From Candidatus Jettenia ecosi (lineage in GTDB: Bacteria > Planctomycetota > Brocadiia > Brocadiales > Brocadiaceae): 33,635 nucleotides of DNA. The notes beneath the pieces are model-generated. The model searched no databases and was not told the origin of the DNA. It worked only from the letters and a program-made list of their open reading frames with translations. Position numbers and translations under genes: made by a program. Of this stretch, positions 1 to 33,635 are shown piece by piece. Numbering within the stretch: position 1 is the stretch's first letter; every line of letters starts with the position of its first letter. The stretch spans positions 1 to 33,635 of the forward strand of contig SULG01000032.1 of the NCBI GenBank assembly GCA_005524015.1, read 5' to 3'.

Positions 1-1
1 A

Positions 2-1123
2 CACCATCAGGTAGTAAACGAGTATATTCCAAGAGTATTGGATCGGGTCAATTCTCACTTGAAACAAAAGGCTGGCGAGGGGATTTTTGATCTGTTTAAA
101 CCGCGCCAAACTGAGGCAATCAAACGTCGTCCATTCCGAAGCGCAGTTTATGCTGGAAATGATGATAAGGAAATATTAATTGGTACGATAATCCCCTATT
201 CCAAACATCCCCCGCTGAGGGAGTTCTTAACTTCATTGGTTAAGCATGCAGAAAACTGCCTTCGGGAGCTAAAAGATTACAAGGGCAGGCTGAGGGGTTA
301 TGTGGTAGAACCTGAATTAAAAGCAATTATTGATGACTTTATCGCTATTTTGGCTCAGCATATCACTCCGCCACCTCCTAAGGCAAAGGTTGTGGTAGAC
401 CTGGTAAGGGTTAAGGAGTTGGCCAAGGAATCAGATCAAGTTAGGGATATGCTGATCATAAGGGATGCTGCGATAGCCGATATTCAAAAGCCGTTAGCAG
501 AAGAACCAATAGCCGCCAGTGCTACGGGTATTACCCAGTCAGAAGGTGCGCTTGCGCACTTACTTACCGATCTGGATCAGGTTAGTAAAATCCTCTATGA
601 ACTTGATAAAGACGAGAAGCGTTTAATAGAGGTGTTGTTAAAGAATACTTGTAAGATGAAGGATAATCTTATCACCGAGGCATTACCTGGTGTTTTGGTG
701 GAACAGTTGGTTGACCATATCAACAGCCTTTCTCTTGAATTATTGGGGGATGTTTTGATTGTCAGTGAAAATGGAACTAAAATTGTGACTGATGATTACC
801 GGGATGAACTGGATCATTTGTATACTGCCAATAAAGACATATTTACTGTATTGGTGCACAATGACTTGCCTGAAGAATGGACCAAGTTTAGATCAAGATT
901 AGCCCATTATCAACTTAGCCTGCTTAAGGCTCTGGTAGAACAGGATGATCCTACAAGAGAGATTTGCCGGATAGCTCATGAAAATGTAACTATGCCGGAG
1001 TTACTGCTTGATTCCATAAATGAGCTGGCACTGGATACCGTGGGCGATATCATTATCGAAACCATCTCCATTCCTCCGGTAATCGAAGCAGAGGATTTGG
1101 AGATGGTGCGCAGAATAATTTAA
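2..1123 (+). CDS. TerB_N/TerB_C-type protein, C-terminal part (5' end outside window)
   Basis: The frame is open from the first bases, reading HHQVVNEYIPRVL before the TTG at 38, so this is the C-terminal ~374 residues of a longer protein; the TTG is not a real start. The final third holds two copies of a ~70-residue unit (nt ~596-808 and ~899-1111). Each has a leucine-rich helix, then a [D/L]xINxLxLExxGD-like core (DHINSLSLELLGD and DSINELALDTVGD). This resembles the C-terminal winged-helix-like region of TerB_C proteins, which usually sit beside a BrxD-like ATPase and an Lhr-like helicase, as here. The next gene begins 21 bp downstream behind a GAGG ribosome site, so the three form an operon. 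Family assignment rests on remembered motif shape and context and is moderate. The inferred role is a structural or sensor part of a defence complex. Confidence 0.6.
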   Translation, partial: HHQVVNEYIPRVLDRVNSHLKQKAGEGIFDLFKPRQTEAIKRRPFRSAVYAGNDDKEILIGTIIPYSKHPPLREFLTSLVKHAENCLRELKDYKGRLRGYVVEPELKAIIDDFIAILAQHITPPPPKAKVVVDLVRVKELAKESDQVRDMLIIRDAAIADIQKPLAEEPIAASATGITQSEGALAHLLTDLDQVSKILYELDKDEKRLIEVLLKNTCKMKDNLITEALPGVLVEQLVDHINSLSLELLGDVLIVSENGTKIVTDDYRDELDHLYTANKDIFTVLVHNDLPEEWTKFRSRLAHYQLSLLKALVEQDDPTREICRIAHENVTMPELLLDSINELALDTVGDIIIETISIPPVIEAEDLEMVRRII

Positions 1124-1144
1124 CCTAAATGAGCGAGGTAATAT

Positions 1145-2473
1145 ATGGCTAGTCTGAAGATACCAAAGAGAATTTCTATGGCCTTACTGAATTCCCTGGG
1201 TGCGGGCGTAGTTCCGAGGGTGGGTTTGGAGTATATCGCCGTGGGTCGGAAGAACGAGACGGCAGCCGTATTGCGGGATTTGGCGAATGTAGCCGAAGGT
1301 GGGGCCGTTTTTCGCTTTATCGTGGGACGCTATGGTTCAGGGAAAAGCTTTATGCTGCAATTACTCCGAAACTATGCTATGGAACGGAATTTTGTAGTGG
1401 CGGATGCGGATTTATCCCCTGAACGCAGGTTGACCGGCACCAACGGCCAGGGAGTAGCTACCTATCGGGAGATGATGAAAAATCTGGCTACCAAGACTCG
1501 GGCTGATGGTGGGGCGTTGGTTTCCATTTTAGAGCGCTGGATTTCCGGTATTGCTGCTGAGGTGATAAAAGAGGCTGGTATTTCCTCCAATGATGGCCGT
1601 TTTAATGATGCAGTAGAAGCCAAGATAATGGAAGTCGTGCATAATATGGAGGGTATGGTACATGGATTTGACTTTGCCACTGTACTCAGCACCTATTGGC
1701 GCGGTCATCGGCTGGGCAATGACGACCTGAAGGCCTCCGCCCTTCGCTGGCTGCGGGGTGAATTTACCACCAAAACCGAGGCACATTCTGCCTTGGGGGT
1801 GCGGGTAATAATAGACGATGAAAGCTGGTACGATTATATCAAAATATTGGCCAAATTTGTTTCTGATATTGGATATAAAGGATTGTTGGTTATCATTGAC
1901 GAGGCGGTTAATTTATACAAGATTACCAATACCGTTTCCCGTCAGAACAATTACGAAAAGCTGCTCACCGTATTTAACGATACCATGCAGGGCAAAGCGG
2001 AGCGTCTGGGTATCCTGATGGCGGGAACGCCCCAGTTTATAGAGGACTCAAGGCGGGGGCTGTACAGCTATGAAGCCTTGCGCTCTAGGTTAGCGGAAAG
2101 CCGCTTTGTAAAAGACGGCCTGCAGGATATGGCCGGGCCGATTATCCGGCTTAATGTGTTGACCCATGAGGAAATCTTTGTCCTGCTCACCCGATTATCC
2201 AATGTCCATACCGCCCATTATGGATACGAGAACGCTCTCAAGTCTGAGGAACTTCAGGATTTTATGCAGGAAATTGTAAACCGGTTAGGGGCAGAGGAGT
2301 TACTGACCCCGCGGGAGGTGGTACGCGACTTTATTACTATCTTAAATATCCTTTTCCAAAATAAAGAGGTCTCCTTTAGCCAGCTAGTGCATGGTGTCAA
2401 TTTCCAGCCCACCAAGGCCGGTAAAGACCCGGAGGTGGATGAGGATGGTAAATTTGCCGAAATTTCTTTATGA
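1145..2473 (+). CDS. brxD: BrxD-like P-loop ATPase of BREX/Ter-type defence module
   Basis: This 442-residue ATPase carries Walker A GRYGSGKS at residues 61-68, Walker B LLVIIDEA at 248-255 and a sensor stretch LGILMAGTPQFIEDSRRG at about 288-305. That last stretch, followed by LYSYEALRSRL, is characteristic of the BrxD family (DUF2791 P-loop proteins) of type 2 BREX and related helicase-linked loci. The family is thought to drive DNA- or complex-remodelling during phage defence; the substrate is not shown by the sequence. It sits 21 bp after the TerB_C-type gene, and its TGA overlaps the helicase ATG by 4 bp (ATGA), which implies translational coupling. The DNA looks more GC-rich than the housekeeping genes to the right, suggesting acquisition by transfer. 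The brxD symbol is by family resemblance: no pglX or pglZ is in the window. Confidence 0.75.
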   Translation: MASLKIPKRISMALLNSLGAGVVPRVGLEYIAVGRKNETAAVLRDLANVAEGGAVFRFIVGRYGSGKSFMLQLLRNYAMERNFVVADADLSPERRLTGTNGQGVATYREMMKNLATKTRADGGALVSILERWISGIAAEVIKEAGISSNDGRFNDAVEAKIMEVVHNMEGMVHGFDFATVLSTYWRGHRLGNDDLKASALRWLRGEFTTKTEAHSALGVRVIIDDESWYDYIKILAKFVSDIGYKGLLVIIDEAVNLYKITNTVSRQNNYEKLLTVFNDTMQGKAERLGILMAGTPQFIEDSRRGLYSYEALRSRLAESRFVKDGLQDMAGPIIRLNVLTHEEIFVLLTRLSNVHTAHYGYENALKSEELQDFMQEIVNRLGAEELLTPREVVRDFITILNILFQNKEVSFSQLVHGVNFQPTKAGKDPEVDEDGKFAEISL

Positions 2474-4662
2474 ATGACAATCCTTTTTACAGATTAGCCC
2501 CTTTTATCCAGGAGTATATATATGTTCATGGTTGGACGGAATTAAGAGCGGTTCAGGTAGAAGCCTGCCGCATAATGTTTGATACAGATCATCATCTGCT
2601 GCTGGCAACCGGCACCGCCTCAGGAAAAACCGAGGCCGCCTTCCTGCCGGTACTGACCCTCCTGCATGAAGCTCCTTCCACCACACTTGGGGTACTGTAT
2701 ATCGGCCCTATCAAGGCCTTAATCAATGACCAATTTCTCAGGTTAAACGATTTACTAAAGGAAGCCCATTTCCCGGTTTGGCATTGGCATGGGGATGTAT
2801 CCCAAAATCATAAGCAAAAGCTGCTAAAAGAACCAAGGGGCATGCTGCAAATTACCCCCGAATCATTGGAAAGTCTTCTAATTAACAGGAGTACCGGATT
2901 GGTCCGACTGTTTGGCGATTTACGGTTTATCATTGTTGATGAGGTACATGCCTTTATGGGCTCAGACCGGGGCCGGCAGGTGCTCTGTCAATTATCTAGG
3001 CTGTCCAGATTCATACAAACCAAACCGCGCAGAATCGGCTTGTCGGCTACCCTCGGCGATTACACCTTGGCGGAGGACTGGCTGCGCTCAGGAACGGAGA
3101 GGCAGATTATCACCCCCAATGTTAAAGTCGGTCAGCAGAAGATAAGGCTGGCGATAGAACATTTTTATAAGTCATCGGAATCATCACCGAAAGATAAGAA
3201 CGATAAATTACCATTTGACCCTTATTATAAGTATATTTTCGATAACAGTAAGCAACGGAAGTGTCTAATCTTTGCTAACAACCTCGCCGAAACGGAATCC
3301 GTTACAGCGTCTTTACGCCAGATCGCCGAAATAGAGCGGCTGCCGGATATCTACCATGTCCACCATGGCAGCATATCTGCCGCCTTAAGGGAATCCGCCG
3401 AGTCAGCCATGCGTGATGCCTTAACTCCCTCGGTAGTAGCGGCTACAATTACCTTGGAGCTAGGGATTGATATTGGTCAGCTGGAGCGGATTATCCAGTT
3501 AAACGCTCCCTTTTCGGTAGCCAGCTTTCTGCAAAGATTGGGACGATCCGGCAGAAGGGGTAATCCCTCTGAGATGTGGTTTGTCTGCCCAGAAGAGAAA
3601 CTTACTGGAAAAGAACCGCTTCCTGAACAGATTCCCTGGGGACTTCTTCAAGCTATAGCCATTATTCAATTGTACCTTGATGAAAGGTGGATTGAGCCGA
3701 TAAAACCTGTAAAGTATCCCTTCAGCCTGCTGTATCATCAAACCATGAGCATTCTGGCAGCTATGGGTGAACTTACCCCGCCATCTCTGGCTCAACGGGT
3801 ACTTACCCTCCCCCCATTCAGAGAAATATCTTCAGATGATTTTAAGGAATTGCTGGTACATTTGATTAAGATTGACCACATACAGAAAACCGAAGAGGGT
3901 GGGCTAATTATTGGATTAGCTGGTGAACAGATTGTCAGAAATTTCAGATTTTACGCGGTCTTTCAGGATAACGATGAATATAACGTCAAGGAAGATTCTA
4001 AAGAAATTGGCAGTATAATTTATCCCCCGCCTTTGGGGGAACGATTTGCATTAGCCGGACGAACTTGGGAGGTATTGGAAATTGATTTAAAAAGCAAGGT
4101 GATTTTTGTAAAGCTGGTCAAGGGCAGGGCGACTGTATCCTGGCGTGGCAGCGGTGGAGATATTCATACCAGAATCCTGAAATGTATACGAGAGGTTCTC
4201 TTTGAGGATGTCCAGTATAACTATTTGCAGAACCAGGCACAGGAGCGTCTTAAGGAAGCCCGATGGCTAGCCCAGAATGCAGGATTGGATCGGGACCATA
4301 TATTTCACTTGGGAGGCGATACCTATTGCATCTTCCCCTGGATGGGCAGTGTTCCTTTTCGGACATTAGAAAGATATCTCCATCATCTTTGTAAGAGTTC
4401 ATCAGTTTTTAAAATCATTGATAGATACGCCCCCTACTACTTTACAATTAAAATAGAGCAAGGAGGAGCAAAGGATATCCATAAAATAATTATGGATATG
4501 GGTGAATTAACGCCTTCATCTGAGATTCTGCTTGATTCAGAGGAAACCCCTCGATTCCAGAAATATGACGAGTTTATTCCTCCAAATCTGTTACGAAAAG
4601 CGTACCTCACTGATTATCTTAATTTTAAAGAATTACAGGAAATAGTTAGGGTTTGGCGCTAA
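2470..4662 (+). CDS. Lhr/BrxHI-like DEAD/DEAH-box superfamily II helicase
   Basis: This 730-residue SF2 helicase has motif I ATGTASGKTE (46-55), TPESLE (129-134), motif II DEVH (157-160), motif III SAT (192-194), motif V TLELGIDIG (328-336) and motif VI QRLGRSGRRG (355-364). A ~350-residue C-terminal extension follows the helicase core, as in Lhr-type and BrxHI helicases. The expected activity is ATP-driven translocation or unwinding of DNA. The start is fixed by the ATGA overlap with the brxD-like stop, so the two are co-translated. It is the last gene of the left operon, and 500 bp of gene-poor DNA follows. The core is intact, with no missing motif. Bacterial lhr itself is the alternative, but the BrxD-like partner favours the defence-associated clade. 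Confidence 0.85.
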   Translation: MNDNPFYRLAPFIQEYIYVHGWTELRAVQVEACRIMFDTDHHLLLATGTASGKTEAAFLPVLTLLHEAPSTTLGVLYIGPIKALINDQFLRLNDLLKEAHFPVWHWHGDVSQNHKQKLLKEPRGMLQITPESLESLLINRSTGLVRLFGDLRFIIVDEVHAFMGSDRGRQVLCQLSRLSRFIQTKPRRIGLSATLGDYTLAEDWLRSGTERQIITPNVKVGQQKIRLAIEHFYKSSESSPKDKNDKLPFDPYYKYIFDNSKQRKCLIFANNLAETESVTASLRQIAEIERLPDIYHVHHGSISAALRESAESAMRDALTPSVVAATITLELGIDIGQLERIIQLNAPFSVASFLQRLGRSGRRGNPSEMWFVCPEEKLTGKEPLPEQIPWGLLQAIAIIQLYLDERWIEPIKPVKYPFSLLYHQTMSILAAMGELTPPSLAQRVLTLPPFREISSDDFKELLVHLIKIDHIQKTEEGGLIIGLAGEQIVRNFRFYAVFQDNDEYNVKEDSKEIGSIIYPPPLGERFALAGRTWEVLEIDLKSKVIFVKLVKGRATVSWRGSGGDIHTRILKCIREVLFEDVQYNYLQNQAQERLKEARWLAQNAGLDRDHIFHLGGDTYCIFPWMGSVPFRTLERYLHHLCKSSSVFKIIDRYAPYYFTIKIEQGGAKDIHKIIMDMGELTPSSEILLDSEETPRFQKYDEFIPPNLLRKAYLTDYLNFKELQEIVRVWR

Positions 4663-5164
4663 AAATATACAATGTATTTGAGGAATACGATGCAACTCGC
4701 CTTGGTTTTTGACAGGGAACATCCCGTTCGTTCAACTGCTGATGTGCGCACATGGTGGACAAGCAAACCGTGTGAGGACTTTAAAAGAACACATATCAAT
4801 TTTACCGTTGTTAACAGATCGAAAGATCTCTTGTTCGTTTGACTTCGCTATCGTAATAGGTCTTCGATGATGTGTGACATACAGAACAAACGGTTTTTTA
4901 ACGGCGTTCTGGTTTGATTACTCTTGCATGCAGATCACCATAAACGCCGATTAATTTGCTTCTCATAGGGAAGAAATATCTCAAAATGGAGTAAAATTGT
5001 TCATTTGGTATGGTCTGAGGGCTAAGCCCTGTCCTACATTTTGATAAGAGATAGTAAGGCGCCGAAGGCTTCATTTATTATCTTATTAAGGATACTAGCA
5101 AACTTCGAAACTCTTCCACCTGCCCATGTAAAGCCCTTCGTGTCAACTGTCTTTTAAGCTTTCC
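4663..5164. other. 502-bp gene-poor gap between convergent units
   Basis: This separates the defence operon (plus) from the Mgm101-like gene (minus). It holds a perfect 12-bp palindrome, ATGTGCGCACAT at 4742-4753; a short AGGGCT-A-AGCCCT hairpin near 5017-5029; and an imperfect long inverted repeat near 5041-5095. A 50-codon ORF at 4690-4842 has an ATG but no ribosome site and no recognisable motif. The region may be decayed mobile or accessory DNA, but no transposase or attachment site can be shown. Confidence 0.4.
5041..5095 (-). terminator. imperfect hairpin downstream of the Mgm101-like gene
   Basis: The left arm (TGATAAGAGATAGTAA) and right arm (TTATTATCTTATTA) are near-complementary and enclose a GC-rich centre with a second small stem (GCC-GAA-GGC). 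It lies 70-120 bp past the stop of the minus-strand gene and could end that transcript. There is no clear T-tract, so it may instead be a repeat remnant. Confidence 0.25.
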
Positions 5165-5992
5165 TTATTTAACAGTTGTCAGCAGCGCTTTTTTCTTTCC
5201 ATCTTTGGCTCTCGTAACAAGTTCTTTGTCTCTGGGCGCATAGGTATCCAGACATTTATGATGCTTGCTCCAGATATTTTTCAAATGTGGCAGCGATTCA
5301 GCGCCCTGGATTTTCCTCACAAGCTCAGATGGTGTGAGGGGTTTAATCGTATCTGTATCGGTATAACTCGCAGAATTTACCGTTTTGTAAGAGGTAACTT
5401 CTTTTTTTCCCTCTAATTGAGTCAGAGGTTTTTTTCTCCAGAACTTTCTTCTCTTGCCATGTTTATCGGTATCCCAATACGATTCTGCATATCTCTCTTT
5501 CCAGGCATTCACAAATGATGGTTTCCATAACTCCAGGCTTATTCCTATGCCTTTACACAACCTCATCAGGGCGTTACTCTTCGCACCTTCACATGCATCA
5601 CTCCAACTCATATATGCATTATCCGGGTTATATTCCTGCTCTCCAATTGCAAATCCGGCCAACTTCCCCTGGATAATAAGATGAAAGCCCCACACAAGAT
5701 AATCTCCATTATGCTTGGGCATTCCCTGAGGTACAATTGCCCAATTAAGGCCGAAAGCCTCCTTGAGCCTTGCTACATATTCGACCCATGGCAAATAAAT
5801 CAGGCCATCGGGGCGAATTTCGATGTCTTGTTCGTTTACCGGTCTGAATAATGCTTGCTTCTGCTGTTCCGTAAGCGCAACTGTTCCACAGGTAGGAATG
5901 AGTTTCTCGATCTCTTTGTCAAAATCATTAAGTTGTATTAATTGTGTGTCACCTGTTTCAGGTGAAATATTTTCTTCAATTTTTTGAGTCAT
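5165..5992 (-). CDS. Mgm101-like Rad52-family single-strand annealing protein
   Basis: This 275-residue protein carries the Mgm101 core: PVNEQDIEIRPDGLIYLP (51-68), the EAFG segment (78-81), GEQEY (117-121), then CEGAKSNALMRLCKGIGI (134-151) followed by LELWKPSF (153-160). A basic Trp-containing stretch RRKFWRKK (181-188) matches the basic tail of yeast Mgm101. Mgm101 is a Rad52-related ring-forming ssDNA-binding and annealing protein of fungal mitochondria; related annealases occur in phages. A second helical segment (about 225-265) is typical of phage annealase tails. The start has a good ribosome site (AGGAGA, 8 nt before the ATG). The gene is 24 bp after a small unknown ORF on the same strand and converges on the defence operon. 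The likely role is homology-directed annealing of phage, plasmid or repair DNA. Assignment is by recalled motif identity. Confidence 0.8.
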   Translation of the reverse strand: MTQKIEENISPETGDTQLIQLNDFDKEIEKLIPTCGTVALTEQQKQALFRPVNEQDIEIRPDGLIYLPWVEYVARLKEAFGLNWAIVPQGMPKHNGDYLVWGFHLIIQGKLAGFAIGEQEYNPDNAYMSWSDACEGAKSNALMRLCKGIGISLELWKPSFVNAWKERYAESYWDTDKHGKRRKFWRKKPLTQLEGKKEVTSYKTVNSASYTDTDTIKPLTPSELVRKIQGAESLPHLKNIWSKHHKCLDTYAPRDKELVTRAKDGKKKALLTTVK

Positions 5993-6016
5993 GGTACGTA
6001 TCTCCTTACTTATTTT

Positions 6017-6271
6017 TTACTCCATTGAGTATTTCTTGTAATAAAACTCATTGATGTAGATCTCAACCTTAAATTTCCTATTTGGCGTTTTCAGAACTAT
6101 AATCCTGGTATTAACTTCCAAATTTGGATTTTGTGGATAATCATTATTTGTTATTGCCACAATTACTTTACCTCCAATTGTTATACAGGATTTGGTATTT
6201 TGAGAATTGGAATGATTCAACCAATTTCCTCTCATACACTTATAACAAAAATTATATAGGTATGGTTTCAT
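6017..6271 (-). CDS. small hypothetical protein upstream of the Mgm101-like gene
   Basis: This predicts an 84-residue protein with one CxxC (CYKCMRGNW, residues 9-17), a possible single metal or redox site, and a lysine- and tyrosine-rich C-terminal half with beta-strand character. No family is recognised. It precedes the Mgm101-like gene by 24 bp on the same strand, a normal operon spacing. The ribosome site is weak (AAAAAAG directly before the ATG). A plus-strand ORF overlaps it at 6124-6312 but looks like a chance reading of AT-rich DNA. The evidence that this is real is position and length only. Confidence 0.4.
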   Translation of the reverse strand: MKPYLYNFCYKCMRGNWLNHSNSQNTKSCITIGGKVIVAITNNDYPQNPNLEVNTRIIVLKTPNRKFKVEIYINEFYYKKYSME

Positions 6272-6385
6272 CTTTTTTCATAACATGCAGCAATACTGTT
6301 ATAGACAGATGAGGTGTGATAAATTTATTTTATAGAGTATTATCCTATAAAGACTTAGAGAATATAGGCAAATAATAAATAGTTA

Positions 6386-6414
6386 TTGAATGTGATAAGG
6401 GCATGTAGTAAAAT
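6386..6414 (+). promoter_or_regulatory. sigma70-like promoter for leuA
   Basis: TTGAAT (6386-6391) and TAAAAT (6409-6414) are separated by exactly 17 bp, about 48 bp upstream of the leuA ATG. This is prediction from consensus only. Confidence 0.45.
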
Positions 6415-6461
6415 TTATCGAATTCTACCAGGAATTAAACTTTTACTTATGAAAAATACTT

Positions 6462-7637
6462 ATGGCCAATAATATCATTATTTTCGATACGACCCTTCGT
6501 GATGGAGAACAGTCACCAGGCGCTAGTTTAGATATCAATGAAAAGGTCCAGATTGCCAGACAATTGGCTTTGTTACAGGTAAATGTTATTGAGGCAGGGT
6601 TTCCCGTATCGTCTCCGGGTGATTTTGAATCAGTTAAGAGGATTGCCCGGGAGGTCCGGGGGGTTTCTGTAGCAGGTCTTGCCCGCGCAGTTGAAAAGGA
6701 TATTGATAGTGCGGCGATGGCGCTCGAGAAAGCGGAGAAGCCACGAATCCATATATTTCTGGCGACTTCTGAAATACATAGAAAATATAAATTACTCAAG
6801 GCAAAGGAAGAAATTATCCATTTGGCAGTTAAGGCGGTCAAGTATGCCCGAAAGTATGTGGATGACATAGAGTTTTCACCTGAAGACGCATCGCGGACGG
6901 AACTGGATTTTCTTGTTCAGGTTGTAGAGGCTGTCATTGATGCTGGAGCAAAAACAGTCAATATTCCTGATACCGTGGGCTATGCTGTACCGGATCATTA
7001 TGCCGCTCTTATTCGTGGACTCAAAGAACATGTTAAAAACATTCATAAGGCAATAATCAGCGTACATTGCCATAACGATCTTGGACTTGCTGTGGCTAAT
7101 TCTCTGGCTGCTGTGAAGGCCGGCGCACAACAAGTGGAGTGCACTATCAATGGTATCGGTGAAAGGGCAGGGAATGCAGCCCTGGAAGAGATTGTTATGG
7201 CTCTTAAGACGAGGCAGGACTTTTACCATTGTTCCACGCGCATTGTTACTAAGGAGTTAATTGCTACCAGTAAATTAGTAAGTACTCTGACAGGGCTGAG
7301 AGTGCAGAGGAATAAAGCTATTGTCGGTGAAAATGCGTTTGCACATCAGTCGGGAGTACATCAGGATGGAGTACTCAAGGAGCGTACGACCTATGAGATT
7401 ATAAAACCGGAAGATGTTGGACATCTGAAAACCAGGCTTGTACTGGGGAAGCTATCAGGACGGCATGCCCTTAAAGAGCGAATAAAAGAGTTGGGATACG
7501 AGTTGTCGGAAGAAGAATTTGAGAGAGCTTTTAAGGAGTTCAAACATATTGCGGATAAAAAAAAGAGGTATTTGATGAGGATATTGGGGCTATTATTGGT
7601 ATCGAGAAAATGGAAGTTCCTGCTATTTTCCAATTAG
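6462..7637 (+). CDS. leuA: 2-isopropylmalate synthase, catalytic part (frame 1 of a split leuA)
   Basis: LeuA condenses acetyl-CoA with 2-oxoisovalerate, the first committed step of leucine synthesis. The catalytic TIM barrel is complete: [12 protein letters not shown] (9-20), VHCHNDLG (201-208) with the metal-binding His pair, [10 protein letters not shown] (231-240) and HQSGVHQDG (295-303). After codon 365 (Asp) the frame enters AAA AAA AAG and then reads an unrelated tail, ending at 7637. The family sequence ([19 protein letters not shown]) continues in the -1 frame, and the regulatory domain lies in the overlapping ORF 7610-7993. Either the run lost one A (mutation or sequencing error), or the ribosome or polymerase slips on A8. 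No strong ribosome site is seen at the ATG; a promoter-like pair lies just upstream. The next pathway genes to the right are aromatic, not leucine, genes. Confidence 0.9.
7557..7565 (+). other. A8G slippery run at the leuA frame break
   Basis: Eight A's then G, read as AAA AAA AAG in the zero frame, contain the -1 slippery heptamer A-AAA-AAG known from E. coli dnaX. Slipping back one base gives GAG GTA TTT GAT (E V F D), exactly the expected LeuA continuation. An AAGGAG sequence lies about 20 nt upstream (7533-7538), further than in dnaX. No obvious stimulatory hairpin was seen just downstream. Confidence 0.55.
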
Positions 7638-7993
7638 AAGGTCTTAGCATCAGTTGCGGACCGAATACCGTGCCAACTGCAGGGGTGCGGCTCAAATTGC
7701 AGGATGGTAGTACCGTGGATAATGCTACAATCGGCGACGGTCCCATTGATGCACTTTTCAAGGCTATTGATCTATCGACAGGAATTCCTGGTAAATTACA
7801 GGATTATAATATTCGAGCTGTTACCAGCGGAAAAGATGCTATGGGTGAGGTCTATGTAAATATTGATGTGAATGGTAAATCCATAGCAGGACGTGCGGTA
7901 AGTACCGATATTATTGAAGCCAGTGCAAAGGCTTATCTGCATGCGATTAATAAAGCAGCAGCAAATAACCCAAAATATACGATTCATCCTTAG
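7610..7993 (+). CDS. leuA: 2-isopropylmalate synthase, C-terminal regulatory domain (frame 2 of split leuA)
   Basis: This frame holds the LeuA dimer/allosteric domain, which binds leucine for feedback inhibition. It is recognisable from [17 protein letters not shown] through the conserved [13 protein letters not shown], then an [14 protein letters not shown]-like stretch and ending NPKYTIHP. It overlaps the first LeuA frame by 28 bp and is in the -1 frame relative to it. The ATG at 7610 is an internal Met of the full protein, with no ribosome site, so independent initiation is unlikely. Joined by a -1 shift at 7557-7565, the two frames give about 510 residues, the normal LeuA length. The domain itself shows no internal damage, which argues against old decay. 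Confidence 0.85.
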
Positions 7994-8105
7994 AAATACT
8001 GGAAAAAAGAAGGCATTCCTTAACGTACCGGAAAGTGAAGAGACACTTCTGCATATGAAATAAATTTCTTACACCCATATCAAATAACATTTTCTTATAA
8101 CTCTA

Positions 8106-9584
8106 ATGATTTGTGTACCTATTATTGCAGATAACCTTGAAGATGCCCTTAAGGATATTGCAGAGGCATCAAAGGTTGCAGATATTATCGAATTACGCAT
8201 TGATTATATAAAAGACCTGGATTTAAAACGGCTGTTAAAAGGATGCATAAAGCCGGTAATTGTTACAAGCAGGCCTGTCAGAGAGGGTGGTAGATTTACC
8301 GGAAGTGAAGAAGATAGGATTTCACTCCTAAAGCTTGCTGTCGAATTACAAGTTGATTACATAGATGTTGAGCATGATAGTATTCAAAAAGTAAACGATA
8401 CCGGCAAAACAGAGCGAATCGTATCTTATCATAACTTCGATAAAACACCCGATGATCTTATAGAGATTTTTCAAAGACTTAAGCAAAGTGGCGCTGATAT
8501 CGTAAAAATAGTTCCTTATGCAAACGATATTACCGATAATGTTAAGATATATCAATTGCTTCAGCAGGTTGATATGCCCACAATTTCGTTTTGTATGGGT
8601 GAGTATGGCATTATTAGCCGAATATTATATAAGAAATTTGGCAGCTATTTGACCTTTGCTTCTCTCCGGTCAGGAAAGGAATCAGCTCCCGGACAGGTTG
8701 GTATTCACGAACTTCTTAATACATATCACGTGAGAAGGCAGGATAAACATACATCGATTTATGGATTAATAGGAAATCCGGTTTCTCATAGCATCAGTCC
8801 CGCTATTCATAACACCCTTTTTAATGAGATGGGTTTTCATAATATATATGTTCCTTTTAAAGTGGACAATATTGGAAATTTTATAAGAGAGTTTAGAGGG
8901 TTAGATATAAAGGGTTATAGTGTAACAATTCCTCATAAAGAATCTGTAATGGGTCATCTGGATGGAATAGATCACATAGCAAAGAAGATTGGAGCAGTTA
9001 ATACGATTGTAAACAGAGACGGACGACTAATTGGTTTTAATACAGATTGTGAAGCTGCTGTCAGAGTATTAGAAGGTATAAATAACGTATCCGGAATGAC
9101 AGCGAAGGCGGGAAGTTTACAGGGAAAAAAGGTTACGTTGGTTGGGGCAGGGGGGGTAGCCCGTGCGATTGCTTTCGGATTAAAGGAACGTGAGGCGCAG
9201 ATAACGATTTTCAACAGAAATTATGAACGAGCACAATCACTTGCCTGTGAAGTTGACTGCTCTTACAGGAAATTCAGTGATCTCCCGGTACTAGAAGCGG
9301 ACATAGTAGTTAATGCAACTTCTGTGGGTATGTTTCCCTCCGTTCATGAGACCCCAATTGATAAAAACTATCTAAAGCCCAACATGATTGTCTTTGATAC
9401 TATCTATAATCCTCCGGAAACGAGATTACTACGCGATGCCAAAAGTCTGGGTTGCAGGACTGTAGGTGGTTTACCAATGTTTGTACATCAGGCAGCAGCA
9501 CAATATAAATTATGGACAGGGCAGATGCCATCGCTTGAATTAATTGAGAAAATTGCCTATAAAAAACTATATCATGGGGAGTGA
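8106..9584 (+). CDS. aroDE: fused 3-dehydroquinate dehydratase (type I) / shikimate dehydrogenase
   Basis: One 492-residue chain catalyses two consecutive shikimate-pathway steps: dehydroquinate to dehydroshikimate, then NADPH-dependent reduction to shikimate. Residues 1-~212 are type I dehydroquinase: ELRIDYI (29-35), catalytic His109 (SYHNF), Schiff-base Lys134 (DIVKIVPYA) and SLRSGKESAPGQ (186-197). Residues ~217-492 are AroE: GNPVSHSISPAIHN (223-236), catalytic Lys278 (VTIPHK), NTD (312-314) and the NADP loop VGAGGVARA (346-354). Such fusions are usual in plants and are known in some chlamydia/planctomycete-type bacteria. All catalytic residues are present. There is no clear ribosome site before the ATG. 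Shikimate kinase follows 19 bp later, so three pathway steps are co-transcribed. Confidence 0.93.
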   Translation: MICVPIIADNLEDALKDIAEASKVADIIELRIDYIKDLDLKRLLKGCIKPVIVTSRPVREGGRFTGSEEDRISLLKLAVELQVDYIDVEHDSIQKVNDTGKTERIVSYHNFDKTPDDLIEIFQRLKQSGADIVKIVPYANDITDNVKIYQLLQQVDMPTISFCMGEYGIISRILYKKFGSYLTFASLRSGKESAPGQVGIHELLNTYHVRRQDKHTSIYGLIGNPVSHSISPAIHNTLFNEMGFHNIYVPFKVDNIGNFIREFRGLDIKGYSVTIPHKESVMGHLDGIDHIAKKIGAVNTIVNRDGRLIGFNTDCEAAVRVLEGINNVSGMTAKAGSLQGKKVTLVGAGGVARAIAFGLKEREAQITIFNRNYERAQSLACEVDCSYRKFSDLPVLEADIVVNATSVGMFPSVHETPIDKNYLKPNMIVFDTIYNPPETRLLRDAKSLGCRTVGGLPMFVHQAAAQYKLWTGQMPSLELIEKIAYKKLYHGE

Positions 9585-9603
9585 CAGAGATCACTTTTAG
9601 TAC

Positions 9604-10146
9604 ATGAATATCATCTTAATTGGATTTCGTGGCACTGGTAAAACAACCATAGGAAGAATACTTGCTCAGCGGCTTGGCAAGGTGTTTATTGATGCGGATG
9701 AGTATTTGGAGCAGTGTGAGAAGAGGACAATTCGAGATATCTTTACTGAGGGTGGAGAAGATCTGTTTAGAGACATTGAGGTACGGGTTATTGAAGAATT
9801 ATGCCGTTTAAACGATGCGATTATTGCTACAGGTGGAGGCGTAATTCTTAGAGAAGAGAATGTCAGGAGACTGAAAAGAAATGGAATTGTAATCCTCCTG
9901 GAAGCTGATGTGAATACTATATACGAGCGAATTTATGAGAATATTCAGACACAACATAAAAGACCGAACCTTACGAATTTGAACGGCTATCAGGAAATTG
10001 AATATCTTTTAGCATACAGAAGATCACTTTATGATAAAGCAGCAGATTTTGTATTTGATACAACCGTTATGCCCCTAAACGACACCGTAAATAAAATAAT
10101 TGCTTTTACTCAAAATTATACAGTAGCTTTAAAAAATTGTAGTTGA
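9604..10146 (+). CDS. aroK: shikimate kinase
   Basis: This 180-residue enzyme phosphorylates shikimate at the 3-hydroxyl with ATP. It shows the P-loop GFRGTGKTT (7-15), the substrate-binding Asp region DADEYLE (30-36), Arg56 in LFRDIE, the GGG loop (ATGGGV, 75-80) and a lid arginine in HKRPNL. Length is normal for the family. It lies 19 bp after aroDE on the same strand and completes a compact shikimate block. The next gene is convergent, with its stop only 33 bp away. Confidence 0.92.
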   Translation: MNIILIGFRGTGKTTIGRILAQRLGKVFIDADEYLEQCEKRTIRDIFTEGGEDLFRDIEVRVIEELCRLNDAIIATGGGVILREENVRRLKRNGIVILLEADVNTIYERIYENIQTQHKRPNLTNLNGYQEIEYLLAYRRSLYDKAADFVFDTTVMPLNDTVNKIIAFTQNYTVALKNCS

Positions 10147-10179
10147 TGTATGAGATTCCAGCATCTTACCATTCTTTTT

Positions 10180-10476
10180 CTATCGTCTGGAATTATTAAT
10201 TTCCCGCACCATCTTACAGATTAATTTCTCGTAAGATTTAATGATCTCTGCCTGTTCCTTTTTCTCAAATGATTTTATAGGTTTCTCCTCTATTTTATCA
10301 GCAATTTCATGAATCTTTTTTACAAGTGATGCAGCGGATCCTGCATCGGGGAGGGATTTTTCTTGGATATCTGGTTTTGTTTGTTCCTTTTTGGGCTTTT
10401 TGACAAGAGGTTTTTGGCGTGATGCAGATTTCTTTGGAGATTGTCCTTCAAGAGTAGTATTTTTTTCTTCACTCAT
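10180..10476 (-). CDS. small lysine-rich hypothetical protein
   Basis: This 98-residue protein is not recognised. The N-terminal half is low-complexity and basic (repeated K, P, Q, S), and the C-terminal half looks helical and charged (IADKIEEKPIKSFEKKEQAEI). The start is well supported by a TAGGAGTG ribosome site about 7 nt before the ATG. It lies 53 bp downstream of another Lys/Glu-rich gene on the same strand, so the two may be one unit. The composition suggests a nucleic-acid- or protein-binding accessory factor, which is a guess. Confidence 0.6.
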   Translation of the reverse strand: MSEEKNTTLEGQSPKKSASRQKPLVKKPKKEQTKPDIQEKSLPDAGSAASLVKKIHEIADKIEEKPIKSFEKKEQAEIIKSYEKLICKMVREINNSRR

Positions 10477-10529
10477 ATTTTCACTCCTATAATAGTAGTA
10501 AGGTAAGCCCTGACACGAAATAAATACCT

Positions 10530-11012
10530 CTAATCATTCTCCTCTAAAGAATCCTGTATCTGTTGCATGATATCTAATACCTCTTCATTCATATCTTCGA
10601 TTTCACAAACATCATCTTCTATTATTTCAAGGCTTGATTTTAACAATTCAATGTTCTTTTCCATGATTTTTGCCTTTTTTGCCACATCTTCCATCTCTTT
10701 ATTCCTGATGATAAGCTCCTTAATCCCGGACTCTATCTTTTTTTCTAATTCCAGAAAATTTTTTAACGCAGACTCCGTTTGTTTTTTATTTATCTCAAGG
10801 GCTTTGATTGAAGAATGTGAGGTCTTTTCCATGATGTCTATTCGTTTCTCAAGGGTATCAATCTTTTTTACAACAGTATCAAAATTCTTAACTAAAGATG
10901 AGAAACCTGCTAGTAAGACCTTAATTTGTTTATCAAAATTTTTTAATTCTTTTTCAATTGATACTATAGCTTCTGTAGGGTTAGACATCTGCTTCGTATT
11001 TGATTTTTTCAT
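10530..11012 (-). CDS. coiled-coil hypothetical protein
   Basis: This 160-residue protein is almost entirely predicted alpha-helix with heptad-like hydrophobic spacing (for example KKIDTLEKRIDIMEKT and NIELLKSSLEIIEDDV) and has an acidic tail ending LEEND. It has no signal peptide, no membrane segment and one cysteine. It may be phasin-like or a structural adaptor; no family can be named. It is followed 53 bp later by the Lys-rich gene. The ATG at 11012 has only a weak purine-rich upstream stretch; an alternative start is the Met at 10988. Confidence 0.6.
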   Translation of the reverse strand: MKKSNTKQMSNPTEAIVSIEKELKNFDKQIKVLLAGFSSLVKNFDTVVKKIDTLEKRIDIMEKTSHSSIKALEINKKQTESALKNFLELEKKIESGIKELIIRNKEMEDVAKKAKIMEKNIELLKSSLEIIEDDVCEIEDMNEEVLDIMQQIQDSLEEND

Positions 11013-11428
11013 ATTTATTTTTTTTCTTTTCTCTATAAACAGATATTCTTAATGCCTCAAAATGCTTTAAAAGACATTGATGTATGCTTGGATAAATATG
11101 ATTTGTCTAAATTATGAATATATGTATACAGATAATTATAATCAAAATCAATGATATTTTTTCGTTATAATTACCTATCAAAGTATTTCTTTTCACCTGT
11201 CAGGGATATTGCTGTTTATTCTATCAACTTTGCTTTATTTGACCTATAAAACTTTTTGTTAGAAAAGAAAGAGATAAGATATGAAACGAATGTTCAATGC
11301 GGCGTAAATACATTTGGGATGCTTTGAGCATGTGAGACTAACGATACAGAAGTAATCTTTTCTTTACAAAAAACTCAGATTTGTTGTGTTTTAAGCCTTA
11401 TAGTTGCTGATTGGTGCTTTGCAAAGCT
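11013..11428. other. 416-bp AT-rich gap, no gene seen
   Basis: This lies between the coiled-coil gene's start and the end of the HAD-YvcK gene, both minus strand. It probably contains the promoter of the coiled-coil gene, but no convincing -35/-10 pair was found. A perfect palindrome GCTTTGCAAAGC (11416-11427) sits directly after the HAD-YvcK stop and lacks a T-tract. No ORF of note or tRNA was seen. Confidence 0.4.
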
Positions 11429-13126
11429 TTATCTTATTGTTAATAATGGTAAATTGGCATATACTCTGCAAATTGAATCAGCAAGTTTGTCAGGATCATG
11501 CCGTATTAGGTCTTGTTTCTCCCAAAGAATGCGTTTTTGGTTAATGTCCTCAATCAGATCAGCTTTCTTAATATTCACATTCAAATTATAAACACCCTCA
11601 TCCATTAAAGCTAATTCGGCCCCTTCTTTTTGATATTTATCAAGAATGTCTTTACGGGGGATATTATTATTCACAATAACATAATCGAGCACACCATCCC
11701 CAAGATATTTTACAACAGTATTGATATGATCAGAAACCTTGTAGTGATCAGTTTGCCCAGGTTGAGTGACAATATTGCAGACATAAATCTTAGTAGCTTT
11801 GCTGTTTCGGATGGCATTTCTGATGCCTGAAACCAGGAGATTTGTTATAAGGCTTGTATAGAGGCTGCCTGGTCCTATCACAATAATATCTGCTTTTAGA
11901 ATTTCTTCTACAGCTTCCGGGAGAGGTGTTACATCTTTGGTTTTCAAAAAGACATTTTTAATAGGCGCTTTTCCCAGGGCACGTACATTAAATTCTTCCT
12001 CTACATAGGTTCCATCTTCTAATTCTGCGCAAATATGAGTGCTTGTAAGGGTCGAAGGAAGTACCTTACCCCGAATACTCAATATCTTACTTGCCTTTTT
12101 AATCGCTTGTTCGAAACTACCGGTAATATCAGTCAGTGCAGCCATGAGCAGGTTCCCAAGACTCATGCCTTCGAGTGATCCTCTGTTGAATCTGTATTGG
12201 AACAGTTGATACAAGTCTCGCTCCTGTTCTTCCGTTTCAGAGAGCGCCGCAAGACAATTTCTCGCATCTCCTGGCGGAAGTATCCCGAATTCCTCCCGCA
12301 GAACACCGGAACTTCTGCCTGAATCGGTAACGGTTACGACAGCGGTAAGGTGTTTACTGTATGTTTTTGAACCTTCCAGCATAATGGGAAGTCCTGTACC
12401 TCCTCCAATAGCGACAATTTTTAGCCTGTCTGGTGTCCTTCCTACATTGTTGAGCTGTAGGATGGTAGGGACTTGGAAGATGCGTTTAATTTTATAATGA
12501 GGTTTATCATAATCATTCGTAGAAGGCTCATTCTTATACCTTCCATGCAGCATTTGGATAGTGATCATACCTAAGGATTTTGCAATTCGCAATTCATCCC
12601 GTATCTTGTCACCTACCATAACCGTTTCGCAAGGGCTGATAGTATATCTTCCAATAAGATTACGAATGCAATCTTCCATAAGGGGACCAATCTCCTGATC
12701 GTTAATTACAATTTCGTCAAAATATGGTCTTAATCCAAGAATGTTTATCTTATTCTCCTGACGTTCGTGAACGCCTACAGATAAAAGGAAAAGATAGTAA
12801 CCTCTGTCTTTTAATTCTTTAAGTGTAGGAATAACATCGGGGAATGGTTTAATCTCAGAAACCTCGCTGCTGTTGTATGCCTTGTAGGCAATATTGATTA
12901 ACTTCGCATTTGCACGATATTTGTTTACGATTTCGTTGAATACCAGATGATATGGGCCGTATTTATCGGAAAGTTCTTTTTGTAACTGATAGGCTTCTTC
13001 TTCTGTGCATGGTAGTCCTGCTTCGACCATCGCTTTGGCTGCGCGTCTCCTTGATGCATCGATAAGCAGACCTGTACAATCATATAGGGTATCATCCAAA
13101 TCAAAGATTACAGCCTTTATTTTCAT
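11429..13126 (-). CDS. HAD-superfamily hydrolase fused to YvcK/GlmR (CofD-like) protein
   Basis: Residues 1-~222 are a HAD phosphatase: FDLDDTLY (8-15) with nucleophile Asp9 and Asp11, and motif IV VGDKIRDEL (171-179). Residues ~234-565 are a complete YvcK/GlmR domain: IVAIGGGTGLP (237-247), the VTVTDSGRSSG stretch (264-274), PPGDARN (284-290), then GPGSLYTSL and NIVTQPGQTDHY. YvcK binds UDP-sugars and steers carbon into cell-wall precursors (GlmS control in Bacillus); most homologues are stand-alone and about 310-330 residues long. The fusion suggests phosphatase action on a sugar- or nucleotide-phosphate linked to that control. The start is supported by AAGGAG 7 nt before the ATG. It follows endonuclease V by 11 bp and is the last gene of a long minus-strand run. 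Confidence 0.85.
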   Translation of the reverse strand: MKIKAVIFDLDDTLYDCTGLLIDASRRRAAKAMVEAGLPCTEEEAYQLQKELSDKYGPYHLVFNEIVNKYRANAKLINIAYKAYNSSEVSEIKPFPDVIPTLKELKDRGYYLFLLSVGVHERQENKINILGLRPYFDEIVINDQEIGPLMEDCIRNLIGRYTISPCETVMVGDKIRDELRIAKSLGMITIQMLHGRYKNEPSTNDYDKPHYKIKRIFQVPTILQLNNVGRTPDRLKIVAIGGGTGLPIMLEGSKTYSKHLTAVVTVTDSGRSSGVLREEFGILPPGDARNCLAALSETEEQERDLYQLFQYRFNRGSLEGMSLGNLLMAALTDITGSFEQAIKKASKILSIRGKVLPSTLTSTHICAELEDGTYVEEEFNVRALGKAPIKNVFLKTKDVTPLPEAVEEILKADIIVIGPGSLYTSLITNLLVSGIRNAIRNSKATKIYVCNIVTQPGQTDHYKVSDHINTVVKYLGDGVLDYVIVNNNIPRKDILDKYQKEGAELALMDEGVYNLNVNIKKADLIEDINQKRILWEKQDLIRHDPDKLADSICRVYANLPLLTIR

Positions 13127-13137
13127 AACAAAACTCC

Positions 13138-13827
13138 TTACTTCTGTAAATGTGATTCTTTCCTTAATTTATTTACTAATAAATGGGCTTGTCTTGTAGG
13201 TTCGGGAATACGGTATCTGCTGCAGCTTGCCATAACAATACGGATCGCAAATGCCAGATTTGTTTTATGTCCGGGAGATACAAATACAGGTTTTGTATTT
13301 ATCTTGGTTCGAAGCGCAGCCCCTACAACCTCATTTTTGTAGAGAAGTTTTGTGTATGAACCTGCCGCATTTTCAACGGGCCCATATTCTCCCACCAATC
13401 TACTCTTTGCGCACCCAATGGTTGGTTTATCGAGAAACAACCCCATGTGAGATGCCAGGCCAAGATGCCGGGGGTGAGCAATTCCTTGCCCATCAAACAG
13501 GATAATATCGGGCTCATTTTTTAGTTTACGAAATGCCTTAAGCAGGATAGGCGCCTCACGGAAGGAAAGCAGTCCGGGAATATAAGGAAATCTTGCTTTG
13601 TCTATTGCTGTAGCTTCTTCAATCTGCTCTAAATGTCTGTTCAAGGTAAATACAATCACACCTGCAAAGAAATAATCACTCTGTTTGTCGTAAGAAACAT
13701 CGGCGCCTGCTATCGTATCTATTTTCCCGGATGATTTTTTTATAATTAATAAATCCCTTAGCGTTTGTTGAATTTGAATGGCTTTTTTATAATCTACATT
13801 CCATGCGTGTAATTTGTTGAATTTCAT
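13138..13827 (-). CDS. nfi: endonuclease V (deoxyinosine-specific)
   Basis: Endonuclease V nicks DNA one base 3' of deoxyinosine and starts alternative excision repair. With the ATG at 13827 the protein is 229 residues, the family length. Asp43 in AGADVSYD falls where the catalytic Asp lies in characterised homologues. YIPG (82-85), Glu91 in LSFREAP, Asp112 in FDGQG and the AHPRHLGLASHMG segment complete the active site and wedge. A longer reading from a TTG at 13878 adds 17 residues without family similarity and is rejected. It lies 11 bp before the HAD-YvcK gene and about 87 bp after scpB, in the same direction. Confidence 0.9.
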   Translation of the reverse strand: MKFNKLHAWNVDYKKAIQIQQTLRDLLIIKKSSGKIDTIAGADVSYDKQSDYFFAGVIVFTLNRHLEQIEEATAIDKARFPYIPGLLSFREAPILLKAFRKLKNEPDIILFDGQGIAHPRHLGLASHMGLFLDKPTIGCAKSRLVGEYGPVENAAGSYTKLLYKNEVVGAALRTKINTKPVFVSPGHKTNLAFAIRIVMASCSRYRIPEPTRQAHLLVNKLRKESHLQK

Positions 13828-13913
13828 ATCTATTTTCCATGGTGTTCGCCTTGAGCAGAGAAAACACGCTTTATGCAAAAATATGTATATGCTCCGGGAA
13901 GTATTTATCCTTA

Positions 13914-14447
13914 CTAAGGGGCTTCTAATTCTTCGATTTTAGGTAAATCTTTAATATCTTTTAACCCAAAATATTCAAGAAATTTTTTTGTGGTGCCATA
14001 GAGTAAAGGATGTCCTAATGACTCATCCCTTCCTATGACCTTAACAAGGTCTTTTTCCATAAGCAATCGAATAATTTGGCCTGATTGGACCCCGCGGATG
14101 GATTCTAAATTTGCTCTTAAGATAGGTTGCTTATAGGCAATTATGGCGAGTGTTTCGAGAGCTGCCTGTGAAAGTCTTGTATCTCCCGATTTCTTTCTTA
14201 ATTTGGTTATCCATTCATAATATTCAGGTTTTGTATATAATTGATAGCCGCCAGCAATTTCCTCAATTTGAAATGATCTTCCTTGTATCTCATAATCGTT
14301 CTTTAATTGTGTAATGGCCTCTTGAATTTGAGCGCTATCAATATCTTCAATGATATCTTTCAGTTTTCTTAGCGTAATAGGCTCTTCAGATGCAAATATT
14401 AACGATTCAACAATAGGTTTGATTTCTTCAATTCCTTTCATATGCAA
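13914..14447 (-). CDS. scpB: segregation and condensation protein B
   Basis: ScpB (177 residues) joins ScpA and SMC to form the bacterial condensin that helps chromosome segregation. The family pattern is visible: an N-terminal winged helix starting IVESLIFASEEPITL, the GGYQLYTKPEY hairpin (about 67-77), SQAALETLAIIAYKQPI in the second winged helix, then IRGV-SG and the GRDESLGHPLLYGTTKKFLEYFG end. The start may be the ATG at 14447 or at 14441. scpA is not adjacent, which is unusual since scpA and scpB are commonly neighbours. The gene lies 18 bp after rnfG, inside the Rnf-containing run. Confidence 0.92.
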   Translation of the reverse strand: MHMKGIEEIKPIVESLIFASEEPITLRKLKDIIEDIDSAQIQEAITQLKNDYEIQGRSFQIEEIAGGYQLYTKPEYYEWITKLRKKSGDTRLSQAALETLAIIAYKQPILRANLESIRGVQSGQIIRLLMEKDLVKVIGRDESLGHPLLYGTTKKFLEYFGLKDIKDLPKIEELEAP

Positions 14448-14465
14448 AACGCCGTTGACGAAAGA

Positions 14466-15194
14466 TTATTTGATTTCCCAATCTGAGGGTTGAGCAACGT
14501 TCTTAATTCTATCTATGGCATCCCGTACAGCATTGATTGCTGCTTTTGTAGATATGGTAGCTCCTGTAATAGCGGTAATTTTATCAGCATCTTTTACTTT
14601 TGAGACAACAAGCTGATTATACATTTTTTGCTTGAATTGCTCCTGGAACCATGGTTGAGTTTTATTTTTTACCTTTTTTGATAATCCAAATTTCTTAACT
14701 CTTTCCGGTTGTTTAAAGAACGGTAATTTCCATGATTCATTGCTATCCCGGTCTAGTGGTTTCGGTTCTTTGCCAAAAATTATACTCCAAAGTGTAGAGG
14801 TACTCTCGATATCAGTCATTTTTGTTCCCAAACCAGGAGTTTCATTTTGTGCAAGAATGTTGATACCGAGGATTTTTTCAAAGCTGGGATTGATTCCGAC
14901 CATGATTTTAATCTTACTTGAATATCCTTGCGCTTCCCCATACGCTGCATAGCCAATAACCTCGCCTTTCTTGTTGATACCTTTATAAACATGGTCATGA
15001 TCAGTTGCATTTGGAGAAGTAATTTCTATTGGACTTTCCAGGCCAGGTAACACAGTATACAATGCCTCCATCCGGGTAGCCAGTTCCTTTTTTTTGATAG
15101 TACCCTTGGTAAGTAAAAAGGTTGATGAGACTCCAAGAGAAGCCAAAAGGGAAACGATAGTCAGAACAACCGTATATTGTGTCTTCTTTTGCAT
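14466..15194 (-). CDS. rnfG: Rnf electron transport complex subunit G
   Basis: This 242-residue membrane-anchored flavoprotein is a subunit of the ion-pumping ferredoxin:NAD+ oxidoreductase. It has an N-terminal membrane segment (8-29), the FMN_bind domain with ETPGLGTKM (118-126), and the covalent FMN site TGAT (210-213), where Thr213 is the expected flavin attachment. It begins 1 bp after the rnfD stop. The usual next genes, rnfE, rnfA and rnfB, do not follow; scpB does. NqrC is the related alternative, but the RnfC-type partner upstream decides for Rnf. Confidence 0.92.
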   Translation of the reverse strand: MQKKTQYTVVLTIVSLLASLGVSSTFLLTKGTIKKKELATRMEALYTVLPGLESPIEITSPNATDHDHVYKGINKKGEVIGYAAYGEAQGYSSKIKIMVGINPSFEKILGINILAQNETPGLGTKMTDIESTSTLWSIIFGKEPKPLDRDSNESWKLPFFKQPERVKKFGLSKKVKNKTQPWFQEQFKQKMYNQLVVSKVKDADKITAITGATISTKAAINAVRDAIDRIKNVAQPSDWEIK

Positions 15195-15195
15195 C

Positions 15196-16227
15196 TTAAG
15201 CTTTCTTTATTCTGGCGCCGTATAACCGGGGTTTTGTGAATCGATCAATAAGAGGTGTTGCTGTGTTCATAAGCAATAGAGAATAACACACACCTTCTGG
15301 GTAGCCAGAATAAAAACGAATCAGTACTGTTAATACACCTGTACCAACAGCAAAAATGATAAGCCCCGATTTTGTTAAGGGAGAGGTAACCATATCTGTT
15401 GCCATAAAGAATGCACCAAGAATTAACCCTCCTGCAAGAATGTGATAAAAGGGATTATTGGCCCATGGTGTTTTTGTTTGCGGGGGTAAAATTAAAACCA
15501 TAATAAAAACTGTAGCTATATAATAAGCTGGTACATACCAGTTTATGTAACGTTTATAGATTAGATAGGCGCCACCCAACAATAGGGCAATTGTGGAAGT
15601 TTCACCGATACAGCCTGGTACGCTTCCTATGAGGAGTTGCGTAAAATGGTATGCTTCTGCCCCTGCCTCTTTTGCTAGCGGTGTTGCTCTTGTTACAGCA
15701 TCTACCATATTTCCTTCAGGGTCAATTTCTGTTATGTTATGAAAAAGATTGCCAATTCCGTGTTGTAAGACACGCCAATCTGAATTAAGAGCGGCAGGAT
15801 AAGCAGTTTGCAGGAATGCGCGTGCTGCCAATGCCGGGTTCCAGATGTTATTTCCAAGCCCTCCAAAAGCATGTTTTACAATGACAATTGCAAAGAAAGA
15901 GCCGATTACAGGTATATACCACGACACGCCAGGAGGTAAGGTATATGCCAATAAGATACCCGTAACAACAGCGCTACCGTCCTTCAAGGTACTTATGACT
16001 GATATCTTTCGCACCCCTAGAATAAGCGCTTCAGTGAAAATAGCGCTTACAATGCTTAATAAAATGACGTACAGACAGTAATATCCAAAGGTAAAGATAC
16101 TGGCGATCCCTGCAGGGACTAAAGAGAGTACCACGGCCCACATTATCCGGGGGATACTGTCTGTATCACGAATATGAGGGGATGCGCTAGCAATTAAAAT
16201 ACTTTTATCTTGAACTTGGTTTAACAT
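15196..16227 (-). CDS. rnfD: Rnf electron transport complex subunit D
   Basis: This 343-residue polytopic membrane protein belongs to the NqrB/RnfD family. It has the SASPHIR start motif (14-20), FGGLGNNIWNPALAARAF (121-138), the flavin motif DAVTRATPL (176-184) in which Thr182 is the expected covalent FMN site, and PGCIGETSTIALLLGGAYL (204-222). About 8-10 hydrophobic segments are visible. The flavin motif has Arg where many homologues have Gly or Ser (TRAT rather than SGAT); attachment should be unaffected because the Thr is kept. It starts 2 bp after the rnfC stop and is followed by rnfG after 1 bp, so the three are tightly coupled. Confidence 0.92.
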   Translation of the reverse strand: MLNQVQDKSILIASASPHIRDTDSIPRIMWAVVLSLVPAGIASIFTFGYYCLYVILLSIVSAIFTEALILGVRKISVISTLKDGSAVVTGILLAYTLPPGVSWYIPVIGSFFAIVIVKHAFGGLGNNIWNPALAARAFLQTAYPAALNSDWRVLQHGIGNLFHNITEIDPEGNMVDAVTRATPLAKEAGAEAYHFTQLLIGSVPGCIGETSTIALLLGGAYLIYKRYINWYVPAYYIATVFIMVLILPPQTKTPWANNPFYHILAGGLILGAFFMATDMVTSPLTKSGLIIFAVGTGVLTVLIRFYSGYPEGVCYSLLLMNTATPLIDRFTKPRLYGARIKKA

Positions 16228-16229
16228 TT

Positions 16230-17591
16230 TTATTTTCGTTCGGCTGGCGTTGCCTTCTGTGCCTTTTGTTTAGCAATCTCAGCCTTTGCAAATTTAATGA
16301 GGTGGACAATGGGTCTTTTTGCTGGACAAATATATGTGCAGCAACCACATTCTTTACATTCCATTACGTTATTTTCCAACGCCAGATTAAACTCTTTTGC
16401 TTCACTTTGGATACTTAATATGCTGGGATTAAGTCCATACGGACAACTATCAATGCAACGTCCACATCGAATGCATGCATGGGAGTTCCATTGCTGAGTA
16501 CCTTTGAATGCGAGAATACCTCCCGTTCCTTTGATGGTAACGGCGGTATCTAGATTGCCTTGTGCAATGCCCATCATAGGGCCACCAAAAATAATCTTAT
16601 CGATATTTGAAACGACCCTTGCTTCTTCCAGTAAATGTTTGATCGGTGTCCCTAAACGAACGAGAAAATTTTGCGGATTTTCTACCCCGTTCCCAGTAAC
16701 GGTAACTATGCGCTGAATGAGAGGTCTTTTAAATTTTACTGCCTCATACACGACAAAAGCGGTGCCTACGTTAATTACAATAGCGCCTACCTCTAAAGGT
16801 AATTGCGTTGGTTTAAATTCCCTGTTCAATAATGCCTTAATGAGTTGATGTTCAGCTCCCTGTGGATATTTTACCTCCATAAGATCTACTTTAATATCCG
16901 GCTCATTTGATAGAATATCTTTGAAAAGGGTATAAATATCTTCTTTGTTCGCCTCAATGCCGATATGCGCTTTTTTGCATCCGATACACTTCATAATAAG
17001 CTTTAAGCCCTGGATAATTTCGCGTGATCTATCAAGCATAAGCCGATAATCACAGGTAAGGTAGGGTTCGCATTCAGCGCCGTTCATTACAACGGTATCG
17101 ATAGGTCTATCTTTCGGCAGGGTAAGTTTTACATGAGTAGGGAAAGTGGCGCCGCCTAATCCCACAACTCCTGCTGATTGGATGCGCTGTTTAATTTCAT
17201 CAGAAGAAATGAGATCTATATCGGTTTCGACATTGGTACCTTCCGTCCATGAATCTTCATCAGTCCTTTCGATAATAACCGATGGAGATTTTACGCCAGT
17301 AACTGGATGTGGCCATGGCACAATATCGGTTACTTTACCCGAAATAGAGGCGTGTACATTCGCAGATATAAAACCTTGCGATTCTCCAACCAATTGGCCT
17401 TTTGTTACATAATCCCCTTTTTTAACAATGGGTTTGCAAGGAGCGCCAATATGCTGGCTCATAAGTAAGTATACGATCTTTGGGAGTGGGGCAAGCGCCT
17501 CTTTTCTGTCCTTCGTAAGAAGTTTTCCATCCTCACCAGGATGGATACCGCCAATAAAGGTTTTTAATTTTGATTTGACAAGGGTTATCAT
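16230..17591 (-). CDS. rnfC: Rnf electron transport complex subunit C
   Basis: This 453-residue peripheral subunit links NADH/NAD+ to the complex. It has the N-terminal GGIHP motif (14-18), a biotinyl-like swivel region (about 50-95), the flavin/NADH region including VVGLGGATFPTHVK and NGAECEPYLTCDYRLML, and two [4Fe-4S] ferredoxin motifs: CIRCGRCIDSCP (from 373) and CKECGCCTYICP (from 412). The C-terminal tail is short and Lys/Ala-rich, without the long repeats of gamma-proteobacterial RnfC. It lies 30 bp after the aminotransferase gene and 2 bp before rnfD. In anaerobes Rnf couples reduced ferredoxin and NAD(H) to a Na+ or H+ gradient. Confidence 0.94.
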   Translation of the reverse strand: MITLVKSKLKTFIGGIHPGEDGKLLTKDRKEALAPLPKIVYLLMSQHIGAPCKPIVKKGDYVTKGQLVGESQGFISANVHASISGKVTDIVPWPHPVTGVKSPSVIIERTDEDSWTEGTNVETDIDLISSDEIKQRIQSAGVVGLGGATFPTHVKLTLPKDRPIDTVVMNGAECEPYLTCDYRLMLDRSREIIQGLKLIMKCIGCKKAHIGIEANKEDIYTLFKDILSNEPDIKVDLMEVKYPQGAEHQLIKALLNREFKPTQLPLEVGAIVINVGTAFVVYEAVKFKRPLIQRIVTVTGNGVENPQNFLVRLGTPIKHLLEEARVVSNIDKIIFGGPMMGIAQGNLDTAVTIKGTGGILAFKGTQQWNSHACIRCGRCIDSCPYGLNPSILSIQSEAKEFNLALENNVMECKECGCCTYICPAKRPIVHLIKFAKAEIAKQKAQKATPAERK

Positions 17592-17621
17592 GTTTTTATG
17601 GATCTGACTTTTGTATGTAAT

Positions 17622-18809
17622 TTATCTTAATGCGCGATCAATTTGACGTATGGCTTGTTTTAAACGCAATTCATTTTCTACTATTGCAAGCCTCAGATAT
17701 CCCTCGCCATTCTCTCCAAAGGCAGCGCCAGGCGCAACGGCTACTTCAGCTTCATTAATAAGTTTAAAGGCGAAATCTACTGAACCCATAGAACGATATT
17801 TTTCAGGAATAGGCGCCCAAACAAACATAGATGCCTTAGGTTTTTTGACATCCCATCCGATACGGTTAAGTCCATCACAGAGCACATCCCTTCTGGATTG
17901 ATAAATTTTTGCCTGCTCTTTTGCATATTTATCACATTCCCTGAGTGCGATGATTGAGGCAATCTGTACTGGCTGGAAGATGCCATAATCGTAATAGCCC
18001 TTAACCTTTGCCAGGGTATTGACAATCTCCTTATTTCCCACGCAAAAACCTAGTCTCCAGCCTGCCATGTTAAATGATTTTGACATGGTATTAAATTCTA
18101 CACCTACCTCTTTTGCATGCTTAACCTGTAAGAAGCTAGGGGCTTTGTAACCATCGAAGGTCATTTCACAGTATGCGAAATCATGGACAATGATAATGTT
18201 CTGTTTCTTGGCAAAGGCTACGATTTCCTCAAAGAAACTTAATTCAACTGTAGCCGCAGTAGGGTTGTGAGGAAAGTTTAAGATGATTATTTTGGGTCGG
18301 GGAATAAGACTCTTGGCCGTATTAATTAAGTTAGGTAAAAATTTTTCATCTTCTGTAAGTGGTACACTGATAACACTCCCTCCGGCGAGATTTACTGCAT
18401 GAATATGGATAGGAAAGGCAGGATTGGGTACAAGAGCCATATCGCCTGTTTCTAGTAACCCTAAACACAAATGGGAGATCCCTTCTTTTGATCCAATAGT
18501 ACAAACCACTTCTTCCGGGTCTAAGGATACTCCAAACTGTTTCTCATAGTATTTAGCAACTTCTCGACGAAGATTAAAAATACCATTAGCAGAGACTGTA
18601 TATCGGTGATTTCTCGGATCCTGTACAGCTTCACATAATTTCTGAATAATTGGTTCGGGAGTAGGATCGTTAGGGTTCCCCATGCCCAAATCGATCACAT
18701 CGATGTTATTACGTCTTTTTTCGTATTTTAGTGCATTTAATCGACCGAATAAATAAGGTGGTAACCGTTTTACTCTATTAGCAACATTAATTATAAATTC
18801 TTCAGGCAT
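17622..18809 (-). CDS. class I/II aminotransferase, AlaC / LL-diaminopimelate aminotransferase-like
   Basis: This 395-residue fold-type I PLP enzyme has [10 protein letters not shown] (42-51), NFPHNPT (178-184), the PLP-contacting Asp210 (VHDFAY) and Tyr213, the Schiff-base Lys244 in [10 protein letters not shown], and Arg252. The N-terminus ([17 protein letters not shown]) and [10 protein letters not shown] are typical of the branch holding AlaC (glutamate-pyruvate transaminase) and enzymes annotated as LL-diaminopimelate aminotransferase. Substrate cannot be decided from sequence alone. A modest AGAG site precedes the ATG. It lies 84 bp after the foldase gene and 30 bp before rnfC. Its place ahead of rnf may supply transamination linked to redox state, but that is speculative. 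Confidence 0.85.
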
Positions 18810-18893
18810 TTGATCTCTTCAATGGACTCACATTGTGATAGTAAAAAATTTTTTATAGAAAACATATGAAATAATATAAAAGTGTTTTTCATT

Positions 18894-19868
18894 TTAATTA
18901 CGGTTCAAATTTTTTGTGATTGAAGCATTTTCTACAAGACTAATAAGCCAGGGTCCAATTCTCTCCCGGTATCGTTGATTTTTAACTACTTTTTCCAATT
19001 CCCCTCTGGCGGCTTTGTAATTCTTATTGCTGGCAGCCTTCCTATTCGTAACTTTCATAATATGATAGCCGTAGTCTGTTTTTATAATATCACTGAGTTC
19101 TCCGGTCTTTAAAGATGCTACCTCTTTACCTACAGTGTCCTTTGGACTAAAAGGTTGCATTTTGCCGCCTTTAATAGCAGAGGCGCGATCAATTGATTCG
19201 TTTTTTGCAAGGGTTTCGAAATCCGCGCCTGCTCGTAACTTTTTCAGCGCTTCTTCAGCGTCTCTGCGGCTTTTAAAGACAATCTGGCTTGCTTCTATCT
19301 TCTCGCCATATTCCAGATCATAGGCTTTTTGCAGATCTTCTTCTGTAATAGCGATTGTTTTTGTCATAATCTTTTCTGCGAGAATCTCAACTTCCGCTTG
19401 TTTTCTCATCTTCTTTAATAATTTTTCTTCAAGTTGTTCGAAACTGGCGCCAACTTTTGCCAATTCCTTTTCAAGATCGGCTTTATCTTTTATCCTATTG
19501 ATTCGCATAAGATCTTCAATTTCGGTGCTGACGAGCTTTTTTAATTTCTGTTCAACCTCTGTAGCCGTAACGTTGATTCCTTCTTTCTCTGCTTCCTGAT
19601 AGATTAACGATCTCCGGATAAGCACTTCCAATGCATCCTCTCCATAGGTATCTATTAAAAGATTCGAGAGATCCTGCCTTGTAATTTTTTGCCCATTTAC
19701 AATGGCCACTACATCTTTATCGGTATCAGCAACCGTTTGCTGTCCATTCTGTGTGATTTTTTTGGTATTCGATTCTTCTCCCAATGTTATCTTGGTGAAA
19801 GATGCTCCTACAAAAACGAATAAAGCAAGAAGATACATTGTTACATGGATTTTCATCATGATACTCAT
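18894..19868 (-). CDS. exported SurA/PrsA-type peptidyl-prolyl isomerase
   Basis: This 324-residue protein has an N-terminal hydrophobic signal or anchor segment (about 8-28), a SurA_N/PrsA-like helical chaperone region (53-~180) beginning VVAIVNGQKITRQDL, and one parvulin domain (about 188-276) with EASQIVFKSRRDAEEAL, GGKMQPFSPKD and TDYGYHIMKV. It should help fold periplasmic or surface proteins. There is no lipobox cysteine, so it is probably soluble or membrane-anchored. Three start codons are possible (19868, 19859 and 19856). It is the first gene of the long minus-strand run and is divergent from mobA, so the ~125 bp between them must hold both promoters. Confidence 0.85.
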   Translation of the reverse strand: MSIMMKIHVTMYLLALFVFVGASFTKITLGEESNTKKITQNGQQTVADTDKDVVAIVNGQKITRQDLSNLLIDTYGEDALEVLIRRSLIYQEAEKEGINVTATEVEQKLKKLVSTEIEDLMRINRIKDKADLEKELAKVGASFEQLEEKLLKKMRKQAEVEILAEKIMTKTIAITEEDLQKAYDLEYGEKIEASQIVFKSRRDAEEALKKLRAGADFETLAKNESIDRASAIKGGKMQPFSPKDTVGKEVASLKTGELSDIIKTDYGYHIMKVTNRKAASNKNYKAARGELEKVVKNQRYRERIGPWLISLVENASITKNLNRN

Positions 19869-19992
19869 TCAATAAAATTAAAAAGATAACACTTACACGA
19901 GAAGTATAAGAAGTATAAATTGAAATTTGATTATATCACAGTTAAAATTAAGGTGTCAACGTTTTTTAACTTTAAAAAGTAAGGAGAATAGA

Positions 19993-20568
19993 GTGACGGT
20001 AATTATCATGGCAGGTGGTAGAAGCCGGAGAATGGGTTTCAATAAATCGTTTCTTAAGTACGGAGATAAAACATTTATTGAGCATCAAATAACTAAACTG
20101 AATAAAATCTTCCATGAAATTATTATATCAGCAAATGATCGTAGTATTTATGATAATTTACATTTACCCATAGTGCCCGATGTGATACCAGAGAAAGGTC
20201 CGCTGAGCGGTATTTGCGCAGGGTTGATGTATACAAAAAACTCTCATGCCTTCGTAGTTGCTTGTGATATGCCCTTTATTAATGAAGAGGTGGTTCTTTA
20301 TCTCAGGAGATATATCGGTGACTATGATGTGGTTGTGCCTCAGACCAGCCGTGGGTTAGAACCTATGCATGCCTTTTATTCTAAGAATTGCGTACAACCA
20401 ATGTATCGCTGTCTTGAAGAAGGCAAGTTGCGAATTGTTGATTTTTTTTCAGAAGTGAGGGTAAAGATTGTGGATGAAAAGGAATTCGGGGGATTGGATG
20501 CATCTGGGCAATCCCTTATTAATTTAAATACCCCTGAAGAATACAAAAAATATTGTGGTAACAATTAA
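19993..20568 (+). CDS. mobA: molybdenum cofactor guanylyltransferase
   Basis: MobA attaches GMP to molybdopterin to make the guanine dinucleotide cofactor used by formate dehydrogenase- and nitrate reductase-type enzymes. The nucleotidyltransferase signature MAGGRSRRMGFNKSF lies at residues 6-20, VPDVIPEKGPLSGICAG follows, and the metal-binding ACDMPF comes next. The GTG at 19993 is chosen because AAGGAG (19981-19986) lies 6 nt before it and the family motif begins right after. A longer reading from a TTG at 19927 adds an unrelated basic stretch. The length, 191 residues, is normal. It is divergent from the foldase gene and stands alone. Confidence 0.88.
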   Translation: MTVIIMAGGRSRRMGFNKSFLKYGDKTFIEHQITKLNKIFHEIIISANDRSIYDNLHLPIVPDVIPEKGPLSGICAGLMYTKNSHAFVVACDMPFINEEVVLYLRRYIGDYDVVVPQTSRGLEPMHAFYSKNCVQPMYRCLEEGKLRIVDFFSEVRVKIVDEKEFGGLDASGQSLINLNTPEEYKKYCGNN

Positions 20569-20657
20569 TTAATGAGGGTTGCTGATGGACTGACTTAAAT
20601 CAAATTTTGCATGTATAAGTGCTTAAGAATTTGCAAAAAGAGAATTGCTCATAACAT

Positions 20658-20689
20658 TATATAAGGATGGTTTGTACCAGCCTTATATA
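20658..20689. terminator. bidirectional hairpin between mobA and the TPR gene
   Basis: A 14-bp stem (20658-20671 with 20676-20689, one A-G mismatch) has a TTGT loop and sits between two convergent genes. The outer part is AT-rich and the T-tract is imperfect. It may serve both transcripts. Confidence 0.55.
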
Positions 20690-20746
20690 TAAAATATGCT
20701 TTTTGATAGTTTTGGAAATTATAAACTCTTAAGAATTCACCGTAAT

Positions 20747-21628
20747 TTAGTTGGTTTGCCCTTTAAGACGTTCATATTCAGCGAACTCTTTCTCAGATTC
20801 TGAAATCATCCCCTTTTTCTTGTATGCAAGGCCCAGATTGTAATGAATGTTAGCCATGCCTGGTTCAACGGTTGCGACTTTTTGAAACTCTTTTATTGCC
20901 TCGTCATACATCCCTTTCTTGCCGTATTCAATACCTTTTTCGTTAATCTTTTTAATGTCTAATTCACTAACAGTTTCTGCCTTTCTTTCTTCAGATATAT
21001 TTGCTCTTGGGGTTATTGAAGGATAGGATGGTACAGGGGAGGTATCTTCTACCTTTTGAGTATCATTCAGAGATACCTTTTTATCAACAGATATCTTTTT
21101 ATTGGCAGTTTTTTGTTTTGTGCTCTTGAGTTTTGTATTGGCTTGATTTTTTTGTGCCATCTTTTTCTTTGAAGCCTTTGAAGTCTTTTTTACTACTGGT
21201 TTTGATGCTTTAGTTTTTTTGGCTACTTTTGTTTTGTGAGCGAGTTTGCTGTATGCAACCTCTAAGGACGTAGTTTTCTTCTTCAGTTTGGTCTGTTCTT
21301 TTTCCAATGCAGATTGTTTCGTTCTCATCTGCGCATATGCTTTATTCAATTTATCCTTTTCAGACGCAAGCATATTAATTCGTCCTTCCAGGTTTTGGTT
21401 CATAGTATCAAGGTTATCCACTTTTTGGTCTAATCCATCAAAATTTTGTTCAAGAGTGGTTTGAAACTGACGGAAGGAACTCTTTTGGTATCTTGCTTCC
21501 TGCTTCTCGTATTTATACCGATTTTCTACCCCCAATGTCGTTTTGTGCCTGACGGTTATTACTAATGATGCCATGAGAAAAATTTTAAGCGAATTCTTTA
21601 TTATTGTTTTCTCCTTTTGCATAATCAT
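20747..21628 (-). CDS. exported coiled-coil, lysine-rich protein with C-terminal TPR repeats
   Basis: This 293-residue protein is built in four parts: an N-terminal hydrophobic segment preceded by lysines (11-26, probably a signal or anchor), a coiled coil (about 55-130), a very Lys/Ala/Thr-rich linker (130-185), and two tetratricopeptide repeats (about 226-290, KGIEYGKKGMYDEAIKEFQK and HYNLGLAYKKKGMISESEKEF). No enzyme motif is seen. The layout suggests a periplasmic scaffold or cell-wall-associated adaptor, somewhat like CpoB/YbgF proteins (coiled coil plus TPR), though no Tol-Pal genes are near. The start is well supported by AGGAGG 8 nt before the ATG. It is divergent from the small four-cysteine gene. 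Confidence 0.75.
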   Translation of the reverse strand: MIMQKEKTIIKNSLKIFLMASLVITVRHKTTLGVENRYKYEKQEARYQKSSFRQFQTTLEQNFDGLDQKVDNLDTMNQNLEGRINMLASEKDKLNKAYAQMRTKQSALEKEQTKLKKKTTSLEVAYSKLAHKTKVAKKTKASKPVVKKTSKASKKKMAQKNQANTKLKSTKQKTANKKISVDKKVSLNDTQKVEDTSPVPSYPSITPRANISEERKAETVSELDIKKINEKGIEYGKKGMYDEAIKEFQKVATVEPGMANIHYNLGLAYKKKGMISESEKEFAEYERLKGQTN

Positions 21629-21754
21629 GGTTTTTTCCTCCTACAAAAACAGTAATAATACGGAAGTAAAGTTATCCAAAATTTAAAGTTATATATTATA
21701 CCTAATAGTGTAAATTTCAAGAGATTTTAATCGTTTTTTACAAATAAATTTATA

Positions 21755-21777
21755 CCTGTTTGACATACATCAACAGG
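21755..21777. repeat. inverted repeat overlapping a -35 element (possible operator)
   Basis: CCTGTT and AACAGG arms flank an 11-bp spacer that contains most of the -35 box TTGACA (21760-21765) of the first promoter of the four-cysteine gene. The position suits a repressor or activator site; no regulator is identified. Confidence 0.35.
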
Positions 21778-21789
21778 AAGCAATATTAT
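21760..21789 (+). promoter_or_regulatory. sigma70-like promoter P1 of the four-cysteine gene
   Basis: TTGACA (21760-21765), an 18-bp spacer and TATTAT (21784-21789). The -35 matches consensus exactly. It lies about 100 bp upstream of the ATG. Confidence 0.55.
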
Positions 21790-21800
21790 GCTTTTTTACA

Positions 21801-21829
21801 TTGACTTCTTTTGTAAATATCAATATTAT
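21801..21829 (+). promoter_or_regulatory. sigma70-like promoter P2 of the four-cysteine gene
   Basis: TTGACT (21801-21806), a 17-bp spacer and TATTAT (21824-21829). The -10 lies in a CAATATTAT sequence identical to that of P1 40 bp upstream, so the two promoters look like a local duplication or tandem pair. Confidence 0.55.
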
Positions 21830-21886
21830 TACTTTGTAAGGTGAAGTGCTTATATTCCTGCTAACCCTTAATGGAGTAATCAGTAG

Positions 21887-22081
21887 ATGAAAAATAAGAA
21901 AAATAGTAAGAGCATTTGTTTTGGATGTAATTATGCCATTATTTTAGATGCAAAAATTGCCTTTTGTAATATCCTTATGCGTGATGTATCATACAAATCT
22001 TGTACTGCCTTTGAACGGAATTGGCAAATAAATGATATTGTTCCGGAAAAGACTACTAAGGAAAAGAAAAAAGGGCAATAA
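21887..22081 (+). CDS. 64-residue four-cysteine protein, possible metal-binding
   Basis: This small basic protein has cysteines at 11, 14, 27 and 39 (CFGC, then C at +13 and C at +12) and a Lys-rich tail (TTKEKKKGQ). The CxxC-x12-C-x11-C pattern could bind Zn or an Fe-S cluster, but no family is recognised. A GGAG ribosome site lies about 11 nt before the ATG. It is flanked by two good promoters upstream and a perfect 14-bp terminator hairpin downstream, so it forms its own transcription unit. That makes it likely real despite its size. Confidence 0.65.
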   Translation: MKNKKNSKSICFGCNYAIILDAKIAFCNILMRDVSYKSCTAFERNWQINDIVPEKTTKEKKKGQ

Positions 22082-22114
22082 TAATAAAGACACTATATTT
22101 TTAAGTAATTATTG

Positions 22115-22160
22115 ATAAGGGATAATGCGGGTCGTGTGGCATTATCCCTTATTTGTTTAT
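22115..22160 (+). terminator. rho-independent terminator after the four-cysteine gene
   Basis: A perfect 14-bp stem (ATAAGGGATAATGC at 22115-22128 with its complement at 22139-22152) has a 10-nt loop and is followed by TTGTTTATT. It begins 34 bp after the stop codon. Confidence 0.8.
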
Positions 22161-22409
22161 TAGGGCAAAGTTTGCTGAAGAGCAGTCTAGCGGTGCTCTT
22201 TTTATCAGGGATTATCTATTTTATTGACTATTTTTTAATATATGCTAGACTTTTTAGAATTTAAGCTTATAGTATGTTGTGTGCGGAAAAACGAGTCCTT
22301 TTAACTATGAGAGATTCTCCGGTTTGTTTTAAAAAGTCGTGTCATATTCGGGTAATGAAGTTATAACTTTAGGCATGTTATTTCGTGATTTTAATTGATG
22401 GAGAAGGAA
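22161..22409. other. intergenic region with candidate dksA promoter and leader
   Basis: Past the terminator, TTGACT (22224-22229), a 16-bp spacer and TAGACT (22246-22251) make a possible promoter for the DksA-like gene, leaving a leader of about 150 nt. No riboswitch or small ORF is recognised in that leader. Confidence 0.35.
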
Positions 22410-22784
22410 ATGAAAGAAGAATTTACTCAGTTCAAAAAACTTCTGCTTTCTTTACGTGAAAGATTAGTAGGCAAAGTTGATTCTATGCAAGGAGAAGCGC
22501 TAAAAAGATCCAGACAAGATGCGTCTGGTGACTTGTCTAACGTTCCAATTCATATGGCAGATGTGGGTACTGACAATTATGAAAGAGATCTTATGATCGA
22601 GCTTATACAGACGGGAGAACAAAGTCTGCGTGAAATAGACACTGCTTTAGAAAAGATTGAAGATGGTACCTTTGGTATTTGTGAGCTATGCGAAAAAAAA
22701 ATAAATAAAGAACGGCTAAAGGCTGTGCCTTATACAAAACTTTGTATTGATTGCCAGAGGGAAGAGGAAGTCGATCACACATAA
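22410..22784 (+). CDS. DksA/TraR-family zinc-finger transcription factor
   Basis: DksA/TraR proteins enter the RNA polymerase secondary channel and modulate rRNA and stress promoters together with ppGpp. This one has an N-terminal coiled coil (KEEFTQFKKLLLSLRERL), a DxxD-like stretch, and the four-cysteine zinc finger CELC-x17-CIDC near the C-terminus. The start is taken at the ATG 22410, because GGAGAAGG ends 2 nt before it; two codons further upstream (22395 TTG, 22398 ATG) overlap this ribosome site and are less likely. The length is 124 residues, close to short DksA/YteA-like members. lspA follows 9 bp later. Confidence 0.88.
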   Translation: MKEEFTQFKKLLLSLRERLVGKVDSMQGEALKRSRQDASGDLSNVPIHMADVGTDNYERDLMIELIQTGEQSLREIDTALEKIEDGTFGICELCEKKINKERLKAVPYTKLCIDCQREEEVDHT

Positions 22785-22793
22785 AGATATTCC

Positions 22794-23270
22794 ATGAAAA
22801 ACATACCCGCATTTGTTATTACTACGGTGAGTGGAGTAATTCTCGATATTATATCAAAGTGGTTTGTTTTTTCTCGGTTAGATGCCTTTGAAAAGGTAAC
22901 CTTAATTCCTGGTTTGTTAAATATATTAAGAACTGAAAATGAGGGTGTTGTTTTTGGAATGTTTCCTGGTAGAACCAACGCTTTCATCGCTTTTTCAGCT
23001 ATAGCAATTATAATAATTATATGTATTTATATCTGGTCAGATAAAACATTCTTTGTGTCAAATGTAGCTTTGGGGCTTATTCTGGCGGGCGCTATAGGAA
23101 ACCTGTGGGATAGAATATGGTTCAGCCATGTAAGAGATTTTATAGATCTCCATATTAAAGATAAATACCACTGGCCTACTTTTAATATAGCTGATAGTTT
23201 GATTTGCGTTGGTATATCTATCATGGTTTTTAACTCCTTTTCCTTAAAGAAGCAGCATGAGCATGTCTAA
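22794..23270 (+). CDS. lspA: lipoprotein signal peptidase (signal peptidase II)
   Basis: LspA removes the signal peptide of diacylglyceryl-modified prolipoproteins in the inner membrane. The 158-residue protein has four hydrophobic segments, the NEGVVFGMF motif near 43-51, and the two catalytic aspartates in VRDFIDLH (about 113-120) and FNIADS (about 130-135), plus GNLWDR. It begins 9 bp after the dksA-like gene, a DksA-LspA pairing seen in other bacteria. Its stop overlaps the convergent ilvE stop by 2-3 bp, so neither has room for a separate terminator. Confidence 0.92.
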   Translation: MKNIPAFVITTVSGVILDIISKWFVFSRLDAFEKVTLIPGLLNILRTENEGVVFGMFPGRTNAFIAFSAIAIIIIICIYIWSDKTFFVSNVALGLILAGAIGNLWDRIWFSHVRDFIDLHIKDKYHWPTFNIADSLICVGISIMVFNSFSLKKQHEHV

Positions 23271-24130
23271 AAACTGTTTTTCGTAAGATCCTGATATTTT
23301 TTCAGTAAGCTCAGAGTTACTTTTCCTGGTTTTCCTGTACCGATTGTCCTTCCGTCAATTCTTACAACAGGAATAATTTCAGCAGCAGTTCCGGTCAAAA
23401 AACATTCATCGGCAATATACAAATCGTATCGGGTCATTAATTCTTCTTTAACCTGGATTCCGATTTCAGTGGCTAATTCTATTACAATATTCCGGGTAAT
23501 GCCGATTAATATTCCGGCGCTTTCCGGAGGAGTTAAAAGGGTATTATTTTTAACAATAAAGATATTGTCCCCAGCGCACTCTGCTACATTACCATCCTTA
23601 TTGAGCATGAGCGCTTCTCCGGCTCCTGCTTGTATGGATTCTAATTTTGCTAAGATATTATTCAGATAATTAAGAGATTTTATTTTGGGATCGAGGGCAG
23701 AGAAATGATTTCGAATCGTTGTTACTGTTACAATATCTAGCCCTTTTTCATAAAGTGTTTTTGAATATAGTTCAATGGTATCCGTGATAATAATGACCTG
23801 CGGTGTTGCGCACTTGTTGGGGTCTAATCCAAGTTTTCCAACGCCTCGGGTAACAACGAGACGAATGTAAGAATCCGTTAGATTATTAGCTTCCATGGTT
23901 TTTTTTATAGCATGCGCCATTTCATCCTTTGTTAAGGGAATTTTTAGCGCGATGGCTGTTGCTGAATCATACAATCTATCAAGATGCTGATTTAATGTAA
24001 ATATTTTCCCATTATAGGCACGTATTCCTTCAAATACTCCATCTCCATAGAGCAGCCCATGATCAAAGACAGATATTTTAGCATCTTCTTGAGGAAGTAT
24101 TTGACCATTTATATAAATCTTTAATCCCAT
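23267..24130 (-). CDS. ilvE: branched-chain amino acid aminotransferase
   Basis: This 287-residue fold-type IV PLP enzyme transfers amino groups between glutamate and Val/Leu/Ile. It shows FDHGLLYGDGVFEGIR (22-37), RxxxTRG (90-96), the Schiff-base Lys151 in KIKSLNYLNN, and AECAGDNIFIVKN (183-195) with the conserved Glu. Length is slightly short of E. coli IlvE (about 300) and typical of anaerobe homologues. The start has AAAGGAG upstream. It lies 30 bp after the LolD-like ATPase gene, on the same strand. It acts on the last step of the pathway begun by the leuA product in this window. A D-amino-acid aminotransferase is the alternative in this fold but is less likely. Confidence 0.88.
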   Translation of the reverse strand: MGLKIYINGQILPQEDAKISVFDHGLLYGDGVFEGIRAYNGKIFTLNQHLDRLYDSATAIALKIPLTKDEMAHAIKKTMEANNLTDSYIRLVVTRGVGKLGLDPNKCATPQVIIITDTIELYSKTLYEKGLDIVTVTTIRNHFSALDPKIKSLNYLNNILAKLESIQAGAGEALMLNKDGNVAECAGDNIFIVKNNTLLTPPESAGILIGITRNIVIELATEIGIQVKEELMTRYDLYIADECFLTGTAAEIIPVVRIDGRTIGTGKPGKVTLSLLKKYQDLTKNSF

Positions 24131-24159
24131 TAATCTACCTTTTACTCCTTTCTTTCCTT

Positions 24160-24855
24160 CTATTCTAAAATACGTCCATCGATAATTCTTACAATGCGTC
24201 CGGCGTGTTTGGCTATTTCCTCATCATGAGTGACGATTATCAGTGTTTGGTGTGATGTTCTGTTCAAATCCCAAATTAATTCGAGAATTTCATGACCTGT
24301 CTTTGTATCTAAGTTACCTGTAGGCTCATCACACAGCAATATTTCAGGGTTATTGATTAATGCCCGTACGATAGCAACTCGCTGTCTTTCCCCGCCGGAA
24401 AGTTGCGAGGGTTTATGCGTTACCCGGTTTCCCAGTCCGACTCTTTCTAACAATGAGAGCGCTTTCCTTTTGTAGTTTTTATCCGATATTTCTGTATTTG
24501 AGAATCCACTTCCTATCAAACTTGGCAGTAAAACGTTCTCTAATGCAGTAAAATCGGGTAAAAGGTGATAAAACTGGAAGACAAATCCGAAGGTGCGATT
24601 TCTTGTCTCTGCCTGTTTTTTTGCACTTAATTCCGTGAGATTTATACCTTTATATAATACTGAACCAGAGGTAGGTGTATCTAAAATTCCTAAAATATGT
24701 AATAGCGTACTTTTCCCTGCCCCGGATGCGCCTACAATTGCTACAATTTCATTTTTTTCGACAGAGAGATTTACTCCGTGTAAGACAGGTAATGTGCGTT
24801 CACCGCTTGTGTATTCCTTAAATACATTTATAGCTTGTAATATACTGCTGCTCAT
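24160..24855 (-). CDS. lolD: LolD/MacB-type ABC transporter ATP-binding protein
   Basis: This 231-residue ATPase has Walker [10 protein letters not shown], the Q-loop [16 protein letters not shown], signature [15 protein letters not shown], Walker [12 protein letters not shown] and the switch His in VTHDEE. The [14 protein letters not shown] stretch is typical of LolD, which powers release of lipoproteins from the inner membrane in Gram-negatives; FtsE and MacB domains are close relatives. No permease (LolC/E) is adjacent: RNase H precedes and ilvE follows. The start at 24855 ([10 protein letters not shown]) is favoured because the family begins there; a TTG at 24891 would add 12 residues. 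Neither has a strong ribosome site. Confidence 0.82.
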
Positions 24856-24952
24856 AATATTCACATTACCATTTATCTGCATCGTGAACAAATATTTTTA
24901 GCCTGTAACTATATCACACAGGTAAATATTAGTCAATTTTAATTTAACGTTA

Positions 24953-25564
24953 CTACCCTTCCAGAGAGTCATCAATTCCCTGATTGGCCAAAGCGTCGGC
25001 ATGGATATTTTCTTCTCTGCGCACATGCTGAATTTTCCACGCAGGTATCTTGCGCAGAATTGCCATAAGTTGGTTATAGAGAGGCAGAATACTGGCGCTT
25101 TTTACACGGTATATACCATTAAGTTGTCTTACGAGAAGTTCGCTATCCGTTTTAAAGAGTACTCTTTTAGCGTTATGATGAATGGCTTTTTGAGCTGCCA
25201 GTATCATGGCCCGATATTCAGCAACATTATTGGTAGATTTTCCGATATACCTGCATGCCTCTTCAATAATACGATGTTCTTTATCGTATATAACTATGCC
25301 AATGCCTGCTTTGCCGGGATTTCCCCTTGATGCGCCGTCGGTATGAATAATAAGTTCATCCAATTCGCTTTTTTTATGTTGCATACCTGAATGCTGTTGT
25401 AATCCTTCTTCATCAGATTTTTTCCTTTTTTTTTGATGAGAAATTTCCTGAATAAAGGTATCAATCATCTCTTCTGTTATTGAGGGATTCTCTTTGATTA
25501 ATTTTTCTTTATCAAGGTATTGAAATATTAGGGGTAATAACTCTTGAAAGGGCGTATCTTCCAT
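24953..25564 (-). CDS. rnhA: RNase HI-like ribonuclease with N-terminal extension
   Basis: Residues ~70-198 form an RNase H domain, which cuts RNA in RNA-DNA hybrids. The catalytic acidic residues are visible: Asp76 (IIHTDGASRGNPG), Glu116 (NNVAEYRA), Asp140 (FKTDSELL) and Asp190 (NIHADALAN). The NNVAEYRAM and TDSELLVRQL pattern matches the bacterial/archaeal RBD or YpdQ-like type rather than E. coli RnhA. Residues 1-65 are a charged helical extension of unknown role, not the usual hybrid-binding domain. A GGGAG site precedes the ATG. It may be co-transcribed with lolD and ilvE downstream. Confidence 0.85.
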   Translation of the reverse strand: MEDTPFQELLPLIFQYLDKEKLIKENPSITEEMIDTFIQEISHQKKRKKSDEEGLQQHSGMQHKKSELDELIIHTDGASRGNPGKAGIGIVIYDKEHRIIEEACRYIGKSTNNVAEYRAMILAAQKAIHHNAKRVLFKTDSELLVRQLNGIYRVKSASILPLYNQLMAILRKIPAWKIQHVRREENIHADALANQGIDDSLEG

Positions 25565-26002
25565 ACTATATAAGCTCCCTTTATAAAATATCTTAAAAAT
25601 TTATTGTATTGCATTACATTCTAGAGATCAAACTTCTGAATAGCAAATATTTTTAGAAGTATCAAACCTGATTTTTTCTTAATAAAGAATGATATTTTGG
25701 CAGTAATTCTCTACAGGTATGTATCCTTTTTGATACCCTTCAACACTTCATGTGACATGCCGCATTTTGTAACAGCACACTTTTGTGATATGTCACACAC
25801 TTTATCAAATGTATTATAGATGTATTCCTTTTTCTTTCCAGGAAAGGTCTATTTTGCCGCAAAAACGCAATTAAATTAAATTTTCTCCTGTATGGTATAT
25901 TTTTTGATATTTCGTCTGAATGATCAGTTATTAAAGGATTGTGTACTGTCCAATACTATTATTATCCATTCCTTAGTAATATCTTGAGGAGGAAAGATTT
26001 GT
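25565..26002. other. 438-bp divergent intergenic region
   Basis: This separates the RNase H-like gene (minus) from the large LamG protein (plus) and must hold both promoters. It is AT-rich. The clearest element is a TGTGA-N4-TCACA palindrome at 25784-25797, preceded by a partial copy TGTGACATG at 25751-25759. No ORF or RNA gene is recognised. Confidence 0.45.
25784..25797. promoter_or_regulatory. CRP/FNR-family-like operator half-sites TGTGA-N4-TCACA
   Basis: Perfect 5-bp half-sites of the CRP type are separated by 4 bp, whereas CRP itself uses 6; FNR-type sites use 4 with different half-sites. It lies about 205 bp upstream of the LamG gene. The regulator is unknown. Confidence 0.35.
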
Positions 26003-28627
26003 ATGAGAAAAAGTATATGGTATTTTATCGCTGCAGTTTGTATATCTATGCCCTCTTATACGGTTTTGACTTATGGTCAGTCAAATATTGTATCTGATGA
26101 TTTCAGGGCAACAAATCTCAATAAAGATATATGGACATTTATTAATCCTCTTGGAGATGCAAGCCTGACCATGACAGGAACTGGTATATCAATATCTGTT
26201 CCTGCGGGGATATCACATGAGATAAGGACTGGAGGAAATTCTGCTCCGCGAATTATGCAGCCTGCTAATAATACCGATTTTGAGATTGAGGTAAAGTTCG
26301 GGTCTCAATTAAGCAAAAAGTATCAGATGCAAGGATTAATTATTGAACAGGATAGTAAAAATTATCTGCGCTTTGATTTTTATTCTAATAGCACAGATAT
26401 TGCAATTTTTGCTGCAAGTTATGCAAATGGATCTTCCACCACCAAAAAAAACCGTATTATAATGGATGATATTCCTAGCTCTGTTCCTTTATATATGCGT
26501 ATTAAACGACAGGGAAACCAGTGGACACAGTCGTACTCCTATAATAGAGTGAAATGGTTTACTAACGTTAGCTTTAGCTATGGTCTAACAGTAAAATCAG
26601 TAGGGATATTTATAGGAAATTCTGGCAGCGGCAGCAGTATACCGGCATATACCGGCCTGATTGATTATTTCTTCAATACCTCATCTCCTATTAATCCGGA
26701 GGATGGTGGGAACACAAAACCACCTGTAGTTAACGTTTGGTACGGTAATTATCAACGTTTTGGGTATCTTGGAATACCACAAAGATGGATAAATATCCTG
26801 GGCAGGGTATCAGACCCTGACCTGGATGATATTTCCTCACTATCATATTCTCTGAATGGCGGACCAAAGTATCCTCTCTCTCTTGGACCAGATGAAAGAC
26901 GTCTTACTTCGTTTGGCGATTTTAACATAGATATAGCATACACAGACCTTTTATGCGGACAAAATCAAGTTGCAATTACGGCAACTGATACTTTTGGTAA
27001 CACAGCTCTTAAGACTGTGGATATTAAATACGATTGTGGAAATATATGGCCTGAAACATATTCTGTTAACTGGAGTTCTGTTACGAATATACAAGATGTA
27101 GCGCAGGTTGTTGATGGTATCTGGGTGTTAGGGACAAGTGGCGTTCGTACAGCGATAAAAGGGTATGATCGTTTGATTGCAATTGGTGATGTTTCCTGGG
27201 ATGAGTATGAGGTTACCGCCCCTGTTACTATTCACAAGTTAGGATCTTCAACACACCGTGGCTCTGTTGGTTTTGTGATGAGGTGGAAAGGTCATTATGA
27301 TTGGGATGGCAGCCGCCCGCGGTGGGGATGGTATCCTTTTGGAGCTTTTGGAGGATATGATTGGGTATGGAATGGAGAGTCAGGAGATTATATATTACGT
27401 ATGTTTGGAAATAAAAGTTCAATTGCAGAAGACAAAAGTGGCCGGCATTTAAAGACAGGTATAGAATACTTATTTAAAATGCGGGCGGAAATGGTTGGAG
27501 GGAAAAGTGTTTACTCTTTAAAAATATGGGAACGAGGTACATCCGAACCTTCAGAATGGGATTTGAGGGGATTAGGGATAGAAGGAGAGTTACAACAGGG
27601 CTCATTGTTGTTATTAGCTCATTATGCAGATGTCAGTTTTGGCAATGTAACAATAACACCCGGTCCTTTCTATAATAATACAACACCGCCGGTAATCAGC
27701 AATATTCAGGTGGCATCCAATAATACAAAAGCAACAGTAACCTGGACTACCGATAAACCTTCGACAAGCAAGGTAGATTACGGACCTACATCTGCTTATG
27801 AGAATGGTTCTGTGAAGAATGCTTCTCTGGTGACTTCCCATACTATCGTACTTGCTGAACTAACCCAGGGCGCTTTGTATCACTATAAAGTTACCTCTGT
27901 TGATGGATATGGGAATAGCTCAAGTTCTTCGGATCTTGTCTTTACGGCAAGTTCTAGTCTGAAGGCTCTCTATAGTTTCAACGAAGGAGCAGGGACTATT
28001 GTGAATGATTCCTCTGGCAACGAAAATAATGGTACAATTAATGGTGCTACATGGACAACCGGTAAAATTGGAGGGGGGTTGAACTTTGATGGGATTGACG
28101 ATTCTGTATCAGTTCCTCGCATGAATTACGATGAGGTTTCAATTTCCGCATGGTTCTATAAAAATGCCAGTGATGCAACCTATGCTGATGCTATATTTGG
28201 CGCATATAAGTGGAATTTAAATTCTCAATATCGGCAAGGTTTTGATGTGCGGTTTTACAAAAGCGCCCCTGATATCCTTGAATTTATATTAGTAACACAA
28301 AATGGGAGTGGAACGAAATCGACAAGAACTGTTCAAAAGGATTTGGGAAATTCGGTTGGCAAATGGCACCATGTTGTAGGCACTTACAATAAAATAACAG
28401 GAGAACAGAAGTTGTATGTAAATGGGCTGTTAGTTAATACCCGAGCTCACCCAGCAGGAAATACCATAGTCCCAATGACATCTTATTCTGATATGAGAGT
28501 AGGTTACTCAAGGGTTAATAAGGGGTATTTTAGTGGCATTATAGACGATGTGCGCCTTTATAATCGAGCTTTGAGTAGTCAGGAAATACAAAATTTGTAT
28601 AATAAGGTACAGGGATTGTATAATTAG
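26003..28627 (+). CDS. large secreted DUF1349-FN3-LamG surface protein
   Basis: This 874-residue protein starts with a signal peptide (hydrophobic 6-22, cleavage near residue 26). Domains in order: a DUF1349-like concanavalin fold (about 33-225: DDFRATNLNKDIWTF, QGLIIEQDSKNYLRFDF), an Ig/cadherin-like segment (about 240-345), a second jelly-roll region (about 350-555) with many Trp, a fibronectin III-like domain (about 563-650: PVISNIQVASNNTKATVTW), and a C-terminal LamG/concanavalin domain (about 655-865: ALYSFNEGAGTIVNDSSGN, and IIDDVRLYNRALSSQEI). There is no catalytic motif and no LPXTG or PEP-CTERM tail. It probably binds carbohydrate in the extracellular matrix or S-layer. GAGGAGG precedes the ATG. 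It is monocistronic, converging on the MgtE-like gene. Confidence 0.85.
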   Translation: MRKSIWYFIAAVCISMPSYTVLTYGQSNIVSDDFRATNLNKDIWTFINPLGDASLTMTGTGISISVPAGISHEIRTGGNSAPRIMQPANNTDFEIEVKFGSQLSKKYQMQGLIIEQDSKNYLRFDFYSNSTDIAIFAASYANGSSTTKKNRIIMDDIPSSVPLYMRIKRQGNQWTQSYSYNRVKWFTNVSFSYGLTVKSVGIFIGNSGSGSSIPAYTGLIDYFFNTSSPINPEDGGNTKPPVVNVWYGNYQRFGYLGIPQRWINILGRVSDPDLDDISSLSYSLNGGPKYPLSLGPDERRLTSFGDFNIDIAYTDLLCGQNQVAITATDTFGNTALKTVDIKYDCGNIWPETYSVNWSSVTNIQDVAQVVDGIWVLGTSGVRTAIKGYDRLIAIGDVSWDEYEVTAPVTIHKLGSSTHRGSVGFVMRWKGHYDWDGSRPRWGWYPFGAFGGYDWVWNGESGDYILRMFGNKSSIAEDKSGRHLKTGIEYLFKMRAEMVGGKSVYSLKIWERGTSEPSEWDLRGLGIEGELQQGSLLLLAHYADVSFGNVTITPGPFYNNTTPPVISNIQVASNNTKATVTWTTDKPSTSKVDYGPTSAYENGSVKNASLVTSHTIVLAELTQGALYHYKVTSVDGYGNSSSSSDLVFTASSSLKALYSFNEGAGTIVNDSSGNENNGTINGATWTTGKIGGGLNFDGIDDSVSVPRMNYDEVSISAWFYKNASDATYADAIFGAYKWNLNSQYRQGFDVRFYKSAPDILEFILVTQNGSGTKSTRTVQKDLGNSVGKWHHVVGTYNKITGEQKLYVNGLLVNTRAHPAGNTIVPMTSYSDMRVGYSRVNKGYFSGIIDDVRLYNRALSSQEIQNLYNKVQGLYN

Positions 28628-28640
28628 CGGCTTTCAAGAA

Positions 28641-29636
28641 TTATATAAACTGATTGAGAAGATATGTTCCAAGAGAAAAGTACGAAGTTAATGATACAAC
28701 ATCGGCGATGGCTAATACAAGGGGGCAAGAGGCATGCGTTGGATTGATACCCATCTTTTTAAAAAGAATCGGTAGCATGCACCCAAGGAAAGAAGCCGTA
28801 AGAATGGAAAATAAGATAGTAAGAGATAAAGCAATAGAAAAGGCTTGTTCCCATAACCATAAAAAGGATACAAGATACAATATTCCCCCGCATAGCATAC
28901 CTATTTTTGCTCCGACTAGTGTCTCATAGAGAACAAGCCTTTTCATCCTGATCGTTTTCTCAAGCGAAGAAAGAGTAACTGCAACAGCTTGAGTACCCAT
29001 GCTTTCTGCAAGGCCTAAAATTATAGTTATAAAGAAGGCTACAAAGACAAACTTATCTACCGTGTTGCTAAATAGATTGGTAATAAAAGCACAGGTGAGC
29101 CCGCTCAAGATATTGAAAAGCAAATAAGGAAATCGTAAAAAGGTGCTTTTAAAGATAGAGGGTTTTCGAAACTCTTCCAATTTTATACCGATTATTTTGA
29201 GCAGATTATCCCGTGCTTGCTCCAGTTTTTCTTCAATAGTTATTGTATCTTCAATAAAATCGTTCGCTCGCGCAATACCAATAAGTTTTCCTTGTTCATC
29301 GACAACAGGAAAAGCAAGGAATTTATATATTAAAAAATATTCAAGAACCGTATCAAAAGGAGTTTGCGTAGTTAATCGGATCGGATTACGTACCATAATA
29401 TCAGAAACCATGGTCCCCCAGGGCGCTGTTATAAGTTTTCTTAAAGGTATAATACCTGTTAATTTCCCTTCTTTGTCTATAACATAACAATAAAAAATAT
29501 TACCAGAAAGGTTACTGCCACGCAGTAATTCAAAAGCGGTTTGAGCAGTATTATCTTCTGAAACAGCAAACATCTCGGTGCTATATTTGAATTCAGAATG
29601 TTTTTTAATTATTTTATGTTTATTATGGAAGCGCAT
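28641..29636 (-). CDS. MgtE-like Mg2+ channel lacking the N-terminal domain
   Basis: Residues ~20-140 are a CBS pair (VIDKEGKLTGIIPLRKL, VRNPIRLTTQTPFDTVLEYF, VVDEQGKLIGIARANDF). Residues ~165-331 hold about five membrane helices of the MgtE/SLC41 channel, with GLAESMGTQAVAVTLSSL and the pore Asp-containing helix HASCPLVLAIADVVSL near the end. The family moves Mg2+ passively, gated by Mg2+ binding to the cytosolic domains. Typical MgtE is about 450 residues with an N-terminal superhelical domain; here that domain is missing, leaving CBS plus channel. The 331 residues appear intact rather than truncated by a frameshift, since the start is in a normal gene context. Confidence 0.82.
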   Translation of the reverse strand: MRFHNKHKIIKKHSEFKYSTEMFAVSEDNTAQTAFELLRGSNLSGNIFYCYVIDKEGKLTGIIPLRKLITAPWGTMVSDIMVRNPIRLTTQTPFDTVLEYFLIYKFLAFPVVDEQGKLIGIARANDFIEDTITIEEKLEQARDNLLKIIGIKLEEFRKPSIFKSTFLRFPYLLFNILSGLTCAFITNLFSNTVDKFVFVAFFITIILGLAESMGTQAVAVTLSSLEKTIRMKRLVLYETLVGAKIGMLCGGILYLVSFLWLWEQAFSIALSLTILFSILTASFLGCMLPILFKKMGINPTHASCPLVLAIADVVSLTSYFSLGTYLLNQFI

Positions 29637-29655
29637 AACTAATCCGTTACTGTTT

Positions 29656-29686
29656 TTGACAGGTATTAAAATTTTAAGTATATAAT
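29656..29686 (+). promoter_or_regulatory. sigma70-like promoter P1 of the amino-acid ABC operon
   Basis: TTGACA (29656-29661) is an exact consensus. The -10 is TATATA after 17 bp (29679-29684) or TATAAT after 19 bp (29681-29686). It would give a leader of about 290 nt. Confidence 0.5.
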
Positions 29687-29795
29687 AATTTTTTATACAT
29701 TCAAGGCAGATTTGGAATATAGTTTGAGTTTTGAGTGTTTAAAGGGATACGGAAATAGCTTTTTATATCTTTGCTAACAATACTATGACTTTTTC

Positions 29796-29824
29796 TTGAC
29801 CGCAGATCAGTTACACAGTAATAT
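29796..29824 (+). promoter_or_regulatory. sigma70-like promoter P2 of the amino-acid ABC operon
   Basis: TTGACC (29796-29801), a 17-bp spacer and TAATAT (29819-29824), about 158 bp before the transporter start. Confidence 0.5.
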
Positions 29825-29862
29825 TGCGTAAATTATTTTGTTACAGAGATGTCAAAATAAGT

Positions 29863-29988
29863 ATGTTTACTATAAGTATTGCAAATGAAGCCTGGATAAT
29901 CTCCCTTGATTTCTCTCTGGAAGAATGGAAATATCCGAAGTGTTTATCAGGGAAAAATTCTGAAATATTCAATAAGAGGAAATGCTGA
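29863..29988 (+). CDS. possible 41-residue leader peptide overlapping the transporter start
   Basis: ATG to TGA, 42 codons, with the last 7 bp overlapping the ATG of the transporter gene (ATGCTGA). It starts just after promoter P2. No ribosome site precedes its ATG, and the peptide (MFTISIANEAWIISLDF...) resembles nothing I know. The overlap geometry favours translational coupling if it is expressed, but chance is quite possible. Confidence 0.25.
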   Translation: MFTISIANEAWIISLDFSLEEWKYPKCLSGKNSEIFNKRKC

Positions 29989-31529
29989 AATTCTCTTTCT
30001 CTATGAGCTATAAACCTATAATAATTCGTATTATTTTGTTTTTACAAATGTGTTTTTCCCTACTATATTTTTCTTCTACTCCTGCATTTGCATATCAAAA
30101 TACCCTTGAAAAAATTAAATCTACCGGGGTATTAGTCTGGGGGTTCGATGCAGAAGGGGGGGCCCCGTATGTATTTTATGATCTCAAACATCCTTCGAAA
30201 CTTATTGGCTTTGAGGTTGATCTTGTAGAAGCTATCGCCAGGGAAATGGGTGTAAAGGTGCAATATTTCCAAAATGCGTGGGATAGCATCTTACTTGCAC
30301 TTCAGCGTGGAGATTTTGACATTGCACTGAATGGTATCGAGATAACACCGGATAGAGAACAGGCTGTATTATTCAGTCGCCCGTATTTTGCCTATGCAGA
30401 ACAAATTGTTACCCGCGCCTCGGAAATCCGCATTAATTGTCTGGAAGATCTTCGGAAAAAAAAGGTTGGCGCCCTGTATAATACGGTAGCCAAACGAATG
30501 CTGGATGAAATGGGGGATATACAAGTTAATAGTTACAGCGGGCAGGTGGAACCTTTCAAAGATCTCTTATTAAGTCGTATAGACGCCGTTTTTGTGGATA
30601 TGCCCGTTGCCTTATACTATGCCATGCCAAATCCACAATTACGATTAGTCGGCGAGCCAGTGGGTGAAGGATATTATGGCATTGCTTTCAGAAAAGAAGA
30701 TACAGCCCTGGTTGAGGAGGTGAATACAATTCTTGTGAAGTTGTTGAGATCAGGTGAATTAAAGAAGATTTACGACCGATGGAGATTGTGGAATACCTCT
30801 CAGGAAAAACTCTTCTTACATGATGAACTCTTACAAAAATATACAGAAAGTCCTCCTTCTGTTTCTCAGAAGGTGCCCCTTCGGGCGACTACATTTTTAC
30901 CAACCTTGCTAAAAGGAGCATTGGTCACGATCGGTATCTCCATTTTGTCTATGATGCTGGCGGTTGTTTTAGGTCTGATACTGGCGATTATGAGGCTATA
31001 CGGCAATATATGGTTACAAAAAATTTCTACGGCCTATATTGAAATCTACCGTGGTACACCCCTTCTTATTCAGCTCTATATCTTGTATTATGGTTTACCT
31101 AACATCGGTATTACCTTAAGCGCGCTTGCCGCTGCTATTCTTGGATTAGGTATGAACTACGCTGCATATGAGGCTGAAATTTATCGCGCAGGTATACAAT
31201 CTGTTCCTAAGGGGCAAACTGAGGCGGCTTTATCTCTGGGCATGTCAATGCGTTTGACCTTAAGGCGAATTATTTTACCACAAGCATTCCGTATCACAAT
31301 ACCACCGATGACAAATGATTTTGTTGCTTTATTTAAAGACTCGTCTTTGGTTTCAGTTATTGCTATAGTAGAACTCACAAAGAGTTATAGTATGTTAGCT
31401 GCTTCATCAATGAATTTTTTCACCTTGGGGATTATCACAGCCCTCCTTTATTTTGGTATGAGTTATCCTCTTTCCTTGTATGCAAGAAAACTGGAAAAAA
31501 AACTAATACGATCATCGCCAAGTCGATAA
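29982..31529 (+). CDS. polar amino-acid ABC transporter, binding protein fused to permease
   Basis: This 515-residue chain has a signal/anchor sequence (13-37, ending in AFA), a type II periplasmic binding domain (about 40-270: KSTGVLVWGFDAEGGAPYVF, IGFEVDLVEAIAREMG, GDFDIALNGIEITPDREQAV) and a HisM/GlnP-type permease (about 305-510) with TLLKGALVTIGISI, EIYRGTPLLIQLYILYYGLP and the ATPase-contact EAA loop GQTEAALSLGMSMRLTLRRIILPQAFRITIPP. It imports glutamine, glutamate or a similar polar amino acid. Such fusions are familiar in Gram-positive GlnPQ systems and less so in Gram-negatives. The ATG has AGAGG very close upstream. The partner ATPase follows 80 bp later. Confidence 0.88.
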   Translation: MLKFSFSMSYKPIIIRIILFLQMCFSLLYFSSTPAFAYQNTLEKIKSTGVLVWGFDAEGGAPYVFYDLKHPSKLIGFEVDLVEAIAREMGVKVQYFQNAWDSILLALQRGDFDIALNGIEITPDREQAVLFSRPYFAYAEQIVTRASEIRINCLEDLRKKKVGALYNTVAKRMLDEMGDIQVNSYSGQVEPFKDLLLSRIDAVFVDMPVALYYAMPNPQLRLVGEPVGEGYYGIAFRKEDTALVEEVNTILVKLLRSGELKKIYDRWRLWNTSQEKLFLHDELLQKYTESPPSVSQKVPLRATTFLPTLLKGALVTIGISILSMMLAVVLGLILAIMRLYGNIWLQKISTAYIEIYRGTPLLIQLYILYYGLPNIGITLSALAAAILGLGMNYAAYEAEIYRAGIQSVPKGQTEAALSLGMSMRLTLRRIILPQAFRITIPPMTNDFVALFKDSSLVSVIAIVELTKSYSMLAASSMNFFTLGIITALLYFGMSYPLSLYARKLEKKLIRSSPSR

Positions 31530-31609
31530 AAAGTTAGGAGGGTAAATAGGAATCTGTATAATTTACAGAATCTGCGGATATTTTTAAATCAAACGGATAG
31601 TAAAATCGC

Positions 31610-32365
31610 ATGATTAAAATCCAGAATTTATTTAAACACTATAATCATCAGTCTCTGTTTAAAGGGTTGAGTGTAGACATAGCAAAAAGAAGCGTTGTTA
31701 CTATTATTGGACCATCGGGAAGTGGCAAGAGTACGCTCTTACGGTGTATAAATGGATTGGAGTCTTTTGATGGAGGGTGGATTTCTATCGATAGCCAAAC
31801 ACGGTGTGGTGTTAATGAATCAGGTTACCATAAGGCACAAGAAGAACTTGTTTTAAGAAATATACGCAAGAAGGTGGGAATGGTATTTCAGCAGTTCAAT
31901 CTCTTTCACCATATGACAGTTCTTCAAAATATTACTGAATCTCCAATCCATGTATTAGGTATTGGTCGGGCTGAAGCTGAGTCAAATGCTGTTTCTTTGC
32001 TCCGAAAAGTAAACTTAGAGGAAAAAGCTCAGAATTATCCTGAACAATTATCGGGTGGAGAACAACAGCGGGTTGCTATTGCCCGCGCCCTTGCTATGAG
32101 ACCTGAAGTGATGCTCTTTGATGAACCGACATCCTCTCTTGACCCGGAAATGATTGATGATGTGCTCAAGGTAATAAAAGATCTCGTGTCAGAAGGAATG
32201 ACAACGGTAATCGCAACGCACGAGATGAGCTTTGCAAGGGATATCTCTACACACGTAATCTTCATAGAGAAAGGCGATATTGTAGAGCAGGGGGGGCCGC
32301 AAGATATCTTTTACAATCCAAAAAATGACCGTACAAAGGCATTTCTCAGCCGTTTTATGAAGTAA
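31610..32365 (+). CDS. glnQ: polar amino-acid ABC transporter ATP-binding protein
   Basis: This 251-residue ATPase of the GlnQ/HisP family shows Walker A GPSGSGKST (34-42), the Q-loop GMVFQQFNLFHHMTVLQNI, signature LSGGEQQRVAIARALAM, Walker B VMLFDEPTSSLDPEM, and the switch His in ATHEMSFARDI. The FNLFHHMTVLQN stretch is diagnostic of polar amino-acid importers. It lies 80 bp after the fused binding protein-permease gene and energises it. No good ribosome site is seen before the ATG. The gene ends in a long structured gap. Confidence 0.9.
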   Translation: MIKIQNLFKHYNHQSLFKGLSVDIAKRSVVTIIGPSGSGKSTLLRCINGLESFDGGWISIDSQTRCGVNESGYHKAQEELVLRNIRKKVGMVFQQFNLFHHMTVLQNITESPIHVLGIGRAEAESNAVSLLRKVNLEEKAQNYPEQLSGGEQQRVAIARALAMRPEVMLFDEPTSSLDPEMIDDVLKVIKDLVSEGMTTVIATHEMSFARDISTHVIFIEKGDIVEQGGPQDIFYNPKNDRTKAFLSRFMK

Positions 32366-32729
32366 ACTTTTGTGTGCTTTAATCCAAAACCGCAAAGTCA
32401 TTTCTCTATCTTAGCTGCCATCGAGCTATCCCTGTTGTCGATTCTTACCGCCCAATATAAATATTCCCAAACGAACATTCTTGTCTATCGCTCATGGAGT
32501 TGTCTAACGATTATGCTCATTGGCGCACTTTTTTTGCATTAGGGTTGATCGCCAAGTTAGGATTCATGCGCAAGAGATTATGCTTTCATTTTCTACCCCT
32601 GTTTTTTTATTTTCATTTTTAGATTGATATAAATCCAAAACCTGCTAAAAATAAAGTATATCACGATAAAGGGAAACCTTAAGTGATCAAAAGGCATAAA
32701 GTAAAGAGTTGTTAAATCGTTTTATAACA

Positions 32730-32795
32730 AAAGAGAGTCTTATTGCTGAAGATATTTTCAAATGAATGTCTTTGCAATTGGACTCTTTTTGTTTT
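32730..32795 (+). terminator. long hairpin with T-tract, terminator or attenuator
   Basis: The outer stem is AAAGAGAGTC (32730-32739) with GACTCTTTTT (32781-32790), one G-U pair. The inner stems are ATTGC/GCAAT (32742-32746 with 32774-32778) and AAGA/TCTT. The T-rich end TTTTTGTTTT follows. It lies 365 bp past glnQ and 27 bp before the tiny ORF 32822. Confidence 0.5.
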
Positions 32796-32821
32796 AAAGA
32801 TGCATGACGGAGGTGAAAGAT

Positions 32822-32863
32822 ATGTGTATAACTATGGTTGTGGTAATGAGAATAGTGTTATGA
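32822..32863 (+). CDS. possible 13-residue leader peptide
   Basis: ATG to TGA (MCITMVVVMRIVL) is preceded by GGAGGTGA (32809-32816), one of the best ribosome sites in the window, 5 nt from the ATG. Its TGA overlaps the ATG of a 19-residue ORF (MSSDSIPGKTFEKQQRILI, 32860-32919). It sits between the hairpin and the ferredoxin gene. It could be a leader peptide or the remnant of a lost gene. Confidence 0.3.
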   Translation: MCITMVVVMRIVL

Positions 32864-32919
32864 GTTCTGATAGTATTCCAGGAAAAACTTTTGAGAAGCA
32901 GCAAAGAATTCTGATATAA
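32860..32919 (+). CDS. possible 19-residue ORF coupled to the leader peptide
   Basis: The ATG overlaps the stop of the 13-residue ORF as ATGA, the same geometry as coupled genes. It has no ribosome site of its own and no recognisable motif. It is listed because the pair together looks non-random, though coding is unproven. Confidence 0.2.
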   Translation: MSSDSIPGKTFEKQQRILI

Positions 32920-33003
32920 CAAAAAGGTATGTGGTGGGAAATACTTTTACACTTCTCAAGAAGTTGTTAGGAAAAAACTGAGACTTTAGATAAGGAGTCG
33001 ATT

Positions 33004-33192
33004 ATGAAAGCAAAGGTGGATCAAGATGTCTGTATCGGTTGTGCCTTATGTACCCAAATCTGTCCTGAAGTTTTTAGGATGGAAGGCGATAAATCAGTAG
33101 TGTATGTTGACATTGTTCCTAAAGAAGTTGAAGATGCCTGCAGAGAAGCATCTGATGAATGTCCTGTGTCATGTATATATATAGTAGAATAA
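33004..33192 (+). CDS. small [4Fe-4S] ferredoxin
   Basis: This 62-residue electron carrier has C10-x2-C13-x2-C16 and a fourth ligand at C53 (DECPVSC), the single-cluster [4Fe-4S] pattern of Thermotoga-type ferredoxins. C20 (before Pro21) and C46 stand where those proteins carry a disulfide; C57 is extra. It is acidic, as expected. AAGGAG lies about 7 nt before the ATG. It is followed 120 bp later by rubredoxin in the same direction. Ferredoxin is the usual electron partner of Rnf, three subunits of which are encoded in this window. Confidence 0.92.
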   Translation: MKAKVDQDVCIGCALCTQICPEVFRMEGDKSVVYVDIVPKEVEDACREASDECPVSCIYIVE

Positions 33193-33230
33193 AAGTATTT
33201 CTGATAAGACTTTTATTAACTACTTCAATG

Positions 33231-33248
33231 GTTCAATCACAATTGAAC
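33231..33248 (+). repeat. perfect hairpin between ferredoxin and rubredoxin
   Basis: GTTCAAT and ATTGAAC (7 bp) surround a CACA loop, with partly paired flanks. No T-tract follows, so it may be an RNA-stability or attenuation element, or an operator, rather than a terminator. Confidence 0.4.
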
Positions 33249-33312
33249 TGAAATAGAAGAAGTTTCAGTCGAGTGTGTCTGGAAATATTTAAAAAGAAAG
33301 GAAGGTTTAAAA

Positions 33313-33471
33313 GTGGAAAAGTACAGATGCATAGTTTGTGGATATGTCTATGATCCAGAAATTGGCGACCCTGATAACGGGGTAAGTCCTGGTACTAGTT
33401 TCGGGAATTTACCAGGAGATTGGGTTTGTCCCGTATGCGGTGCGCCACAGGATCAGTTTGAGAAAATTTGA
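33313..33471 (+). CDS. rubredoxin
   Basis: This 52-residue iron protein binds Fe(Cys)4 through CIVCG (C6, C9) and CPVCG (C39, C42). It shows the usual [25 protein letters not shown] and [20 protein letters not shown] pattern with nothing missing. The GTG start is supported by AGGAAGG about 8 nt upstream and by family length. It follows the ferredoxin gene on the same strand. Rubredoxins pass electrons to oxygen- or peroxide-reducing enzymes in anaerobes; no such partner is in the window. Confidence 0.95.
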
Positions 33472-33480
33472 TGGTTAAGC

Positions 33481-33609
33481 AGGGTCAGACTTTACAGGCT
33501 GTCCGAGAATAGGTATTTGGGTAAATTTTCATGTCATAAGTCCTTTAATATCAACACTTGGTTTTTTTTGAATTTTGCATTCTCGGATAGCCTGTGAAGG
33601 TATGGCCCT
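33481..33609. mobile_element. MITE-like element with ~30-bp terminal inverted repeats
   Basis: The left arm 33481-33510 (from AGGGTCAGAC to TCCGAGAAT) and right arm 33579-33609 are reverse complements with a few mismatches, several of which are G-U in RNA. The inner 20 bp pair fully if G-U is allowed. The 68-bp centre is AT-rich with a T8 run and has no ORF. An element of about 129 bp with long terminal repeats suits a MITE or REP-associated palindrome. It starts 9 bp after the rubredoxin stop and may also act as a terminator. No target duplication is clear. Confidence 0.6.
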
Positions 33610-33635
33610 ATTGTGTTCTGTTTATTTCTTTTCTA

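Follow-up and report, generated by a model that had tools for sequence, protein, structure and literature searches.

The window analysed here, a 33,635-bp contig of Candidatus Jettenia ecosi, carries on its minus strand an mgm101 gene that is probably a phage-type member of the Mgm101 family of single-strand annealing proteins (SSAPs), captured by the bacterial chromosome and now employed by the host in annealing-type repair. Three options had been offered in the original prediction, which was made from the sequence: a prophage relic, a domesticated recombinase or a part of a defence island. The second accounts best for the data, as the gene occupies a fixed TPR-leuA locus and shows a within-genus pN/pS of 0.10-0.18. 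With its insertion site defined, it is a clean example of how an SSAP is domesticated in bacteria. Mgm101 is seen here to recur in uncultured phages, often together with an MGME1-like nuclease, and has apparently been domesticated by anammox bacteria.

The mgm101 gene and its product

The gene and its signals are as follows.

5165-5992, minus strand: mgm101-like gene, encoding a 275-aa single-strand annealing protein (Pfam, AF2 model, Foldseek, purifying selection)
5426-5887, minus strand: Mgm101p core domain, residues 36-189, with the invariant DGLIYLP, EGAKSNALMR-CK and ELW-P-F and the basic/Trp stretch KRRKFWRKK
6002-6007, minus strand: Shine-Dalgarno sequence AAGGAG of mgm101, read in the sequence and identical in the sister genomes G001 and G002

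The 275-aa ORF starts with ATG and contains the motifs DIEIRPDGLIYLP, GEQEY, CEGAKSNALMR, GISLELWKPSF and KRRKFWRKK, so that every family motif claimed beforehand was found in it, as was the claimed ribosome site. The proposed profile search placed the protein inside the family: Pfam Mgm101p (PF06420) matches with E=3.8e-41 (140.9 bits, cut-off 27), positions 10-162 of the 170 profile positions being covered and no second Pfam family being present. In a phmmer comparison with all PDB chains, yeast Mgm101 was the sole credible sequence match (E=7.1e-25; 9yi6 and four further entries). The PHROGs profiles, those of the known phage SSAP families included, gave no significant match to the window protein. 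All 44 aligned proteins of the family (44/44) match Pfam Mgm101p, and one of the 44 relatives weakly matches Erf (PHROG). The gene product is thus genuinely related to Mgm101, the DNA-annealing protein of yeast mitochondria.

Predicted structure and functional residues

The AlphaFold (AF2) model, for which the input was the window protein with 44 aligned relatives from the loci only, has a mean pLDDT of 85.5, the core blocks lying mostly at 93-98. Its elements follow one another as helix 69-80, strands 84-95, 98-107 and 110-120, and helix 130-148, forming the beta-beta-beta-alpha core of the Rad52 type, and the nearest solved structure is that of Mgm101. The three top-ranked Foldseek matches are cryo-EM structures of yeast Mgm101 (9yi9, 9yi7 and 9yi6; E 3e-16 to 1e-14, 9yi9 at 3.4e-16) with TM-scores of 0.76-0.82 by target length, and RAD52 comes next; the structural comparison that had been proposed thus agrees with the assignment to the family. 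The Rad52-type superfamily is also common to the phage SSAPs Sak3/DUF1071, Rad52/22, Erf and RecT/Redbeta. Against viral proteins, Foldseek returned one closer match followed by Sak3, Rad52 and Erf; the best viral structural match is the UniProt protein A0A5Q2WBM1 (BFVD; E 3e-17, 32% identity).

The window protein shares with yeast Mgm101 (PF06420; PDB 9yi6-9yia) the Pfam domain, the predicted fold and 37% identity over 146 aa, but it has an additional C-terminal helical tail (residues 221-274), its gene lies on a bacterial chromosome, and no mitochondrial targeting is expected. The description of the protein as a full-length Mgm101 holds for the core and fails for the N- and C-terminal tails, which are unlike those of yeast. 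Twelve positions of yeast Mgm101 discussed in PMC5176325 and PMC3823998, from which the roles of the yeast residues were also taken, were compared. Seven of the twelve are identical (L121, Y139, F153, C217, K218, W257 and K260), three are changed conservatively (R259 to K, R252 to K and K253 to R) and two non-conservatively (C216 to Leu and K251 to Gly), the triad K251-R252-K253 reading G-K-R. Among the residues essential in yeast (F153, C217, K218, W257, R259 and K251-R252-K253) most are thus identical or conservatively replaced, the departures, with the neighbouring C216, being C216 to Leu, KRK to GKR in the triad and R259 to K. Because of the Leu at C216 and the G-K-R triad, the affinity of the window protein for ssDNA could differ from that of the yeast protein.

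Insertion history and selection

The genus of the window strain is represented by three genomes (G001, G002 and the window genome, which were compared for selection), and the sister genomes include Candidatus Loosdrechtia aerotolerans (G005) and Candidatus Brocadia sp. (G028 and G032). The features of the locus in the window are listed below.

5129-6461: segment collinear with the sister genomes G001 and G002, the homology ending at about 5129 at a strain-specific Shango island
6017-6271, minus strand: 84-aa ORF upstream of mgm101, probably not a functional conserved gene (in-frame TGA in G002, pN/pS)
6377-6385: AAATAGTTA, right-hand copy of the ~9-bp duplication flanking the mgm101 insert, identified from empty and filled sites
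6386-6414, plus strand: promoter-like TTGAAT-17-TAAAAT of leuA, lying immediately next to the promoter of the TPR gene in mgm101-free genomes
6462-7993, plus strand: leuA, 2-isopropylmalate synthase, the conserved flanking gene, frameshifted (frames 6462-7637 and 7610-7993)

In G001, G002 and G005 mgm101 is flanked by leuA-aroDE-aroK on one side and by a TPR gene on the other; the window genome has kept the leuA side, while its TPR gene is on a separate contig (C127). The gene is, as predicted, a chromosomal bacterial copy, inserted between two housekeeping genes. Seven other genomes of the family have TPR and leuA as direct divergent neighbours with no mgm101 between them, and in such mgm101-free genomes the two divergent promoters adjoin (...TGTCAAATAGTTATTGAATG...). 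With the insert in place, as in G001 and G002, TGTCAAATAGTTA closes the left flank and AAATAGTTATTGAATG opens the right one, a duplication of ~9 bp that sits in AT-rich DNA; G005 has the identical duplication pattern with two substitutions. The left copy adjoins the TPR gene and is therefore on contig C127 in the window genome. In the LeuA tree the two mgm101-carrying genera (g1+g4) are monophyletic (support 89/84), and G012, a congener of G005, has both flanks and lacks mgm101. The simplest history read from these sequences is that one DNA segment with a phage-type mgm101 entered the site between the two divergent promoters, those of TPR and leuA, duplicating ~9 bp of the target, in an ancestor shared by the two Brocadiaceae genera before they split, and was lost in at least one descendant (G012); that the event was an insertion rather than a deletion at the leuA-TPR site rests on parsimony. 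The absence of mgm101 from most of the family, including the congener of G005, implies that it is dispensable.

The gene is under strong purifying selection. Within the genus the copies differ by 16-23 synonymous and 9-13 nonsynonymous changes (pN/pS 0.10-0.18), and a neutral gene would show so few of the latter with a P of 7e-6 to 7e-10. Between the genus and G005, where the synonymous sites are saturated, dN/dS is about 0.05. The features of a domesticated gene, namely a fixed locus, vertical inheritance and purifying selection, are all present. The 84-aa ORF differs in this respect: it is a real frame in the window genome, but in G002 an in-frame TGA interrupts it and in G005 no more than a fragment of it is left, and its pN/pS of 0.41-0.64 does not depart significantly from neutrality. 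The interruption, the fragment and the neutral-like ratio argue that it is not a dedicated partner of mgm101, and the small partner gene that had been claimed is given up.

It is improbable that mgm101 is a decaying relic of a prophage or mobile element, functionless in the host. Such a relic would sit, as the window gene does, without partner genes beside it and next to a decaying ORF, and relatives in Brocadia sp. are found on mobile elements (L010). However, the pN/pS values (P down to 7e-10) and the low ratio towards G005 largely refute decay, and the gene is intact, at one common locus, in 3/3 genomes of the window genus and in G005; the relic proposed earlier is contradicted to the extent that it means a decaying gene. 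That mgm101 belongs to a still active small mobile element, with the annealer serving the transposition or replication of the element itself, is even harder to credit. The compact 1.7-kb insert with its ~9-bp target duplication and the location of mgm101 relatives on mobile elements would suit such an element, yet the insert lacks both a transposase and an integrase and shows no clear inverted repeats at its ends, both genera inherit one common insertion, and the window genome contains a single copy.

The window leuA is split into frames of 391 and 127 aa, while the sister genomes have a single frame of 510 aa; the frameshift is an assembly error or a recent mutation, possibly tied to the arrival of the Shango island. 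In G013, G018, G024 and G030 (L042, L032, L046 and L043, respectively) the leuA match contains one in-frame stop each.

The neighbouring Shango operon

Downstream of mgm101 in the window lies an operon (2-4662, plus strand) in convergent orientation.

2-1123, plus strand: sngA of Shango, TerB-C domain, N-terminus off the contig (PADLOC SngA 2.9e-49; Pfam TerB_C)
1145-2473, plus strand: sngB of Shango, BrxC/D-type ATPase (PADLOC SngB 2.6e-197 vs BrxD 1.2e-53)
2470-4662, plus strand: sngC of Shango, DEAD/Lhr-type helicase (PADLOC SngC 1e-254)

Shango is an anti-phage system of TerB, ATPase and helicase genes (PMC10250203), and the operon carries TerB, BrxC/D-like ATPase and helicase genes as described there. 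The operon had been taken for a BrxD/helicase operon; PADLOC identifies it as Shango sngABC. A BREX identity was rejected, since the SngB match far exceeds the BrxD match and the NCBIfam BrxD score of 182 bits is below the cut-off of 350. A Shango operon is thus present in an anammox bacterium, where the contig end removes the N-terminus of sngA.

An association of mgm101 with Shango as a component of a defence island, for example in host DNA repair or in sensing phage recombination, is highly improbable. sngC and mgm101 are convergent and ~500 bp apart in the window genome, but none of the five other anammox copies (0/5) has Shango alongside, TPR or mobile-element genes being found there instead, and a PADLOC scan of the window Mgm101 protein gave no match. 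The window and G001 remain collinear as far as ~5129, a little beyond the mgm101 stop, where the Shango island begins; since homology to the sister genomes breaks exactly between the island and mgm101, the island is a later, strain-specific arrival. No recurrent adjacency of mgm101 and Shango was found in unrelated genomes. The survey of neighbours in related genomes that had been suggested thus came out in two ways, the defence neighbours failing to recur and the TPR-leuA locus recurring, and the assignment of mgm101 to a defence island does not stand. Shango is a strain-specific neighbour with no functional link to mgm101, the adjacency is a coincidence, and the case shows that a gene's position beside a defence island can be misleading.

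Distribution of the family in bacteria and viruses

In bacteria mgm101 is rare. Of 392 genomes sampled from the host phylum, 5 have it, all in the family of the window bacterium; of 301 sampled genomes of the phylum of an Anaerolineae copy, 1 has it, this one being the centre genome itself; and it is in none of the 14 control genomes. Alignment-guided scans located mgm101 in the Anaerolineae MAG, where it lies beside ArdC-like and RadC genes, and in a Psychracetigena MAG. The Brocadia copy L010 (G028:C133) is accompanied by a primase/helicase, a sliding-clamp-like protein and DUF932, with transposase-like genes downstream, and sits apparently on a mobile element.

The claimed link to phages is borne out by relatives that the alignment-guided scans located in 37 IMG/VR viral contigs. 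Terminase PF03237 was present in 8 of 28 viral records and PF03354 in none of the viral records. Neither the INPHARED phages (tblastn with the window protein and two phage copies) nor the PLSDB plasmids (tblastn with the window protein and a single copy from phages) gave a match. The phages that carry the family are uncultured ones. A survey of the SSAPs of Firmicutes and their phages distinguished seven families, Mgm101 not being among them (PMC8093625). That bacteria have captured SSAPs from phages is established in the case of other families (PMC8987985).

The trees, which are unrooted and include one eukaryotic Mgm101 (that of yeast, on a long branch), separate a clade I, with all anammox copies, the two copies from MAGs and six distinct ones from phages, from a clade II with the other phage copies. 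The window protein falls in the all-prokaryotic clade of 14 (support 100/100), apart from yeast. This bears on a possible horizontal acquisition of the window gene from a eukaryote, by way of a fungal or protist mitochondrial gene, which the treatment of Mgm101 as eukaryotic by the Pfam models and the literature (PMC5176325) would suggest; with 59% identity to phage-contig copies against 37% to yeast, and with the all-prokaryotic clade, it is the least credible of the alternatives, although the AU test, at p=0.07 for yeast within clade I, does not firmly reject that placement.

A nuclease gene downstream of phage mgm101

ORFs on both strands of each whole locus were searched in 40 mobile or viral loci with a locally built nuclease profile. 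A PD-(D/E)XK nuclease is encoded directly downstream of mgm101 in 20/40 loci (two of the 20 being duplicates) and nowhere else in those loci; in all of the 20 it shares the strand of mgm101 and lies no more than 750 bp away, usually adjacent to or overlapping it. Its pattern, G..H-D-DxK-Q, is that of RecB-type PD-(D/E)XK enzymes. The best PDB sequence match of the phage nuclease is MGME1 (E=3.8e-13), which also ranked first with the AlphaFold model. Examples of the nucleases closest to human mitochondrial MGME1 are encoded at L013:8951-9766 and L076:6966-7793, besides those of 18 other loci. A resemblance of MGME1 to RecE and lambda exonuclease was known before (PMC6237815), so that this likeness does not in itself demonstrate a special tie to Mgm101.

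Among the genes near phage mgm101 the exonuclease families dominate (phrog_298 in 12/97), and Gam-like, NinB and DnaB genes also occur, a neighbourhood of exonuclease, Gam-like and NinB genes being similar to that of the phage SSAP families. The phage relatives with their downstream nuclease (20/40 loci) resemble the lambda Red/RecET modules; they differ in that the nuclease is nearer to mitochondrial MGME1 than to lambda exonuclease. Phage Mgm101 and its nuclease could be tried in recombineering as a new pair of annealase and nuclease. Unlike these modules, the chromosomal anammox mgm101 has no nuclease partner alongside: no SSAP-type exonuclease is found beside the window gene, whose neighbours are leuA and Shango. 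A phage exonuclease partner elsewhere in the genome was also sought and rejected, the only candidates being weak phrog_298 matches of Cas4 size that occur in mgm101-free genomes too.

Proposed role in the host

We propose that the captured protein most likely acts in host DNA repair as a ring- or filament-forming single-strand annealer, without a dedicated exonuclease. Mgm101 would form rings or helical filaments, bind ssDNA that is probably coated with SSB, and pair complementary strands without RecA, and the host may use it in the annealing-type repair of breaks or of stalled or damaged forks. Host nucleases would supply the ssDNA, since no exonuclease partner of the phage type was retained. 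A replacement of RecO by mgm101 was considered and ruled out, RecO being present in 8/8 genomes checked; mgm101 would thus add to the standard annealing mediator rather than replace it, and an extra annealer besides RecO is not obviously needed.

Relation to eukaryotic Mgm101

The most interesting part of these results lies outside the window, in the phage Mgm101 family with its frequent downstream MGME1-like nuclease. In reviews Mgm101 figures as a protein of eukaryotes (PMC5176325). For eukaryotic Rad52 a phage origin has already been proposed (PMC8987985). The position of yeast in the trees suggests a phage origin for the eukaryotic mitochondrial Mgm101 as well. At even odds, in our estimate, Mgm101 would be at root a phage annealase family paired with an MGME1-like nuclease, the eukaryotic protein deriving from a clade II phage gene near IMGVR_UViG_3300021061_000099 and the anammox domestication in clade I being a separate and later event. 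MGME1 itself may come from a phage source common with Mgm101. Since the AU test leaves yeast with clade I at p=0.07, the phage-to-yeast direction is put forward as a hypothesis, and through the phage family it becomes testable where a recombination protein of mitochondria came from.

Yeast Mgm101 is placed in clade II beside L070 (support 94/74 and 94/77) and with L083 (98/92 and 97/98), and the L070 protein is 53% identical to it over 151 aa. The contig of L070 (IMGVR_UViG_3300021061_000099, with L070, L135 and L136) encodes a portal, a terminase, a virion protein and two integrases, and belongs to a tailed phage.
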